A DNA stretch of 64,000 bases. Origin: Shinella curvata. Lineage in GTDB: Bacteria; Pseudomonadota; Alphaproteobacteria; Rhizobiales; Rhizobiaceae. The position numbers and the translations under genes are program-made. Every line of letters starts with the position of its first letter. The first letter of the stretch is position 1. The notes beneath the pieces are model-generated. The model was not told the origin of the DNA, did no database searches, and worked only from the letters and a program-made list of their open reading frames with translations. Location: positions 744,001 to 808,000 of the forward strand of contig NZ_JALJCJ010000002.1 in assembly GCF_022899935.1 (NCBI RefSeq), given 5' to 3'. Of the stretch, positions 1-64,000 are shown piece after piece.

Positions 1-1
1 G

Positions 2-526
2 CATGCCCGCGAACTCGCCGCCTGGACGGGCCGCATGATGCCGCTTTTCGGCATCGCCGAAACGGCGGAGGAACACCGCTACCGCGAGGCCGCCTGCCTT
101 TTGGCCGATATCAGCTGGCGCGCGCACCCGGATTACCGTGGCCTTCAGGCTTTGAATCTCATCGCGCACGGCACCTTCATCGGCATCACCCATCCCGGCC
201 GCGCCTTCATCGCGCTTGCCAACTACTACCGTTTCGAAGGCCTGAACGACGATGCGGTGAGCAGTTCGCTGGCCGGCATCGCAACACCGCGCCTGCGCGA
301 GCTCGCCAAGCTTGTCGGCGGCCTACTGCGCATCGTCTATCTTTTCTCGGCGTCCATGCCCGGCGTCGTGCCGCATCTGGCGTTCCGCAGGTCTGGCAAT
401 CCGGATATCGATCTCGAACTCGTCGTGCCCTCGGATTATTCCGAGCTTGCCGGCGAACGCCTCGATGGCCGCCTGCAGCAGCTTGCGAAGCTGACCGGCA
501 AGCGGCTTGCCTTCACGTTCCTGTAA
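2..526 (+). CDS. ppx: Exopolyphosphatase, C-terminal part (Ppx/GppA family)
   Basis: The reading frame is already open at base 2, so only the last 174 residues are in the window. Ppx enzymes remove terminal phosphates from inorganic polyphosphate in the cytoplasm. The fragment matches what I remember of the C-terminal region of rhizobial Ppx, an HD-like helical part rich in His and Arg (for example the stretches around HGTFIGITHPGRAF and FRRSGNPDIDLEL). The N-terminal phosphatase motifs of the ASKHA fold lie upstream and cannot be checked. The next gene starts 8 bases after the stop, so the two are probably cotranscribed. Family assignment is by recall of homologues. Confidence 0.82.
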   Translation, partial: HARELAAWTGRMMPLFGIAETAEEHRYREAACLLADISWRAHPDYRGLQALNLIAHGTFIGITHPGRAFIALANYYRFEGLNDDAVSSSLAGIATPRLRELAKLVGGLLRIVYLFSASMPGVVPHLAFRRSGNPDIDLELVVPSDYSELAGERLDGRLQQLAKLTGKRLAFTFL

Positions 527-534
527 GGATGGCC

Positions 535-1128
535 ATGCGAATCCCGTTCGGACCGATCTTCGCAGCCGGCCTTCTCCTCGCCGGCCATGCCGCCGCACAG
601 GAGTGGCAGGCAACCGAGCGCGTGGAACCCTATACGGTACAGGGAACCACGGGCCTCGAAATCTACCGGTCGATAGGGGAACGCGGTCCGCAACTCGGCG
701 TTGCCCGCGTCATCGCCCATACCGGCTTCAAGCTGACCTGGACGCGCAAATACGAGCGCCAGGGCGATGCCTGCGTCATCACGGTCAACAAGCCGAAGCT
801 CGTCATCACCTACACCTTGCCCAAGCTGAAATCGAAGCTCTCCGAGCCGCTGAAAGGCCGCTGGGACACCTTCATCGCGGGCGTGACCGCGCACGAGAAG
901 ATCCACGGCGACTTCATCAAGGACATGGTCAAGCAGATCGAGGCGATGAGCGTCGGCATGACGGTCGAGAACGACCCGAACTGCAAAAAGATCCGTCCGC
1001 AGCTTCAGGCCCGCCTTGGCGAACTTTCTGATGCCCAGCGTGCGCGCAGCCGTGATTTCGACAAGGTCGAACTGAGCGACGGCGGCAATGTCCATCAGTT
1101 GATCTTGCAGCTGGTCGATCCGCGCTAA
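535..1128 (+). CDS. Secreted DUF922 protein with HExxH metalloprotease-type motif
   Basis: A 197-residue protein with a Sec signal peptide (hydrophobic stretch, AxA cleavage near residue 21). HEKIH at residues 120-124 is a zinc-protease-type HExxH motif, which together with the overall pattern points to the DUF922 family of predicted Zn-dependent secreted proteases. It would act in the periplasm; its substrate is unknown. The ATG at 535 is preferred over the in-frame ATG at 529 because AAGGA (525-529) lies 5 bases before 535 but overlaps 529. It follows ppx with almost no gap. Catalysis has not been shown for most of the family, so the activity is inferred. Confidence 0.8.
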   Translation: MRIPFGPIFAAGLLLAGHAAAQEWQATERVEPYTVQGTTGLEIYRSIGERGPQLGVARVIAHTGFKLTWTRKYERQGDACVITVNKPKLVITYTLPKLKSKLSEPLKGRWDTFIAGVTAHEKIHGDFIKDMVKQIEAMSVGMTVENDPNCKKIRPQLQARLGELSDAQRARSRDFDKVELSDGGNVHQLILQLVDPR

Positions 1129-1228
1129 TATATCTCCCGTCAGCCATGGTAATACCGGCTTGCTTTTTCTGCGCGAATGCTTTTTCAATTCTGGGTAGAT
1201 GCGAAACGGTTTTGTGTGGGGGAGCAGC

Positions 1229-1300
1229 ATGGCCACGATCAAAGCATTGTCTCTCGGTGATGCCGGCCTCAAGCTCGAGATCGATACTTCATTCTTCTAA
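1229..1300 (+). CDS. Possible 23-residue leader peptide ahead of the first RTX gene
   Basis: A short open frame, ATG at 1229 and TAA at 1298-1300, with a strong GGGGGAG ribosome-binding site at 1218-1224. It is in the same frame as the RTX gene that starts at 1334, 33 bases after the stop. The peptide begins MATIKALSLG and resembles the short N-terminal lead-in of an RTX protein (compare MASIKVGGD in the third RTX protein). It could be a translated leader, or the original start of the RTX gene cut off by a nonsense codon. No homologue is recognised, and translation is inferred from the ribosome-binding site only. Confidence 0.35.
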   Translation: MATIKALSLGDAGLKLEIDTSFF

Positions 1301-1333
1301 GGGCCAGGACGGACGTCTTGGGGAGGGGCTGAA

Positions 1334-2854
1334 ATGGCAAAATTTCTCGGTAGCAAGGTCGATCAGGATCAGGTGATGACGGCTCTGCATGTTCAGTTCG
1401 GGCCGATGCCGGGCTGGGAGCAGGTGACGGCCAAGGACCTCGGCCTGAGTGGTGGATCGAAAACCTTCTTCGCCAACAGCGTCTATGCGGATGCCGGGCT
1501 GGAAATCTATCGCGATCAGCAGAACCCGAAGAATTTCATCCTGAATTTTTCCGCGCTGGAATTCGACGGCGTTCCCGCCGTTTTCGGCCACTATCTGGGC
1601 AACCCGCCGAAGTTCGACACGAAGTATGCCGACGACTACGCGAAGATCTATGCGGCGGTCGGAAAGCTCGCCAAGGGCGGCGATGTTCTCGTCACCGGTT
1701 TCAGCCTCGGCGGCTTGGCCGTCAACCAGATGGCGGACCGGGCCAATACGGAATTCTCGAAATCGGATCTCACCTTCGTCGCGCTCGGAGGAGAATACAT
1801 CTCCAGCTCTTCCGCCAAGCTCGTCAATCTCGGGGCTTACAACGATTGGTTCTTCGGCGCGTACAATGCCTATGCCCGGCTCTACGAAAAGAACGACCCC
1901 GGTCTGAAGACTATCAAGAATTTTGCCGAAACCGTCTTCGCCGAGGACCGCCACCTCGACAAGCTTCCGGCCGGAAGCTTTTTGAGGGAGTTCTTTTCCT
2001 TCGACCGAACCGAAACCCATCTGCCCAACTCGGTGAACTGGGCCTTTCATTTTGAGGACGGCGGCAAGAAGAGCTTTATCGTCGACAACTATGATTGGGG
2101 CCATGCTTCCTTTGCCATGTACGATGCGGTGATGGCGATAGGCGCGGCGCCATTCTCCAGCGAGCTTTCGCTGAAAACCGCAACCCTTTTCGACTTTGAC
2201 ACCGAAGAGGGGGGCGTTCTCAATGTCGGCGGCTACCTGTCGGAATTCGCGGTGACGCCGAAGACGCTCTACACGATCGGCTCGATCGCGGCCCGGGATG
2301 TCATCAACGGCGGCAAGTACCATGATCGCATCGCCGGCCTGGGCGGAAACGATACGTTGAAAGGGGCCGCCGGCAACGACAAGCTCTACGGTGGCGCAGG
2401 CTCGGATAAACTCTATGGCGGCGCCGGCAAGGACACGCTGGTGGGCGACAGCGGCAATGACGTGTTGAAAGGCGATGCGGGCAACGATGTGTTGCTCGGC
2501 GGTGCAGGCGCCGACAGACTTTATGGTGGAGCGGGCGCGGATACGTTCGTTTTCCGCTCGCTGTCGCATTCAACGACGGCCGCGAGCCGGCGCGATACGA
2601 TCTACGATTTCAAGCCGTCCGAAAAGGACCGGATCGACCTCTCGGTCATCGATGCCAATACAAAGGTCTCGGGCAACCAGGAATTCAAGTTCATCAAGAC
2701 GGCCGACTTCCACAAGAAGGCCGGCGAACTGCGCTACGAAAAGACCGGTGGGGATACCCTCATCCAGGGCGATGCAAACGGCGATGGCAAGGCGGATTTC
2801 GCCATTCTCATCGATGCGAGCGTGACGCTCAGGCTGGGGGATTTCATTCTCTAG
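1334..2854 (+). CDS. RTX calcium-binding protein with lipase-like N-terminal domain
   Basis: A 506-residue protein with no Sec signal. Residues 1-290 look like an alpha/beta-hydrolase: GFSLG with Ser124 fits the GxSxG nucleophile elbow, and Asp251/Asp254 and His257 (DNYDWGH) are candidate partners. About residues 330-400 hold tandem GGxGxDxLx nonapeptides that form a Ca2+ beta-roll. The last 86 residues match the C-termini of the RTX proteins at 4765 and 46264 and end in GDFIL, typical of a type I secretion signal. GGGGAGGGG at 1319-1327 sets the start. The protein is probably exported through a TolC-dependent ABC exporter not present in this window. Lipase or esterase activity is inferred; substrate unknown. 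Confidence 0.85.
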   Translation: MAKFLGSKVDQDQVMTALHVQFGPMPGWEQVTAKDLGLSGGSKTFFANSVYADAGLEIYRDQQNPKNFILNFSALEFDGVPAVFGHYLGNPPKFDTKYADDYAKIYAAVGKLAKGGDVLVTGFSLGGLAVNQMADRANTEFSKSDLTFVALGGEYISSSSAKLVNLGAYNDWFFGAYNAYARLYEKNDPGLKTIKNFAETVFAEDRHLDKLPAGSFLREFFSFDRTETHLPNSVNWAFHFEDGGKKSFIVDNYDWGHASFAMYDAVMAIGAAPFSSELSLKTATLFDFDTEEGGVLNVGGYLSEFAVTPKTLYTIGSIAARDVINGGKYHDRIAGLGGNDTLKGAAGNDKLYGGAGSDKLYGGAGKDTLVGDSGNDVLKGDAGNDVLLGGAGADRLYGGAGADTFVFRSLSHSTTAASRRDTIYDFKPSEKDRIDLSVIDANTKVSGNQEFKFIKTADFHKKAGELRYEKTGGDTLIQGDANGDGKADFAILIDASVTLRLGDFIL

Positions 2855-2911
2855 GGCATTTCCAGCCAAAGCGAGTTCGCTTCGGCGTCGGATCGTGCGG
2901 TAAAATAAAAC
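2855..2911. repeat. Rhizobial intergenic palindromic repeat (likely member)
   Basis: Directly after the RTX stop comes a GGGCATTTCCAGCC...AGCGAGTTCGCTTCGGCG...AAAATAAAA pattern. From memory this resembles the dispersed palindromic elements common between rhizobial genes (AGCATTTCCAGC...AAAACAA type). Only one copy is recognisable in the window, so the family assignment rests on recall. Confidence 0.4.
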
Positions 2912-2932
2912 CCTGGACCATGTCCAGCGGAG

Positions 2933-2966
2933 GAGCCGGCGGCGTCCGAAGAGGCCGCCGGCTCTT
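2933..2966. terminator. Intrinsic terminator between convergent genes
   Basis: GAGCCGGCGGC (2933-2943) pairs with GCCGCCGGCTC (2954-2964) around a 10-base loop, an 11-bp GC-rich stem followed by TT. It sits between the RTX gene and the convergent phytase-like gene and could serve both. Confidence 0.6.
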
Positions 2967-2968
2967 GC

Positions 2969-4327
2969 TTATTCCGCCTTCAGGAAGTCGGCGACATCGA
3001 GAAGCACGAATTCGTTGTCGTCGGCCTTGTCCAGCGCGCGGCCGGCGGAGAAGGGCAGGTTGTTGTCGTTGCCGACGATGATGCGGGTCTCGTCCACGCG
3101 GTCGACGTTCTCGATCGTGAGGAACGGCATGTCGTAGAAGCCGTCGCCGCCACCCTGGCGCTTCTTGTTGTCGGGGTCGGCGATCTTGAGCAGATCGATG
3201 TAGCCGATCTTGCGCACGGCCTTGCCGACGGTCTCGTCGGTCATGGCGATCTTGTAGATGCGCTTGACCTTGGAGGCGGTGGCGAAGCAATCCGGTTTCG
3301 GGTCCTTCGGATCGGCGCAGGCCTTGTCGGCGGTGCCCACGCCGTTGTCGCGCTCGATCACCAGCGCCGTGGTGGCGTCCAGCATGTTAAAATCGCCGAT
3401 CGCTTCGCCGCCTTCAGCGAGCGGATAGAGCCAGCTGCGGCCCGTCCAAGCCTTCGAGGCGACGTCGAGTTCGATGATGCGCAGCGCCGGGCGACCGTCC
3501 GCCTGCTCGACGCTCTCGCTGTCGACCCAGATCGGACCTTCCAGCAGGCCGTAGAGTTTTGCGCCGTCCTTCGAAAGCGCAAGGCCCTCGTAGCCGCCGG
3601 AGCGCTTGAGGTTGAAGGCCGGCATCTTCTTCGAGGGATCAGCCTGCACGGCGAGCGTTGCATTGTCGGGCGAAGTCACCGGCTTGCCGTCGACCTCGGT
3701 GGCGATCACGTCGGTCAGCTTGCCCTCCAGGTCGAATTTCAGGATATAGGGACCGAACTCCTCGCCGATCCAGAAACCGTCGGCGACCGGCTGGATGGAT
3801 TCGATGTCGAAGTCACCGCCGGTGAGGTAGCGCTTCTCGGCTCCTTCCATGACGATCGGGAAGGGCGCCTTCTTGTCCGGGTCGGAAAGGAACACGGTCT
3901 TGACGGGCTCCATCGTGCCCTTGTCCCAGTCGAAGCGCACATTGTGGATCATCAGCATGGCGTCGGTGGAGTTGAGCTTGTTGCCGAAGCCGTTATCGGA
4001 CAGCGTCCAGAACGAGCCGTCCTCCATGGCCTTGATGCCGGAGAAGCCCTGCATGGGCTGACCATCGAAAGGCAGCGAAAGGCCGGTCTCGCGCACGCCG
4101 TCCTTGCCCATGACGGTGCCGAGCGCGTCGACGCGCTTGCGGTCGGCGGTGGAAAACTTGCCCGAGGTCTTGAGGTAGCCGGCAGCGTCGGCGGGGGCTG
4201 CGATGATCGTGTTGGCCGGAAGGATCGCATGGGCCTTCAGCGTGGCCGGAAATTCCTTCTCCGCGGCGAAGGCGACGGTCGTCATCAGAAGCGAAAGAGC
4301 AGCGGTGGTGAAAAGATGTTTGGTCAT
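2969..4327 (-). CDS. Exported esterase-like activity of phytase family protein
   Basis: A 452-residue protein with a Sec signal peptide (MTKHLFTTAALSLLM...FAAEKE). The body has the pattern of the esterase-like activity of phytase family (PF13449): a probable beta-propeller with repeated GFSGIKAMEDGSFW, IESIQPVADGFWIGEEFGP, GYEGLALSKDGAKLYG and IIVGNDNNLPFS blocks. Members are periplasmic or secreted and are thought to hydrolyse phosphate or other esters; the substrate here is unknown. The ATG at 4327 is chosen because GAGGAC lies 6 bases before it and the signal peptide starts there; an upstream in-frame ATG at 4339 is less likely. The gene is flanked by two RTX genes on the opposite strand. 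Confidence 0.85.
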   Translation of the reverse strand: MTKHLFTTAALSLLMTTVAFAAEKEFPATLKAHAILPANTIIAAPADAAGYLKTSGKFSTADRKRVDALGTVMGKDGVRETGLSLPFDGQPMQGFSGIKAMEDGSFWTLSDNGFGNKLNSTDAMLMIHNVRFDWDKGTMEPVKTVFLSDPDKKAPFPIVMEGAEKRYLTGGDFDIESIQPVADGFWIGEEFGPYILKFDLEGKLTDVIATEVDGKPVTSPDNATLAVQADPSKKMPAFNLKRSGGYEGLALSKDGAKLYGLLEGPIWVDSESVEQADGRPALRIIELDVASKAWTGRSWLYPLAEGGEAIGDFNMLDATTALVIERDNGVGTADKACADPKDPKPDCFATASKVKRIYKIAMTDETVGKAVRKIGYIDLLKIADPDNKKRQGGGDGFYDMPFLTIENVDRVDETRIIVGNDNNLPFSAGRALDKADDNEFVLLDVADFLKAE

Positions 4328-4764
4328 AACAGTCCTCATGGTTCGCAAAGCGACGCCGCTAGATAAGCGTGCTGCATGACCGCTGCTTGACAGTTGCTTG
4401 TCGCTTTCGTGACGGCGGCAAGCAGTCCGCGGAAGCCCTGCCGCCTGATGAGACCCCGGCTGGCGGGCAAAATCCGCGCCGCGATTGCGAGGTCGCCGCA
4501 ATGGTTAATTCACCCTTGATTTTTCAGCTGCGGCTTGTTCAATTCTTGCTTGAATTCCGCGACGGCGTGGTAAAGTCCGTGACAGGTGGCGTCCCGGCGC
4601 GGTTCTCCACGGGGAGGTTTCTGTTGCCGGCGGCCGGTTTGCGCAACGAACCGGACTGGACGGGTCGCGCCTGCGGACGAGTTTGCCGCATCGTCGCGGC
4701 GCCGGCATCCGGAAAACGGCATCGCCTTCGGGCACCATGAACAGGGGAACGGGAGAGAACGCAG
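4328..4764. promoter_or_regulatory. 437-bp divergent intergenic region
   Basis: This region separates the divergent phytase-like and RTX genes, so it should carry both promoters. TTGACA at 4387-4392 is a good -35-like hexamer without a convincing -10. CTGCTTG (4383-4389) and CAAGCAG (4419-4425) form an inverted repeat. TTCAA (4538-4542) and TTGAA (4550-4554) form another short dyad. No gene of convincing quality is visible. Confidence 0.4.
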
Positions 4765-5922
4765 ATGAGCAGCATCACAACGGATGTCAGTGCCACCCTC
4801 AACGGCAAGAACAGCTTCAGGGTGGGTGACGATGTCTATCGCTGGAACGATCGCTGGATCACCATGGTCGATGTATGGGCCGACGACAACGGGCCGATCC
4901 GCGAGGTGGATTTCACGCTGGGCGGCAACAGCTGGGGAACCTACCTGCTGAAGTTCAGCGGCAAGACCGACTCCACGATCGTCGACAAGACGACGGGCAC
5001 GACCGACGACAATCGCGTCTATATCGACTTCATTTCCTTCGACAGCAGGGGCACGAACAAGCTCACGCTGGTCAATGCCGAGGTCGGCGTGATCAATGGC
5101 TACCGAGGTTCCGAAACGGTCAAGGTCGGCTTCTATGCCAATGCCGTGACCCTTGGCCGGGGCGACGATACGTTGACGCTGACCGGTGCCGGTGAAGTCG
5201 GCACGGCGCTGCTCGGCCGGGGCGACGACAGGCTGATCACCGCCAACGGTCTCATCAACACGGTCGATATGGGACGCGGCAACGACACGGTCTCGCTGGG
5301 CGTCGGTGGGGCCGATTACATCCAGCTGGGGCGTGACGCCGACACGATCAAGTTCAAGGCGCTTGCCGACCCGGTCAAGAATGTCATCGTCGACGGCGGC
5401 GAGGGCATATCGGACGACCTGCCGGGGGCCGAGGATTCCGACACAGTCAATTTTTCCGCCTTCTCCGGGCGTCTGCGGATCGACCTGAACGGGCGCTCCG
5501 ATGTGGAGACTTCCGACGGTATCTTCACCATCCGGAATTTCGAGAACGCGATCGGCGGCAAGGGAAGGGACGTCATCACGGCCAATGACGACGCGAACCT
5601 TCTGAGTGGCGGCGGCGGTGCCGATATCTTCGTCTTCGGATCGCGGGCGGCCATCAAGGGCGATCATGTTACCGATTTCGATCAGGGCGAAAAGGACCGG
5701 ATCGATTTCTCGGATATCGATGCAAACAGCGCCGCGAACGGGAACCAGGCCTTCAAGTTCATTGCCAAGGCGGGGTTCAGCGACACGGCGGGCGAGTTGC
5801 GTTATCTGGTGAAATCCGGCGACACCCTTGTGCAGGGTGACGTCAACGGCGACGGCAAGGCGGATTTCACCCTTACCATCGACGGCAGCTTTACCCTCAA
5901 GGCCGGCGATTTCATCCTCTGA
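4765..5922 (+). CDS. RTX-type secreted protein with irregular repeats
   Basis: A 385-residue protein without a Sec signal. Residues 1-120 form a domain I do not recognise. Residues about 125-200 carry irregular beta-strand repeats with LGRGDDTL, LGRGDDRL, MGRGNDTV and LGRDADTI blocks, spaced more widely than canonical RTX nonapeptides. A short GGKGRDVITA...LLSGGGGADIF segment follows. The last 86 residues are the same cassette as in the RTX proteins at 1334 and 46264 (EKDRIDFSDIDAN, AGELRY, GDVNGDGKADF, GDFIL). GGGAGAG lies 11 bases before the ATG. It is probably exported by a type I system and folded by Ca2+. No enzymatic motif is seen. Confidence 0.82.
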   Translation: MSSITTDVSATLNGKNSFRVGDDVYRWNDRWITMVDVWADDNGPIREVDFTLGGNSWGTYLLKFSGKTDSTIVDKTTGTTDDNRVYIDFISFDSRGTNKLTLVNAEVGVINGYRGSETVKVGFYANAVTLGRGDDTLTLTGAGEVGTALLGRGDDRLITANGLINTVDMGRGNDTVSLGVGGADYIQLGRDADTIKFKALADPVKNVIVDGGEGISDDLPGAEDSDTVNFSAFSGRLRIDLNGRSDVETSDGIFTIRNFENAIGGKGRDVITANDDANLLSGGGGADIFVFGSRAAIKGDHVTDFDQGEKDRIDFSDIDANSAANGNQAFKFIAKAGFSDTAGELRYLVKSGDTLVQGDVNGDGKADFTLTIDGSFTLKAGDFIL

Positions 5923-5940
5923 GCGAACCCGCAAAGAGCA

Positions 5941-5965
5941 AGGGCGGCCCGTGGCCGCCCTTTTG
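5941..5965. terminator. Terminator between RTX gene and rnd
   Basis: AGGGCGGCC (5941-5949) and GGCCGCCCT (5953-5961) form a perfect 9-bp stem with loop CGT, followed by TTT. It lies between two convergent genes. Confidence 0.75.
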
Positions 5966-5970
5966 CGTCT

Positions 5971-7146
5971 TCAGTGTGGCAAGTCGGACGCCGCTGGGAT
6001 TTCCACCGCCTCGATCTTCTTGTCGACGAAGCGCAGCGCCACCTTGCCGCCGATGAGGTTGAGGGCGGTTTCGCCGAAGAGGTCGCGGCGCCAGCCGTGG
6101 AGCGCGGCAACCTCGGCAGCCTCGCCTTCGATGGCGATCTTTTCGAGATCGTCGGAATTGGCGATGATCTTGGCGGCGACGCCTTCCTTTTCGGAAACGA
6201 TCTTCAGCAGCACCTTCAGCATTTCGCTGGCCGATGCGGCCCCTTCCGGAACGTGGGTCTGGCGCGGCAGGCGCGGCAGGTCGGTCTTCGGGATTGCCAG
6301 CGCCTCGGCGATGGCCTCGAGCAGCGCGGCGCCGGATTGCGAGCGTTCCCATCCCTTGGGAATGGTGCGCAGGCGCGCAAGCGCCTCTGCGTCGGCGGGC
6401 TGCTGCTGGGCGATTTCGTAGATCGTGTCGTCCTTCAGGATGCGCGAGCGCGGCACGTTGCGGCTGCGCGCCTCACGTTCACGCCAGGCGGCGACCTTCT
6501 GAAGCACGGCGAGTTCGATCGGCTTCTTGACGCGCATCTTGAGCCGCTTCCAGGCATCGTCGGGATGCAGGTCGTAGGTATCGCGCGATTCCAGAACCGC
6601 CATTTCCTCGGTCAGCCACAGCGAGCGGCCGGCCTCCTCGAGTTTTTCCTTCAGCGCCAGGTAGACGTCGCGCAGATGCGTCACGTCGGCCAGCGCATAT
6701 TCGAGCTGCTTGTCGGTAAGCGGGCGGCGGCTCCAGTCGGTGAAGCGCGAGGACTTGTCGATATGTTCGCCCTTGATCTTCTGTACGAGCTGGTCGTAGG
6801 AGACGCTGTCGCCGAAGCCGCAGACCATGGCCGCGACCTGCGTGTCGAAGATCGGATGCGGAATGAGATTGCCACGGTTGAAGATGATTTCGATGTCCTG
6901 CCGCGCGGCGTGAAACACCTTGAGCACGGCGGAATTCGCCATCAATTCGAAGAAGGGCGCGAGATCGAGACCCTTGGCGAGCGGATCGACGATGACCTCG
7001 ATCTCCGGGCCGGCGAGCTGGATCAGGCAAAGTTCCGGCCAGAAGGTCGTTTCCCGCAGGAACTCCGTGTCGATGGTCAGATACTCGGAACGTGCGAGCG
7101 TCTCACAGGCGTCGCGAAGGGCTGCGGTGGTCTCGATGATCTGCAT
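5971..7146 (-). CDS. rnd: Ribonuclease D
   Basis: A 391-residue 3'-5' exoribonuclease of the DEDD superfamily that trims tRNA and other stable RNA ends. The three exonuclease motifs are visible: TIDTEFL (Exo I, Asp and Glu), FHAARQDIE (Exo II) and YALADVTHL (Exo III, Tyr and Asp). An HRDC-like region follows (around RDDTIYEIAQQQPAD). The start at 7146 (MQIIETTAALRD) is chosen because the N-terminal extension up to 7248 is low-complexity and does not resemble the family. Length is usual for alphaproteobacterial RNase D. Confidence 0.93.
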   Translation of the reverse strand: MQIIETTAALRDACETLARSEYLTIDTEFLRETTFWPELCLIQLAGPEIEVIVDPLAKGLDLAPFFELMANSAVLKVFHAARQDIEIIFNRGNLIPHPIFDTQVAAMVCGFGDSVSYDQLVQKIKGEHIDKSSRFTDWSRRPLTDKQLEYALADVTHLRDVYLALKEKLEEAGRSLWLTEEMAVLESRDTYDLHPDDAWKRLKMRVKKPIELAVLQKVAAWREREARSRNVPRSRILKDDTIYEIAQQQPADAEALARLRTIPKGWERSQSGAALLEAIAEALAIPKTDLPRLPRQTHVPEGAASASEMLKVLLKIVSEKEGVAAKIIANSDDLEKIAIEGEAAEVAALHGWRRDLFGETALNLIGGKVALRFVDKKIEAVEIPAASDLPH

Positions 7147-7242
7147 GATGGTCTCGGGCGGACTTTCTCGATTTTTTGATCGGGCAGCTTTAGACGGTCC
7201 GCGGTTTTGCCACAATCGAAAACTTGCCTCGCTTCCCCACGG

Positions 7243-7317
7243 CGTCATCCTCGGGCTCGCCCCGAGGATCCATCGGTTTCTGCGGCATGGATGGTCGGGG
7301 CAAGCCCGACCATGACG
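7243..7317. repeat. Double-hairpin intergenic repeat (REP-like)
   Basis: Two perfect hairpins sit side by side: ATCCTCGGG / CCCGAGGAT (7247-7255, 7261-7269) and ATGGTCGGG / CCCGACCAT (7291-7299, 7305-7313). The whole element is bounded by CGTCAT (7243-7248) and ATGACG (7312-7317). From memory this is the layout of dispersed rhizobial palindromic elements found between genes. It lies between the multicopper oxidase stop and the rnd start and could affect mRNA ends. Confidence 0.65.
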
Positions 7318-7329
7318 GAGGATGGGGGG

Positions 7330-8718
7330 TCAGGTTACGCGCACATAGCTCGTCATGCCCGTCTTCTGGTGTTCGATGATGTGGCAATGGAACACCCAGT
7401 CGCCCGGATTGTCGGCGACCAGCGCCAGCTGCACCTTCTCGTCCGGCAGAATGAGATAGGTATCGGAAAAATGCGGGCGGATCGTCTGCTTGTTCGAATT
7501 CATCGGCCGGAAGGCGAGGCCGTGCAGGTGCAGCGGGTGGACCTGCGGCGTCGGGTTCTCGACATTGAAGATATAGGTCCGGCCCGCCTTCATCTCGGCG
7601 AGCGGCGCGGTCGGGTCGCCGGTATCGTCGGCCCACGGCACCTTGTTGATGGCCCAGAAATTGTAGCCGAGCGATCCGCAGATGCCGTCCTTCGGCCGTT
7701 CCTCGGCGGAAGCGCTGAGGATGAAGGGCAGTTGCGTGGCGGCGGACAGGTCGGGCTCGGAGAGCGGATTTGCGGCCAGCGCCGGCAGGTCGCCGATATC
7801 GCGCTTCAGCGAGCTGCCGACGGCGCGGAAGGTGGCAAGCGTCGCTGGCTTGGTGCCGCGCAGGTCCATGAGCGCAGCGACGCCGCCTTCCGTGTCCGGC
7901 ATGCGCAGAACGAGGTCGAGCCGCTGGCCGGGGCCGATCATCAGGTGATCGAGCGCAAAACGTTCGGCAGCCGGGTTGCCGTCGAAAGCGATCACCTGTG
8001 CCTCCGCTCCGTCGAGGTTCAGCGCAAGGATGCGGGTGACGTCGGTGGCGGCAAGACGCAGGCGCACCAGTCCGCCGGCGGGCGCATCATATTGCGGCGA
8101 CCGTCGCCAATTGGCGGTGCGCACGGTGCCGAATGTGCCGGCGCGGGCGGCATCGCGCGGCTTGAACTGGGCAATGAACTGCCCGTCGCCGCCGAGCCGC
8201 CAGTCACGCAGGTTCAGCACGATCTCCGCGTCGAAGACGGGGTCGGCGGGATCCTCCACCACGATGAGGCCGGTGAGGCCGCGGCCGATCTGCTCCAGCG
8301 TGTTGCAATGGGGGTGATACCAGAAGGTGCCGGCATCGGGCGGCGTGAAGCCATAGTTGAACCCGTCGCCGCCATAGACATAGGGCTGCGTCAGAAAGGG
8401 CACGCCGTCCATCCGGTTGTCGATGCGCAGGCCATGCCAGTGGATGGTGGTGGGTTCGTCGAGCCTGTTGTCGAGCCTGAGCGCAAAGGGTTTTCCGCGC
8501 TGCATGCGCAGCACCGGCGGTATTTCGCCGTCGCCATAGGTCATGATGCCCCTGGTGGGGCCTTTGTCGGTAATCAGCGCCTCGGAGTTCCGCGCCACGA
8601 GCGTCGTCTTGGCCTCGGCCTTCGCCGAGAAGCCGCCGAAGCGTCCCGCGAGACTGACGCCGCCGGCATAGGCTCCGGCGACGAGGGCGCCCTTCATCAG
8701 TGTGCGGCGTGTCAGCAT
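7330..8718 (-). CDS. Tat-exported multicopper oxidase (CueO/FtsP-like)
   Basis: A 462-residue periplasmic oxidase. The N-terminus is a twin-arginine signal (LTRRTLMKG, then a hydrophobic stretch). The copper sites are present: HWHG at 93-96, WYHPHCN at 133-139, HPLHLHG near residue 410, and HCHIIEHQKTGM at 444-455, which holds the type 1 Cys and an axial Met. These families couple oxidation of Cu(I) or organic substrates to reduction of O2. No extended Met-rich segment of the kind seen in CueO is evident, so a copper-tolerance role is only one option. GGAGGA lies 6 bases before the ATG. Confidence 0.88.
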   Translation of the reverse strand: MLTRRTLMKGALVAGAYAGGVSLAGRFGGFSAKAEAKTTLVARNSEALITDKGPTRGIMTYGDGEIPPVLRMQRGKPFALRLDNRLDEPTTIHWHGLRIDNRMDGVPFLTQPYVYGGDGFNYGFTPPDAGTFWYHPHCNTLEQIGRGLTGLIVVEDPADPVFDAEIVLNLRDWRLGGDGQFIAQFKPRDAARAGTFGTVRTANWRRSPQYDAPAGGLVRLRLAATDVTRILALNLDGAEAQVIAFDGNPAAERFALDHLMIGPGQRLDLVLRMPDTEGGVAALMDLRGTKPATLATFRAVGSSLKRDIGDLPALAANPLSEPDLSAATQLPFILSASAEERPKDGICGSLGYNFWAINKVPWADDTGDPTAPLAEMKAGRTYIFNVENPTPQVHPLHLHGLAFRPMNSNKQTIRPHFSDTYLILPDEKVQLALVADNPGDWVFHCHIIEHQKTGMTSYVRVT

Positions 8719-8802
8719 GGCAAATCCTCCGGTGCGTCACCCGCTTCTAAACCTGAGGGTCAAACTCAGCAATGAGCGCGACAGGACCAGATTGCCGCAG
8801 GC

Positions 8803-10044
8803 TCACGGGTGGCCGTTGCGGTCCTTGTCGGAGGCGGCAAGCTTGTTGAAGAAGAAGGAGGTGCGCAGAAGGTTGCGGAAGCGGCTGCGCCGTTCGCCCG
8901 TCGGCACGGCCGGCCGGGCGCTCATGCGCAGTCCCGTATAGGCCATGAAGGTGACGAGGATGACGGCAGTATAGAGAAAGAGCGCCTGCGGTCCGAAGAA
9001 CTGCAAGAGCACAGAGGCGAAGAGCGGGCCGATGATCGCGCCGCAGGACCAGAAGAACAGCATGCCGGCCGAAACCAGCGCGTGTTCGCCTTCGCCGGCA
9101 TGGTCGTTGGCATGCGCGGAACACAGCGAATAGAGCGGCATGGCGAAAGCGCCGAAGATGAAGATGCCGACGAGGTTGCGCCACTCGTCGCCTCCCGCGA
9201 AGAAGGCGAGATAGAGCGCAGCACAGGCCGAGCCGAGCGTTGCGACGAGGATGATCAGGCGCCGGTCGAGCCGGTCGGAATAGATGCCGAGCGGGTATTG
9301 CAACACCACGCCGCCGACGATGCCGGCACTCATGAAGTTCGCGATGGCCGTTACCGAAAGCCCGATGTCATGCGCATAGATCGGCCCCAGATTGCGGAAG
9401 GCGGCGTTGGTCAGCCCGACGACGATGCAGCCGACCGTGGCGAGCGGCGAGATGTTCCAGAGCTTCTTCACATCGAAGCGGATCGCTTCGGGAACAGTCG
9501 GGCTGGAGCGGTCGGCAAGCGAGATCGGCACCAGAGACAGCGACAGCGCCATGGCGACGATGGCGAAGAGTTCGAAGCCGCCAATGCCGATGCCGGGAAT
9601 GAGATATTGCGCGGCCGTCACCGAGCCGAGATCGACGAGGCGGTAGACCGAGAGCGTGCGCGCCCGGTTGGCATTGGTCACGGAGGCGTTGAGCCAGCTT
9701 TCGACGGTGGCGAAGAGGCTGGCAAAACAGATGCCGGCGACGATGCGCATGACGAACCACATCAGCGGATCGATGAGCAGCACCATGGCAATCGCCGATG
9801 CCGAGGCGATGGCCGCCATGGCAGAGAACGTCCTGATATGCCCGATCGCCCGCAGCACGCGTGTCACATAGATGCAGCCGATGGCAAAGCCGATGCTGTA
9901 GCCCGCTCCGACGAAGCCGATGACCGACGTCGAAAACCCCTCCTGCGAAGCGCGCAGCGCAATGAACGTGCCCTGAAGGCCGTTGCCGCCGATGAGAATG
10001 CCTGCGGTGAGGAGAAGGGGAATCAGGGGGCGAATCGTGGACAT
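8803..10044 (-). CDS. MFS transporter (YcaD-like)
   Basis: A 413-residue inner-membrane protein with about 12 hydrophobic helices. It resembles the small YcaD-type branch of the major facilitator superfamily, including the early GFVGAGYSIGFAIGC segment and the RIVAGICFASLFATVESWLN segment. The substrate is not predictable. It lies upstream of the multicopper oxidase on the same strand with an 84-bp gap, so the two may or may not be cotranscribed. Confidence 0.8.
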   Translation of the reverse strand: MSTIRPLIPLLLTAGILIGGNGLQGTFIALRASQEGFSTSVIGFVGAGYSIGFAIGCIYVTRVLRAIGHIRTFSAMAAIASASAIAMVLLIDPLMWFVMRIVAGICFASLFATVESWLNASVTNANRARTLSVYRLVDLGSVTAAQYLIPGIGIGGFELFAIVAMALSLSLVPISLADRSSPTVPEAIRFDVKKLWNISPLATVGCIVVGLTNAAFRNLGPIYAHDIGLSVTAIANFMSAGIVGGVVLQYPLGIYSDRLDRRLIILVATLGSACAALYLAFFAGGDEWRNLVGIFIFGAFAMPLYSLCSAHANDHAGEGEHALVSAGMLFFWSCGAIIGPLFASVLLQFFGPQALFLYTAVILVTFMAYTGLRMSARPAVPTGERRSRFRNLLRTSFFFNKLAASDKDRNGHP

Positions 10045-10134
10045 GTGGCCACTATGGCGGAGGATTTGGCGAATGGGAGAGGGAATTGGGAAAGTTTTGG
10101 GACTCCGCGCGCCTTGGCATCATCGTTTGTGATG

Positions 10135-10701
10135 TCAGTCCAGCGGCGGCTTTTCCGGTGTCCAGGTACATTCGGTGGTGGCCGTGGTCGCTTTGCTCCC
10201 ATCCACGTCCTGCGCGGTAAGCGAGACCGTCATCGCGCAGCCGCCTACGCATGTTTGGCCAACCGTTCGCGTATCGCTTTCCTGGCGGGCAAATATCAGG
10301 TTGGTAGTCGAGAGCGGGCCGAGGTGGCGAGGCTGTCCGGGTTGAAAAAGCATCGGTTCATCGACCTCGATTTCATTCACGGATACGAGCCGCATTTCGC
10401 GCCACTCGAGAACCCGATCTTTTTCGGCGTTCACGACCGAGACGGCGATGCCCTCGGGCCAGCAGCCGGCAGCAGCGATTTTGAATGAGACGCTGGTTTT
10501 AACGGTGTCCGTCGTGCTCGTTGCATATTGCCAGAGGGAAACGAAGACGAGGGCGGCGGCAATGAATTGTGAAGCACGAAGGAAATACCGCATGCGCGTG
10601 TTCAATTCCGTGCCGCAACTTCCGCAGCGCTTTGCTCCTGCATTGATAGGAGATTTGCACTCGGGGCAGTGGAAGGCGGCGGTGGCGTTTGTATCGGTCA
10701 T
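10135..10701 (-). CDS. Zinc-ribbon membrane protein of unknown function
   Basis: A 188-residue protein. Cys12-x2-Cys15 and Cys26-x2-Cys29 form an N-terminal zinc ribbon (CPEC and CGSC). One transmembrane helix follows at about residues 39-60, then a probably extracytoplasmic domain of about 120 residues with four more Cys (around AAGCWPEG, TCVGGC and ECTW). The ATG at 10701 is preferred to the TTG at 10704. I do not recognise the C-terminal domain. A ribbon plus one helix suggests a membrane-anchored sensor or assembly protein, but that is inference. Confidence 0.65.
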   Translation of the reverse strand: MTDTNATAAFHCPECKSPINAGAKRCGSCGTELNTRMRYFLRASQFIAAALVFVSLWQYATSTTDTVKTSVSFKIAAAGCWPEGIAVSVVNAEKDRVLEWREMRLVSVNEIEVDEPMLFQPGQPRHLGPLSTTNLIFARQESDTRTVGQTCVGGCAMTVSLTAQDVDGSKATTATTECTWTPEKPPLD

Positions 10702-11295
10702 CAAGGTTCGCCTACGGGGATGTTTCGGAAGAAGAGCGTGCTCTATAAGTGCTCAGCGGAGAGCGAATTCTTAATGTGTGCGGCAGATTTCTAGCCACAT
10801 TTTCCCCGCCCTCCAAACCCATGCCTACAATCCTCAAATCCTGCCGCGGATACACCGGAGCGCGTTGCCGGCGAGGCGGGATCGGTGCCCTGGGGTTCCG
10901 GCGGTTACGCACGCCGGGGTTTCGGGGCGCGGCAGAAAATGGTTTCCCTCACGGGCTCACCTGTCGTGATACCCCGTGGTGTGCCTGTGCGGCACAGAGG
11001 ACATGACCGGCGATGGCCGGATGCGGCGGCGCGAATGCCGCCTGCGTCGGACCTTTCGCATTGCCCGGCTTAGGCCGGTGTGCAGTGGCCCTGGAAAAGG
11101 CGCCGGTTCGCGTAGAGAAACCGCAGTTGCCGCGACAAGACACCGAACGGGGCGCCGGAAGGCGTCATATACACAATTCATCCGAGGCACCTTGTGGCGC
11201 CCCGTCCGAACCCGATCCGTCGGGACAGAAAGAGGCCAACCCACGGATGCCCGGAGCATTGCGTGGCTTTGCGCGCTGGCGAAAGGAGAACGCGT
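10702..11295. other. 594-bp region without a convincing gene
   Basis: Several overlapping high-GC frames are open here, but none has a ribosome-binding site, family resemblance or plausible composition. It must contain the promoter of the zinc-ribbon gene at its left end. No tRNA, riboswitch or strong repeat is visible. Confidence 0.4.
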
Positions 11296-11637
11296 ATGGA
11301 TGTCATGCCACCCAGCCATGCCCAACCCCCGCGGGACGGACTTGCCGAACGTGCGATGCGGCAGGCCGCGACGATCCTCAGTGAACTGACGGCATGCCGC
11401 CGGCGAGCCTGCCGGCGCAACGGCTGTTGCGGCTCGCTGGTCGAAAACGGGCGCGGAGTGGTGCCTTCGGGCGCGGCGCGCGAATTTTCGCACCTCCCGC
11501 CCTGTATCGTCGGCATCGATGCCGAACTCGCCAGCGTTTTCGTCGAGCAATCCCGCATCCTGCTGGCGTTTCTCGATAAACATCCCTGTTACGAACTGCA
11601 TCCGGCGCGTCTGCGGCGCGCGCACGGCAAGCAATAG
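11296..11637 (+). CDS. Small conserved-type protein with clustered cysteines
   Basis: A 113-residue protein with a strong GAAAGGAGAA ribosome-binding site at 11281-11290, which fixes the ATG at 11296. A Cys/Arg cluster ([14 protein letters not shown], about residues 33-46) resembles a CRR-x-x-CRR-x-x-C pattern I associate with small rhizobial proteins of unknown function. The C-terminal half is a plausible helix ([16 protein letters not shown]). There is no signal peptide or membrane segment. The Cys cluster could bind a metal. It lies upstream of aspS on the same strand. Confidence 0.55.
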
Positions 11638-11691
11638 CTGGAGGCGCGGGGGCAAGATCGGCGGCTCGCCGTCTTCAAAACCCGCCAAGCC

Positions 11692-11697
11692 TTGACA
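11692..11697 (+). promoter_or_regulatory. Possible -35 element upstream of aspS
   Basis: A perfect TTGACA hexamer lies about 95 bases before the aspS start, but no good -10 hexamer follows at the normal spacing. Low confidence. Confidence 0.25.
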
Positions 11698-11792
11698 AAC
11701 GGGCCTCATCATGCGCTTTTCCGCCCGATTTTTCCTGGGTAAACGCGCCGGATTCTTCCCGCGTGGTCCCTCACGCATTTCAGGATACAACG

Positions 11793-13580
11793 ATGCACCG
11801 TTACCGCAGCCACACCTGCGCCGCCCTCCGCAAGGCCGATGTCGGCCAGACCGTTCGTCTTTCGGGCTGGGTTCACCGCGTCCGCGACCATGGCGGCGTG
11901 CTCTTCATCGACCTGCGCGACCATTACGGCATCACCCAGGTCGTCGCCGATCCGGACAGCCCGGCCTTCAAGAAGGCCGAGACGGTGCGCGGTGAATGGG
12001 TCATCCGCATCGACGGCCTCGTCAAGGCGCGCACGGAAGACACCGTCAACAAGGGCATGCCGACCGGCGAGATCGAGCTCTATGCGCAGGAGATCGAAGT
12101 GCTCTCCGCCGCCAAGGAGCTGCCGCTGCCGGTCTTCGGCGAGCCGGAATACCCGGAAGACGTGCGCCTGAAGTACCGCTTCATCGACCTGCGCCGCGAA
12201 ACACTGCACAAGAACATCGTGCGCCGCACGCAGATCATCTCCTCCATGCGCAAGGGCATGGGCGAGGCCGGTTTTGCCGAATACACCACGCCGATCCTGA
12301 CGGCCTCCTCGCCGGAAGGCGCGCGCGACTTCCTCGTGCCGTCGCGTATCCACGAGGGCAAGTTCTTCGCGCTGCCGCAGGCCCCGCAGCAGTACAAGCA
12401 GCTCTTGATGGTCGCCGGCTTCGACCGCTACTTCCAGATCGCGCCGTGCTTCCGCGACGAAGACCCGCGCGCCGACCGCCTGCCGGGCGAGTTCTACCAG
12501 CTCGACGTCGAGATGAGCTTCGTCACCCAGGAAGACGTCTGGGAAACGATGGAGCCGATGATGACGGCCGTCTTCGAAGAGTTCGCCGAAGGCAAGCCGG
12601 TCACGAAGCAGTGGCCGCGCATTCCCTATGACGAAGCCATCCGCAAATATGGTTCCGACAAGCCCGACCTGCGCAACCCGATCGTCATGCAGGCCGTGAC
12701 CGATCATTTCGCCGGCTCCGGCTTCAAGGTCTTCGCGAACATGATCGCGTCGAACCCGAAGGTTCAGGTCTGGGCGATCCCGGCCAAGACCGGCGGCTCG
12801 CGCGCCTTCTGCGATCGCATGAACGCCTGGGCGCAGTCCACCGGCCAGCCCGGCCTCGGCTACATCTTCTGGCGCAAGGAAGGCGACAAGCTCGAGGGCG
12901 CAGGCCCGCTCGCCAAGAACATCGGCGAGGAGCGCACGGAAGCCATCCGCCAGCAGCTCGGCCTTGAAGACGGCGACGCCTGCTTCTTCGTCGCCGGCGA
13001 CCCGGCCAAGTTCTACAAGTTCGCCGGTGAAGCCCGCACCCGCGCCGGCGAAGAACTGAACCTCGTCGATCGCGACCGCTTCGAAATGTGCTGGATCGTC
13101 GACTTCCCGTTCTACGAATACAACGAGGAAGAAAAGAAGATCGACTTCGCGCACAACCCGTTCTCCATGCCGCAGGGCGGCCTGGAAGCCTTCGACAGCA
13201 AGGATCCGCTGGAGCTGAAGGCCTACCAGTACGACGCGGTCTGCAACGGCTTCGAAATCGCCTCGGGCTCGATCCGTAACCAGTCGCCGGAGCTGATGGT
13301 CAAGGCCTTCGAAAAGGTGGGCTTGAGCCAGCAGGACGTGGAAGAGCGCTTCGGCGGCCTCTACCGCGCGTTCCAGTACGGCGCCCCCCCGCACGGCGGC
13401 TGCGCCTTCGGTATCGACCGCGTGGTGATGCTGCTCGTCGGTGCCAAGAACCTGCGCGAAATCTCGCTGTTCCCGATGAACCAGCAGGCGCAGGATCTCT
13501 TGATGAACGCCCCGTCGCCGGCATCGCCGACGCAGCTTCGGGAACTGGCGCTGCGCGTCGTTCCGTCCAAGAAGGACTAA
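11793..13580 (+). CDS. aspS: Aspartyl-tRNA synthetase
   Basis: A 595-residue class IIb synthetase of the long bacterial type that charges tRNA-Asp in the cytoplasm. An OB-fold anticodon-binding domain is at the N-terminus ([19 protein letters not shown]). Class II motif 2 is at [15 protein letters not shown], the bacterial GAD insert comes in the middle, and motif 3 is at [11 protein letters not shown] near the C-terminus. Many alphaproteobacteria lack AsnRS and use a non-discriminating AspRS with GatCAB; this cannot be decided from the window. CAGGA lies 7 bases before the ATG. Confidence 0.97.
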
Positions 13581-13589
13581 GATTTCGGG

Positions 13590-13620
13590 AGGCGAGGGCC
13601 GTGTTGCGGCTCTCGCCTTC
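13590..13620 (+). terminator. Hairpin after aspS
   Basis: AGGCGAGGGCCG (13590-13601) pairs with CGGCTCTCGCCT (13607-13618) with one G-T wobble and loop TGTTG. There is no real T-run, so termination is likely but not certain. Confidence 0.5.
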
Positions 13621-13674
13621 GGAACCCTGGGCCGACAGGCCCGTTCTCCCCGCGTCAATCAGAGGAGAACGACT

Positions 13675-13998
13675 ATGCGTAAGACACTTGTTTCGGCCGC
13701 AGCCGTGGCCCTTCTGGCCCTGAGCGGCTCGGCCTTTGCCCAGGATACCGTCATCATCCAGGATCCGGTGACCACCCAGTCGACTGTCGTCGTGCCGGGA
13801 GAAGTCCGCACCTATGTGCTGGAGCAGCAGGTCCCGTCCGTCGCCTATGATGGTGATGTCGTGGTGGGAACCGTTGTTCCCGATACGGTTGAAATCCACA
13901 CGATCGACGGCCATGCCGACTATGCCTATTCCGTCGTCAACGATCAGCGGGTGATCGTCAATCCGCAGACCCGCACCATCGTGCAGGTCGTGGAGTAA
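13675..13998 (+). CDS. Exported DUF1236-type protein
   Basis: A 107-residue protein with a clear Sec signal (MRKTLVSAAAVALLALSGSAFA). The mature part is rich in Val and Thr and resembles the DUF1236 pattern (VVVPGEVRTYVLEQQ). Such small periplasmic or outer-surface proteins are common in rhizobia and have no known role. AGAGGAGAA lies about 7 bases before the ATG. It is flanked by hairpins on both sides and is probably monocistronic. Confidence 0.72.
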   Translation: MRKTLVSAAAVALLALSGSAFAQDTVIIQDPVTTQSTVVVPGEVRTYVLEQQVPSVAYDGDVVVGTVVPDTVEIHTIDGHADYAYSVVNDQRVIVNPQTRTIVQVVE

Positions 13999-14013
13999 CA
14001 TCCCGAACAGACG

Positions 14014-14044
14014 GAGCTCGGCGTTCGCGCCGGGCTCTTTCTTT
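14014..14044 (+). terminator. Intrinsic terminator with TTCG loop
   Basis: GAGCTCGGCG (14014-14023) and CGCCGGGCTC (14028-14037) form a stem capped by TTCG and followed by TTTCTTT. Confidence 0.75.
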
Positions 14045-14179
14045 GCGGCAGGCGGAAAGACGCCACAATGCCGCGAATTCGCCGCCAGTCGAGCCCAATT
14101 CCGTGCATAATCGGTCGAAATGCACTCCTAGCGTGAACAGACGCCCGCAAGAGGCGATTCACGACTGGAGGGACTTTTC

Positions 14180-15613
14180 ATGACCGATATGCAAGCCGAC
14201 GATCCGGCACCTGCGACATCCTCTCGCCCCTTTCCCTATCCCGAGCCGCGCGGCAACCTGACGACCTTCCTGCGTTCGCCCGGTGTCAAGTTCATCATGA
14301 TCGGCGTCATCTCCGTGGCGCTGCTCGTTCCTTTGCTGCTCGTCTGGGGCCTCACAGAAGAGCGTGCCCAGCGCGCGGCGGATGTCTCGCGCCGTATCGC
14401 CAACGGCTGGGGCGGTGACCAGGCGATCAACGGCCCCTATATCGCCGTGCCCTTCGAGGTGCAGCGCAGCCGCGAGGTGGATGGCCGAACCGTTGTCGAG
14501 CAGACGACCGAATGGGCGCTCGTCATGCCGGAGGTGTTGGATGTCACGGCCGACCTCAAGGCGGAAGAGCGGAAGCTCTCGATCTACACATTGCCGGTCT
14601 ACAACGGTGCGCTGACGCTGAAGGGCCGTTTCGGCAGCAATATCCTGCAGGACCTCGCGCAATTCTCCGGCACGCCGCAACTCGACCGGGCCATCCTCGT
14701 GCTCAACATCAACGACATCACCGGCATCCGCTCCGATGCGGGCGTGAAGATCGACAACGGTGCCGTCAGGCCCTTCGATCCCGGCATGCGGCAGATCTCC
14801 GCGATGAGCGTGGTCGGTGCGGATGGTTACGCCACGCCGCAATCGAGCGCCGGCGTGCATCGTCCGATCGAACGAGCGCTGATTGACAGCGGCTTTGCCT
14901 TCGAGATTGCGCTGTCGCTTAACGGCTCGCGCAGCTTCGCCGTGGCACCCGCCGGCCAGACGACGAGTTTCGCCGCCAAGGCCAACTGGCCGCATCCCGG
15001 CTTCGAGGGCCTCTTCCTGCCGGAGGAGAAGGCCATCACGGCCAAGGATTTCTCCGCCAAGTGGACGATCCCCTATCTCGCCCGCGGTATCGACCGTGTC
15101 GCCTCTGGCCCAACGCTGCCGTTGTCCGGAAGCATGATGAGCATCAACCTCGTGGAACCCGTGCAGTTCTATCAGGTGGTGTCACGGACGCTGAAATACT
15201 CGATCGGCTTCATCTCGCTCGTCTTCCTCGCCGTCTTCGTGGTGGAGTTGAAGGGCGGGCGCATGGTGCACTGGATCCAGTATGTGCTGACGGGGCTTGC
15301 GCTGATCGTCTTCTACGTGCTGCTGCTGGCGCTCGCCGAACATACCGGCTTCACCATCGCCTATATCGTGGCGGCGTTCGCAACGACCCTGCTCATCGCC
15401 GCCTATCTCGGCAGCGCCACCGGCAGCCGAAAGAACGGCCTGTCGCTCGGCGCCGTGCTCATCTCGGCCTACGGCGTCATGTATCTGGTGCTCAGGGAAG
15501 ACGAATATGCGCTGCTCGCCGGCGCGCTGATCTCCTTCGTGACCATCGCCGCCACCATGTATGCGACACGCCGCGTGGAATGGTCGGCACCGGCACCGCA
15601 GGCGGTGCGTTGA
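14180..15613 (+). CDS. creD: Inner-membrane protein CreD
   Basis: A 477-residue CreD family protein. One N-terminal transmembrane helix (residues about 35-57) is followed by a large periplasmic domain and four to six C-terminal helices (from about residue 340). Typical CreD segments are visible (NGPYIAVPFE, ARGIDRV...PLSGSMMSINLVEPV, SLVFLAVFVVELKGGR). CreD is linked to the CreBC regulon and envelope stability in gamma-proteobacteria; no creBC genes are nearby, so the function here is open. GGAGGGA precedes the ATG. Confidence 0.88.
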   Translation: MTDMQADDPAPATSSRPFPYPEPRGNLTTFLRSPGVKFIMIGVISVALLVPLLLVWGLTEERAQRAADVSRRIANGWGGDQAINGPYIAVPFEVQRSREVDGRTVVEQTTEWALVMPEVLDVTADLKAEERKLSIYTLPVYNGALTLKGRFGSNILQDLAQFSGTPQLDRAILVLNINDITGIRSDAGVKIDNGAVRPFDPGMRQISAMSVVGADGYATPQSSAGVHRPIERALIDSGFAFEIALSLNGSRSFAVAPAGQTTSFAAKANWPHPGFEGLFLPEEKAITAKDFSAKWTIPYLARGIDRVASGPTLPLSGSMMSINLVEPVQFYQVVSRTLKYSIGFISLVFLAVFVVELKGGRMVHWIQYVLTGLALIVFYVLLLALAEHTGFTIAYIVAAFATTLLIAAYLGSATGSRKNGLSLGAVLISAYGVMYLVLREDEYALLAGALISFVTIAATMYATRRVEWSAPAPQAVR

Positions 15614-15630
15614 GATCACTTGGAAACAAG

Positions 15631-15658
15631 AAGGCCCGGAGCGATCGCTCCGGGCCTT
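15631..15658. terminator. Bidirectional terminator
   Basis: A perfect 28-base palindrome, AAGGCCCGGAGC pairing with GCTCCGGGCCTT around GATC. It lies between the convergent creD and the exported-protein gene. Confidence 0.8.
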
Positions 15659-15684
15659 CCTTTGTTGCGATGCGCCTGAACGGC

Positions 15685-16881
15685 TTACATCTCTTCGTTG
15701 GCCGTGACGGTGACGCCGAGGACCTGCGGAATGGTCTGCGGTGCGCCCATGGCGGCACCCATGATCATCGGGAACGGCACCGGCTCCTTCGGCTGGGCGC
15801 TGATCGTCAGGCTCTTGGGGTCGTCAAGGAAGGTGTTGGCGGCGGCCGAGATCTGGTTCTGCAGATCAGGCATGTTGAGCTGCGCGATCATGACCGGGAT
15901 CAGGCCCTTCAGCGACTGCGCCATCTGGTCGCCTGTGACACCCTGTTCGCTGCCTGCGAAGTCGAGCAGCTTCTTGGTGATCGAGGCGTCCTCGAAGGTG
16001 ATCGAAGCGCTGTTGAAGGTCAGCTGCTGCACGAGGCCCATCATGGACATGCCCAGCGCCGCATTTGCCTCTTCCTTGTTCGGGTTGGATTCGGAGGCCT
16101 TGATGGCTTCCTGGATCCCCTTCAGGAAATCGAGCGTGTAGCCGGAGAACTCCAGTGCCAGGTTGAGGCGGCCGACATCCTTGAAGTCAAAGGAATATTC
16201 GTCGACGGCGAGCTTGCCGCTTGCCAGTTCCCAGCTGCCGGACATGGCGACCTTGCCTTCGAGCGAGGTCATGCCGAGCTTGGCGAGCGTGTCCTTGGCC
16301 TTCGGATCCTCGACGGTCGTCAGGTCAGCCTTGAGGTCCGACAGGGTGGCGTCGAATTCGAGGCCGGCATCGCCGTCCATGCGCGTGATGTTGGCTTCCA
16401 TGCCGGACATGGAAAACACTTCCTTGCCCTTGGCGGAGACATTGACCGGACCGGTGGTGGCCGATTCGTACATCACCAGCGATTCGAGCGTGCCGGGTGT
16501 CACGGTGCCGGGAATGGAAACACCATTGATCGCGATGTCCTTGGCCGTGACGGTCGATTCGGCTTCGGTGACGTTGACGTCCTGGAAGCCGACGGTCTCG
16601 ACCGTGTAGCCGCCGTCGCCGTCTTCCTCGACGCCTTCCATGGTGACGGTGCCGAGCTTGATCGGCGCTTCGGCCCCGGCGGCCTTCAGTTCCGTGCCTT
16701 CAAGGGTGACGGTCGAACCGTCGACGGCAATGTTCGAAGAGCTGATCGTAACGCCGGACGTTGCATAGGTGGCGTTGAGCTTTGCCAGCAGGTCCGCGCC
16801 GTCGAGCGCGAAGGCGGGGCTTGCCAGGGAGGCGAGCGCGGCGCCGGCGAGGAGGGTGCGGAAATGGGAGGTGCGCATCAT
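15685..16881 (-). CDS. Large exported protein of unknown function
   Basis: A 398-residue protein with a Sec signal (MMRTSHFRTLLAGAALASLASPAFALDG). The mature part is made of alternating beta strands with repeated short glycine/valine/threonine segments (for example VTLEGTELKAAG, VTAKDIAINGVSI), which suggests a long beta-structure in the periplasm. I cannot assign a family with confidence. The codon at 16878 is an alternative start. It is divergent from parC, with a 210-bp shared promoter region. Confidence 0.7.
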   Translation of the reverse strand: MMRTSHFRTLLAGAALASLASPAFALDGADLLAKLNATYATSGVTISSSNIAVDGSTVTLEGTELKAAGAEAPIKLGTVTMEGVEEDGDGGYTVETVGFQDVNVTEAESTVTAKDIAINGVSIPGTVTPGTLESLVMYESATTGPVNVSAKGKEVFSMSGMEANITRMDGDAGLEFDATLSDLKADLTTVEDPKAKDTLAKLGMTSLEGKVAMSGSWELASGKLAVDEYSFDFKDVGRLNLALEFSGYTLDFLKGIQEAIKASESNPNKEEANAALGMSMMGLVQQLTFNSASITFEDASITKKLLDFAGSEQGVTGDQMAQSLKGLIPVMIAQLNMPDLQNQISAAANTFLDDPKSLTISAQPKEPVPFPMIMGAAMGAPQTIPQVLGVTVTANEEM

Positions 16882-17091
16882 GAATTGGCTCTCTTTCTGG
16901 ATTTTTGGACGGCTGCCTTGCCGTTACCGCTCATAGACGGGCGGCGCGGCGACTATATTCGGGCCGGCGCAACTTTCTATAGAATTCTACGGCTATGGCC
17001 GCATATTCGTGACAGGCTTTACAAACCGCTATCCACAGCTGGATCGCCCGGATTCCTTGCCGCGAATCGGCTGGCGGGCTAGTCAAGAGCC

Positions 17092-19344
17092 ATGGGACAA
17101 AACACTTTGCCGCCGGATGGCGGAGACGACAATATCCTGCCGGTCGACCTCAAGGCGGCGCTGGAAGAGCGCTACCTTGCCTATGCGCTGTCGACCATCA
17201 CCCAGCGCGCGCTGCCGGATGTGCGCGACGGCCTGAAGCCGGTTCACCGCCGCATCATCCATGCGATGAGCGAAATGGGCATCCGCGCCAATTCGTCCTT
17301 CAAGAAATGCGCGCGTATCGTCGGCGACGTCATCGGAAAGTTCCATCCGCATGGCGACCAGTCGGTCTACGATGCGCTGGTGCGCCTCGCGCAGGATTTC
17401 TCGCAGCGTTATCCGATCGTCGACGGGCAGGGCAATTTCGGCAATATCGACGGCGACAATGCCGCCGCCTACCGATACACCGAAGCGCGCATGACCGATG
17501 TCGCGACGCTGCTGCTCGACGGTATCGATCAGGACGCCGTCGATTTCCGCCCGACCTACAACGAGGAGGACGAGGAGCCGATCGTCCTGCCGGGTGCTTT
17601 CCCGAACCTCCTGGCGAACGGATCCTCCGGTATCGCGGTGGGCATGGCGACGTCCATTCCCTCGCACAACGTGCATGAACTGTGCGATGCCGCCCTTTAC
17701 CTCATCCGCCACCCTGAAGCGGAGGTGGAGAAGCTCGTCGAATTCGTGCAGGGTCCGGACCTGCCGACCGGCGGCATCATCATCGACGGCCGCGAAAGCA
17801 TCATCGAGGCCTACAAGACGGGCCGCGGTGGTTTTCGCGTGCGCTCCAAGTGGCAGACGGAAGATTTGGGCCGCGGCGGCTACCAGATCGTCGTCACAGA
17901 GATCCCCTATCAGGTCCAGAAATCGCGGCTGATCGAAAAGATCGCCGAACTGTTGATCGCCCGAAAGCTGCCGCTCCTGGAGGACATCAGGGACGAGTCG
18001 GCCGAAGACGTGCGCATCGTGCTGGTGCCGAAGAGCCGCACCGTCGATCCGACGATCCTGATGGAATCGCTGTTCAAGCTGTCGGAGCTGGAAAACCGCA
18101 TTCCGCTCAACATGAACGTGCTCTCGATGGGGCGTGTTCCGAAGGTCATGGGCCTCAAGGATGTGCTGGTCGAGTGGCTCGCCCACCGTCGCGAAGTGCT
18201 GCAACGCCGCTCGCGCCATCGCCTTGCCGCCATCGAGCGCCGCCTCGAGATTCTCGGCGGTTATCTCGTCGCCTATCTCAACCTCGACGAAGTGATCCGG
18301 ATCATCCGCGAGGAGGACGAGCCGAAGGTCTCCCTCATGGAAACCTTCTCGCTCACCGACGTGCAGGCCGAAGCGATCCTCAACATGCGCCTGCGCTCCT
18401 TGCGCAAGCTCGAGGAATTCGAGATCCGCAGCGAATTCGACACGCTTTCGAAGGAAAAAGCCGAAATCGAGGCGCTGCTCGGCTCAGACGAGAAGCAGTG
18501 GCAGACCGTCGCCTGGGAAATCGGCGAGGTCCGCAAGAAATTCGCCAAGGCGACGGAGCTCGGCCGCCGCCGCACCCAGTTCGCCAGCGCGCCGGAGGCC
18601 GATGTCGAGGCGATCCAGCAGGCGATGATCGAGAAGGAGCCGGTGACGGTCGTCATCTCGGAAAAGGGCTGGATCCGTGCGCTGAAGGGGCACATCGCCG
18701 ATACATCAGGCCTCCAGTTCAAGGAGGGTGACGCGCTGAAGGTGGCCTTCCCGGCGCAGACGACGGACAAGGTGCTGATCGTGACGACCGGCGGCAAGGT
18801 CTATACGCTCGGCGCCGACAAGCTGCCGGGCGGTCGCGGCCATGGCGAGCCGCTGCGCATCATGGTCGACATGGAGAACGATCAGGACGTCCTGACGGCC
18901 TTCGTGCACGACCCGCAGCGCAAGGTCATTGTGGCCTCGCAGGCCGGTAACGGTTTTGTCGTTGCGGAGACCGAGATGGTTGCCAATACCCGCAAGGGCA
19001 AGCAGGTGATGAATGTCGGCATGCCAGACGAGGCCAAGCTCGTCGTGCCGGTGCGCGGCGATCACGTCGCCGTCGTCGGCGAAAACCGCAAGATGCTCGT
19101 CTTCCCGCTGGCCCAGCTGCCGGAAATGTCGCGCGGCAAGGGCGTGCGCCTGCAGCGCTACAAGGACGGCGGCATCTCCGACCTGCGCTGCTTCGCCATC
19201 GCCGACGGCCTTTCCTGGGACGACAGCGCCGGCCGCAACTTCGTGCGCACCCGGGAAGAGCTTGCCGAATGGCTCGCCGACCGCGCGACCGCAGGCCGCA
19301 CCGTGCCGAAGGGCTTCCCGCGCAGCGGCAAGTTCAGCGGCTGA
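17092..19344 (+). CDS. parC: DNA topoisomerase IV subunit A
   Basis: A 750-residue type IIA topoisomerase subunit that decatenates chromosomes with ParE. RYTEAR includes the catalytic Tyr129. The quinolone-determining region reads [12 protein letters not shown] at 85-96, with Gln90 at the position equivalent to E. coli Ser80. The C-terminal beta-pinwheel region (about 500-750) has repeated [12 protein letters not shown] / [13 protein letters not shown] / FVVAETEMV blades, which is ParC-like; no clear GyrA-box is seen. No parE is in the window. The stop abuts the stop of the convergent toxin gene with no gap. Confidence 0.93.
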
Positions 19345-19737
19345 TCAACCGGAATAGGGGACGCTGACGTCGCGCAGGAAGCGCGTCGCGCCCTCTTCGT
19401 CGATCTCGCCGGCGGCGACGGCGAGGACGAAAGCGATTACATCGGCTTGCGATGCCTCGATCAGATTGCCGTTGAGTATCAAGAATGTAAACGCGGCAAG
19501 AAAGCCGGTGCGCTTGTTCCCGTCAGAGAAGGGGTGATTGCGCACGATGCCGTAGAGATACGCAGCGGCCAATTCGAAAAGATCCGGCGTGCCATATGCT
19601 GCCTTGTTGAGTGGGCGAGCCAGAGCAGCCTCCAGAGCGTTCTGATCTTTAAGGCCGCCAAGCCCGCCATGCTCGAGAAGCTGCTCTTCGTGCATGACCT
19701 CCACAGCTTGGCGGGTCAGCCACTTAATGTCTCTCAT
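19345..19737 (-). CDS. doc: Doc (death-on-curing) family toxin
   Basis: A 130-residue Fic/Doc-fold protein. HPFSDGNKR at 68-76 matches the Doc active-site pattern HxFx(D/N)xNKR. Characterised Doc proteins inactivate EF-Tu by phosphorylation. The start overlaps the antitoxin stop by 4 bases (ATGA), as in coupled toxin-antitoxin pairs. The motif is intact, so the toxin is probably functional. The EF-Tu target is inferred from the family. Confidence 0.9.
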   Translation of the reverse strand: MRDIKWLTRQAVEVMHEEQLLEHGGLGGLKDQNALEAALARPLNKAAYGTPDLFELAAAYLYGIVRNHPFSDGNKRTGFLAAFTFLILNGNLIEASQADVIAFVLAVAAGEIDEEGATRFLRDVSVPYSG

Positions 19738-19955
19738 TTCGCGAGTTCGCGGAGGGCGACGCGATATTTCTCCATACCCATTCGGGCGGCTTTGAGTTGT
19801 TCCGCCAGATCGGCGTTTTGGGGAATAAGCTGGATTTGACCGCTTTCTTCCTTCAACGTCAGTTCATCCCCCGCCTTGACGCCCATGCGGTCGAGGACGT
19901 CCTTCGGGATGATAATGCCTTCGGAATTGCCGATCTTGCGGATGGTGATATTCAT
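19734..19955 (-). CDS. AbrB/MazE-type antitoxin
   Basis: A 73-residue protein with an N-terminal swapped-hairpin AbrB DNA-binding domain (MNITIRKIGNSEGIIIPKDVLDRMGVKAGDEL pattern) and a C-terminal helical tail that would neutralise the toxin. It precedes doc and overlaps it by 4 bases. Doc is classically paired with Phd; here the partner has an AbrB/SpoVT fold, a combination seen in many genomes. It should bind the palindrome just upstream and repress the operon. Confidence 0.88.
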   Translation of the reverse strand: MNITIRKIGNSEGIIIPKDVLDRMGVKAGDELTLKEESGQIQLIPQNADLAEQLKAARMGMEKYRVALRELAK

Positions 19956-19966
19956 GGCTTTGCTCC

Positions 19967-19985
19967 GTTATAACTGAGTTATAAC
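19967..19985 (-). promoter_or_regulatory. Palindromic operator of the toxin-antitoxin operon
   Basis: Two copies of the self-palindromic octamer GTTATAAC are separated by 3 bases (19967-19974 and 19978-19985). They sit 11 bases before the antitoxin ATG and just upstream of its GGAGC ribosome-binding site, where binding would block transcription. This is the expected position for autoregulation by the antitoxin or the antitoxin-toxin complex. Confidence 0.7.
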
Positions 19986-20009
19986 ATCGCCTGCGGCCAG
20001 TCTCAAGCC

Positions 20010-20927
20010 TCACCCCGTGAACGGAAACTCTGCCGCCGCATCGCTTTCCTTGGCGGCGCGGGCCTTCGAGCGCATCTGCCAGAGCGAATGGACCAGCAGC
20101 GCGAGGATGAGGATGGAGCCGCCGATAAGGGTTTGGGTGGTGGGCGTCTCGGAAAAGACGATCCACACCCAGATCGGGGCCAAGACCGTTTCCAGCAGGT
20201 AGAACATGCCGACCTCGGGCGCTGACAGATAGCGCGGGCCCGTGGCTAGGCAGAAGAAGGCGAGCGGGATCATGATGAGCCCGTTGAACAGGATGAAGCC
20301 GGGGGCGGCGATCTGGAAGCCCGTGTCGGGCAGCAGGATCAGCGCGGCTATGCCGGGAAAGATCGCGGTGACCAGGGGCACGAAACCCAGGTCGAGGCCG
20401 CTGCGGCGGCTCAGCGTGATCGCCGAGGCCAGCAGGAAGGCCGACGAGGCCGCCATCGCATCGCCGAAGAAGTTCCCGCTTTCCAACCCGTCATGCACGA
20501 TCAGCATGACCCCTGCGACCATCGCCGCCATGGTGATGAGGGTGGCGTTCGAAGGGCGTTCTCCGAGGAAAATCCAGGACAGGATCGCCGCGAACATCGA
20601 GGTGAAGGCGAGGATGAAGACGACGTTCGCCGTCGACGTGTTGAAGACCGCCAGCATGAAGGTCAGCGAGTTTATGCCGTAGAGCACGCCGATCAGCAGG
20701 CCTAGCGGCCCGGGTATCAGCGCCACGCGCTTGCCGAGCGCAAAACGCACGACCGACCAGAACAGGATCGCCATCGCGAATGTCGCAAAGCTGCGCGTCG
20801 CCAGCACCGACCAGACCTCGCCATGGGCCGAGCGGATCAGCGGGATATCGAAGGAGAGGGCGAGGCCGCCGATGGCGGTGATGAGAAGACCCTTGCGGTG
20901 AAGGGCGGGATCGCTTGTCTGGGACAC
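20010..20927 (-). CDS. EamA/DMT family transporter
   Basis: A 305-residue inner-membrane protein with ten hydrophobic helices in two EamA repeats (helix-rich blocks before and after about residue 155). FLGERPSNATLITMAAMVAGVMLI is a typical end of the first repeat. The substrate is unknown; family members export metabolites. It lies downstream of bpt on the same strand, with an 18-bp gap. Confidence 0.85.
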   Translation of the reverse strand: MSQTSDPALHRKGLLITAIGGLALSFDIPLIRSAHGEVWSVLATRSFATFAMAILFWSVVRFALGKRVALIPGPLGLLIGVLYGINSLTFMLAVFNTSTANVVFILAFTSMFAAILSWIFLGERPSNATLITMAAMVAGVMLIVHDGLESGNFFGDAMAASSAFLLASAITLSRRSGLDLGFVPLVTAIFPGIAALILLPDTGFQIAAPGFILFNGLIMIPLAFFCLATGPRYLSAPEVGMFYLLETVLAPIWVWIVFSETPTTQTLIGGSILILALLVHSLWQMRSKARAAKESDAAAEFPFTG

Positions 20928-20945
20928 GATGGGACCGAATCGATG

Positions 20946-21710
20946 CTAAGAGGCAGTATCCTGCTCATCATAGCGTTCCCAGCCGCGTGGCATCAGGTGT
21001 TCCTGCGGCAAAAACTTTGTTTTGTAGTCCATTTTGCGCGATCCCTTGACCCAATAGCCGAGATAGACATGCGGTAGGCCAAGCGCCTTGGCGCGCCTGA
21101 TATGGTCGAGGATCATGAACGTGCCGAAGGAGCGGTCGGCCAGCTCGGGATTGTAGAAGGAATAGACCATAGACAGGCCGTCGCCCATGCGATCGGTCAG
21201 CGCCACCGCGAGCAGTTCGCCCTGCGGGCGCTCCTGCAGCCCCGAGCCTTCCTCGCGCTTGCGATACTCGATGATCTTGGTGTTGACATGCGTGTCCTCC
21301 ACCATCATCGCGTAGTCGAGCACGGACATGTCCGACATGCCGCCTTTCTGGTGGCGGGCGTCGAGATAGTGCCGGAAAAGGGAATATTGCTCGCTCGAGG
21401 GTTCGGCGGGATATTCGTTCGCGATCAGGTCGGCATTGGCCGCCAGCACGCGGCGCATCGAACGCCGCGGTGTGAACTCGTTGACGAGGATACGCACGGA
21501 AATGCAGGCACGGCAGCTTTCGCAGGCGGGGCGATAGGCGATGTTCTGCGAGCGGCGGAAGCCGCCCTGGGTCAGGAGATCGTTCAGTTCCGGCGCCCGC
21601 TCACCCACCAGATGGGTAAAAACCTTCCTCTCCATCTCCTGCGGCAGGTAGGGACAAGCCGCAGGCGCGGTCAGATAGAACTGCGGAGAAGGTGTTGCCT
21701 GCGTATTCAT
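20946..21710 (-). CDS. bpt: Aspartate/glutamate leucyltransferase (N-end rule)
   Basis: A 254-residue enzyme of the Ate1/Bpt family that transfers leucine from Leu-tRNA to N-terminal Asp or Glu of proteins, marking them for ClpS/ClpAP. Family segments are seen: [37 protein letters not shown] (Cys motif) and [20 protein letters not shown] near the C-terminus. Length is normal for bacterial Bpt. Confidence 0.93.
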
Positions 21711-21815
21711 CGGCCGTGAGGCGACTCCATCGCTTTGTGACGCGTCTATGCCAATACCATGGCCTAGTTCGAAAAAAGGTCAACTAGAGGATTTCGCCGG
21801 TGCCTCCTGATTATC

Positions 21816-22280
21816 TCAATACCGGTCGCGGCGCACCATGACCGTGCCCAGCAGCAGGTCGTGCAACAGCCGGCCACGGTCGGTGAAGAGGCCGACGAGC
21901 ACGACGAACGGCGTCAGCACGGCATTGCCGATCCAGAACAGCGCGAGGTGCACGATCGCCGTGAGGAAATCCACGGGGCGACCATCGACGCGGGCGAGTG
22001 CAAGGCCCATGACATTCATTCCAGCGCTTGCCTGCGACGGACCACCCATCGTCAGGCCGAAATAGAGCATGGCGACGATGGCGAAGAGGGCAGGGTAAAG
22101 GAAGAAGCCGAGGCCGAGCGTCAGGATGCCGAGGAAGAAGACGATCACAGCCGCCGGAACCCAGAGAAGGGCGACGATCGCATAGTCGATCAGAAACGCG
22201 AAAATCCGCCGGGACAGCACACCGCGATAGGCCTGCCAGTCCGTCGTCGGAACCCGCGTTTCATTGAAATCAGCGCTCAT
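21816..22280 (-). CDS. RDD family membrane protein
   Basis: A 154-residue RDD protein with three or four transmembrane helices (RRIFAFLIDYAIVALLW carries the Arg and Asp signature). Function unknown; some RDD proteins act in ion homeostasis. The ATG at 22280 has GGAGACGGG just before it, and upstream in-frame codons lack family similarity. It lies downstream of hemB on the same strand with a 146-bp gap containing a repeat. Confidence 0.82.
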   Translation of the reverse strand: MSADFNETRVPTTDWQAYRGVLSRRIFAFLIDYAIVALLWVPAAVIVFFLGILTLGLGFFLYPALFAIVAMLYFGLTMGGPSQASAGMNVMGLALARVDGRPVDFLTAIVHLALFWIGNAVLTPFVVLVGLFTDRGRLLHDLLLGTVMVRRDRY

Positions 22281-22375
22281 CTGCCCGTCTCCGTGGTGGA
22301 ACATGTGGGACATATGGGGATGGTTTTGGGGAAAACAACGGCGGAACAGGAGAGTGCTCTCATCCAGTCTGCTGA

Positions 22376-22416
22376 CCCCCTCTCCCTGTTTGCGGGAGAG
22401 GGCCAGGTTGAGGGGC
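22376..22416. repeat. Hairpin repeat between RDD gene and hemB
   Basis: CCCTCTCCC (22378-22386) and GGGAGAGGG (22394-22402) form a perfect 9-bp hairpin with loop TGTTTGC, followed by CAGGTTGAGGGG. From memory this pattern is a common dispersed intergenic repeat in rhizobia. It may double as the hemB terminator. Confidence 0.55.
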
Positions 22417-22426
22417 TATGCCAGCC

Positions 22427-23443
22427 TCAACCCTTCTTCGCCAGATGCCGCGCCACATCCATCGCGAAATAGGTGAGGATGCCGTCGCAGCCGGCGCGCT
22501 TGAAAGCGAGCAGGGTTTCGAGCATGACGCGCTCGCCGTCGATCCAGCCGTTCATGGCGGCCGCCTTGATCTGGCTGTATTCGCCGGAGACCTGATAGGC
22601 GAAGACGGGAAGGCCGAAGGCTTCCTTCATGCGCCAACAGATGTCGAGATAGGGCAGGCCGGGCTTTACCATCAGCATGTCGGCGCCTTCCTCCACGTCG
22701 AGGGCGGCGTCGCGGATCGCCTCTGTGCCGTTGGCGGGATCGATGTAGTAGGTCTTCTTGTCGCCCTTCAGCAGGCCGCCGGTGCCAATCGCATCGCGAT
22801 AGGGACCGTAGAAGGCGGAGGCGAATTTCGTGGCATAAGACATGATGCCGACATTCTGGTGCCCGGCGGCATCCAGCGCGTGGCGGATGGCGCCGATGCG
22901 GCCGTCCATCATTTCCGAGGGAGCGATGATATCGGAGCCGGCATCGGCCTGGAGCACGGCGGCCTTGGCCACCAGGTCCACCGTCTCGTCGTTGACGATG
23001 ACATCGCCGCGCAGCACGCCGTCATGGCCGTGACTGGTGAAGGGGTCAAGCGCGACATCGGTGATGACGCCGATATTGGGCACGGCCTTTTTGATGGCGC
23101 GCGTCGCCTCGTTGATGAGATTGTTGGCGACAAGACAGTGCGAACCCGTTTCGTCGCGAAGGTTCATCTCGATATTCGGGAAGGTGGCGATGGCGGGGAT
23201 GCCGAGATCGGCGGCTTCCCTTGCCGCTTCCACCAGCTTGTCGATGCTCATGCGATCGACACCGGGCATGGCGGCGACGGGATCGACGACATTCTCGCCG
23301 GGCACGACGAAAACCGGCCAGATGAGATCATCCACCGTCAGTCGGTTTTCCTGCACGAGGCGGCGTGTCCAGTCGGCTTTCCGGTTGCGCCGCATGCGGC
23401 GGCCGCCGGTGATATCGTCGACAATGTGCCTGCTGCCGGTCAT
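22427..23443 (-). CDS. hemB: Delta-aminolevulinic acid dehydratase (porphobilinogen synthase)
   Basis: A 338-residue enzyme that joins two 5-aminolevulinates into porphobilinogen in tetrapyrrole synthesis. The two active-site lysines are Lys206 (SYATKFASAFYGP) and Lys260 (LMVKPGLPYLD). The metal-site region reads DVALDPFTSHGHDG at 129-142, with Ala131, Asp133 and Asp141 in place of the three zinc-binding cysteines, so this is a Mg-dependent type. Length is normal. Confidence 0.96.
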   Translation of the reverse strand: MTGSRHIVDDITGGRRMRRNRKADWTRRLVQENRLTVDDLIWPVFVVPGENVVDPVAAMPGVDRMSIDKLVEAAREAADLGIPAIATFPNIEMNLRDETGSHCLVANNLINEATRAIKKAVPNIGVITDVALDPFTSHGHDGVLRGDVIVNDETVDLVAKAAVLQADAGSDIIAPSEMMDGRIGAIRHALDAAGHQNVGIMSYATKFASAFYGPYRDAIGTGGLLKGDKKTYYIDPANGTEAIRDAALDVEEGADMLMVKPGLPYLDICWRMKEAFGLPVFAYQVSGEYSQIKAAAMNGWIDGERVMLETLLAFKRAGCDGILTYFAMDVARHLAKKG

Positions 23444-23533
23444 GATGTCATTTCCCTTGCGCGATCTTTTCTGCGCCTCATATCACGCCGAAACCGGCAA
23501 TCAAATCGCGAGGGGGAAGGAGACCTGCGGCAT

Positions 23534-23608
23534 ATGGCCGTGCATGATCGATTTTGCGGGCTTTATGCGGCCTCGCCTTGCCCTTACTGTCCGCCGCATG
23601 GTTGCTGA
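23534..23608 (+). CDS. Possible 24-residue Cys-rich peptide overlapping the next gene start
   Basis: ATG at 23534 follows GGGGGAAGGAG (23512-23522) by about 11 bases, the best ribosome-binding site in this region. The frame ends in PCPYCPPHGC and stops at 23608, overlapping the start of the next gene (23598) by 11 bases. It could be a leader peptide coupled to that gene, or the ribosome-binding site may be coincidental. No homologue is recognised. Confidence 0.3.
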   Translation: MAVHDRFCGLYAASPCPYCPPHGC

Positions 23609-24035
23609 TTCTGCCAAAGGCCCCAGGCCGAGCCTGACCGAAACGCTGTTCACGCTGTTCCTGCGTCTGGTGGCGGTGGGCTCCCTGTGGTTCGCCTTGC
23701 AATACTGGGCGATGCTGACGGGCTTCTCCTTCAACGGGCAGGGGCGTTTCGATCTGCTGCCGCCGGCCTGGAAGGCGGCCTATACGGCGCTGGCCGTTCT
23801 CTTCCCCGTAGCAGCTGTTGGACTGTGGCTTCTCGTCTCCTGGGGGCCGGTCATATGGCTCGTCGCGGCAGCCACGGAAGTCGCCATGCACGAGGCCTAT
23901 CCCTCGGTTTTCGGCATCGACCGGCCGCTCGTTTTTATGCATGTGGCGATCGCCGTTCTCTTCGTTCTTTTCCGCATCGCGCTCTTCATTCAGCGCCGCC
24001 GGCAGGCCCGCACGGTAAGAACTGATTCACCGTGA
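23598..24035 (+). CDS. DUF6163-like inner-membrane protein
   Basis: A 145-residue membrane protein with about four hydrophobic helices (TLFLRLVAVGSLWFALQYW, AAYTALAVLFPVAAVGLWLLVSW, VIWLVAAATEVAMHE, FMHVAIAVLFVLFRIALFI) and a basic C-terminal tail. It resembles the rhizobial DUF6163 family of unknown function. The start is uncertain: ATG 23598 lacks a ribosome-binding site, and in-frame ATGs at 23544 and 23565 would add 11-18 residues. Confidence 0.65.
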   Translation: MVADSAKGPRPSLTETLFTLFLRLVAVGSLWFALQYWAMLTGFSFNGQGRFDLLPPAWKAAYTALAVLFPVAAVGLWLLVSWGPVIWLVAAATEVAMHEAYPSVFGIDRPLVFMHVAIAVLFVLFRIALFIQRRRQARTVRTDSP

Positions 24036-24165
24036 GACAGGGTCGCCTTCCGGTAAGGCGCTGTTAAGCCTGCGGTTTAAGTAGAATTTTAGATGCATTC
24101 GTTAGGTTCTCACTCAAGGCGGGAAAACAAACCACACCGCCAAACAAAACAGTGAGGCAGTAACC

Positions 24166-24678
24166 ATGAACACCAAGATGAAGCCGCAGCAGGCCCCGGT
24201 CGTCGATACGCAGGAAGATGCGATCCGCAACCTTTATCTGGAATCCCTCCACCTCGTCGAGCGTCTGCACCGTCGCCTGCTCGATGTCATCAAGGACGAA
24301 TTCGACCGCGCCGGTCGCTCCGATGTCAACGCCGTTCAGGCGCTGCTCCTCTTCAACATCGGCAACTCGGAACTGACCGCCGGCGAGCTGCGCTCGCGCG
24401 GTTACTATCTCGGCTCGAACGTCTCCTACAACGTCAAGAAGCTCGTCGATCTCGGCTTCATCAACCACCAGCGCTCGCGCATCGACCGTCGCTCGGTCCG
24501 CATCAGCCTGACGGAAGAAGGCCAGGAAATCGCCGAGACCGTCGCCAAGCTCTATGAGCGCCATATCGGCTCGATCCAGAAGGTCGGCGGCATCGGCGAA
24601 GGCGAATTCAACCAGATGAACAAGCTGCTCCAGCGCCTCGATCGCTTCTGGAACGACTCGATCCTCTACCGCCTGTAA
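24166..24678 (+). CDS. ldtR: MarR family regulator LdtR
   Basis: A 170-residue winged-helix MarR family protein that closely resembles LdtR of Liberibacter and Sinorhizobium, which activates the L,D-transpeptidase gene ldtP and osmotic-stress responses. The wHTH lies at about residues 55-125 (SELTAGELRSRGYYLGSNVSYNVKKLVDLGF, then the wing SRIDRRSVRISLTEEG). The ldtP-like gene lies about 1 kb downstream, which supports the assignment. A hairpin terminator follows. Confidence 0.88.
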   Translation: MNTKMKPQQAPVVDTQEDAIRNLYLESLHLVERLHRRLLDVIKDEFDRAGRSDVNAVQALLLFNIGNSELTAGELRSRGYYLGSNVSYNVKKLVDLGFINHQRSRIDRRSVRISLTEEGQEIAETVAKLYERHIGSIQKVGGIGEGEFNQMNKLLQRLDRFWNDSILYRL

Positions 24679-24706
24679 AACCAGGCCCCATTTCGACCTC
24701 CTCCAT

Positions 24707-24746
24707 AAAGCCGGCCGCGTTCCCTGCGCGTCCGGCTTTGCTGTTT
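24707..24746 (+). terminator. Terminator after ldtR
   Basis: AAAGCCGG (24707-24714) pairs with CCGGCTTT (24732-24739), with additional GCG/CGC pairing inside, and is followed by GCTGTTTT. Confidence 0.65.
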
Positions 24747-24769
24747 TGTCACTACCTTCGCTCTCCGAC

Positions 24770-25312
24770 TCATCGGGCACAAGAGGAGAAACGAACGTAG
24801 GGAGGAAGGACAACACCTCGCTCGTTTTCCACCTGGGTAAAGAGCTGCTTGTCGCGAACCTGCGTGTCGATGCTCTTGCTGCATGCAATCGAGAATTGGG
24901 GGAGGCCGCCAAAGGCGATATATACGACCTGCTCGCTGTCGGGATCCTCGTGTATTTCCGTGACGGGAACCGTAAATTTGGAGCAGGTCTCGGTTGCAGC
25001 GTTCGGGGCTTCTTTTTCGCCGGCAGGCGCGTCCAGGCGCAGGTTGCAGAGGCCAAGGATGTCATCGCAGTCTATGTGACCCTCGATGGACCACACCGGC
25101 GTGCCTTCTCTATACGCTTCGAACCTGACCTGTTTTTGCCAATTGTTTTCGAATTCCGCATCGTCCTGTGTGTAGATCACGCGGGTATTGTCGAATTCCA
25201 GCGCGTAAATTGCCCGGTCTGGCGGGCAGGATGCCGCGTTTGCGGGGGCGGCCGCCAATGCCAATGCCGTCGAAATCGGCATCATCGCCTTCAAAATCTT
25301 GCCAACTGCCAT
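24770..25312 (-). CDS. Secreted cysteine-rich protein of unknown function
   Basis: A 180-residue protein with a Sec signal (MAVGKILKAMMPISTALALAAAPANAA) and six cysteines in the mature part, enough for three disulfides. I recognise no family. The ATG at 25312 is preferred because AAGGA lies 10 bases before it; ATG 25321 is adjacent to that site and less likely. The gene sits in reverse orientation between ldtR and the L,D-transpeptidase gene. A link to the cell-wall function of its neighbours is suggested only by position. Confidence 0.65.
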   Translation of the reverse strand: MAVGKILKAMMPISTALALAAAPANAASCPPDRAIYALEFDNTRVIYTQDDAEFENNWQKQVRFEAYREGTPVWSIEGHIDCDDILGLCNLRLDAPAGEKEAPNAATETCSKFTVPVTEIHEDPDSEQVVYIAFGGLPQFSIACSKSIDTQVRDKQLFTQVENERGVVLPPYVRFSSCAR

Positions 25313-25657
25313 GTTCCCCATATCCTTGGCTTCATTGTTTTTGCAGATGACATGTGGCCGTTGCGATAGCAAAGCACAGCCTGCATGACAAAAGCGGTGA
25401 ACCGCACCGCGAAAACCTTTTCCAAGCTTTTTGGGCGCATTTCCGAAAGGCATGGCAAGCCCGCGGAAGTCACCGGGACACGAATTGGCCATATTGCTGT
25501 GACACCCGGACGCTGGGCTTAAGGTATGCGCGGGCGGCAGGGCCGGTTTGCGTTTGTTAACCCTGTTCGTGATAGCTGCATCGGGTATGGACCCTCGGGT
25601 CATGTGCCCAGGGCGCACCCGCCGCTTTGAACGGCGTCTCAGGAGATGGTAGGATTG
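25313..25657. promoter_or_regulatory. 345-bp divergent region upstream of the L,D-transpeptidase
   Basis: This region carries the promoters of the Cys-rich protein gene (leftward) and ldtP (rightward). AGCTGCAT at 25574-25581 differs by one base from AGATGCAT at 24091-24098 upstream of ldtR. A shared LdtR site is possible but not proven. GTTAACCC lies just upstream of it (25556-25563). No gene is visible. Confidence 0.35.
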
Positions 25658-26980
25658 ATGTCTCGCAAAACCGGAATTGATGTGTTCTCGCGCCGCGCCT
25701 TCCTGCGCTCCGCCGCGACCTTCGGCGCAGCCGCCGTTGCCGGCCCCTCGCTGGCCCAGACGGCGCTTGACGATGTCCTCAATGCTCCGCGCCGCGGCAA
25801 CTGGGACGACCAGTTCGACGCGCAGGCTTCGCGCTCGACAGCAGGCGTTCAGTCAAACAATCCCGTCCTCGGGCCGGGTTCGATCCCGAACATCCAGCAG
25901 GCGATCTCCGACTACCAGCAGATCGTGTCGGCCGGCGGCTGGCCGCAGGTCGGTGCCAGCCAGAAGCTGCAGATCGGCGTGGTCGATCCCGCCGTGCAGA
26001 CCTTGCGCCAGCGGTTGACCATTTCCGGCGACCTGCCGCGCGCCGCCGGCATGTCCAATTCCTTCGATTCCTATGTGGATGGTGCGGTAAAGCGTTTCCA
26101 GGCCCGCCATGGCCTGCCGCAGGACGGCGTGCTGGGCGAATATACGCTGAAGGCGATGAACGTGCCCGCCACGACGCGCCTGAGCCAGCTGAACACCAAC
26201 ATGGTGCGTCTGCAGACCATGTCGGGCGATCTCGGCCAGCGTTACGTCATGGTGAACATTCCCGCCGCCTATATCGAGGCGGTCGAAGGCAGCCGCGTGG
26301 CCTTGCGCCATGTCGCCGTGGTCGGACGCATGAGCCGCCCGACGCATATTCTCAATTCCAAGATCTACGAGGTCATCCTCAACCCCTACTGGACGGCGCC
26401 GCGCTCGATCGTCGAGAAGGACATCGTGCCGCTGATGCGCAAGGATCCGACCTATCTCGCGCGCAACAACATCCGTCTGATCGACGGCAAGGGCCAGGAA
26501 GTGGCGCCGGAGACGGTCGACTGGAACGCCGAGAAGGCGCCGAACCTGATGTTCCGCCAGGACCCGGGCAAGATCAACGCCATGTCCTCGACGAAGATCA
26601 ACTTCCACAACCCGAACAACGAATACATGCACGACACGCCGCAGCAGGGCCTGTTCAATAAACTGATGCGCTTCGAGTCCTCGGGCTGCGTGCGCGTGCA
26701 GAACGTGCGCGACCTCACCACCTGGCTGCTGCGCGATACGCCTGGCTGGTCGCGCGAGCAGATCGAAAAGGTGATCAACACGCGCGTCAGCTCGCCAATC
26801 AAGCTGGCCGTCGAGGTTCCGGTCTATTTCGTCTATATCTCGGCCTGGTCGGCGCGCGACCGCGTCGTCCAGTTCCGCGACGACATCTACCAGATGGACG
26901 GCGCCACCGAACTCGCCCTGCAGACCGGCTACAATCAGGAAGGCGGCCAGTCCGTCGATAGCAACCTGACGCCGCAGTAA
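25658..26980 (+). CDS. ldtP: L,D-transpeptidase with peptidoglycan-binding domain (LdtP-like)
   Basis: A 440-residue periplasmic enzyme that makes 3-3 peptidoglycan cross-links or attaches proteins to the wall. A Tat-type signal (SRRAFLRSA) is at residues 11-19, a peptidoglycan-binding domain at about 103-172, and a YkuD catalytic domain at about 196-375 with HDTPQQ (His325) and SSGCVR (Cys344). The start at 25658 has AGGA 3 bases and AGGAG 12 bases upstream; ATG 25646 directly abuts AGGAG and is less likely. It is the expected target of LdtR, encoded 1 kb upstream. Confidence 0.88.
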   Translation: MSRKTGIDVFSRRAFLRSAATFGAAAVAGPSLAQTALDDVLNAPRRGNWDDQFDAQASRSTAGVQSNNPVLGPGSIPNIQQAISDYQQIVSAGGWPQVGASQKLQIGVVDPAVQTLRQRLTISGDLPRAAGMSNSFDSYVDGAVKRFQARHGLPQDGVLGEYTLKAMNVPATTRLSQLNTNMVRLQTMSGDLGQRYVMVNIPAAYIEAVEGSRVALRHVAVVGRMSRPTHILNSKIYEVILNPYWTAPRSIVEKDIVPLMRKDPTYLARNNIRLIDGKGQEVAPETVDWNAEKAPNLMFRQDPGKINAMSSTKINFHNPNNEYMHDTPQQGLFNKLMRFESSGCVRVQNVRDLTTWLLRDTPGWSREQIEKVINTRVSSPIKLAVEVPVYFVYISAWSARDRVVQFRDDIYQMDGATELALQTGYNQEGGQSVDSNLTPQ

Positions 26981-27001
26981 GGCAATTCGTCCGACTTTTT
27001 C

Positions 27002-27041
27002 GAAGGCCCTGCTTCCTCCGGAATGCGGGGCCTTCTTTTTT
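27002..27041 (+). terminator. Strong terminator after ldtP
   Basis: GAAGGCCCTGC pairs with GCGGGGCCTTC (11 bp, one wobble) around a 12-base loop, followed by six or more T. Confidence 0.85.
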
Positions 27042-27171
27042 CCGGCTTCCGACGCTCTGTCGTTTTTATCGCATAACGCGCGTTGAAATGGCGCAAACCG
27101 TGGAGCGGATATTGCCCTTGCCATGCGAGGACGATAAACACCGTGCCACCCACCCTTAAGGAGCCTCGAGG

Positions 27172-28470
27172 ATGAGCCAGTCTTCCGCCACCGACGTTTT
27201 CTTCACGCGTTCTCTTGCCGATACCGATCCGGACATTTTCGGCTCGATCCAGAAGGAACTCGGTCGCCAGCGCCATGAAATCGAGCTGATCGCGTCCGAA
27301 AACATCGTTTCGCGCGCCGTGCTCGAAGCCCAGGGCTCGATCATGACGAACAAGTATGCCGAGGGCTATCCGGGCAAGCGCTATTACGGCGGCTGCCAGT
27401 TCGTCGACATCGCCGAAGAACTGGCCATCGAGCGCGCCAAGAAGCTGTTCGGCGTCAACTTCGCCAACGTCCAGCCGAATTCCGGTTCGCAGATGAACCA
27501 GGCCGTCTTCCTCGCGCTGCTCCAGCCGGGCGATACCTTCATGGGCCTCGACCTCAACTCGGGCGGCCACCTGACGCACGGCTCGCCGGTCAACATGTCC
27601 GGCAAGTGGTTCAACGTCGTGTCCTACGGCGTGCGTGAAGGCGACCACCTGCTCGACATGGACGACGTTGCCGAGAAGGCCCGCAAGAACAAGCCGAAGC
27701 TCATCATCGCCGGCGGCACCGCCTATTCCCGCATCTGGGACTGGAAGCGCTTCCGCGAGATCGCCGATGAAGTCGGCGCCTATCTCATGGTCGACATGGC
27801 TCACATTGCCGGTCTCGTTGCCGGTGGCCAGCATCCGTCGCCGTTCCCGCATTGCCACGTGGCCACCACCACCACGCACAAGTCGCTGCGCGGCCCGCGC
27901 GGCGGCGTCGTTCTGACGAACGACGAGGATATCGCCAAGAAGATCAACTCGGCCGTCTTCCCTGGTCTCCAGGGCGGCCCGCTGATGCACATCATCGCCG
28001 CCAAGGCCGTTGCCTTCGGTGAGGCGCTGCAGCCGGAATTCAAGGAATATGCCGCGCAGATCGTCAAGAACGCCAAGGCGCTCGCCGAGACGCTGAAGGC
28101 CGGCGGCCTCGACATCGTTTCTGGTGGTACCGACAACCACCTGATGCTCGTCGACCTTCGCAAGAAGAACGCGACCGGCAAGCGCGCGGAAGCCGCCCTC
28201 GGCCGCGCCTACGTCACCTGCAACAAGAACGGTATCCCGTTCGACCCCGAAAAGCCCTTCGTCACCTCGGGTGTGCGTCTCGGCACGCCTGCCGGTACGA
28301 CCCGCGGCTTCAAGGAGGCCGAATTCCAGGAAATCGGCAACCTGATCGTCGAGGTTCTCGATGGTCTTAAGGTCGCTAATTCCGACGAGGGCAATGCCGC
28401 TGTCGAAGCCGCGGTGCGGGAGAAGGTCGTCGCGCTGACGGACCGCTTCCCGATGTACTCCTATATGTAA
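27172..28470 (+). CDS. glyA: Serine hydroxymethyltransferase
   Basis: A 432-residue PLP enzyme that interconverts serine and glycine and loads one-carbon units on tetrahydrofolate. Family blocks are clear: [14 protein letters not shown] at the N-terminus, the PLP-lysine site [16 protein letters not shown], and the C-terminal [25 protein letters not shown] precedes the ATG. It is followed by nrdR after 9 bases and so probably heads the nrdR-rib operon. Confidence 0.97.
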
Positions 28471-28479
28471 GGAAGACTG

Positions 28480-28959
28480 ATGCGCTGCCCCTATTGCAGT
28501 TCGGAAGATTCGCAGGTGAAGGATTCCCGTCCCGCAGAGGACGGGGCCGCCATTCGCCGCCGGCGCATCTGCCCGGATTGCGGCGGTCGGTTCACGACCT
28601 TCGAACGGGTGCAGCTGCGCGAGCTGATGGTTGCCAAGAAGACGGGCCGCAAGGCCCCCTTCGACCGTGACAAGCTGCTCAAATCCTTCGAGATCGCGCT
28701 GCGCAAGCGGCCGGTCGACCGGGACCGCATCGAACGCGCGGTCTCGGGCATCGTCCGCCGGCTCGAAAGCTCCGGCGAGACGGAAATCTCCTCCGAAGAG
28801 ATCGGCCTTCAGGTGCTTGAAGCCCTGAAGGCGCTCGATGACGTGGCCTTCGTGCGCTACGCGTCGGTCTATCGCGACTTTTCCCATGTCGACGACTTCG
28901 AGAAGATTCTCGCCGAAGTCGCCGCCAAGATCGCCCGCGATCCGGGCGCCGACGGTTAG
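28480..28959 (+). CDS. nrdR: Transcriptional repressor NrdR
   Basis: A 159-residue repressor of ribonucleotide reductase genes. A zinc ribbon (Cys3, Cys6, Cys31, Cys34) is followed by an ATP-cone domain (about residues 49-139) that senses ATP/dATP. It would bind NrdR boxes upstream of nrd genes, which are not in the window. It lies between glyA and ribD with 9-bp and 0-bp gaps. Confidence 0.95.
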
Positions 28960-30060
28960 ATGTCGGGCCTGGGCGCAGACGACGAGCGCTTCATGGCAGC
29001 GGCAATCCGCCTCTGCCGCCGCAACCTCGGCCTGACCGCCACCAATCCCTCCGTCGCCTGCCTCATCGTCAAGGACGGCGTGATCGTCGGTTCCGCTGTG
29101 ACGGCGCCCGGCGGACGGCCGCATGCGGAAACGCAGGCATTGGCCATGGCCGGGGAGGCTGCGCGCGGCGCAATCGCCTATGTGACGCTCGAACCCTGCT
29201 CGCATCACGGGAAGACGCCGCCCTGCGCGGACGCACTGATCGCTGCGGGCGTCGCCCGCGTCGTGGTCGCCGTGACCGATCCGGACGAGCGCGTCGCGGG
29301 CAGGGGACTTTCCATGCTGCGGGACGCCGGCATCGCGGTGGAAACCGGCCTGCTGGAGGCGAATGGCAAGACCGCACTTGCCGCCTATCTCTCGCGACAG
29401 ACGAGGAAGCGGCCCTATGTGACTCTGAAACTTGCCGTTTCCGCCGATGGCATGCTTGGCCATCTCGGCGTGGGGCAGGTGGCGATCACCGGTCCTGTCT
29501 CCCGCGGCCAGGTGCATGTGCTACGGGCAGAGAGTGACGCGATCCTCGTCGGCATCGGCACCGCACTGGCCGACGATCCGGAACTCACCTGCCGCCTGCC
29601 GGGGCTCGAAACGCGCTCGCCGGTCCGGATCGTGCTCGATCCGCGGCTGGAACTGTCGCCGGGATCGAAACTCGCGCGCACGGCTTCGACAGTGCCGGTC
29701 ATCGTGGTGACGGCGAAGGATGGCAAGGACGATCCGGCTTTTGCCGCCCGCCAGGACGCCCTGGAAGCCTTGGGCGTCGAGGTGCTGATCTGCGATCCGC
29801 GCCGTCTCGATACGCTGCTGGCGGCGCTGGCGACGCGGGGCATCTCTTCGCTGCTTGTCGAAGGCGGCGCGCGGACGGCACAGTCTTTCCTCCAGGCGGG
29901 GCTTGTCGATCGCATCCTGCTGTTCAACGGTTCTGCCACCCTTGGCAAGGAGGGGGTCGCGTCCCCATGTGTTTCCGGACAGGTGCCGGCGGGTTTTTCG
30001 CTTCGCCGCACCGCGCGCTATGGCGCGGACAATCTTGAAGACTACGAAAGAGACGAGTGA
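28960..30060 (+). CDS. ribD: Bifunctional riboflavin deaminase/reductase RibD
   Basis: A 366-residue enzyme for two steps of riboflavin synthesis: deamination of the pyrimidine, then reduction of its ribosyl group. The deaminase domain (1-150) has HAETQAL and PCSHHGKTPPC zinc-site motifs. The reductase domain follows (PYVTLKLAVSADGM, then ESDAILVGIGTALADDP). The start directly follows the nrdR stop, and the stop overlaps the ribE start by one base. Confidence 0.95.
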   Translation: MSGLGADDERFMAAAIRLCRRNLGLTATNPSVACLIVKDGVIVGSAVTAPGGRPHAETQALAMAGEAARGAIAYVTLEPCSHHGKTPPCADALIAAGVARVVVAVTDPDERVAGRGLSMLRDAGIAVETGLLEANGKTALAAYLSRQTRKRPYVTLKLAVSADGMLGHLGVGQVAITGPVSRGQVHVLRAESDAILVGIGTALADDPELTCRLPGLETRSPVRIVLDPRLELSPGSKLARTASTVPVIVVTAKDGKDDPAFAARQDALEALGVEVLICDPRRLDTLLAALATRGISSLLVEGGARTAQSFLQAGLVDRILLFNGSATLGKEGVASPCVSGQVPAGFSLRRTARYGADNLEDYERDE

Positions 30061-30677
30061 TGTTTACCGGTATTGTCACTGACATCGGAACGGTCGAGAA
30101 GGTCGAGCCCATGAATGAGGGGGTTCGCCTGCGCGTGCGCACCAACTACGACCCCGCCACCATCGACATGGGCGCCTCGATTGCCCATTCCGGCACCTGC
30201 CTGACCGTCACGGCACTGCCGGATGAGGGCACGAATGCTCGCTGGTTTGAAGTCGAGGCCTGGGAAGAGGCATTGCGGCTGACGACGATTGCCGGCTGGA
30301 CGGCCGGCACGAAGATCAATCTGGAACGCTCGCTGAAGATCGGCGACGAACTCGGCGGCCACATCGTCTCCGGCCATGTCGACGGCAAGGCGGAAATCCT
30401 CTCCGTCGAGGCCGAGGGTGACGCGACACGCTTCCGCATTCGCGCGCCGGAGGGATTGGAGCGCTTCGTCGCACCGAAGGGCTCGATTGCGCTGGACGGT
30501 ACGTCGCTCACCGTGAACGCAGTCGATGGCGCGGTTTTCGACGTGCTGCTCATCCGGCACACACTCGACGTGACGACATGGGGCGAGCGCAGGGCGGGCG
30601 ATTTCGTGAACTTCGAGGTCGACACCATGGCGCGTTATGCGGCGCGGCTTGCGGAGTTCCCTGCTCCCAGGGCGTGA
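30060..30677 (+). CDS. ribE: Riboflavin synthase alpha subunit
   Basis: A 205-residue enzyme that dismutates two 6,7-dimethyl-8-ribityllumazines into riboflavin. It has two lumazine-binding repeats; the first begins MFTGIVTDIGTVEKV and the second about residue 98 (GHIVSGHVDGKAEI). The ATG at 30060 shares a base with the ribD stop (TGATG), a sign of coupling; GTG 30057 is an alternative. Confidence 0.95.
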   Translation: MFTGIVTDIGTVEKVEPMNEGVRLRVRTNYDPATIDMGASIAHSGTCLTVTALPDEGTNARWFEVEAWEEALRLTTIAGWTAGTKINLERSLKIGDELGGHIVSGHVDGKAEILSVEAEGDATRFRIRAPEGLERFVAPKGSIALDGTSLTVNAVDGAVFDVLLIRHTLDVTTWGERRAGDFVNFEVDTMARYAARLAEFPAPRA

Positions 30678-30810
30678 CGGGCGCGTGACTCCAGGAGGCT
30701 GTGTCTCGTGTTAATACATCGCGGCCTGATATTCCCTTCGCGGCGGTAACGATATCGATACCTCTCGGCCTCTAGTGTCCGACCATTCGGACGCAGGAGG
30801 CCGTTGCTGC

Positions 30811-31947
30811 ATGGCACCCGACTACAACACATTGTTGCTTGCGATCGGCCTTGCAGGCTTCTGCCTGTCGGCAACACTGTTTGCGACCTGGCTTTCCGCA
30901 AAGGTCGAGCGTTTCCTGCTCTGCTGGTCCATCGGCATCGGCTGCATCGTGCCGGCAGTTGTCGTCTACGGCCTCTATATCGAGCGCCCGACGGTCGTGG
31001 TCGGCTGCCTTGCCTTCCTGCTGCAATTTCTCGGCTTTTCCTTCATTTACGGTGCAGCCTACCGCTTTCGCACTGGCCTCAGCGGGCGGCGGCGCATTCT
31101 CGGCGTCTTTGCCGCTTGCGCGATCCTTTCCCTTCCGTGGCTCATTGCCGGATATGACGGCCTTGCCTTCATCACGCTCAACGTCCTGATCACAGCCTGC
31201 CTCGTGGCGACCGCGCATGAATACTGGCGGGGCCGCGACGAGGCGCCGCTGCCGCTGACCGGGATCGTCATTCTCTATCTGCTGACGGCGCTGTCCTTTG
31301 CGTGTTGCGCCGGCGTGCTCATCCACGAAGGCAGGTGGGTGATGGGGCATGCTCCGGACAACTGGGCGGAAAACCTCAACCTCATCGTGGCGATCCTGGG
31401 CATCACCGGCATCGGCGCCATGTCGCTGGCGCTCAACCAGTGGCGCGTTGCCGGCAGTCACCACCGCGCCGCCATGACGGACGCGCTGACGGGCCTACTC
31501 AATCGTCGCGCACTCTTCGACCGTTATATTGGGGAACCCGTCACCGATCACATCGCCGCGATCGCCTTCGACCTCGACAATTTCAAGTCCGTCAACGACC
31601 GCCATGGCCACGCGGCCGGCGATACGGTGCTAAAAGTCTTTGCCGACGTGCTGCGCGACGTCTGTGAAACATCCGCATGCCTGGCCCGTCTCGGCGGCGA
31701 GGAGTTCGTGGTGGTACTCGATCGCACCCTGCCGGACAGGGCGCAACGCATCGCCGAGCGAATCCGCATGGACTTCGCGGCAAAGCTCATTCCGATCGGC
31801 AAGCGCTCCATCACCTGCACGGTGAGCGCCGGCATCGCCTTTGGCGGCGATGACAGCAGCAGCTTCGATTCTCTGCTGAGCAACGCCGACAAGGCGCTCT
31901 ACATGTCGAAGCGCGGGGGCCGCAACCGCGTGTCGCTTGCCGCCTGA
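30811..31947 (+). CDS. Membrane diguanylate cyclase (GGDEF)
   Basis: A 378-residue protein with six or seven transmembrane helices (residues 1-210), then a GGDEF domain with GGEEF at 295-299, the Asp of AFDLDNFKSVND, and DALTGLLNRRALF. The residues at the I-site position (286-289, ETSA) are not RxxD, so product inhibition is unlikely. It should synthesise cyclic di-GMP. AGGAGG at 30795-30800 sets the ATG at 30811; a GTG at 30775 is the alternative. It lies between ribE and ribH. Confidence 0.9.
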   Translation: MAPDYNTLLLAIGLAGFCLSATLFATWLSAKVERFLLCWSIGIGCIVPAVVVYGLYIERPTVVVGCLAFLLQFLGFSFIYGAAYRFRTGLSGRRRILGVFAACAILSLPWLIAGYDGLAFITLNVLITACLVATAHEYWRGRDEAPLPLTGIVILYLLTALSFACCAGVLIHEGRWVMGHAPDNWAENLNLIVAILGITGIGAMSLALNQWRVAGSHHRAAMTDALTGLLNRRALFDRYIGEPVTDHIAAIAFDLDNFKSVNDRHGHAAGDTVLKVFADVLRDVCETSACLARLGGEEFVVVLDRTLPDRAQRIAERIRMDFAAKLIPIGKRSITCTVSAGIAFGGDDSSSFDSLLSNADKALYMSKRGGRNRVSLAA

Positions 31948-31951
31948 TGCC

Positions 31952-32455
31952 TCAGGCCCCGGGCTCGCCTTCCCAGTAGTCGACGGTCTCGCCCGTAGGG
32001 CCAATGGTGCGGAATTCTGTTCGGCCACCGAGCGCACGGCGTGTCTTGGCAAGGAATTTCCCGGAATCCGGATATTCGCAGATCTCCGTCGACGCCATGG
32101 AGGAGATGGAGAGATATTTCAGCGGCACCGTGCCGGTATTGATGATCTGGTGTGCCGTCTCCGGTCCGCCGGCCGGCGCACCAAGCACGTCGCCGGGGCC
32201 GATCAGGTGCCGCTCGTTACCATAGCGATAGGTGCCGTGACCTTCGAGAATGACGAACAGCTCGTCCTCGACATGGTGGCTGTGGAACGGACAGCCGGAT
32301 TTTCCCGGCGGCACCTCGCCATAGCCGATGCCGAGGTCCTTGAGGCCAAGGGTGGTGCCGAAGGCGGTGTCTCGGCTTTCGTAGAGGCTGCCCTGCGTCC
32401 AATGCTCGAGTTGCAGTTTGGCAAGCGTGACGATGGGCGGTGTTTGAGCGCTCAT
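31952..32455 (-). CDS. Cupin-domain protein
   Basis: A 167-residue single-domain cupin. Motif 1 is visible at CPFHSHHVEDELFVILEGHG (His, His, Glu metal ligands) and motif 2 at GPGDVLGAPAG...AHQIIN. The substrate is unknown; such proteins are sugar or small-molecule isomerases, dioxygenases or binding proteins. AAGGAGA lies before the ATG. It converges with the GGDEF gene (4-bp gap) and is divergent from ribH. Confidence 0.85.
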   Translation of the reverse strand: MSAQTPPIVTLAKLQLEHWTQGSLYESRDTAFGTTLGLKDLGIGYGEVPPGKSGCPFHSHHVEDELFVILEGHGTYRYGNERHLIGPGDVLGAPAGGPETAHQIINTGTVPLKYLSISSMASTEICEYPDSGKFLAKTRRALGGRTEFRTIGPTGETVDYWEGEPGA

Positions 32456-32653
32456 GGAAGGTCTCCTTGTGGCGGTATTTCATGGTTCCTGTTATGTTCC
32501 GTGATGTCAATGCCGCAGCACCTGGTGGCCACATCGGGGAAGGGCGGAAATCGCCGCACCCGGTGGAAAACTCTTGCCAAGCCTCGCCGGTCGTGGTTTG
32601 ACCGCCGCTTCTGCCCGCATTTGCGTGGCCCGCCTCCAATTTTCAGGTGATAC

Positions 32654-33115
32654 ATGGCCAACACCGATAATCCTCATCTTCTCATCGTCGAGGCGCGCTT
32701 CTACGACGACATGGCCGATGCGATGCTCGATGGCGCGAAAAACGCGCTCGATACCGCCGGCGCCACCTATGATATCGTGACCGTGATGGGCGCGCTCGAA
32801 ATTCCCGCTGCCATCGCCATGGCGCTTGACGGCATGGACAATGGCGGCACGCTCTATGACGGTTTCGTCGCGCTGGGCATGGTCATCCGTGGCGAGACCT
32901 ACCATTTCGACATCGTCGCCAACGAATCGAGCCGCGCCCTCATGGACCTCGCCGTCAGCGAGAGCCTGCCGATCGGCAACGGCATCCTGACCGTCGAGAA
33001 CGACGAGCAGGCCTGGGCCCGCGCCCGCCGCTCGGAAGGCGACAAGGGTGGTTTTGCTGCCCGCGCCGCGCTGACGATGATCGAACTGAAGAAGAAACTG
33101 GGCGGCGAACTGTGA
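32654..33115 (+). CDS. ribH: 6,7-dimethyl-8-ribityllumazine synthase
   Basis: A 153-residue enzyme that condenses the pyrimidine with dihydroxybutanone phosphate in riboflavin synthesis. The active-site His84 lies in [12 protein letters not shown], and the C-terminal block is [18 protein letters not shown]. The stop overlaps the nusB start by 4 bases (GTGA). No FMN riboswitch is recognisable upstream. Confidence 0.95.
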
Positions 33116-33594
33116 CGACGGACAAGGACCAGCAGCCGGTCAAGCCGGCCAACCAGCGTGGCGCGGCGCGCCTTGCGGCCGTGCAGGCGCTCTACCAGAT
33201 GGATATCGGCGGTTCGGGCGTGCTCGAGATCGTCGCCGAATATGAGACGCATCGCCTCGGACAGGAACTCGACGGCGACACCTATCTCAAGGCCGATGCC
33301 TCGTGGTTCCGCTCGATCGTCGCCGGCGTCGTGCGCGATCAGCGTCTGCTCGATCCGTTGATCGGCACAGCGCTCCAGGACGACTGGGCGCTGTCTCGTC
33401 TCGATTCCACGGTGCGCGCGATCCTGCGCGCCGGTACCTTCGAGCTGAAGGAACGCAAGGACGTGCCGATCGCCGTGATCGTCACGGAATATGTCGAGAT
33501 CGCCAAGGCGTTCTTCGAGGATGAAGAGCCCAAGCTGGTGAATGCGGTTCTGGACCGGATCGCCAAGCAGCTTCGGCCAGACGCGCGAAAATAG
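33112..33594 (+). CDS. nusB: Transcription antitermination factor NusB
   Basis: A 160-residue all-helical RNA-binding protein that works with NusE on boxA in rRNA transcription. [17 protein letters not shown] at the N-terminus and [34 protein letters not shown] at the C-terminus are typical. The start is GTG at 33112 within the ribH stop. Confidence 0.94.
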
Positions 33595-33618
33595 CACACG
33601 CAAATAACGGTAGGCAGC

Positions 33619-34845
33619 ATGAGCACGGGTACGGTCGAAGGTCTTGAACGGGAGCTTTCGGCCGCACGCCGCAATGTCTTCCTGTTAACGTTGGCACAGG
33701 CGCTTCTGGCCTCGTCCGGTCCGATCGTGTTCTCCGTCGGCGGTCTTGCGGGCTATAACCTGCTCGGCCCCGACAAGTCGCTCGCAACCGCCCCGCTCAC
33801 CGGCTTCAACATTGGCGTCGCGCTGGGCGCCGTCTTCGTGGCGATCGCCGCCCGCATGCTCGGCCGCGCTTATGGCTTCATCGTCGGCGCGCTGATCGGG
33901 GCAGGGGGGGGCCTGATTGCCGCGATTGCGCTCTTCCGTGGCGACTTCTGGCTCTTCGCGCTCGGCTTCGTGCTCGTCGGCATATCGAGCGGTTTTGCGC
34001 AGAAGATCCGTTTTGCCGCCGCCGATGCGTCCCCCTCCTTTTACAAGCCCCGCGCGATTTCCTGGATTCTGGCCGGCGGCGTCATTTCCGCCATTCTCGG
34101 CCCGCAGGTGGTGATCCTCACCAAGGACCTGTTCGAGCCGGTGCTGTTTGCCGGCGCCTTCGTCGCGCTCGCGCCGCTGTGCCTTGCCGCCATCGTGCTC
34201 TTCCTGTTCCTGCGCCTGCCCGATCACAAGGCGGCTGGTGTGGCGAGCGGGCAGGCGGCGCGGCCGCTCCGTGAGATCGTGCTGACGCAGCGCTTCCTCA
34301 CCGGTATGATCTGCGGCATTTCCACCTATGCGCTGATGACCTTCATGATGACCGGCGCGCCGCTTGCCATGGTCATCGGCTGCGGTTTCTCGCCGGAAAT
34401 GGCGACACTCGGCATCCAGTGGCACGTGCTCGCCATGTTCGCGCCGAGCTTCTTCACCGGCATGCTGATCCAGCGCTTCGGCTCGGAGAAGGTCGTGGCC
34501 GCCGGCCTCGTCATCCTCATGGGCTGCGCGACCGTGGCGCATGCGGGCATCGAACTCTGGAACTTCTGGGGCGCGCTGATCCTGCTCGGCGTCGGCTGGA
34601 ATTTCGGCTTCATCGGCGCCACCGCCATCGTCGCCTCCAGCTACCGGCCGCACGAGGCCGACAAGGTTCAGGGCTTCCACGACATCATCCTGTTCGGTGC
34701 CGTGGCGCTTGCCTCCTTCTCCTCGGGCAAGGTGTTCAACGCCTATGGCTGGCAGACGATAAACCTGCTGTTCTGGCCGATCACCGGCATCAGCCTCGTT
34801 CTCGTGCTGCTTTTGCTTTTGCGCAATCGCCGCGCCGCCGTCTAA
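33619..34845 (+). CDS. MFS transporter
   Basis: A 408-residue protein with twelve predicted helices. It resembles major facilitator proteins next to nusB in other rhizobia. The substrate is unknown. It begins 24 bases after nusB, so read-through from ribH-nusB is likely. Confidence 0.82.
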   Translation: MSTGTVEGLERELSAARRNVFLLTLAQALLASSGPIVFSVGGLAGYNLLGPDKSLATAPLTGFNIGVALGAVFVAIAARMLGRAYGFIVGALIGAGGGLIAAIALFRGDFWLFALGFVLVGISSGFAQKIRFAAADASPSFYKPRAISWILAGGVISAILGPQVVILTKDLFEPVLFAGAFVALAPLCLAAIVLFLFLRLPDHKAAGVASGQAARPLREIVLTQRFLTGMICGISTYALMTFMMTGAPLAMVIGCGFSPEMATLGIQWHVLAMFAPSFFTGMLIQRFGSEKVVAAGLVILMGCATVAHAGIELWNFWGALILLGVGWNFGFIGATAIVASSYRPHEADKVQGFHDIILFGAVALASFSSGKVFNAYGWQTINLLFWPITGISLVLVLLLLLRNRRAAV

Positions 34846-35038
34846 TCGGTTCAGATCGACCCGCGCCAAAAAATCCGTTTTCTAGAAGCGGTTGCCGCAG
34901 TGCGGCGACTTGACGCAACCGATTCGCAAACGCACTCTGGCCGCGCGCCGGCCCCTGTCTTGTGAGGAGGCAAGCAGGAGCGGGCGCATATCGGCTGCGG
35001 GGAGAGGACCCCGTGGCTTCCTAGGAGGACAGAGCGAA

Positions 35039-37174
35039 ATGACCATATTGTTTGGCGTTATCGCATGCGGGTTGCTTTCGGTGGTCTATGCCATCTGGGC
35101 GACACAGTCGGTGCTTGCCGCCGACCAGGGGAATGCCCGCATGCAGGAAATTGCAGGTTATATCCGGGAAGGGGCGCAGGCCTATCTCACCCGGCAGTAC
35201 AAGACCATTGCGATCGTCGGTGTTGTCGTCTTCGTCGGCACCTGGCTGCTTCTTTCCGCTACGGCCGCCATCGGGTTTCTGATCGGTGCCGTCCTGTCTG
35301 GCGTTGCCGGGTTTATCGGCATGCATGTGTCCGTCCGCGCCAATGTGCGCACGGCGCAGGCCGCGTCGGTCAGTCTGTCCTCCGGTCTCGACATCGCCTT
35401 CAAGTCGGGTGCGATCACCGGCATGCTGGTGGCCGGCCTCGCCCTTCTCGGCGTGTCCATCTACTACTGGATTCTCACCGGCGTTCTCGGCCAGGAGCCG
35501 GCCTCCCGCGAAGTCATCGATGCGCTCGTCGCGCTCGGTTTCGGCGCTTCGCTGATCTCCATCTTCGCCCGTCTCGGCGGCGGCATCTTCACCAAGGGTG
35601 CTGATGTCGGCGGCGACCTCGTCGGCAAGGTGGAAGCTGGCATTCCCGAAGACGATCCGCGCAACCCGGCGACCATCGCCGACAATGTGGGCGATAATGT
35701 CGGCGACTGCGCCGGCATGGCGGCCGACCTCTTCGAGACCTATGCGGTGACCGTCGTCGCCACCATGGTTCTCGCTGCCATCTTCTTTGCCGGCGCACCG
35801 ATCCTGGCTTCCGCCATGATCTACCCGCTGGCCATCTGCGGCGCCTGCATCATCACTTCGATCATCGGTTCGTTCTTCGTCAAGCTCGGCTCGAACGGCT
35901 CGATCATGGGCGCGCTCTACAAGGGCCTCATCGTCACCGGCGTGCTTTCCATCGCGGGCCTTGCCGCCGCGACGTCGCTGACGATCGGCTGGGGTCCCAT
36001 CGGCACGGTCGCCGGCAAGGAGATTACCGGCACGAACCTCTTCATCTGCGGCCTTCTCGGCCTCGTGGTGACGGCGCTCATCGTCGTGATCACCGAATAC
36101 TACACGGGCACCAACAAGCGTCCGGTGAACTCCATCGCGCAGGCCTCGGTGACCGGTCACGGCACCAACGTCATCCAGGGCCTTGCCGTCTCGCTGGAAT
36201 CGACGGCTCTGCCGGCGATCGTCATCGTCGGCGGCATCATCGCCACCTACCAGCTCGCCGGCCTGTTCGGAACCGGCATCGCGGTGACGGGCATGCTCGG
36301 CATTGCCGGCATGATCGTGGCGCTCGACGCTTTCGGTCCGGTGACGGACAATGCCGGCGGCATCGCCGAAATGTCCCATCTGCCACCGGAAGTGCGCAAG
36401 TCGACCGACGCGCTCGATGCCGTCGGCAACACGACCAAGGCCGTCACCAAGGGCTATGCGATCGGTTCGGCGGGTCTGGGCGCGCTGGTGCTCTTCGCCG
36501 CCTATTCGAACGACCTCGCTTACTTTGCGGCGAACGGTGACAAGTATCCCTACTTCGCCGATGTCGGCTCGATCTCCTTCGATCTCTCCAACCCCTATGT
36601 GGTGGCTGGCCTGATCTTCGGCGGTCTCATCCCGTATCTCTTCGGCGGTATCGCCATGACGGCCGTCGGCCGTGCGGCGGGGTCGATCGTCGAGGAAGTG
36701 CGCCGGCAGTTCCGCGAAAAGCCCGGCATCATGGCGGGCACCGAGCGTCCGGATTACGGTCGCGCGGTCGACCTTCTGACCAAGGCGGCGATCCGCGAAA
36801 TGGTCGTGCCGTCGCTGCTGCCGGTGCTGGCGCCGCTCGTCGTCTATTTCGGCGTGCTGCTGATCTCCGGTTCTAAGGCCTCGGCCTTTGCGGCACTCGG
36901 CGCCTCGCTTCTCGGCGTCATCGTCAACGGCCTCTTCGTGGCGATCTCCATGACCTCGGGCGGCGGCGCCTGGGACAATGCCAAGAAGAGCTTCGAGGAC
37001 GGTTTCGTCGACAAGGACGGCACGCGTCACCTGAAGGGTTCGGAAGCCCACAAGGCCTCCGTCACCGGCGACACCGTCGGCGACCCGTACAAGGACACCG
37101 CCGGCCCCGCCGTCAACCCGGCCATCAAGATCACCAATATCGTGGCCTTGCTGCTGCTCGCCGTTCTCGCCTGA
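35039..37174 (+). CDS. hppA: K+-independent proton-pumping membrane pyrophosphatase
   Basis: A 711-residue membrane pump that uses pyrophosphate hydrolysis to move H+ across the membrane. The catalytic block [18 protein letters not shown] and the [19 protein letters not shown] block are intact. Lys467 in [10 protein letters not shown] marks the K+-independent subfamily. AGGAGGACAG precedes the ATG at 35039; the open frame runs 147 bases further upstream but that part is not membrane-like. About 16 helices are expected. Confidence 0.94.
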
Positions 37175-37193
37175 CCGGCATGGTGCTCAAAAG

Positions 37194-37225
37194 AAAACCG
37201 CGGGGAGCGATCCCCGCGGTTTTTT
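37194..37225. terminator. Bidirectional terminator after hppA
   Basis: AAAACCGCGGGGA (37194-37206) pairs perfectly with TCCCCGCGGTTTT (37211-37223) around GCGA, followed by more T. It separates the convergent hppA and bamE. Confidence 0.85.
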
Positions 37226-37254
37226 GATTCCGTTCCGGTCGAAAAGGCTCAGAT

Positions 37255-37725
37255 TTACTTCTGAGCGCCGATTGCGTTCTGGATCATGCTGGCCGGGTTT
37301 GCGCCACCCTTCAGCAACTGGCCGAGGAAGGTCGTTTCCGCACCGCCCGTCGGCGTGACGCGGGCGATCATGTCGAAGACCTTGCCGTCCTGCAGCGTAT
37401 AGTGCGCCAGGCGCTCCACATTGCCGTCCTTGTTGAAATAGACGGCGAGAATGCTCTGTTCGACGAGCTTCGGCTTCATGAAGGCGACCGGGCGGGTGCG
37501 CTTCTGCGAGACGTAGTAGAAGACCTCGTTGTCGAAGGTCGCAGTCGAGGATGGCGAACCCAGCGAAAGCAGAACCTGCTCGCGGGAGGAGCCGACGGGC
37601 GCAAGCGCGAGCGTTTCCTGGTCGACGACGTAACCCTGGTGCAGAACTTCGCCGGCGCCCTGGCAACCCGCGAGGATGGACGCGGAGAGGGTGGCGGCAA
37701 TGGCGGCGTTACGCAACAGCTTCAT
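37255..37725 (-). CDS. bamE: BamE/OmlA outer-membrane assembly lipoprotein
   Basis: A 156-residue lipoprotein of the BAM complex that inserts outer-membrane proteins. The lipobox is SILAGCQG near residue 20. The SmpA/OmlA domain follows (APVGSSREQVLLSLGSPSSTATF, then the VFYYVSQ strand). The C-terminal extension of about 40 residues is longer than in enterobacteria, as in rhizobia. The ATG at 37725 begins the signal peptide; the frame continues 20 codons further up without one. Confidence 0.9.
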   Translation of the reverse strand: MKLLRNAAIAATLSASILAGCQGAGEVLHQGYVVDQETLALAPVGSSREQVLLSLGSPSSTATFDNEVFYYVSQKRTRPVAFMKPKLVEQSILAVYFNKDGNVERLAHYTLQDGKVFDMIARVTPTGGAETTFLGQLLKGGANPASMIQNAIGAQK

Positions 37726-37874
37726 CTTCACAGAATCTCTCTTCACAACATCCCAGGGACTATGATGGCCGCGCAGCCATTGCAATTCATGCCTGCTTCG
37801 GTAAACCAGCTTCGAGCCTCATGCAACATGACTTGCAATGGCTCCATGGTTTGAATCGGGCAAAACTAGGCTTT

Positions 37875-38432
37875 ATGATGATTTTCGGCCTGTTCGGCAA
37901 AAAAAACGGCAACCGGCGCATCGTCGAAAAGCAGTACGCGACGCTTACAACGGCCGCGCGGCATCCCTATCTCTATGAAGCGCTTGAAGTTCCCGACACG
38001 GTGATGGGGCGCTTCGAGATGCTTTCGGCGGTGCTGATCCTCTACTTTCGCCGTACCCGGACAAGCGGTACGTCCGGTCAGGAGATCGCCCAGGAGATCG
38101 TCGATGCCTTTTTCGAGGACGTCGATCACTCGATTCGCGAACTAGGTGTCGGCGATGTCGGCGTGCCCAAGCGCATGAAGAAATTCGCCGGCATGTTTTA
38201 TGGCCGGCTGGAATCCTATGCGGCAGCGCTCGACAGCGGCAACCGGGAAGGGCTCGCGGCGGCGCTCCGGCGGAACATCTATCCGGAGGCCGGTGAGGCC
38301 GCGCCCACCATGGCGGGCCTTGCAGGCTACCTCTTCGCCGCCGAAGCCGCGATGGCTGAAGTCGGCGACGATGACATAAAGGCGGGCGCGCTTGCGGTTG
38401 TTGAGCCCGGCCGCGACGAACACGCCGCCTGA
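37875..38432 (+). CDS. Ubiquinol-cytochrome c chaperone (Cbp3-like)
   Basis: A 185-residue member of the ubiquinol-cytochrome c chaperone family, which helps assemble cytochrome bc1 in mitochondria and alphaproteobacteria. ARHPYLYEALEVPDTVMGRFEML and the DVGVPKRMKKFAGMFYGRLESY block are characteristic. It begins a cluster with DUF177, plsX, fabH and ihfA that is conserved in rhizobia. Confidence 0.88.
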   Translation: MMIFGLFGKKNGNRRIVEKQYATLTTAARHPYLYEALEVPDTVMGRFEMLSAVLILYFRRTRTSGTSGQEIAQEIVDAFFEDVDHSIRELGVGDVGVPKRMKKFAGMFYGRLESYAAALDSGNREGLAAALRRNIYPEAGEAAPTMAGLAGYLFAAEAAMAEVGDDDIKAGALAVVEPGRDEHAA

Positions 38433-38452
38433 GGGCGGCCGGAAGGCAAGTG

Positions 38453-39007
38453 ATGAAGAAAGACGACGAACCGCCATTTTCCTATCCCGTCAAGGTCGCC
38501 CATATCTCGGCCAACGCGGTCGAGGTGAAATTGAGCGCGAACGACAGGGAGAGGATCGGCCTGGCCGACCTCTGGTCCGTGCTCGAGGTCAAGGCGCTCG
38601 AAGCGACCTTCACCGTTCAGCGTTGGAAGCGCGATGGCGTGCGGCTGAAGGGGCGCGTCACCGCGGATATCGTACAGGCCTGCGTGGTCACGCTTGATCC
38701 GGTCGAATCCCATATCGACGAGCCGGTCGAGGTTGTTTTCGTGCCGGAGGGTTCCAAACTCGCGCGGATGCCGGTCGCCATCGAGACAGGTGAGATGCTG
38801 CTGGACCCCAATGGGCCGGACGCACCGGAAATCTTCACCGGCGATACGATCGATGCCGGCGCGGTGGCCGCCGAATATGCCGCACTCGCCATCGACCCCT
38901 ATCCCCGCAAGGCAAATGTCGACTTTTCCGGCCATATCGAAGGCACTGACAAGGACGACAAAAAACCGTCGCCTTTTGCCGTTCTGAAGGACTGGAAAAA
39001 AGACTGA
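38453..39007 (+). CDS. DUF177 (YceD-like) protein
   Basis: A 184-residue protein of the DUF177/YceD family, typically encoded near rpmF or plsX and linked to rRNA or ribosome biogenesis. GRVTADIVQACVVTLDPVESHIDEPVEVVFVP is the family core. Start: ATG 38453; GTG 38450 overlaps it. It lies 20 bp after the chaperone gene and 95 bp before plsX. Confidence 0.85.
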   Translation: MKKDDEPPFSYPVKVAHISANAVEVKLSANDRERIGLADLWSVLEVKALEATFTVQRWKRDGVRLKGRVTADIVQACVVTLDPVESHIDEPVEVVFVPEGSKLARMPVAIETGEMLLDPNGPDAPEIFTGDTIDAGAVAAEYAALAIDPYPRKANVDFSGHIEGTDKDDKKPSPFAVLKDWKKD

Positions 39008-39102
39008 ACGGCTCTAAAAGTGGCCGATAATTCAGTTGTCACCCCCGCGAAAAGCGGTATTTTGGCCGAATTCCGCCCTGGCAGCCCGGCTGCCGGCCGG
39101 AC

Positions 39103-40185
39103 ATGAATCAAAAAGGCAAGGCACGCGTGGTCAGAATTTCCGTCGATGTCATGGGTGGCGATTTCGGCCCGAAGGTCGCAATCCCTGGCGCAGCCAAGGC
39201 CCTTGAGCGCCATCCCGACATCCGCTTCGTGCTGTTTGGCAATGCCGCCGAATGTGAACCGCTCCTGGCGCAATACCCCAAGCTGAAGGCCGCAAGCACC
39301 TTCCATCATTGTGACGTCGCCGTCGCCATGGACGAGAAGCCGAGCCAGGCCTTGCGCCGCGGCCGTGGCAAATCCTCCATGTGGCAGGCGGTCGATGCGG
39401 TCGCCAAGGACCAGGCCGACGTCGCGGTTTCCGCCGGCAATACCGGCGCGCTGATGGCCATGTCGAAGTTCTGCCTGCGCATGATGGCCAATATCGAGCG
39501 CCCGGCAATCGCCGGCATCTGGCCGACGCTGAAAGGCGAAAGCATCGTGCTCGATATCGGCGCCACCATCGGCGCAGACGCCAACCAACTCTTCGACTTC
39601 GCCCTGATGGGCGGCGCCATGGCGCGTGCTTTGTTCGAGGTCGACAAGCCGACGCTTGGTCTGCTCAATGTGGGCGTGGAGGAAATCAAGGGCCAGGAAG
39701 AGGTGAAGGCTGCCGGTCAGCTGATCCGCGAGGCCAATTTCGACACGATTGACTACTATGGCTTCGTGGAAGGCGACGATATCGGTCGCGGCACGGTGGA
39801 CGTGGTGGTCACGGAAGGGTTTGCCGGCAACATCGCGCTCAAGGCTGCGGAAGGCACGGCGCGGCAGATCGCGGAGTACTTGCGTGCCGCCATGTCGCGC
39901 ACATGGCTTGCCAAGCTCGGCTACATCCTCGCGAAAAGCGCGTTCGACCGCGTGCGCGAAAAGATGGACCCGCGCAAGGTGAATGGCGGCGTGTTCCTCG
40001 GCCTCAACGGCATCGTCATCAAGAGCCATGGCGGCACGGATGCCGAGGGTTTTGCCGCAGCGGTGGACGTCGGCTACGACATGGCCCGCAACGGCCTGAA
40101 ACAAAAGATCGAAAACGATTTGCAGAAGTATCATGCCGGCCGTCCCGTTGAGGGCGCCGCCCAGGCCATGAGCGACGAGGAATAG
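39103..40185 (+). CDS. plsX: Phosphate acyltransferase PlsX
   Basis: A 360-residue enzyme that makes acyl-phosphate from acyl-ACP for phospholipid synthesis. The family N-terminus [14 protein letters not shown] is clear. A GTG at 39127 would begin exactly there, so the true start may be 24 bases later. The [14 protein letters not shown] and [22 protein letters not shown] blocks are typical. fabH starts 3 bases after the stop. Confidence 0.93.
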
Positions 40186-40188
40186 AGA

Positions 40189-41160
40189 ATGATCCGTTCA
40201 GTGGTCCGCGGTTTCGGGACAGCGCTTCCGAAGCGGGTGCTCACCAATGCCGAACTGGAAAGCATGGTCGACACGTCCGACGAGTGGATCGTGCAGCGCA
40301 CCGGCATCCGCCAGCGCTACATTGCCGGCGAGGGGGAGACGACGGCCTCGCTGGGCGAGGGGGCCGCGCGCGCCGCACTCGACAAGGCCGGCCTGACGGC
40401 CGCCGACATCGATCTCATCATCGTCGCGACCTCGACGCCGGACAACACGTTCCCGGCGACGGCGGTCAACATCCAGAACCGCCTGGGCATGCACCACGGT
40501 TTTGCCTTCGACGTGCAGGCGGTCTGTTCCGGTTTCGTCTATGCGGTCACGACGGCGGATGCCTATATCCGCGGCGGTCTTGCCAAGCGCGTGCTCGTCA
40601 TCGGTGCTGAAACCTTTTCACGCATCCTCGACTGGACGGACCGCACGACCTGCGTTCTCTTCGGCGACGGGGCCGGTGCCATCGTGCTGGAAGCCCAGGA
40701 AGGCGCCGGCACCAATGCCGACCGCGGCGTGCTGACGACACAACTGCGCTCCGACGGCGCGCACCGCGACAAACTCTTCGTCGATGGCGGCCCGTCCACG
40801 ACGGGCACGGTCGGTCATCTGCGCATGGAGGGGCGCGAGGTCTTCAAACACGCCGTAGGCATGATCACCGACGTGGTCATCTCGTCCTTCGATGCGACCG
40901 GCTTCACGGCCGACGATATCGACTGGCTGGTACCGCACCAGGCCAACAAGCGCATCATCGACGGTTCGGCCAAGAAACTCGGCATTCCGCTCGAAAAAGT
41001 CGTCGTCACCGTCGATCAGCACGGCAATACGTCGGCCGCCTCGATTCCGCTGGCGCTCGCCGCGGCAGCGGGCGACGGGCGAATCAAGGAAGGCGATATC
41101 GTGCTTCTGGAGGCCATGGGCGGCGGCTTTACCTGGGGTGCGGTGCTGCTTCGCTGGTAA
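40189..41160 (+). CDS. fabH: 3-oxoacyl-ACP synthase III (KAS III)
   Basis: A 323-residue condensing enzyme that starts fatty-acid synthesis from acetyl-CoA and malonyl-ACP. The catalytic triad is visible: Cys113 (AVCSGF), His in [11 protein letters not shown] and Asn in QHGNTSAAS. The gene is tightly coupled to plsX. Confidence 0.96.
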
Positions 41161-41259
41161 GGGCACGGCGTTGCCGTCGCGCCGCTTGACCACAGGGGGC
41201 AAGGACAATACTCTCCCGCCACTAACCATACGCTTTCAATAGGAAATCGGTGAGGAACG

Positions 41260-41598
41260 ATGAGCGGCAAGACGGTGACACGTGCAGATTTGGCCGAATC
41301 GGTTTTCCGTAAGGTCGGCCTTTCCAGAACCGAATCGGCGGAACTCGTCGAAACCGTGATCGACGAGATCTGCAATGCCATCGTCCGGGGCGAGAGCGTG
41401 AAACTCTCCTCCTTCGCGACGTTCCAGGTGCGCGACAAGAATGAGCGCATCGGGCGCAATCCGAAGACCGGCGAGGAAGTACCGATCTCGCCACGCCGTG
41501 TCATGACCTTCAAGGCATCGAACGTGTTGAAGCAGCGGGTGCTGAAGCAGCATCTTTCGCGCAAGGCGAAGCAGAAGCCGGCTTCCCCCGCCTCCTGA
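41260..41598 (+). CDS. ihfA: Integration host factor subunit alpha
   Basis: A 112-residue DNA-bending protein of the HU/IHF family. The beta-arm [18 protein letters not shown] and the N-terminal [17 protein letters not shown] helices fit IHF-alpha. It pairs with IHF-beta encoded elsewhere. A Lys-rich tail is present, as in rhizobial homologues. Confidence 0.93.
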
Positions 41599-41815
41599 GC
41601 CGAAGCCTCCATCGCCCAAAGCCGCGTTCCGGGCGGCAATCTTGTCGCGAAGGCGGGCGGCCGCTATCCGTTTCCTACCGAATTTGGTGGTTTTTGCGTC
41701 GATTGATGCTCCGCAAGCAATTTGAAACTTGAATATAGCCCGGCAAGCCGCTGAAATGAATACGATTCGGCAGAGCGTCTTTCGCCCGTCGCCGTAAGCT
41801 TTCATCGAGGACAGA

Positions 41816-42346
41816 ATGGACAAGAGTCCGGACGCTTTCCGTACCATCAGCGAGGTCGCCGACGATCTCGATCTGCCGCAGCACGTGCTGCGCTTCTGGG
41901 AAACGCGCTTCACGCAGATCAAGCCGATGAAGCGTGGCGGAGGCCGGCGCTATTATCGTCCCGAGGACGTGGATCTCCTGAAGGGCATCCGTCATCTGCT
42001 CTACGATCACGGGTATACGATCAAGGGCGTGCAGAAACTGTTGAAGCTCAATGGCAACAGGTTCGTCGCGGCAATCGCCAGCGGTGATTTGGCGACCGTC
42101 GAGGCATTGGCCGCAGCCAGCCACGAGGAGCCGACGCCACCGAAGGCCGGAAGTGACGAGGACCAGATCGTCGGCCGCGCCAAGGCGCCAACCAGCCGGC
42201 GCTTCTTCTCCTTTGTCGGCGGTGGTGACGACACGCCGGAAATCTCGCTTGGCAAGACCAGTGTCGGCAAGGAAGACCGTGCCCTCCTCCAGGAGGCGCT
42301 CTACGATCTCCTCGAGTGCAAGCGGCTTCTCGACCAGGTCCGCTGA
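41816..42346 (+). CDS. MerR family regulator downstream of ihfA
   Basis: A 176-residue protein with an N-terminal MerR winged-helix (residues 8-80, [26 protein letters not shown]...[12 protein letters not shown]) and a variable C-terminal part. This ihfA-merR pair is widespread in alphaproteobacteria, but the effector and targets are unknown. No metal-binding Cys cluster is present. Confidence 0.88.
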
Positions 42347-42496
42347 GGCGATTGGCAGGGACCGCGAAGCGCGCCACCTTGTGCCGTCACCGGTTTCCTT
42401 CTGAGGGAGCCGTATCCCGTCCAGCGAACGCCACAAACGGTGCTGGCGCGCTGATGACTGGGCCGAGCGATCGAAAGGGCCGTGGACGTCTCGTTG

Positions 42497-42769
42497 TTAG
42501 CCTTCGTCGCGCCACCCGACAGTTTTGGCGTCTTGTGCTCCGTTGTCCGGCGGTGGATTTGGCAGGCGATCGGGATCGGGAACCCAGCCTCTCGAGTAAC
42601 CGTGGCCCATCATGCGCGAGGCCAGGGCGAGCTGGTTGCGCAGATGTCCGCAATCGGCAAGCAGGCCGGCAATAACGGCATGGGCATCGCCATCATATTT
42701 CTCCAGTGCCTGCTGTACGGCGCTGTCTTCCAGCGTCGGTTTCATCTCGTGCGGGGTGTTCGGTTGCAT
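42497..42769 (-). CDS. Small conserved-type rhizobial protein
   Basis: A 90-residue protein with a coherent helical core (TLEDSAVQQALEKYDGDAHAVIAGLLADCGHLRNQLALAS). I believe it belongs to a small rhizobial family of unknown function. GGAAG precedes the ATG. There is no signal peptide or membrane helix. Confidence 0.6.
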   Translation of the reverse strand: MQPNTPHEMKPTLEDSAVQQALEKYDGDAHAVIAGLLADCGHLRNQLALASRMMGHGYSRGWVPDPDRLPNPPPDNGAQDAKTVGWRDEG

Positions 42770-43223
42770 CTCGTTCTTCCGTTGAAAGGGCGGCCGGCCC
42801 TCATGAGTGTTCTTATTATGTTCCTGTTGTCCGTTCAGTCAAGCAGAGGTGCGGCAAGAGGAGGAGGGGAATCGATTGGTCACTTGGTCGGCTCCCGTTT
42901 GCCTGAATGTGTCATGAGAAATTCTACCAATGCGCGTGACGCTTCCTGTTATAATGTTGAAATAACTTCATAAAATTCACAAAAGTCCGTCATGAAAATG
43001 TCACATACGCGAAATGCGTGTCTTTCCGGCAACGCCTCGTCGGTCGCCGACCGTCACACTTCCGTCACAATTCGCTTTGGCGATTGAGACCATTCTCCGT
43101 CTGGGTAATTTCCCGGCAGCCGGCTGCGGGATTGCACTTCCGCCGCCCGGTGGCCGGGGCATCCGCGGGACAGATCGTTTTGCGGAGAGGGGCCCGGCCC
43201 AATGAATCTAACGGAGATTGAAA
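42770..43223. promoter_or_regulatory. 454-bp regulatory region upstream of the porin gene
   Basis: This AT-richer region has a perfect TATAAT at 42951-42956. Its middle part, TGTCATGAGAAA (42911-42922), nearly recurs as CGTCATGAAAAT (42990-43001). The mRNA leader to the porin would be about 260 bases if transcription starts there. A regulated or structured leader, common for porins, is plausible. No gene is visible. Confidence 0.45.
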
Positions 43224-44237
43224 ATGAACATCAAGGGCCTCCTCATCGGCTCGGCCGCCGCCCTCGTCACGGTTTCGGGCGCTCACGCTGCAGACGCGAT
43301 CGTCGCTGCTGAGCCTGAGCCGATGGAATATGTTCGCGTCTGCGACGCGTTCGGCAAGGGTTACTTCTACATCCCGGGCACGGAAACCTGCCTCAAGATC
43401 GGCGGCTACGTTCGCATGGACGTCCGTGGCGGCGAACTTCTCGGCCTCAACGCCAACCAGGCAAACGGTTCGCTCGGCGACGAGTGGGATACGCGTTCGC
43501 GCTTTGACCTCCGCGTCTCGACGGCTTCGGACACCGAATACGGTGCGCTGAAGACCTACACCGAACTCCGCTTCAACTGGCGCCAGGGCAACAACACGAC
43601 CGACGTCCGTCACGCCTATATCGACCTCGCGGGTTTCCGCGTCGGTAAGACGGAATCGGCGTTCATCACCTACACCGGCAATGCTGGCTCGGTTCTGATC
43701 GATGACCTCATCGACTTCGGTCCGGATGAAGCCAACGTCATCCAGTACAACTACAAGTCTGACAACGGCATCACGGCCATCCTTAGCCTTGAAGACTTCC
43801 CGGACGCAGGCAACGACTACGTTCCGAACATCGTCGCTGGCGTTGGCTACGAAGGCGAGACTTTCAAGGTGCGCGTGCTCGGCGGCTTCGATTCGAGCCT
43901 CGAAGAAGGCGCGATCAAGGCCCGCCTCGATGGTACGTTCGGCGGCATCTCGGCCTTTGTCATGGCTGGCTGGAACACCGAAGGCGCCTTCCGCAACGAC
44001 TACGCAACGTGGGATGGCGACTGGGCTGTCTGGGGTGGCGTTTCTGCACCGGTCACCGAGCGCCTGACGTTCAACACGCAGCTTTCCTATGACGACAGCG
44101 AAACCTTCGTGGCCGCCGCCAACGTCGCTTTCACGGTCGTTCCGGGCTTCGTTGTCACGCCGGAAGTGGTCTACCGCGACCGCGAATCCGACGGCAATGC
44201 ATGGGGTGGCATCGTCCGCTTCCAGCGTTCGTTCTAA
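43224..44237 (+). CDS. Porin (RopA/Omp2b-like)
   Basis: A 337-residue outer-membrane beta-barrel of the alphaproteobacterial porin family (PF02530). It has a Sec signal (MNIKGLLIGSAAALVTVSGAHA), then EYVRVCDAFGKGYFYIPGTETCLKIGGYVR, the family N-terminal block with two Cys, and ends in an aromatic residue (RFQRSF) needed for barrel assembly. GGAG lies 7 bases before the ATG. It allows diffusion of small solutes. Confidence 0.93.
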   Translation: MNIKGLLIGSAAALVTVSGAHAADAIVAAEPEPMEYVRVCDAFGKGYFYIPGTETCLKIGGYVRMDVRGGELLGLNANQANGSLGDEWDTRSRFDLRVSTASDTEYGALKTYTELRFNWRQGNNTTDVRHAYIDLAGFRVGKTESAFITYTGNAGSVLIDDLIDFGPDEANVIQYNYKSDNGITAILSLEDFPDAGNDYVPNIVAGVGYEGETFKVRVLGGFDSSLEEGAIKARLDGTFGGISAFVMAGWNTEGAFRNDYATWDGDWAVWGGVSAPVTERLTFNTQLSYDDSETFVAAANVAFTVVPGFVVTPEVVYRDRESDGNAWGGIVRFQRSF

Positions 44238-44267
44238 GTTGGCCTGATCCTCCAGTCGGCTGACCGT

Positions 44268-44294
44268 CCGGCCTCCCGCAAAACGCGAGGCCGG
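44268..44294 (+). terminator. Hairpin after porin gene
   Basis: CCGGCCTC (44268-44275) and GAGGCCGG (44287-44294) form a perfect 8-bp stem. There is no T-run, so function is uncertain. Confidence 0.45.
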
Positions 44295-44399
44295 GCACAG
44301 TTCTTAAGTCCCGGCCCGCTGGTCTGGCGGCCTCTTGTTGCCGACCCTACAGGCAGGCCGTCATTTTTTGAAATGCGCTGTTCGCGATCCTTGACCGAT

Positions 44400-44651
44400 T
44401 TAGCGCCGTATGGCGCGCGCGATGGCTATAAGGACGCAGGCGCCGATAAAGCCGGCGACGAGATAGCCTAGCCATCCACCGAGGGAGACGCCGATCAGAC
44501 CGAGCAGCAGGTTTGCGACCGCTGCGCCGACGATGCCAAGCACGATGTTCATCAGCACGCCCATGTTGCTTTTCATGAACATCTCGGCGAGCCAGCCGGC
44601 GATGCCGCCGATAATGATGGCTGCGATCCAGCCGATCCCTGCATCTTCCAT
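44400..44651 (-). CDS. GlsB/YeaQ/YmgE family membrane protein
   Basis: An 83-residue protein with three hydrophobic helices and the glycine-rich pattern of transglycosylase-associated/GlsB stress proteins (IIIGGIAGWLAEMFMKSN, then NIVLGIVGAAVANLLLGLIG). Start ATG 44651, with GGAGACGGGA before it. Confidence 0.85.
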   Translation of the reverse strand: MEDAGIGWIAAIIIGGIAGWLAEMFMKSNMGVLMNIVLGIVGAAVANLLLGLIGVSLGGWLGYLVAGFIGACVLIAIARAIRR

Positions 44652-44858
44652 TCCCGTCTCCTCACGCCTGATTGCTACCCATGTAAGTAGCCGGCGCGGA
44701 AATGCGCGAGAGGCAGAAAAGTTCCGCAAGGCCTGAAAAATACGGGCGAGGCGCTATGGAAGTCGTTAAAAAAATGACTGTCTATCTGCAATTTTGAGTC
44801 GCATTTAGATCGAGAAATCGCCTAGTCTGCCTCCGATCAACACATAATGGAGGCGTGC

Positions 44859-45233
44859 ATGCGTATATTCCTGGCTGGCTTGATTTCTCTCGGCATGTGC
44901 TCCGCCGCATTTGCAGCCGACATGGCGGCGTCCTTCGACTGGGGGCCGACCAAAAAGTGCTTCGACGGCAAGTCTCCACCGTTCAAATTGTCAGGCGTGC
45001 CGGATGGAACGGTCAAGCTCGACATCCGCATGACGGACCTCAATGCGCCCGGCTTTTCACATGGCGGCGGAAAGGTGGCTTATAGCGGTCAGAAGACGCT
45101 CGCATACGGTGCCTTCCGATATAAAGGCCCATGCCCGCCCACCGGTCGACACAAGTACCGGTTTACGATCAAGGCACTGGACGCCAAGGGCAAGAAAATC
45201 GCCGCGGCGACCGCCACGAAATTGTTTCCCTAA
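44859..45233 (+). CDS. Exported PEBP/YbhB-like protein
   Basis: A 124-residue protein with a Sec signal (MRIFLAGLISLGMCSAAFAA). The body matches a compact phosphatidylethanolamine-binding (YbhB/YbcL) fold: KSPPFKLSGVPDGT, DLNAP in the place of DPDAP, and the conserved GPCPPTGRHKYRFTIKALD. It is shorter than usual (about 160 residues), and the HW motif is reduced to one His. It may bind a small ligand in the periplasm. GGAGG precedes the ATG. Confidence 0.75.
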   Translation: MRIFLAGLISLGMCSAAFAADMAASFDWGPTKKCFDGKSPPFKLSGVPDGTVKLDIRMTDLNAPGFSHGGGKVAYSGQKTLAYGAFRYKGPCPPTGRHKYRFTIKALDAKGKKIAAATATKLFP

Positions 45234-45345
45234 AGCCGGGCGCGCAAGTGGCAGGCGCGTGACGTCGGACAGCCGGACCGCACACGGCCCGGCTGTCCGG
45301 ATTGAGGCTGTTGCATTGCACGGCCGGAAGACGGCGCCGACGGAA

Positions 45346-45651
45346 CTACTTGGTCGGCTTCACCAGTGAGACCACACGCGGCTTGGATGGCGCATCCAGC
45401 CACTCGATCCACGTGTCCCGTTCTTCGAGCGTGTCGAAAAACCGCCAAAGCTTGTATTCTTCGTCGGTGGTCTCGAGCATCTCGCCGATCGAGACGAGTT
45501 CAAGGGGAAGCGTCACTTCCGTGCCGTCGTAGCGAATGAAGTAGATGCCTTCGGCTGCGAGGCGGATGACCTGGCCGGTTCCATAGCTTCCATCGGGAGC
45601 ATCGACCGTGAAGTACATGCCGGTCAGGGTATCGAAGATTTTGTCGGTCAT
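45346..45651 (-). CDS. Small protein of unknown function
   Basis: A 101-residue acidic, beta-rich protein (MTDKIFDTLTGMYFTV...). The frame continues upstream to an ATG at 45843 that has GGGGA before it and would add 64 residues with two hydrophobic segments, so a membrane-anchored form is possible. I prefer 45651 because the upstream part is compositionally different and the core starts there. No family is recognised. Confidence 0.55.
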   Translation of the reverse strand: MTDKIFDTLTGMYFTVDAPDGSYGTGQVIRLAAEGIYFIRYDGTEVTLPLELVSIGEMLETTDEEYKLWRFFDTLEERDTWIEWLDAPSKPRVVSLVKPTK

Positions 45652-45924
45652 AGGTTTCCAATGCCAGTCCTGAAAATGCGCAGCGTAAGAAGGTTGCGCA
45701 AGCGCACCGCAAACGCAAGAGCCCGCCGCAATGAACCATACTGCAACGCCGCGTGCCGGTTTGTTGCGGGCCGCACGCGCCGGCTGCCACACCATGCGTA
45801 AGCACAGCGCGGCCGCCGTCGCCAGCCCCCATGCTGCCTGCATGGATAATTCCCCACTTTTGTTCCCCGGGCATGTTTTTGGGCTTGCATCGAAATCCCC
45901 GAGACTATAGGGGTTTCGTCGGTC

Positions 45925-46001
<77 letters not shown>

Positions 46002-46227
46002 TTTTAACACCTTGAAAATCATGGTGTTCGCGCGAAGCACAGCCTTTGGCGCTATCCCTCCTGCAGCAGCATCAATGAATTCAGAGTATGGGTCTTTCCG
46101 CCGAATTTTGCAGAAAATTCGCCAGTCGAAGAGATAGCGCAACTCGTTCGCTTCGTAGGGCTTCCATCCTTCAATCGCGAGCCGCGGTACACCCAATAGG
46201 ATCCGTTGCGCGCATTCGTTGCTTGCG

Positions 46228-46242
46228 CTAATACTATATTAG
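46228..46242 (+). promoter_or_regulatory. AT-rich dyad upstream of the third RTX gene
   Basis: CTAATA-CTA-TATTAG is a perfect inverted repeat 22 bases before the ATG and just upstream of the GGAGGG ribosome-binding site. It overlaps the likely -10 region (TATATT), so a regulator binding here would control the gene. The regulator is unknown. Confidence 0.45.
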
Positions 46243-46263
46243 GAATCTACTTTGGAGGGTGTG

Positions 46264-47184
46264 ATGGCTTCTATTAAGGTTGGCGGCGACTATTCAATCG
46301 ACATGGCGGACTTCGATTTCTATGTAGGAGATTTGGAGTCCGCGAAGATCACAAAGTTCACCAGTACCTTGATCACCGGCACAATTGATGGAACCAAGAT
46401 CACGATCAAAGGATCCGGTTTCCAGGCCGACAGCAACGGCGTTCCCGTGGCGGGTACGATCAAGAGCATCGGTGGCGTCGAGGGGGGCAAGACGGTGTTC
46501 TTGCTTTCCGGTGTTTCCATCTCGGTCCCGAAGATCTTGGATCTTGTCGAAAATGGAACGGCCGCAGCGGTAAAAGCTTTCGTGCAAAGCACTTTCAAAG
46601 GTGGTGACATCATTCACGGTGGCGCTTCGGACGACGTGATCCTGGGCTATGCCGGCGATGACAGCCTCTTCGGCGGCGGCGATGCGGACAAAATCTACGG
46701 CGGCTCCGGCAAGGATTACCTCAACGGCGGCGACGGCGCGGATATGCTGAACGGTGGTGCCGGCAATGATACGCTTCTGGGCGGTGTGGGCAACGATATC
46801 CTCAAGGGCAGTTCCGGCAACGACCTGCTGCAGGGCAGTGCCGGCGCCGACAGGCTCTGGGGTGGAGCGGGAGCGGATATCTTCCAGTTCAAATCGATCG
46901 CCAATTCCATGCTGACCAGCCAAGACACGATCTACGACTTTGCCCGTTCAGAGGGCGACAAAATCGACCTGAAGGCGATCGACGCCAATGTGAAGGTGGG
47001 CGGAAACCAGGCGTTTTCCTTCATCGGATCGGACGGCTTCCACAAGAAAGCCGGCGAGCTTCGCTACGAACACAAGTCGGGCGATACCTTTATACAGGGC
47101 GACGTGAACGGCGACGGCAAGATCGACTTCTCCGTCAAGGTGGATGCCCTCGTCAATTTTGCAAAGGGCGATTTCATCCTCTAG
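46264..47184 (+). CDS. RTX calcium-binding secreted protein
   Basis: A 306-residue protein. A short N-terminal part of about 110 residues with no recognised fold is followed by eight or nine GGxGxDxLx nonapeptides (about residues 112-205), then the 86-residue cassette shared with the RTX proteins at 1334 and 4765 (DTIYDF...AGELRY...GDVNGDGKIDF...GDFIL). GGAGGG before 46264 sets the start. It is probably exported by type I secretion. It lies between tRNA-Pro and the polysaccharide cluster, so a role in the extracellular matrix is conceivable but unproven. Confidence 0.85.
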   Translation: MASIKVGGDYSIDMADFDFYVGDLESAKITKFTSTLITGTIDGTKITIKGSGFQADSNGVPVAGTIKSIGGVEGGKTVFLLSGVSISVPKILDLVENGTAAAVKAFVQSTFKGGDIIHGGASDDVILGYAGDDSLFGGGDADKIYGGSGKDYLNGGDGADMLNGGAGNDTLLGGVGNDILKGSSGNDLLQGSAGADRLWGGAGADIFQFKSIANSMLTSQDTIYDFARSEGDKIDLKAIDANVKVGGNQAFSFIGSDGFHKKAGELRYEHKSGDTFIQGDVNGDGKIDFSVKVDALVNFAKGDFIL

Positions 47185-47233
47185 CGGCTGTCAGCGACAG
47201 CATCTGATCAAACCGCAGGTTGCTTGTACCTTC

Positions 47234-47258
47234 CATGCCCCGCCCCGAGCGGGGCATG
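47234..47258. terminator. Terminator after third RTX gene
   Basis: CATGCCCCGC (47234-47243) and GCGGGGCATG (47249-47258) form a perfect 10-bp stem with loop CCCGA, in front of TCGTTT. It separates convergent genes. Confidence 0.65.
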
Positions 47259-47453
47259 TCGTTTCGCAGATTGGGCAGGTTGGGGCCTGCGAACGCCATA
47301 CGCCGTGCGGGAAGCCAGCGTCTCGAGGCTCGCAGGAGCGAAATCGCTGGGCTGCGTATTCGAAAGAGGCGTGGCGGGAATGTTGGAGCCGCGGCTTGCA
47401 GGATCAGGCCGTTGTCCAGCGTTTTACGGTGAAGGAGCGGGCTGTCGCGCAAT

Positions 47454-48326
47454 TTACTCCGCTGACGATTTCATCTCGTTGCGCAAACGCAGTATATATT
47501 GCTTTTCATCATCCATGATGACGGACCGTCGCTGCGTCCACGTCACGCGCTCCTTGATGACTTTCGCCGGGATACCGGCGACGGCGCATGCTTTGGGGAC
47601 ATCCTTCACGACGAGGGCCGCAGCGCCGACGATGGCGCCTTCTTCTATCGTGACATTCTTCATGACGCTCGCGCCGCGCCCCAGCCAGACCCTTCGCTTC
47701 AGCGTGATGTGCTTCGGCACGTTGTTGATGATCCGCATTGTATCGAGATCGACGATCCCGTGGCTGTCCGTCCCCTGCAGAAGAACGCCGTCAGACCACA
47801 GGCCGCCGGCGGCAATCGTCACGGTCGTCCGGCCAAGCGACAATTCACCGCCGCCGATATAGGTGTTTTCACCGATGGTGAGCGTGTTGCCGGCGTCCAC
47901 CATTGTTGCGTTGAAGCGCATGATCCGCTCCGAAAACAAAACCGCCGTCTGGTTGTCGCCCCGAAGGGTGAACCTGATTTTCGAAGTGGGAGCAGGCACC
48001 CGAAAAAAGTAGAAATTGCAGTCCTTTATGGGCTTGGGAGCGGCAAATTTCACAACGGCCCTGATCGCCGACCAGGACCCGACCGGACACCATAGCCAAC
48101 AATTCGTCGCCGGCTGCTTGCCTTTGGCGGAGAAATGGAAATGCTCCAGTTCTATCCGCTCATATTGGCAGTCGGGGAAGTCCTCTCCCCAAAGCAGAAG
48201 CGACCTGTCGGGAGCCGTGCCCTCCTGAAAGGCATGTTCGAACAACCTGTGCGCCGAAATCGGCTCGCCGGAAGCCTTGCGCCCCCCCAACGCGGCTTCG
48301 ATCAGCCCACGTGCCGATTGTTTCAT
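47454..48326 (-). CDS. Hexapeptide-repeat acyltransferase
   Basis: A 290-residue protein. The C-terminal half is a left-handed beta-helix acyltransferase (GENTYIGGGELSLGRT, VWLGRGASVMKNVTIEEGAIVGAAALVVKDVP, AGIPAKVIKER), typical of O- or N-acetyltransferases that decorate polysaccharides. The N-terminal 130 residues form an additional domain I do not recognise. GGAGGACA lies 9 bases before the ATG. It is the last gene of the leftward polysaccharide group, so it probably acetylates the sugar. Confidence 0.83.
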   Translation of the reverse strand: MKQSARGLIEAALGGRKASGEPISAHRLFEHAFQEGTAPDRSLLLWGEDFPDCQYERIELEHFHFSAKGKQPATNCWLWCPVGSWSAIRAVVKFAAPKPIKDCNFYFFRVPAPTSKIRFTLRGDNQTAVLFSERIMRFNATMVDAGNTLTIGENTYIGGGELSLGRTTVTIAAGGLWSDGVLLQGTDSHGIVDLDTMRIINNVPKHITLKRRVWLGRGASVMKNVTIEEGAIVGAAALVVKDVPKACAVAGIPAKVIKERVTWTQRRSVIMDDEKQYILRLRNEMKSSAE

Positions 48327-48495
48327 GCAATATGTCCTCCAGATGCCGACCAGATTGGGATAACGGCGCGTCGCCGCCATTGCAAGGCGGCAATCGCCAT
48401 CTCTATTTCGGAACGTTCGCCATCGGTCCCGGCAAAGCCGACGGCGATGGAACCAATCGAGGCCCGTCATCGCGTCCGTGACGCTTCGTGGTGCT

Positions 48496-49650
48496 TCAGG
48501 CGATCAATCCGCGATAGATCGCTTCCGTCTCGCTGATCATGCGGTCCAGGCCGTAGTCGTGGCTGCGGGCGAGGGCAGCCCTGGTATGGCTGGCAAGGCG
48601 GTCTGTGTCGGTGAGGTGGAGCATCGCGGCGGCAAGGCGTTCCGGGTTGTCGTCGTTTTCCACCAACACGCCGTTCTCGCCGTCCTTCAGCACCATGGAG
48701 GCACCCCCGACATCCGTCAGCACCATCGGCTTGCCGGCGGCGGCAGCCTCCAGCATGACATAGGACATTGCCTCATAGCGACTTGGCATCGCCAGCGCGT
48801 CGATGGCGGCCATGGCCTGCGGGCCGGTGAAACGGGTGGTAAGGCAGATGCGGTCGGCAAAGCCGCTTGCTGCGATCCGTTGGCGAACCGTGTCTTCCAT
48901 TTCACCGGTCCCCACCATCAGGAGATAGGCATTCGGCGCGCGTGCGGCGAGAAGCTGGAAGGCGGCGATCAGGCGTTCGGGGGCCTTCTGGTGGCAAAGA
49001 CGGCCGACGAAGCCGAAGACGAGGGCGTCGGCGGGGATGGCCAGCGCGCTGCGCACGGCCTCGCGCATATCCGTTGGCGGTGTCCCGACGCCATTGACGA
49101 CGATCGACAGCTTTTCACGGGGCATGCCCAGAGCGCGGGCGTGGGCGTATTCGTCGGCGGAGACGCAAATCAGCCGCTCGGTGAAGGCGCGGGCAAGGAG
49201 CCTTTCGATCGAGCCGTAGATCTTGCGGCCGAGATTGCCCAGGCCGGGATCCATGGTGCGAAAGGCGTGCGGCGTATAGACCCGCGCTATGGGACGGCCG
49301 GACAAGCGCAGCCGCGAAAGCGCGCCGGCCTTCGACGAGTGGCCGTGGATGATATCGAAAGGCCCCGCACGACGCACGACGGCGTTGAGCGACCGCCATG
49401 CTGCGAGATCCGAAGGTCCCGGCGAGCGCGCCATGGGGACGGAATGCACGCCGGCGAGGCCGAGCCCCCGCAGCTCTTCGACGAAACGTTCTTCGGCACG
49501 AACAGGCGAATAGACGGCATGCACGATATGGCCGCGTGCCTGCATACCACGGCACAGGTCGATGAAGTGCCGGCCGGAGCCGCCGCCGCTTGGCTCCAGC
49601 ACCTCCATGAGACGCATTTGCCGCGGGTTCCTGTCCTGTAAGGGTGTCAT
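48496..49650 (-). CDS. GT4 family glycosyltransferase
   Basis: A 384-residue GT-B fold glycosyltransferase. Motifs of GT4: the glycine-rich N-terminal loop PSGGGSGRHF, FGFVGRLCHQKAPERLI, and the ExxxxxxxE region MPSRYEAMSYVMLEAAAAGKP. It transfers a sugar from a nucleotide donor to the lipid-linked repeat; donor and acceptor are unknown. The start at 49650 follows the polymerase stop by 7 bases. Confidence 0.9.
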   Translation of the reverse strand: MTPLQDRNPRQMRLMEVLEPSGGGSGRHFIDLCRGMQARGHIVHAVYSPVRAEERFVEELRGLGLAGVHSVPMARSPGPSDLAAWRSLNAVVRRAGPFDIIHGHSSKAGALSRLRLSGRPIARVYTPHAFRTMDPGLGNLGRKIYGSIERLLARAFTERLICVSADEYAHARALGMPREKLSIVVNGVGTPPTDMREAVRSALAIPADALVFGFVGRLCHQKAPERLIAAFQLLAARAPNAYLLMVGTGEMEDTVRQRIAASGFADRICLTTRFTGPQAMAAIDALAMPSRYEAMSYVMLEAAAAGKPMVLTDVGGASMVLKDGENGVLVENDDNPERLAAAMLHLTDTDRLASHTRAALARSHDYGLDRMISETEAIYRGLIA

Positions 49651-49657
49651 GATGCGA

Positions 49658-50893
49658 TCAGCCCGATCCGGTCTTTCTGTTGTGACGCTTTTCGAGCGCG
49701 ATGCATCCCCAGAGCACGCCGATCTGCAGATAGGCGTGGCGCCAGTGGTCCGTGTCGATGACGAAGCCGATCGCCGTGTGTCCGACAACGGTGATGAAGG
49801 CGATCATGAGATAGGGTTGCCAGGGCCGGTTGCGCAGGAGCATTTTGAACCCCGCCCACAGGCTCCAGACGATGAGGGTTAAGTAGCAGGCAAAACCCAG
49901 CCAGCCGTAGGAGGTCAGCGATTTCAGCCAGATGTTGTGTTCGTCTTCGGGAAAGATCTGGCTGAACACCATGGGACCGATGCCGAGCGGCTTTTCCATC
50001 GCCATGAGGAAACCGATGCGATGGCGGTCGAACCGGCCGAGATGACCGCCGTCGTAGTCCTGCACGAGCTGCGTGCGACTGGAGAAGAGGTCGGCGACCT
50101 TGTCGAACTGAAGCGCGACAAGCAGCGCAATGATCATCAACCCGGCGGCCGAAAGGCTGAGGACCAGGATCTTCAGGCGAAAGGCACCCGTGCGCTCCTT
50201 GAGCAGCATGATGAAGACGAGGGCGACCACCGAGAAAAGGTAGAGTGCCCAGGCCGCGCGGGAAAAGGACAGGAACAGGCCGAGGGCGAGAATGAGAACG
50301 CCGACGATCTTCAGCGGTGCGCCAAGGATGCGGCCGGCGAGCAGCCCGTGCACGAGGTAGAGCGAGGGGGCAACGAGGAAGGGGCCAAAGACGTTCGGAT
50401 CCTGGAAGGCGCCCTTGGCGCGGTCGTAGAGCGTGAAGGCCTCGCTGCCGGGAAAGGCATGGAAATAGCCGAGGATGCCGAGCAGCGAGGTGATGATGGC
50501 GCTGGCCACCCAGGCGCGGAAGATGAGGTCTAGCCGCTCGTGCCTGGCCTCGACGATGGAGGCGAAGAAGATGCTGGAAAGCGCCAGGAACAGCGAGACG
50601 GCGATATACATCGGGCCGACCGAAAGGTCATCCAGCATCGTCAGCGAGAGCATGCCGCCGACATTGAAAAGCAGGATGAGCACCACGAGGGGCGCGATGT
50701 AGCGCGAGATGCGCAGGCCGACGATCGCCCAGAGGCCGATGAGAGCGGCCATGAAGAGTTCATAGGGCGCAGGCTCGCTGATGACGAAGCCGGAGAGAAA
50801 GACGCCCACGGCCACCAGCATCGATCCCACGACGCCGAGGGCCGCAAGCTGCGGCCGGAAAGGCGGGGCATAGGGGAGGGCCGTGTCGCTCAA
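49658..50893 (-). CDS. O-antigen ligase/Wzy-type polysaccharide polymerase
   Basis: A 411-residue membrane protein with ten to twelve helices and a long periplasmic loop (around EKPLGIGPMVFSQIFPEDEHNIWLKSL) that holds the signature of the O-antigen ligase family, which includes Wzy-like polymerases. Polymerisation of lipid-linked repeats in the periplasm is expected. Its start overlaps the stop of the upstream glycosyl-phosphotransferase gene by 4 bases (ATGA). Confidence 0.87.
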   Translation of the reverse strand: MSDTALPYAPPFRPQLAALGVVGSMLVAVGVFLSGFVISEPAPYELFMAALIGLWAIVGLRISRYIAPLVVLILLFNVGGMLSLTMLDDLSVGPMYIAVSLFLALSSIFFASIVEARHERLDLIFRAWVASAIITSLLGILGYFHAFPGSEAFTLYDRAKGAFQDPNVFGPFLVAPSLYLVHGLLAGRILGAPLKIVGVLILALGLFLSFSRAAWALYLFSVVALVFIMLLKERTGAFRLKILVLSLSAAGLMIIALLVALQFDKVADLFSSRTQLVQDYDGGHLGRFDRHRIGFLMAMEKPLGIGPMVFSQIFPEDEHNIWLKSLTSYGWLGFACYLTLIVWSLWAGFKMLLRNRPWQPYLMIAFITVVGHTAIGFVIDTDHWRHAYLQIGVLWGCIALEKRHNRKTGSG

Positions 50894-52464
50894 TAGGCGT
50901 TTTCCGTGTTGAGCAGCCGGAAGGGCGTGAGCACCAGGATTTTCAGGTCCAGCCAGAGCGACCAGTTCTCGATGTAATAGAGATCGAATTCCGTGCGGAA
51001 GCGGATCTTGTCGTCATGGTCGATCTCGCCGCGCCAGCCGTTGATCTGCGCCCAGCCGGTAACACCGGGTTTGACGCGGTGGCGTGCGAAATAGCCTTCG
51101 ACCACATCGACATATTTCCGGTCGTGCGATTGGGCCTGGATGGCATGCGGGCGCGGGCCGACGAGCGAGAGTTCCCCCTTCAGCACGTTGAAGATCTGCG
51201 GCAATTCGTCGATCGAGGACTTGCGGATGAAGCGTCCAACGGCGGTCACACGCGGGTCGCCCTTCGTCACCGCGGCGCGCGCCGTCGGATCGGAAAGGTG
51301 CGTGTACATCGAGCGGAACTTGTAGACCTCGATGACCTCGTTGTTGAAACCGTGACGCTTCTGCTTGAAGAGGATCGGGCCGGGCGAGGAAAGCTTTACG
51401 GCGAGCGCTGCACCAAGGAAGACCGGCCAGAGCAGCAGCAGCGCCACGACGGAGAAGAAAATGTCGAAGATGCGTTTTGCGACATTGTCCCAGTCGGCGA
51501 TCGGCTTGTCGAAGATATCGAGCATCGGCAGGTTGCCGACCTGCGAATAGCTGCGCGGTCTGAAACGCAGACCCTTGGCATGGGCTGCAAGGCGGATGTC
51601 GACGGGCAGCACCCAGAGTTTCTTGAGGAGCGAGAGAATGCGCGCCTCCGCCGAAAGCGGCAGCGAGATGATCAGCATGTCGATGCGTGCGAGGCGGGCG
51701 AATTCGACGAGCTCGGCGACGTTGCCCAGCTTGGGATAGCCGGCGATGATCGAGGGGGAGCGGCGCTCGTCACGGTCGTCGAAGATGCCGCAGATGCGGA
51801 TATCGTTTTCCGGCTGGTGTTCCAGCGTCCGGATGAGCTCCTTGGCGGGTTCGCCGCCGCCGACGATCACCGCGCGGCGCTCCATGGTGCCGTTGCGGGC
51901 CCAGCGGCGGATCGAATAGGCGATGATCTGGCGCTCGACGAGCAGGTAGACCGCACCGCCCGCAAACCAGGAGGCGAACCAGACGCGGGAATATTCCTCG
52001 CCGGACTTAAAGAAGAAGACGACGAGCGCCATTGCGCCGAAGGCGGCGGCCCATGCGGCAAGAATGCGCGGCGTCATGCGCCAGGGCGAACGCAGGGCCG
52101 GCACCTGGTAGGCGTCGGCCAGCTGCAACAGCAGAACGCCGACGGCCGAGCCACCGAACAGCACCGACAGGTAGAAGACGGTCATGTTCATGCCGGGCGC
52201 GCTGACATAGGCAAGGTGGATAGCGTAGCCGACCGTCAGCAGGGCGATGAATTCGAGCAAGCGCAGCAGGCCGATGATCATGCTCGGCGAATAGGTGTCC
52301 GCACGAAACTGTAGCGCGATCTTCTGGGCAAGCGGGTTCAGTTCGACCGTTCGGCCGCCGTCATAGTCCGACGGAGGACTGTTGGCCGCGATCGTCCGGA
52401 TTTCGGAAACTTTCCGCCTCAGTTCTTCGGGATCGAAGGAGTCGGGTTTGTCGACATGGTTCAT
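50890..52464 (-). CDS. Undecaprenyl-phosphate hexose phosphotransferase (WcaJ/ExoY type)
   Basis: A 524-residue initiating enzyme that loads the first sugar phosphate onto undecaprenyl phosphate. Four N-terminal helices and a CoA-binding-like domain (AVIVGGGEPAKELIRTL) precede the catalytic domain: KRIFDIFFSVVALLLLWP, the KFRSMY block, KSSIDELPQIFNVLKGELSLVGPRP and KPGVTGWAQINGWRG. This architecture is typical of the long WcaJ-type transferases. Start ATG 52464. Confidence 0.93.
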   Translation of the reverse strand: MNHVDKPDSFDPEELRRKVSEIRTIAANSPPSDYDGGRTVELNPLAQKIALQFRADTYSPSMIIGLLRLLEFIALLTVGYAIHLAYVSAPGMNMTVFYLSVLFGGSAVGVLLLQLADAYQVPALRSPWRMTPRILAAWAAAFGAMALVVFFFKSGEEYSRVWFASWFAGGAVYLLVERQIIAYSIRRWARNGTMERRAVIVGGGEPAKELIRTLEHQPENDIRICGIFDDRDERRSPSIIAGYPKLGNVAELVEFARLARIDMLIISLPLSAEARILSLLKKLWVLPVDIRLAAHAKGLRFRPRSYSQVGNLPMLDIFDKPIADWDNVAKRIFDIFFSVVALLLLWPVFLGAALAVKLSSPGPILFKQKRHGFNNEVIEVYKFRSMYTHLSDPTARAAVTKGDPRVTAVGRFIRKSSIDELPQIFNVLKGELSLVGPRPHAIQAQSHDRKYVDVVEGYFARHRVKPGVTGWAQINGWRGEIDHDDKIRFRTEFDLYYIENWSLWLDLKILVLTPFRLLNTENAY

Positions 52465-52543
52465 GGCACGCACCTGTAGGGGCTTTGTACCGGAGATAGC
52501 ACGAAGCCCCTAAGAAACGTTTACGTGGCGGAAGGCTGGCCGC

Positions 52544-53710
52544 TCAGGGGGCGTATCGTTTTCCGCCAGCCTGGCCGGCGAGGATGTCGCGGTAGAGATC
52601 GAGCAACGAGGACGACATCGTCGATGCCGAGAACGTATTCTTGAAGGTCTGGGGCTCCGGCATGACCTTGTGGAACCAGTCGGGATCGTTGACGGCTTCC
52701 CGCATCACGTTGGCGAGCGAATCCGCATCGCCTGGCTCGGCAAGCGCGATGCTGTTCTGGCCGAGAACTTCCGGAATGCCGCCGACACGGCTCGCGATGA
52801 CCGGTTTGCGCGCGGCAAGCGCTTCAAGCACGATATAGGGCATGGCCTCCGCGCGCGACGGCACGACGACGTTGCGGGTGAGAGCAAAGGCCTCGCGGGC
52901 GCGCATGGCGGGCATCATGGCGATGCGTCGGCCGAGCCCCCAGCGCAGCATCATATTCTCATACTTTTCCTTGTCCGGTCCGTCGCCGATCATCAGAGCG
53001 GAGAGCGGCCGGCCGACGAGGCGTTCCGTCCGAGCGAAGGCATCGACGAAAACGTCCGGCCCCTTCAGGTCGCGCAGCATGCCGATATAGAGGAAATCGA
53101 CCGCATCCTCGCGTGGGTGCACGATCTCGAAATCCCGGTCATGGATGCCGTTGTAGATGCGTTCGGCGCGTTTGCGGGGCTTTCCCACCTTTGTGGCGTA
53201 AGCGTCGCGCTCGAAATCGCAGACGAAGACCAGGCTGTCGCCGAGCCGTTCGAGCAGCCGCTCCGCCGTCAGAATCGAAAGACCCGTGACGGTGCGGCGG
53301 TCGTAGTGCAGGCTGCCGCCATGCGGCGAATAGAGGCGGGCTACGCGATACCTGTTGACCCGCAGGGCTGAGCCGATGAGCCGGGCAATGGCGCCGCCTT
53401 TGGCGCCATGACCGTGCAACACATCCGGCTGCAAACTTTTGATTTCACGGTAACTATGCCTGAACGCCGCGATATCGCGCAGGCTGACGGCGCGGCTGAT
53501 CGGCAGGCGGACGAGGCCAAGGGAAAGATAGGGACGGATCTCGTCGAACAGCGCATCCTCGAACGAGCCGCCCGTGAGGCTGTCACAGACGATGCCGACA
53601 TCGTGCCCGGCCTTGGCATGGAATTCGGCGAGATCGCGCACATGGCGAAAGATCCCGCCGATGGGCGACCGGAAACAATGAATGATGCGCAGAGGCCCAT
53701 CGTCCGCCAT
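52544..53710 (-). CDS. GT4 family glycosyltransferase
   Basis: A 388-residue GT-B glycosyltransferase. SPIGGIFRHVRDLAE is the N-terminal glycine loop, YIGMLRDLKGPDVFVDAF the nucleotide-sugar domain start, and VVPSRAEAMPYIVLEALAARKPVIAS the C-terminal catalytic block. It is the second GT4 of the cluster. The specific sugar is unknown. It starts 5 bases after the export-lipoprotein stop, so the two are coupled. Confidence 0.9.
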   Translation of the reverse strand: MADDGPLRIIHCFRSPIGGIFRHVRDLAEFHAKAGHDVGIVCDSLTGGSFEDALFDEIRPYLSLGLVRLPISRAVSLRDIAAFRHSYREIKSLQPDVLHGHGAKGGAIARLIGSALRVNRYRVARLYSPHGGSLHYDRRTVTGLSILTAERLLERLGDSLVFVCDFERDAYATKVGKPRKRAERIYNGIHDRDFEIVHPREDAVDFLYIGMLRDLKGPDVFVDAFARTERLVGRPLSALMIGDGPDKEKYENMMLRWGLGRRIAMMPAMRAREAFALTRNVVVPSRAEAMPYIVLEALAARKPVIASRVGGIPEVLGQNSIALAEPGDADSLANVMREAVNDPDWFHKVMPEPQTFKNTFSASTMSSSLLDLYRDILAGQAGGKRYAP

Positions 53711-53715
53711 AACGC

Positions 53716-54291
53716 TCAGAACAGCCGTTCGCGGACGTAGATGGTGTCTCCGGCCAGCACGGGATCGGAGATGGAGACGCGGCCCGTGATGATCTTGCCG
53801 TTGATCTTGCGCGTGACGTCCACATCGCCCTGATTGGCGCGCGGAGAGAAGCCGCCGGCCACCGCGATGGCGTTCTGGATCGTCATGCCGGCGACATAGC
53901 TGTATTGCCCGGCCTGACCGACTTCACCCATGATATAGATGGATCGATAGCGGTCGACCTCGATGGAAACGTCGGGATCGCGAAGGTAGCCCTGTCGCAA
54001 TTTCGTGGCGATAACCCGTTCGAGTTCCTGGATCGTCTGGCCGCGTGCAGGGACGGCGCCGACCAGCGGGAAGGCGATGTAGCCGGCCTGATCGATCGTA
54101 TAGGTATTGCTGAGGCCGGGCTGTTCGAAGACGGTGACGCGCAGCCGATCGCCGCTGTCGAGACGATAGGGCTGGATGGTCGCCTCGTGGAAGGCCTTGG
54201 GGGCAGGGCGGTAGCCGCTGCAGCCCGAAACGGCCGGCACGATAAGTGCCAGCGCGAGCAGCATGCCCTTGTTGATCGTTGCGAACGTCAT
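53716..54291 (-). CDS. Wza-like polysaccharide export lipoprotein
   Basis: A 191-residue outer-membrane export protein. The lipobox is AVSGCSG near residue 24. A Poly_export domain (YRLDSGDRLRVTVFEQPGLSNTY) and a SLBB domain (IYIMGEVGQAGQYSYVAGMTIQNAIAVAGGF) follow. It is short compared with E. coli Wza (379), like the rhizobial and holdfast-type exporters. The ATG at 54291 begins the signal peptide. Confidence 0.88.
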   Translation of the reverse strand: MTFATINKGMLLALALIVPAVSGCSGYRPAPKAFHEATIQPYRLDSGDRLRVTVFEQPGLSNTYTIDQAGYIAFPLVGAVPARGQTIQELERVIATKLRQGYLRDPDVSIEVDRYRSIYIMGEVGQAGQYSYVAGMTIQNAIAVAGGFSPRANQGDVDVTRKINGKIITGRVSISDPVLAGDTIYVRERLF

Positions 54292-54503
54292 TCGCTTTCC
54301 CAATCCGGAAATCAGAAGTCTTGTGCCCGTTATCGATCCGTTAGGGTTAATGGCTGGTAAAGGATCGCACACGAACCGGATCAGGACGGAGACTTTTTCG
54401 CGAAACGGGTACGGGAAGGGGTCTCGGCAACCGGCGATAATTAACCCTTGCGTTACCATGTTTGTTTACCGTGCGGGCAAATCGTCGTGTTTGGAGCAGG
54501 GAT
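54292..54503. promoter_or_regulatory. Divergent promoter region of the polysaccharide export genes
   Basis: A 212-bp region between the Wza-like and co-polymerase genes. TTAGGGTTAATGG (54341-54353) is, on the other strand, CCATTAACCCTAA. ATTAACCCTTGCGTTACC (54440-54457) shares ATTAACCCT with it in inverted orientation. Both resemble CtrA-type TTAA-N7-TTAA sites with imperfect second halves, each facing one gene. Confidence 0.4.
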
Positions 54504-56762
54504 ATGTCGGGCGTTCACGAGAGCCAGCAGGATGTCGATATCGACCTTGGCAGCCTTTTCGGTGCGATCTGGCGTAACCGTATGCGCGTGCTGCTGGCGA
54601 CCGTTGCCGGCGCGGGCATCGCCTTCGTCGGTGCGAGCCTCATCACGCCGAAATACAAGAGCGAATCCCGCCTTCTCATCGAAACGCGCGAGCCGGCCTT
54701 CACCACGGGCACGGACCGCACGCAGGGCCGTGAACAGCCGGCCTTCGACGAACTCGGCATCGCCAGCCAGGTGCAGCTCCTCAAGTCCGCCGATCTCGTC
54801 AAGCAGGTCGCGCGCAATATGAAACTGCATGAACTGGAGGAATTCGATGCGGCCGCCAAGCCGTCTGCGATTTCCGACCTCCTTGTGCTGCTGGGCGTGA
54901 AGAAGAGCCCGCTCGATCTCGCGCCGGAAGATCGCGTGCTGAAGGAATTCAACGAGAAGCTCGCCGTCTACCAGGTGGAGAAATCGCGCGTCATCGCCAT
55001 CGAGTTCACGTCGAAAGACCCGGCACTTGCCGCAGCCATTCCGAACGAGATGGCCAAGGTTTATCTGTCGCTGCAGAGCGGCGCCAAGCTCGACACCAAT
55101 TCCGAGGCGACGCGCTGGCTGGAGCCGGAGATCGCCAATCTGCGTGAAAAGGTGCGGGAGGCCGAGCAGAAGGTCGCCGAATACCGTTCGCAAGCCGACC
55201 TGCTGCCGACGGGCGAGAATTCCACTTTCGCGGTGCGTCAGCTGAACGACATTTCCACGGAACTGGCGCGCGTGCGCGGTGAACGCGCGACGGCCGAGGC
55301 GCGTGCGGAAGGCGTTCGCGCCGTGCTGAAGTCCGGCGGTGCGCCCGATACGTTGAGCGAGGTCGTCGGTTCGCAGATGATCCAGCGCCTGAAGGAAACC
55401 GAGGCGCAGATCCAGAGCCAGATTTCCGATCTTTCCACCTCGATGCTCGAAGGCCATCCGCGCCTCAAGGGGCTGCGTTCCCAGCTGGCGGGCATTCGCA
55501 CGCAGATCAAGTCGGAAACGCAGAAGATCTTGTCGAGCCTGGAAAACGAGGCGAAGACCGCGCGGCTTCGCGAAACGCAGCTGACACAGCAGCTCAATAC
55601 GGTGAAGGCCGATACGGCGCGCGCTGGCGAGGACGAGGTGGGTCTGAAGGCGCTGGAGCGTGAGGCGACGGCCCAGCGCCAGCTTCTCGAAACCTATCTC
55701 GCGCGCTATCGCGAGGCGACGTCACGCACCGACAACAATTCGACGCCGGCCGACGCCCGCATTATCTCCGCCGCCGTCGCACCCACGGAAGTCGATTTCC
55801 CGAAGATTATTCCCATCACCATCGTCGGTGGCATCGCCGGCTTTGCGCTGAGCTCCATCGTGATCCTGCTCGCCGAACTGTTCAGCGGCCGCGCGCTGAA
55901 GCCGATCGGTGGTGTTGCCGTCGCGTCGCGCCGACGCGAGGAGGAGGAGGTTGCGGTCGAGCCGGTCGTGGTCGAGGCAGCGGCGGATGAGCCGGCGGTC
56001 CGAAAGGTCCCGGTCAGCCGCCTGGACCCCGGCGCGGTCAAGGATATCCGGGCGCCCGCAAAATCCCTGCTGTCCGGCATTGAGTTGGAACCGGAGCCGG
56101 AAGAGGAAGAGGACGAGGAGGTCGCGCGGTCGTCGCTGGTCGATGCGATCGCCCTCGATGAGGAAAGCGATTTCTCCGTCGCTGCCGTTGCGCGCCATAT
56201 CATCGAGAACAACATTTCCGTGGCGGTCTCGGTATCGCCATCGGGTGACAGCGGCTCGACGGCGACCGTCATGCTGGCCCGCCGCATCGCGGAAGAATAC
56301 CGCAAGACGCTGATCATCGATCTCACCGGCTCGGCCTGCCCGACGCGACTCATGGCCCAGTCCACCCATGTGCCCGGGATCACGGACCTGCTGGTGGGCG
56401 ACGCGGCCTTCAGCGAGATCATCCATGGTGACCGCCTGTCGAGCGCCCATATCATCCCGCGCGGCAATGCCAATATCAAGCGCGCCATGCGCGGCATAGA
56501 CCGTCTCTCGATGGTGATCGATTCGCTGTCGGACGCTTATGACACGGTCATCGTGGAATGCGGCCCGGCGGAAGTCGAAGGCGTGCGCCGCCTGACACGC
56601 GATCGCGATACCGATATCATTCTGTCCATTCCGGATGCGGACGAAGACGCGATCGTGGATCTGATCGGCGCCTTCGGCGAGGCCGGCTATACCGAGATCG
56701 TGCTGATGACCGGCGAGGAGGGCGAACCGCCGCACTATCCGGGTCACCGGGTCGCCGCCTAG
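54504..56762 (+). CDS. Polysaccharide co-polymerase (GumC/Wzc type) with degenerate BY-kinase domain
   Basis: A 752-residue protein. A Wzz domain with one helix near residues 27-49, a long coiled coil (about 200-410), a GNVR-type region (QRQLLETYLARYREAT) and a second helix (about 430-457) form the chain-length regulator. A linker rich in Glu and Pro follows. The C-terminal domain resembles BY-kinases but has no functional nucleotide motifs: SGDSGST at 580-586 replaces Walker A GxGK(S/T), IDLTGSA replaces Walker A', and VECGP at 684-688 replaces Walker B. There is only one C-terminal Tyr, so no autophosphorylated cluster. Confidence 0.88.
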   Translation: MSGVHESQQDVDIDLGSLFGAIWRNRMRVLLATVAGAGIAFVGASLITPKYKSESRLLIETREPAFTTGTDRTQGREQPAFDELGIASQVQLLKSADLVKQVARNMKLHELEEFDAAAKPSAISDLLVLLGVKKSPLDLAPEDRVLKEFNEKLAVYQVEKSRVIAIEFTSKDPALAAAIPNEMAKVYLSLQSGAKLDTNSEATRWLEPEIANLREKVREAEQKVAEYRSQADLLPTGENSTFAVRQLNDISTELARVRGERATAEARAEGVRAVLKSGGAPDTLSEVVGSQMIQRLKETEAQIQSQISDLSTSMLEGHPRLKGLRSQLAGIRTQIKSETQKILSSLENEAKTARLRETQLTQQLNTVKADTARAGEDEVGLKALEREATAQRQLLETYLARYREATSRTDNNSTPADARIISAAVAPTEVDFPKIIPITIVGGIAGFALSSIVILLAELFSGRALKPIGGVAVASRRREEEEVAVEPVVVEAAADEPAVRKVPVSRLDPGAVKDIRAPAKSLLSGIELEPEPEEEEDEEVARSSLVDAIALDEESDFSVAAVARHIIENNISVAVSVSPSGDSGSTATVMLARRIAEEYRKTLIIDLTGSACPTRLMAQSTHVPGITDLLVGDAAFSEIIHGDRLSSAHIIPRGNANIKRAMRGIDRLSMVIDSLSDAYDTVIVECGPAEVEGVRRLTRDRDTDIILSIPDADEDAIVDLIGAFGEAGYTEIVLMTGEEGEPPHYPGHRVAA

Positions 56763-56772
56763 GGCGTTTCTG

Positions 56773-58035
56773 CTAGTCGACGTCTTCCGCGCGAACGAAT
56801 TCCGTCTTGCCGGAGCGCATGCGCTGCAGGAACGAATAGACCTGCGGATTCTGTTTGATGATGCGCTTGGCACCGGCTTTCGCCCGGTGCACGGCCGCCA
56901 CCGCCGTGCCGGCCACCGTCGTTGGCCAGAGCAGGTCGTGCTGCGGCGTTTCGATCGTGCACCAGGAGCGCTTGTAGGGCTGGTCGCCGATGCCGAAATC
57001 GAACAGGCGCACGCCCTCGCCGCAGAGCTTGCGGATCGCCAGATAGAACAGGAATTCCCCCGGGCTCGCATCGGCGGCGATCGTATCGTCGATCGAGCCG
57101 AACTGGCAGACCACGTGGTCGCCCTTGCGCGACAGGCCGGCGATCGCAACGATACGGCCTTCGTTCTCGCCCTTGAGGCGCACGGCATGGAGCTGAAGCG
57201 GATAGTTGCCATCAAGCGATGGCACCGCGACAAGCGTGCGGAAGAAGCTGCGCGTCTCCTCGTTGCGGAAGACGTCCGGAAGGCCCATCGTGTCGAACCG
57301 GGCGGCCTTCTGGCGGAAGAAGACTTCGAGCAGGGCGCGACTATCTTCCGCCGTCTCCGCCACGACATGCTCGTAACCGCCAAGCATTTCCAGCCGGCGC
57401 TCAGAGGTGCGGAATTTCTTGCGGCGACGCTTGGCGTTGACCTGCGCGAGCGTACGCTCGAAATCCTCGAAGAGTTCGAGCTGGAAGGCGGCATTCTGGT
57501 TCAGCGTCGCGGGGAGGTCGGCGAAGGAATTCGTCTCGCCACGCCAATCGAGCGGCACCTTCTCCAGCATGAAGAGATCGAAGTAACGCGAAAACTGGCC
57601 GCGCGCCTGTTCAAGCGCCTGGCGCAGGCGCGGCGGGGCGGCGAGGAAGCGGAATTCTTCGGTGTAGAGGCCCGTATTGATGTTGCTGAAGGCGGTGCCG
57701 AGAAAGCGCGCGATGCGCACCGGCCCATGGCGCATGATTTCGAGTGGGAGGATCAGATGGGTCTTGCCACCGGCAAACCCTTCGACGATCAAAAGCTTGC
57801 ATGCGTGGGTCCCGGCCCAGGCACGGCACCAGTCGTAGCTCTGATGGAGCGACAGGTTGTTGTCCGCCTCCAGGGCGCGCCATTGGGCTTCCAGGGGCTC
57901 CATGCGGTCGTGCAGGCGGATGGAGAGGGGGACGAGCGAGGGCGTGCGCTCCTCGCCGGCAAGGATTCCCATATACCGGGTCGCGAGCTCGCGCTCTGAC
58001 GGCATGATCTGGAAATTGAGTTGCATCGCTCCCAT
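56773..58035 (-). CDS. GNAT family acyltransferase (CelD/BcsL-like)
   Basis: A 420-residue protein of the GNAT (Acetyltransf_6) type, related to cellulose-synthesis protein CelD. The core is in the C-terminal half (ARFDTMGLPDVFRN, LQLHAVRLKGENEGRIVAIAGL, GEFLFYLAIRKLCGEGVRLFDFGIGDQPYKRSW). Such proteins are found in polysaccharide loci and probably transfer acyl or amino-acyl groups. It converges with the co-polymerase gene (10-bp gap). ATG 58026 is an alternative start. Confidence 0.85.
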   Translation of the reverse strand: MGAMQLNFQIMPSERELATRYMGILAGEERTPSLVPLSIRLHDRMEPLEAQWRALEADNNLSLHQSYDWCRAWAGTHACKLLIVEGFAGGKTHLILPLEIMRHGPVRIARFLGTAFSNINTGLYTEEFRFLAAPPRLRQALEQARGQFSRYFDLFMLEKVPLDWRGETNSFADLPATLNQNAAFQLELFEDFERTLAQVNAKRRRKKFRTSERRLEMLGGYEHVVAETAEDSRALLEVFFRQKAARFDTMGLPDVFRNEETRSFFRTLVAVPSLDGNYPLQLHAVRLKGENEGRIVAIAGLSRKGDHVVCQFGSIDDTIAADASPGEFLFYLAIRKLCGEGVRLFDFGIGDQPYKRSWCTIETPQHDLLWPTTVAGTAVAAVHRAKAGAKRIIKQNPQVYSFLQRMRSGKTEFVRAEDVD

Positions 58036-58217
58036 GGGGCGTCCCTAACATCCTGGCCAGCGGCCGCATCGCCGCGCTGTAACCATAGGCACTAGGCTTG
58101 GGAAAAGAGTTTAAATCCAGCGCCGGCGCCGGAGGGCCCCGGCAAAATTGGCAAGAGCGGTTAGCGATTTCATAACGGAAAAAGGAAAAGCCGAGGCGTT
58201 GGCGGACGAGCCGCGCG

Positions 58218-58970
58218 TCAGCGCAGCCAGCCCGTGGCAAGGGCACTTGCCCAGGCGTGCTGGTCGCGGCTTTCCGCGAGCCGGGCCATCGCCATATGAT
58301 CATAGGCGACAAGGTGGAACGCCGCGTCCCACAATCCGTCCCTGTTTTCCAGGACCGCATAGCGCGCGTGCGGCGAGCCGGTTTCGACCTTGTGCGGCAC
58401 GGGTGTGTCGTCGTCATAGGCGGGCGAGCCCACGCTGCCCGGATTGACGATCAGGCGCCCGTCAGGCAGACGAACCGCACGGGCAATATGCGTGTGGCCG
58501 CACAGCAGCACGGGGTTTGCGAAGTCTCCCGCCAGGCTTTCGATTCGTTCGATGGAGGCGAGCTGCATGCCGCCGTCGCTGGTGGCTTCGTCGAGCCAGT
58601 AGATCGTATCCGACGTCGGCGTGCCGTGGCAGAGAAGGATATCGTCCTGTGCGGTTCTGCGCGAGGGCAGGTCGGCCAGCCAGTTCAGGTGATGGGGGGC
58701 AAGCTGCTCGTGGGCGATGCGATCCCAATCGCCCATGTCAGCGCGCGGTTTTTCGAGGAGCCAGCGGTCGTGGTTGCCGGCAATGCACAGAATATCGGGC
58801 CGCGCCATGAGGATGTCGGCCGTGCGGGCCGCGTTGAGCGCGCCGCTCAGATGATCGCCGAGATTGACGATCCGTGTGATGCCGCGCCGCTCGATATCGG
58901 CCAGCACCGCCTCGAGCGCGAAATCGTTGCCATGGATGTCGGCGATGACCGCGATGCCTGTTTCGCTCAT
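58218..58970 (-). CDS. Calcineurin-like metallophosphoesterase
   Basis: A 250-residue phosphoesterase of the YfcE/MJ0936 type. All motifs are visible: DIHGN, GDHLSG, GNHD, the late His in LLCHGTP, and GHTHIA. The substrate is unknown; relatives hydrolyse phosphodiesters. It overlaps the preceding small gene by 4 bases. Confidence 0.87.
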   Translation of the reverse strand: MSETGIAVIADIHGNDFALEAVLADIERRGITRIVNLGDHLSGALNAARTADILMARPDILCIAGNHDRWLLEKPRADMGDWDRIAHEQLAPHHLNWLADLPSRRTAQDDILLCHGTPTSDTIYWLDEATSDGGMQLASIERIESLAGDFANPVLLCGHTHIARAVRLPDGRLIVNPGSVGSPAYDDDTPVPHKVETGSPHARYAVLENRDGLWDAAFHLVAYDHMAMARLAESRDQHAWASALATGWLR

Positions 58971-59185
58971 TCGTCACGCACCTTTTCTGGCTTTTCCATC
59001 CACTTGATGATCACCATCGCCGGCAGGATCCAGAGCAGGCCCGTCGCTGCGAAATAGAGAAGGTGGATATACCATGGCGACGCCCCAAGCGTCGCGGCGG
59101 CGACCGTGGTGGCAACCAGCGCATAAACCAGAACGAGGATGATGATCAGCACCGTTCCGATCAGTTTTCTGAGGCGAGGGGGCAT
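58967..59185 (-). CDS. DUF2842 membrane protein
   Basis: A 72-residue protein with two transmembrane helices, of the DUF2842 family (MPPRLRKLIGTVLIIILVLVY...LHY-type second helix, ends in IIKWMEKPEK). Function unknown. The frame begins 18 codons further up, but the family N-terminus is at 59185. It overlaps the phosphoesterase gene by 4 bases (ATGA), so they are coupled. Confidence 0.8.
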   Translation of the reverse strand: MPPRLRKLIGTVLIIILVLVYALVATTVAAATLGASPWYIHLLYFAATGLLWILPAMVIIKWMEKPEKVRDE

Positions 59186-59312
59186 TTTCGGTCTTTCGAT
59201 CTCTGGCGCGGCAAAGCCGGCATAGGGGCGCGACGGCATGCCGCAAAGCTTCGGGCCTTGTTTTGCACGGCCCGGTCAGGCAAATCAACGCCGGAGCGAG
59301 ACCTGTAAAAGC

Positions 59313-59329
59313 GCAAAACACGGTTTTGC
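59313..59329. promoter_or_regulatory. Inverted repeat in the ctaA promoter region
   Basis: GCAAAAC-ACG-GTTTTGC is a perfect 7-bp dyad in the 212-bp divergent region between DUF2842 and ctaA. It could be an operator. The role is inferred from symmetry and position only. Confidence 0.35.
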
Positions 59330-59397
59330 AGGCAGGACTGCCAAGACCATCGACCTGAAACGGCCGCATACCGCCTTTCAGGAAAGGAGCCGAGACG

Positions 59398-60477
59398 ATG
59401 AGCGCGACCACCGCGACCGCATACCGCAGCAACGACGACACGGATAGGACGGACCGCCACCGCCGCCAGGTGCGCCGGTGGCTGGGCTTCGTGCTGTTCA
59501 CGCTGTTCGTGCTCGTGCTTGTCGGCGGCGCGACACGCCTGACCGAATCCGGCCTCTCGATTACCGAATGGAAGCCCATTCACGGCGTCATTCCGCCGAT
59601 CACCGCGGCAGAATGGCAGGAGGAGTTCGACCTCTACAAGCGCATTCCGCAATATGAGCAGGTCAACAAGGGCATGACGGTCGACGAGTTCAAGACGATC
59701 TTCTGGTGGGAATGGGCGCACCGGTTGATCGCCCGCTCCATCGGCTTCGTCTTCGCCGTGCCGCTTGCTCTCTTCTGGTTGACCGGCCGCATCGAGAAGA
59801 GGCTGCGCTGGCCGCTCGTCGGCCTGCTGGCGCTCGGCGGTTTTCAGGGCTTCATCGGCTGGTGGATGGTATCGTCGGGCCTTGCGGATCGCGTCTCCGT
59901 CAGCCAGTACCGTCTCGCCACGCACCTCACTATCGCCTGTCTGATCTTCGCCTGGACCGTTTGGCTGATGCGGGCGCTCTCGCCGCACAGCGACGATGCG
60001 CCGCCAACCGAGGGCGCTCGCCGTATGGCCGGCATCATCGCCTGCATGGCGATCTTCCAGATCTATCTCGGCGCGCTGGTCGCCGGCCTCGATGCCGGTC
60101 TTTCCTACAACACCTGGCCGTTGATGGACGGCAGCGTCGTGCCCGGTGGGCTCTTCCTGCAGCAGCCCTGGTGGATCAATCTTTTCGAGAACCCGAAGAC
60201 CGTGCAGTTCGTGCACCGTATCGGCGCCTATGTGCTTTTCGCACTCGTCGTGATCCACCTGATCTCGTCGTTGCGGGCCGCGCCGGAAACGACGCACACC
60301 CGCCGCGCCCTCGTGCTCTTCGGCCTCGTCTGTCTTCAGGCGACGATCGGCATCCTGACGCTGATATGGCAGGTGCCGCTCGGCTGGGCGCTGGCGCATC
60401 AGGGTGGGGCGCTCGTCGTGCTCGGCTTTGCCGTCGCCCATTGGCGCGGCTTTGCCGGCGAATATCCGAAGGATTAA
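59398..60477 (+). CDS. ctaA: Heme A synthase (COX15/CtaA)
   Basis: A 359-residue inner-membrane enzyme that oxidises heme O to heme A for cytochrome oxidase. Eight helices are expected. [16 protein letters not shown]...PP is the alphaproteobacterial type-2 block; heme-ligand His are in [26 protein letters not shown] and [15 protein letters not shown] precedes the ATG. Confidence 0.95.
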
Positions 60478-60480
60478 AGA

Positions 60481-61323
60481 TCAGACCTGTTTGAGGACAT
60501 TCCGGATGGCGGCGGCGACGGCGAGTTCGTTGTCGCGTTCCTCCGCATTGTCGTCCTCGTCATGCCATGCGGCCGACAAGCAGCCATAGGCGACGCCGTA
60601 ACGCAGGATGGTGCGGACGTCGCGCCCGAGCGTTTCGGCGAAAATCTCTGCCATCGCGGCAATCCGCTCCTCGCTGCGGGTCAGGTCGAAACGGTCAAGC
60701 GGGTTTGAGAACATGTTGGCGACATCGAGCGCGGCGTCGCCAATCAATCCGGCGGGGTCGATGATCAGCCAGCCGCGCGGGCCGTGGACGATGTTTTCGT
60801 GGTGTAGGTCGCCGTGCAGCGGCTTGATGTCCTGCTGATTGGCAATCAGCATCTCGGCGAATTCAGCCGCCTCGGCATAGGGACCGGGAATACCTCCTTT
60901 GCGATCCCGCTCGGCCTTGGCGAACAGGCTCACGAAATAGCGCTGTAGCGATTGCAGGCTTGCCGGCGGTGGCGTGTCGGATGGGCGGTGATATTCTCGC
61001 AGCACTGTAGCAGCGATGCGCGTTGCATCCTCGTCGCCGTGGATCTCCATGTGATCCCGGAGCGTCGTCCTGCCGGCATGTTCCATCAGAAGCATGTCAG
61101 CGGATCGAGCAAGCAGCCTGACGCAGCCGGTGCCGTCACGCCAGGTCAAAAAATCCGCGCCGCGCAGGCTGTCTTCCAGAACCTTCAGCTTGAGCTGCTT
61201 GACGATTGCTTCGCTACCGTCGGCAAGCTTCACGTCATAGACGTTGCCGGCAGGCGTATCGGCGATGAGGCGGGCGTCTTCGATCCGCCATTCGACCGGG
61301 AAGGGCGGGTGGCCAGTCGTCAT
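60481..61323 (-). CDS. APH(6)-like kinase (aminoglycoside/hydroxyurea kinase family)
   Basis: A 280-residue kinase of the APH_6_hur (PF04655) type, related to streptomycin 6-phosphotransferases. The catalytic loop is [10 protein letters not shown], and the metal site [21 protein letters not shown] corresponds to DFG. Chromosomal members often have unknown natural substrates, so antibiotic resistance is not implied. Its start overlaps the argC stop by 4 bases. Confidence 0.83.
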
Positions 61324-62252
61324 GCCTTCAGCATCAGGTCCATGTTCTGGACGGCCGCACCCGAAGCCCCCTTGCCGAGATTGTCGAGCAGGGCGACGAG
61401 GTTGACATGCGGGCTGCCTGCCGTGCCGAAGACGTAGAGCTTCATGCGGTCCGTATCGGCCAGCTCCACGGCATTGACGCGGGCGAGGTTGGCGCTTTCC
61501 TTGAGATCGACGACCTCGACGATATCCTGGCCGGCATAGTGATCAGCCAGCGCGGCATGGATCGAACCGAGCGAGGCGTTATCGTTGAGGTCGGCGAGGT
61601 AGAGCGGCACCTGCACGATCATGCCCTGCGGGAATTTCCCGACGGAGGGCGAGAAGATCGGCGCGCGGTCGAGAAGGCCGTGCACCTGCATTTCCGGCAC
61701 GTGCTTGTGCTTGAGCGTCAGGCCGTAAAGGAAGTGCGGCGCGTCGATGTGCTCGGGATGATTTTCATCCTCCATCTGCGCGATCATCTGCTTGCCGCCG
61801 CCAGTATAGCCGGAGACCGCGTTGACCGTGACCGGATAGTCCTGCGGCAGCAGGCCGGCGAGGCGCAGCGGCCGGATGAGGCCGATGGCGCCCGTCGGGT
61901 AGCAGCCGGGATTGGCGACATAGCGCGCATCCGCGATTTTCTTCGGCTGCGCCTTGTCCATTTCGGCAAAGCCATAGGCCCAGTCCGGGTGGACGCGGTG
62001 CGCCGTCGAGGTGTCGATGATGCGCACCGAATTGTTGCCCGAGACCATGGCGACGGCTTCCTTGGCCGCATCGTCCGGCAGGCAAAGGATGGCGACATCG
62101 GCGCTGTTGAGCAGGTCTTCGCGCAGCCGCGCATTGCGGCGCTCGGCTTCCGGAATGGACAAGAGTTCGACATCGTCGCGGCCGGCCATGCGGGTGCGGA
62201 TCTGCAGACCCGTCGTGCCGTGTTCGCCATCGATGAAGATCTTCGGTTTCAT
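61320..62252 (-). CDS. argC: N-acetyl-gamma-glutamyl-phosphate reductase
   Basis: A 310-residue arginine-synthesis enzyme (type 2, short form). The NADP loop [16 protein letters not shown] and catalytic Cys117 in NPGCYPTG are clear. It reduces N-acetylglutamyl phosphate to the semialdehyde. The kinase gene follows with a 4-base overlap. Confidence 0.96.
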
Positions 62253-62323
62253 CTCTCGTCCAATCCTGTTTTTGCCTTCGCGGCGGATATAGCCCCTTGT
62301 CCTGTCGTATTCAACGCCGCGTT

Positions 62324-63277
62324 TCAGCGTCGCTCCGCCAGCGCTTCGGCATGCAGGCCGAGCATGTACATGGCGATATTGGAGGCGGCGATGGCGGTGA
62401 TGTCGGCATGGTCATAGGCCGGCGCGACTTCGACGACATCCGAACCGACGATGTTGAGCGCGCCGAGCTTGCGCAGCACCGAGAGGATGCGCGCGCTGGT
62501 CGGGCCGCCGGAGACCGGCGTGCCGGTGCCGGGCGCAAAGGCCGGGTCGAGGCAGTCGATATCGAAGGTCAGATAGGTCGGCTTGTCACCGACATGGTGG
62601 ATGATCGCATCGGCGAGCTGGCCGGCGCTCATCTCCTCCACGTCGTAGCCATAGAGAATGCGGATGCCGCAATCCTCGGGCGCATGGGTACGGATACCGA
62701 TCTGGATCGACGTCTCGGGGTCGATCAGCCCCTCACGAACGGCCGTGCCGACGAAGGAGCCGTGATCGATGCGGCCTTTCTCATCGGCCCAGGTATCCTG
62801 ATGCGCATCGAACTGCACGAGGGAGAGGGGGCCGTATTTCTCGGCATGGGCGCGCAAGAGCGGCAGCGTGATGAAATGATCGCCGCCGAGCGTCAGCATA
62901 TAGGCGCCGGATTTCAGGATCTTCTTCGCCTCGCGCTCGATGGTCGCCGGCGTCCTGGAGTGATTGCCGTAGTCGAGCAGGCAGTCGCCGTAGTCGATGA
63001 CGGCCATGTCCTCGAACAGGTCGCGCTCGAAGGGATATTGCGGATCGTTGTCCATGATGACAGAGGCGCGGCGGATCGCCTGCGGCCCGAAACGCGTGCC
63101 GGGCCGGTTGGAAGTGGCGGCATCGAAGGGAATGCCCCAGACGACGGCATCGACATCCTTCAGCACCTTACTGTAGCGCCGGCGCATGAACGAGAGGATG
63201 CCCGCATGGGTCGGGTCCGATGCTGCACTCTTCAGCGATTTGGCGGTGATGGCGTGGTCGATGGACTTGTTGGCCAA
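62324..63277 (-). CDS. speB: Agmatinase/ureohydrolase
   Basis: A 317-residue member of the arginase family that would hydrolyse agmatine to putrescine and urea. The binuclear Mn site is present: [18 protein letters not shown] and [18 protein letters not shown]. The substrate call (agmatine rather than a related guanidino compound) follows rhizobial annotations. It is separated from argC by 71 bp. Confidence 0.9.
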
Positions 63278-63380
63278 GGTTCTGCTCCCGTTCTGTACGC
63301 CCCTCAGTGGCGCCCGACTGTTTCAGCAAAATGCCGCGTGGACGGCAAGAGCGGATTGTCGCACTTGGCGTGGGAACAAA

Positions 63381-63412
63381 GAAAAACCGGCCGCAGAGAC
63401 TGCGACCGGTTC
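63381..63412 (-). terminator. Terminator of the rplM-rpsI operon
   Basis: AACCGGCCGCAG (63385-63396) pairs with CTGCGACCGGTT (63400-63411) with one mismatch and loop AGA. Read on the minus strand, it ends in TTTTTC. Confidence 0.75.
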
Positions 63413-63442
63413 CAGATACGGATCGATCCGTTCGAAAAGCGA

Positions 63443-63919
63443 TTAACGCTTGGAGAACTGGAACGAACGACGGGCCTTGGCCTTGCCGTACTTCTTGCGT
63501 TCGACGACGCGCGAGTCGCGGGTCAGGAAGCCGCCCTTCTTCAGGACCGAGCGCAGGCCCGGCTCGAAGTAGGTGAGTGCCTTGGAGATGCCGTGACGAA
63601 CGGCACCGGCCTGGCCGGACAGGCCGCCGCCGGCAACGGTCGCGTCGATGTCGAACTGGCCGTCACGGGCAGCTGCGACGATCGGCTGCTGCAGGATCAT
63701 CTGCAGGACCGGGCGTGCGAAGTAGGCTTCGAACGACTTGCCGTTGACGGTGATCTTGCCGGAGCCCGGCTTGACCCACACGCGGGCGACGGCGTCCTTG
63801 CGCTTGCCGGTGGCGTAGGAACGGCCCTGGGCGTCAACCTTCTTGACGTGAACCGGGGCGGAAGCGGCCGGAGCTGCAGCGGCGACGCCGAGGTCCTTGA
63901 GCGAGGAGAGGTCGGCCAT
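63443..63919 (-). CDS. rpsI: 30S ribosomal protein S9
   Basis: A 158-residue S9 with the long N-terminal extension usual in rhizobia. [20 protein letters not shown] and the basic C-terminus ending in SFQFSKR, which reaches the P site, are typical. It follows rplM with a 1-base gap; AAGGAGCG within the end of rplM is its ribosome-binding site. Confidence 0.97.
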
Positions 63920-63920
63920 A

Positions 63921-64000
63921 TCAGGCGCTCCTTGTGTTCTTGCTGTTCAGCGCGGCGACGTCGAGGGTGACGGGCTGCTGGGCTTCATGCGGGTGGTTCG
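63921..64000 (-). CDS. rplM: 50S ribosomal protein L13, C-terminal end
   Basis: Only the last 26 codons are in the window. The frame read from the right edge ends [25 protein letters not shown], as in rhizobial L13, followed by TGA at 63921-63923. Position before rpsI fits the universal rplM-rpsI pair. Confidence 0.9.

Follow-up and report, generated by a model that had tools for sequence, protein, structure and literature searches.

A fused, predicted BY pseudokinase domain in the upp-type polysaccharide co-polymerase of Shinella curvata and its relatives

Introduction

Polysaccharide co-polymerases (PCPs) of the PCP-2a type, such as Escherichia coli Wzc and rhizobial ExoP, carry a BY-kinase fold with intact Walker motifs and a Tyr-rich tail. 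For Wzc, PMC11986026 describes a phosphorylation-driven cycling of octamers, in which the unphosphorylated octamers are the most stable and phosphorylation of the tail takes octamers apart. A second kind of protein, the BY pseudokinase, is represented by EcpK and HfsB, which are described, with what follows on both, in PMC12004946. HfsB belongs to the polar-adhesin (holdfast) pathway of Caulobacter crescentus, has neither catalytic residues nor a Tyr tail, and is required for the stability of HfsA. EcpK of Myxococcus xanthus works with a PCP-2, EpsV, to which it binds, and has been proposed to be a scaffold. The same text cites Cuthbertson et al. 2009 for fused versions, among them S. meliloti SMc01795, Mlr8439 and others.

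Polar adhesins of the unipolar polysaccharide (upp) type are encoded by uppABCDEF. According to PMC4018554, these genes are orthologous to the glucomannan genes of R. leguminosarum and make up a Wzy-type cluster that is incomplete; in PMC12727192, uppC is of the Wza type and uppE of the WbaP type.

Here, we analyze a co-polymerase encoded in a window of 64,000 nucleotides of Shinella curvata DNA. An earlier note, made from the letters of this DNA, had proposed that its C-terminal BY-kinase domain has lost all nucleotide-binding motifs, and had suggested a pseudokinase that plays a structural or partner-binding part in polysaccharide chain control. The closest described proteins are those of the fused SMc01795/Mlr8439 type, which are alike in architecture and motif loss by the description in PMC12004946, SMc01795 coming from a close relative. 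The two stand-alone pseudokinases differ in arrangement: HfsB is a separate protein, whereas the Shinella domain is fused in a 752-residue chain, so the bipartite arrangement of EcpK and HfsB is not found here; EcpK, in the same source, stands alone, serves the M. xanthus EPS and ends in a C-terminal helix. The fused kind of BY pseudokinase is thus already described, and what is added here is the age of the loss, the synteny, the selection on the domain and an apparent re-fixation of the old pocket confined to Rhizobiaceae.

Architecture of the co-polymerase

The co-polymerase reading frame is intact and encodes one polypeptide of 752 codons, from the ATG at 54504 to the stop codon at 56760–56762, with residue 573 beginning at 56220, as the earlier note had placed it. 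Pfam recognizes a Wzz domain at the N-terminus (42.1 bits, against a cut-off of 25.5) and, only marginally, AAA_31 at the C-terminus. The best NCBIfam match is TIGR01005 (eps_transp_fam, exopolysaccharide transport family), at 396.8 bits, below the curated cut-off of 411.7. As in Wzc and ExoP, a Wzz-type periplasmic domain lies between two helices and a BY-kinase fold is found in the same chain, which is the PCP-2a (Wzc-like) architecture (Table 1). The full-length AlphaFold2 model was built on an alignment of 49 of the 81 orthologues described below, thinned for identity. It has a mean pLDDT of 81.6 and a compact C-terminal domain, and its pTM of 0.44 (49 rows) is low, so the relative placement of the protein's parts in it is untrustworthy. 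On the opposite strand, a 590-residue open frame (55722–57494) runs antisense to the end of the co-polymerase gene and to the neighboring GNAT gene, and is probably a high-GC shadow frame.

Table 1. Features of the co-polymerase locus, in window coordinates
Feature	Coordinates	Strand	Basis
PCP-2-type polysaccharide co-polymerase with predicted C-terminal BY pseudokinase domain, 752 aa (uppB position)	54504..56762	+	ORF, Pfam, NCBIfam
N-terminal transmembrane helix region, residues 15–45	54546..54638	+	AlphaFold2 full-length model; predicted as transmembrane from PCP architecture
Periplasmic domain, residues 50–425, mainly long helices	54651..55778	+	Model; PslE match by sequence profile
Second transmembrane helix, residues 435–461	55806..55886	+	AlphaFold2 model
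Linker, residues 470–552, acidic, disordered, fast-evolving	55911..56159	+	pLDDT <50 for 470–552; dN/dS 0.49 for 471–555
Predicted BY pseudokinase domain, residues 553–745	56160..56738	+	Fold comparison; dN/dS 0.153 for 556–745
Changed Walker A loop SPSGDSGST (578–586), G584 at the Lys position	56235..56261	+	Orthologue alignment
Changed Walker A' DLTGS (606–610), first Asp kept, second replaced by Thr	56319..56333	+	Orthologue alignment
Changed Walker B VIVECGP (682–688), Asp replaced by Glu, PP absent	56547..56567	+	Orthologue alignment
OPX (Wza-type) outer membrane export protein, short form, divergent from the PCP gene (uppC position)	53716..54291	-	Pfam Poly_export, SLBB
Family 4 glycosyltransferase	52544..53710	-	Family scan
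Polyprenyl-phosphate sugar-phosphate transferase (PHPT; uppE/hfsE position)	50890..52473	-	Pfam Bac_transf
Wzy_C (O-antigen ligase/polymerase family) membrane protein	49658..50893	-	Family scan
Second family 4 glycosyltransferase; frame overlaps the Wzy_C gene, start probably later	48496..49788	-	Family scan
GNAT (Acetyltransf_6), convergent neighbor (uppA position)	56773..58020	-	Pfam PF13480

Locus and upp assignment

The co-polymerase gene and its neighbors form a conserved block in the order GNAT-PCP-OPX-GT-PHPT-Wzy, with the OPX gene third and the initiating transferase fifth, which fits the gene set and order of upp and places the co-polymerase gene at uppB. The cluster fits the upp type, an assignment drawn from gene order and families, not from phenotype. 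Beyond the GNAT gene lie a phosphoesterase, ctaA, an APH-type kinase, argC and an agmatinase, the last two assigned by reading. SMc01795 presumably occupies the corresponding site near argC as the orthologue of this gene. In the named orthologous loci, an OPX gene is found no farther than 1.5 kb from the PCP gene in 80/80 cases and a GNAT gene in 77/80; among 37 family- and order-level loci, some of which are short contigs or other co-polymerases, the counts are 30 and 18. Just outside the polysaccharide cluster, an open reading frame on the forward strand (46252–47184) has many GGxGxD-type repeats resembling those of calcium-binding, RTX-like secreted proteins.

No stand-alone active partner kinase was found among the ten locus neighbors scanned. 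The APH-type protein (60481–61323) belongs to an aminoglycoside-kinase family. A search of the genome with TIGR01007 gave one match above the cut-off, on another contig. The earlier note had asked whether an active BY-kinase is encoded elsewhere, and there is one: the genome's single canonical BY-kinase is an ExoP-like protein located away from this cluster; its motifs are intact and its tail is rich in Tyr.

Lost kinase motifs in a modelled BY-kinase fold

Conservation was examined in 81 orthologues, made up of the window's protein and 80 named loci. These are mostly from Rhizobiaceae (Rhizobium, Ensifer, Shinella, Agrobacterium and related genera); the set also includes some ‘Rhizobiales bacterium’ and metagenome-assembled records. 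A whole-protein search finds a match in 57 of 61 genomes, namely the window's own and 60 relatives. In one of the orthologous loci (L029, G036:C4:172376-174511), the search reports one in-frame TGA within the match.

All three nucleotide-binding motifs are changed throughout this set, as the earlier note had read them from one protein (Gly584 for the Walker A Lys, DLTGS for A', VECGP for Walker B). Gly stands at the position of the Walker A Lys in 81/81 orthologues; S578, G581, S585 and D606, the first Asp of A', are likewise invariant (81/81), and residue 582 is Asp in 79/81. At residue 608, Thr is found in 76 orthologues and Ser in 5, followed by G609 in 78 of 81. The Walker B site has Glu at 685 in 77 of 81 (Asp in 4), C686 in 79 and G687 in 80. 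The ExoP-like protein of the same genome (L060) reads LPGEGKST, LIDADVRR and VVVDLTPLG at these sites. The claim that there is no Tyr cluster also stands, with 0 to 3 Tyr in the last 40 residues of each of the 81 orthologues. Local decay or a sequencing error is ruled out by a change common to 81/81 orthologues. The 752-residue co-polymerase therefore lacks what marks an active BY-kinase, that is, the Walker A, A' and B motifs and a Tyr-rich C-terminal tail.

The BY-kinase fold is kept in the domain as modelled. The domain modelled alone with AlphaFold2 has a mean pLDDT of 89.3. Foldseek places BceF (E 3.8e-9) and Wzc as the best solved structures, with Etk, CapA1B1 and VpsO within its best 20 entries. 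VIA-align gives Z of about 17–19 for most Wzc, Etk and CapB entries and a Z of 21.3 for VpsO at an rmsd of 7.1; MinD/ParA-type entries score lower (12–15). The sequence profile of the domain, compared with the PDB, matches MinD, BceF and Wzc. The structure and profile searches together rule out a chance resemblance to the kinase fold, and the earlier note's impression of a retained fold holds. Within the model, strand beta-1 (573–577) is followed by a loop of four residues (578–581) and a helix that starts at D582, so that the P-loop itself looks remodelled. The helix preceding beta-1 can carry the motif E-x-x-R-x-x-[RKH], which has a role in ring assembly. Where the P-loop is intact, 22 of 32 relatives have this motif, versus 1 of 42 where it is not, and the loss therefore goes beyond the nucleotide motifs.

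A BY-kinase fold without Walker motifs or a Tyr tail, conserved as such in orthologues, describes a BY pseudokinase in its fused variant. The conserved absence of the motifs supports the earlier reading, and these sequences are best read as those of a pseudokinase whose role is structural or lies in partner binding.

Age of the loss

The loss was dated on an IQ-TREE phylogeny of 79 co-polymerases computed from residues 10–469 only, with the kinase columns excluded and thus unable to shape the tree. The rows were chosen by us from the fetched proteins; class-level frames shorter than 600 residues were omitted, as were most near-identical same-genus orthologues and two loci in which the region is absent (L074 and L075). 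Each row was scored for a [GA]K[STA] loop within the loop columns, setting aside L062, L173, L174 and L176, in which the domain is absent, and L064, which is gapped there.

The upp-type PCPs, from Rhizobiaceae and other families of Hyphomicrobiales, form one side of a branch with support of 97/88. Their clade has 41 members, and none of the 40 scored rows has the loop; together with the absence of intact motifs in all 81 orthologues (0/81), this answers the alignment check proposed in the earlier note: the decay is conserved. Outside the clade (38 rows), the loop is found in 32 of 34 scored rows, L061 and L073 being without it and four rows being domainless. Mapped on the tree, the loop label changes 2 times, versus a mean of 24 in shuffles. 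On this tree, the loss in the upp-type clade needs one event, placed before the diversification of the order's upp-type PCPs. The second Asp of A' (residue 608) is Asp in 30 of 32 intact relatives versus 6 of 41 in the clade, and all 41 clade members have 0–2 Tyr among the last 40 residues.

Three clade members from other families (L054, L055 and L063) retain a DxD-type A', which is LIDAD in L055. Their sequences suggest that the P-loop was lost first and A' later. L041 (EENKS) and L055 (DKS) have an isolated lysine near the loop, with the preceding glycine absent, and may show steps of the decay.

L061 and L073 represent a separate loss in the tree and a second degenerate type. L061 is encoded in the same genome as the co-polymerase studied here (~G000:C16:204438-205841) and is a second co-polymerase with a shortened, degenerate kinase-like domain lacking the GK[ST] loop. 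As a control, 20 lower-scoring co-polymerase matches of the whole-protein search were read: the GK[ST] loop is intact in 17, and the other three lack a kinase domain. The control being mostly intact, the loss belongs to the protein of the upp-type pathway, not to the genomes.

A class-wide sample of 142 genomes was queried with the domain and with the full protein, and the loci read were mostly relatives with intact loops. Among the loci read, none was identifiable as hfsAB, and L246 encodes a PCP that lacks the kinase domain. Two loci of the same class but from orders outside Hyphomicrobiales, L240 and L249, encode fused co-polymerases without the P-loop lysine. In a quick tree enlarged by further class-level rows, from which L044 and L078 (long branches) and L191 (the same protein as L248) were excluded, L240 and the intact L248 join the upp clade at its base and L249 falls elsewhere. 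The label then changes 4 times, which makes additional losses outside the order likely.

Role of the domain and alternative readings

With no kinase motifs and no tail, the canonical phosphorylation cycle of Wzc should be impossible in this protein. Our preferred reading, which we consider probable, is that the protein is predicted to act as a phosphorylation-independent PCP of an upp-type, holdfast-like export pathway, in which the dead domain is a cytoplasmic scaffold. The domain would no longer cycle through ATP-driven Tyr phosphorylation and would form a fixed or partner-gated scaffold behind the second transmembrane helix. By analogy with the proposals for HfsB and EcpK, such a scaffold could stabilize the co-polymerase or seat it alongside Wzy, polar factors or the initiating transferase, and assembly and disassembly would be under a control other than phosphorylation. 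Three observations count against this reading in a simple form. The E-x-x-R-x-x-[RKH] motif is mostly lost, and an octameric ring may not be formed; L041 and L055 retain their isolated lysine; and in Rhizobiaceae conservation is higher at the old pocket than elsewhere in the domain, a pattern not expected of a plain scaffold.

The last of these observations underlies an alternative that we hold to be unlikely, though worth following, in which the former nucleotide site was re-fixed in Rhizobiaceae (SPxGDxGS, D[LM]TGS, [ED]CG) as a putative pocket that would bind a different small ligand, or a peptide of a partner, and would gate the co-polymerase. Among Rhizobiaceae, 13 of 27 old-site positions, taken from the three motif loops, are conserved at the level of at least 95%, versus 27 of 163 elsewhere in the domain (Fisher p 0.0006), and 8 of 27 versus 18 of 163 in 38 rows thinned to less than 80% identity (p 0.016), p values that are flattering because the test was chosen after the letters had been seen to be conserved and because related rows are not independent. 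The trend is opposite in 18 rows from other families, with a mean conservation of 0.31 at the site and 0.40 elsewhere. Against a binding site, loops rich in Gly and Ser are possibly conserved for folding alone. These alignments suggest a renewed fixation of the old pocket in Rhizobiaceae, a lead rather than a proof; the conserved letters could serve packing or form a site for a ligand or partner. In its boldest form, which we likewise think unlikely, the dead kinase would have become a receptor, whose candidate ligand or partner would license the export of the polar adhesin in place of the phosphorylation switch of Wzc. A literature search, with subscription papers mostly outside its scope, found no paper on the changed pocket of this domain.

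It is very unlikely that the domain is a cryptic ATPase or ATP sensor that still binds nucleotide through other residues. D606 of A' is present in 81/81 orthologues and an acidic residue, Glu or Asp, at 685 in 81/81, which speaks for this reading; against it, there is no lysine, the modelled loop is short, with its helix running from D582, and both the second Asp of A' and the Walker B PP have been lost.

Regulation in trans, by mixed oligomers in which the ExoP-like active BY-kinase controls the pseudokinase PCP, is highly improbable. An ExoP-like PCP whose motifs are intact and whose tail is Tyr-rich is encoded in the same genome, but the upp-type protein offers no Tyr tail for phosphorylation and the two PCPs lie far apart in the tree. 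The M. xanthus data are also unfavorable, since in PMC12004946 pseudokinases are argued to act independently of active BY-kinases.

Selection on the domain was estimated in 21 same-genus genomes, including the window's, with pairs outside a dS of 0.05–1.5 dropped; of 210 pairs, 210 were retained for the PCP part, 209 for the domain and 144 for the linker. The median pairwise dN/dS is 0.125 for residues 1–470, 0.153 for the domain (556–745) and 0.49 for the linker (471–555). At 0.153, the domain is kept by purifying selection. The linker (55911–56159) evolves about three times faster than the domain. That the domain is a functionless leftover is accordingly an extremely remote prospect: motif letters do vary freely between families of the order, and the kinase domain is missing altogether from some relatives of other PCP groups (L062, L173, L174 and L176), but the dN/dS of the domain is near that of the co-polymerase part and far below that of the linker, the same new letters stand at the key motif positions through 81 orthologues, and the model is well folded.

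Significance

The scaffold reading, with a dead domain that is kept under selection, raises the question of what replaces phosphorylation in the control of a PCP. The age of the loss and the apparently re-fixed pocket are the parts worth specialist attention, and the pocket supplies named residues for mutation. Since before its families split, a whole order with many plant-associated members appears to have operated the co-polymerase of its polar adhesin in the absence of the phosphorylation switch.
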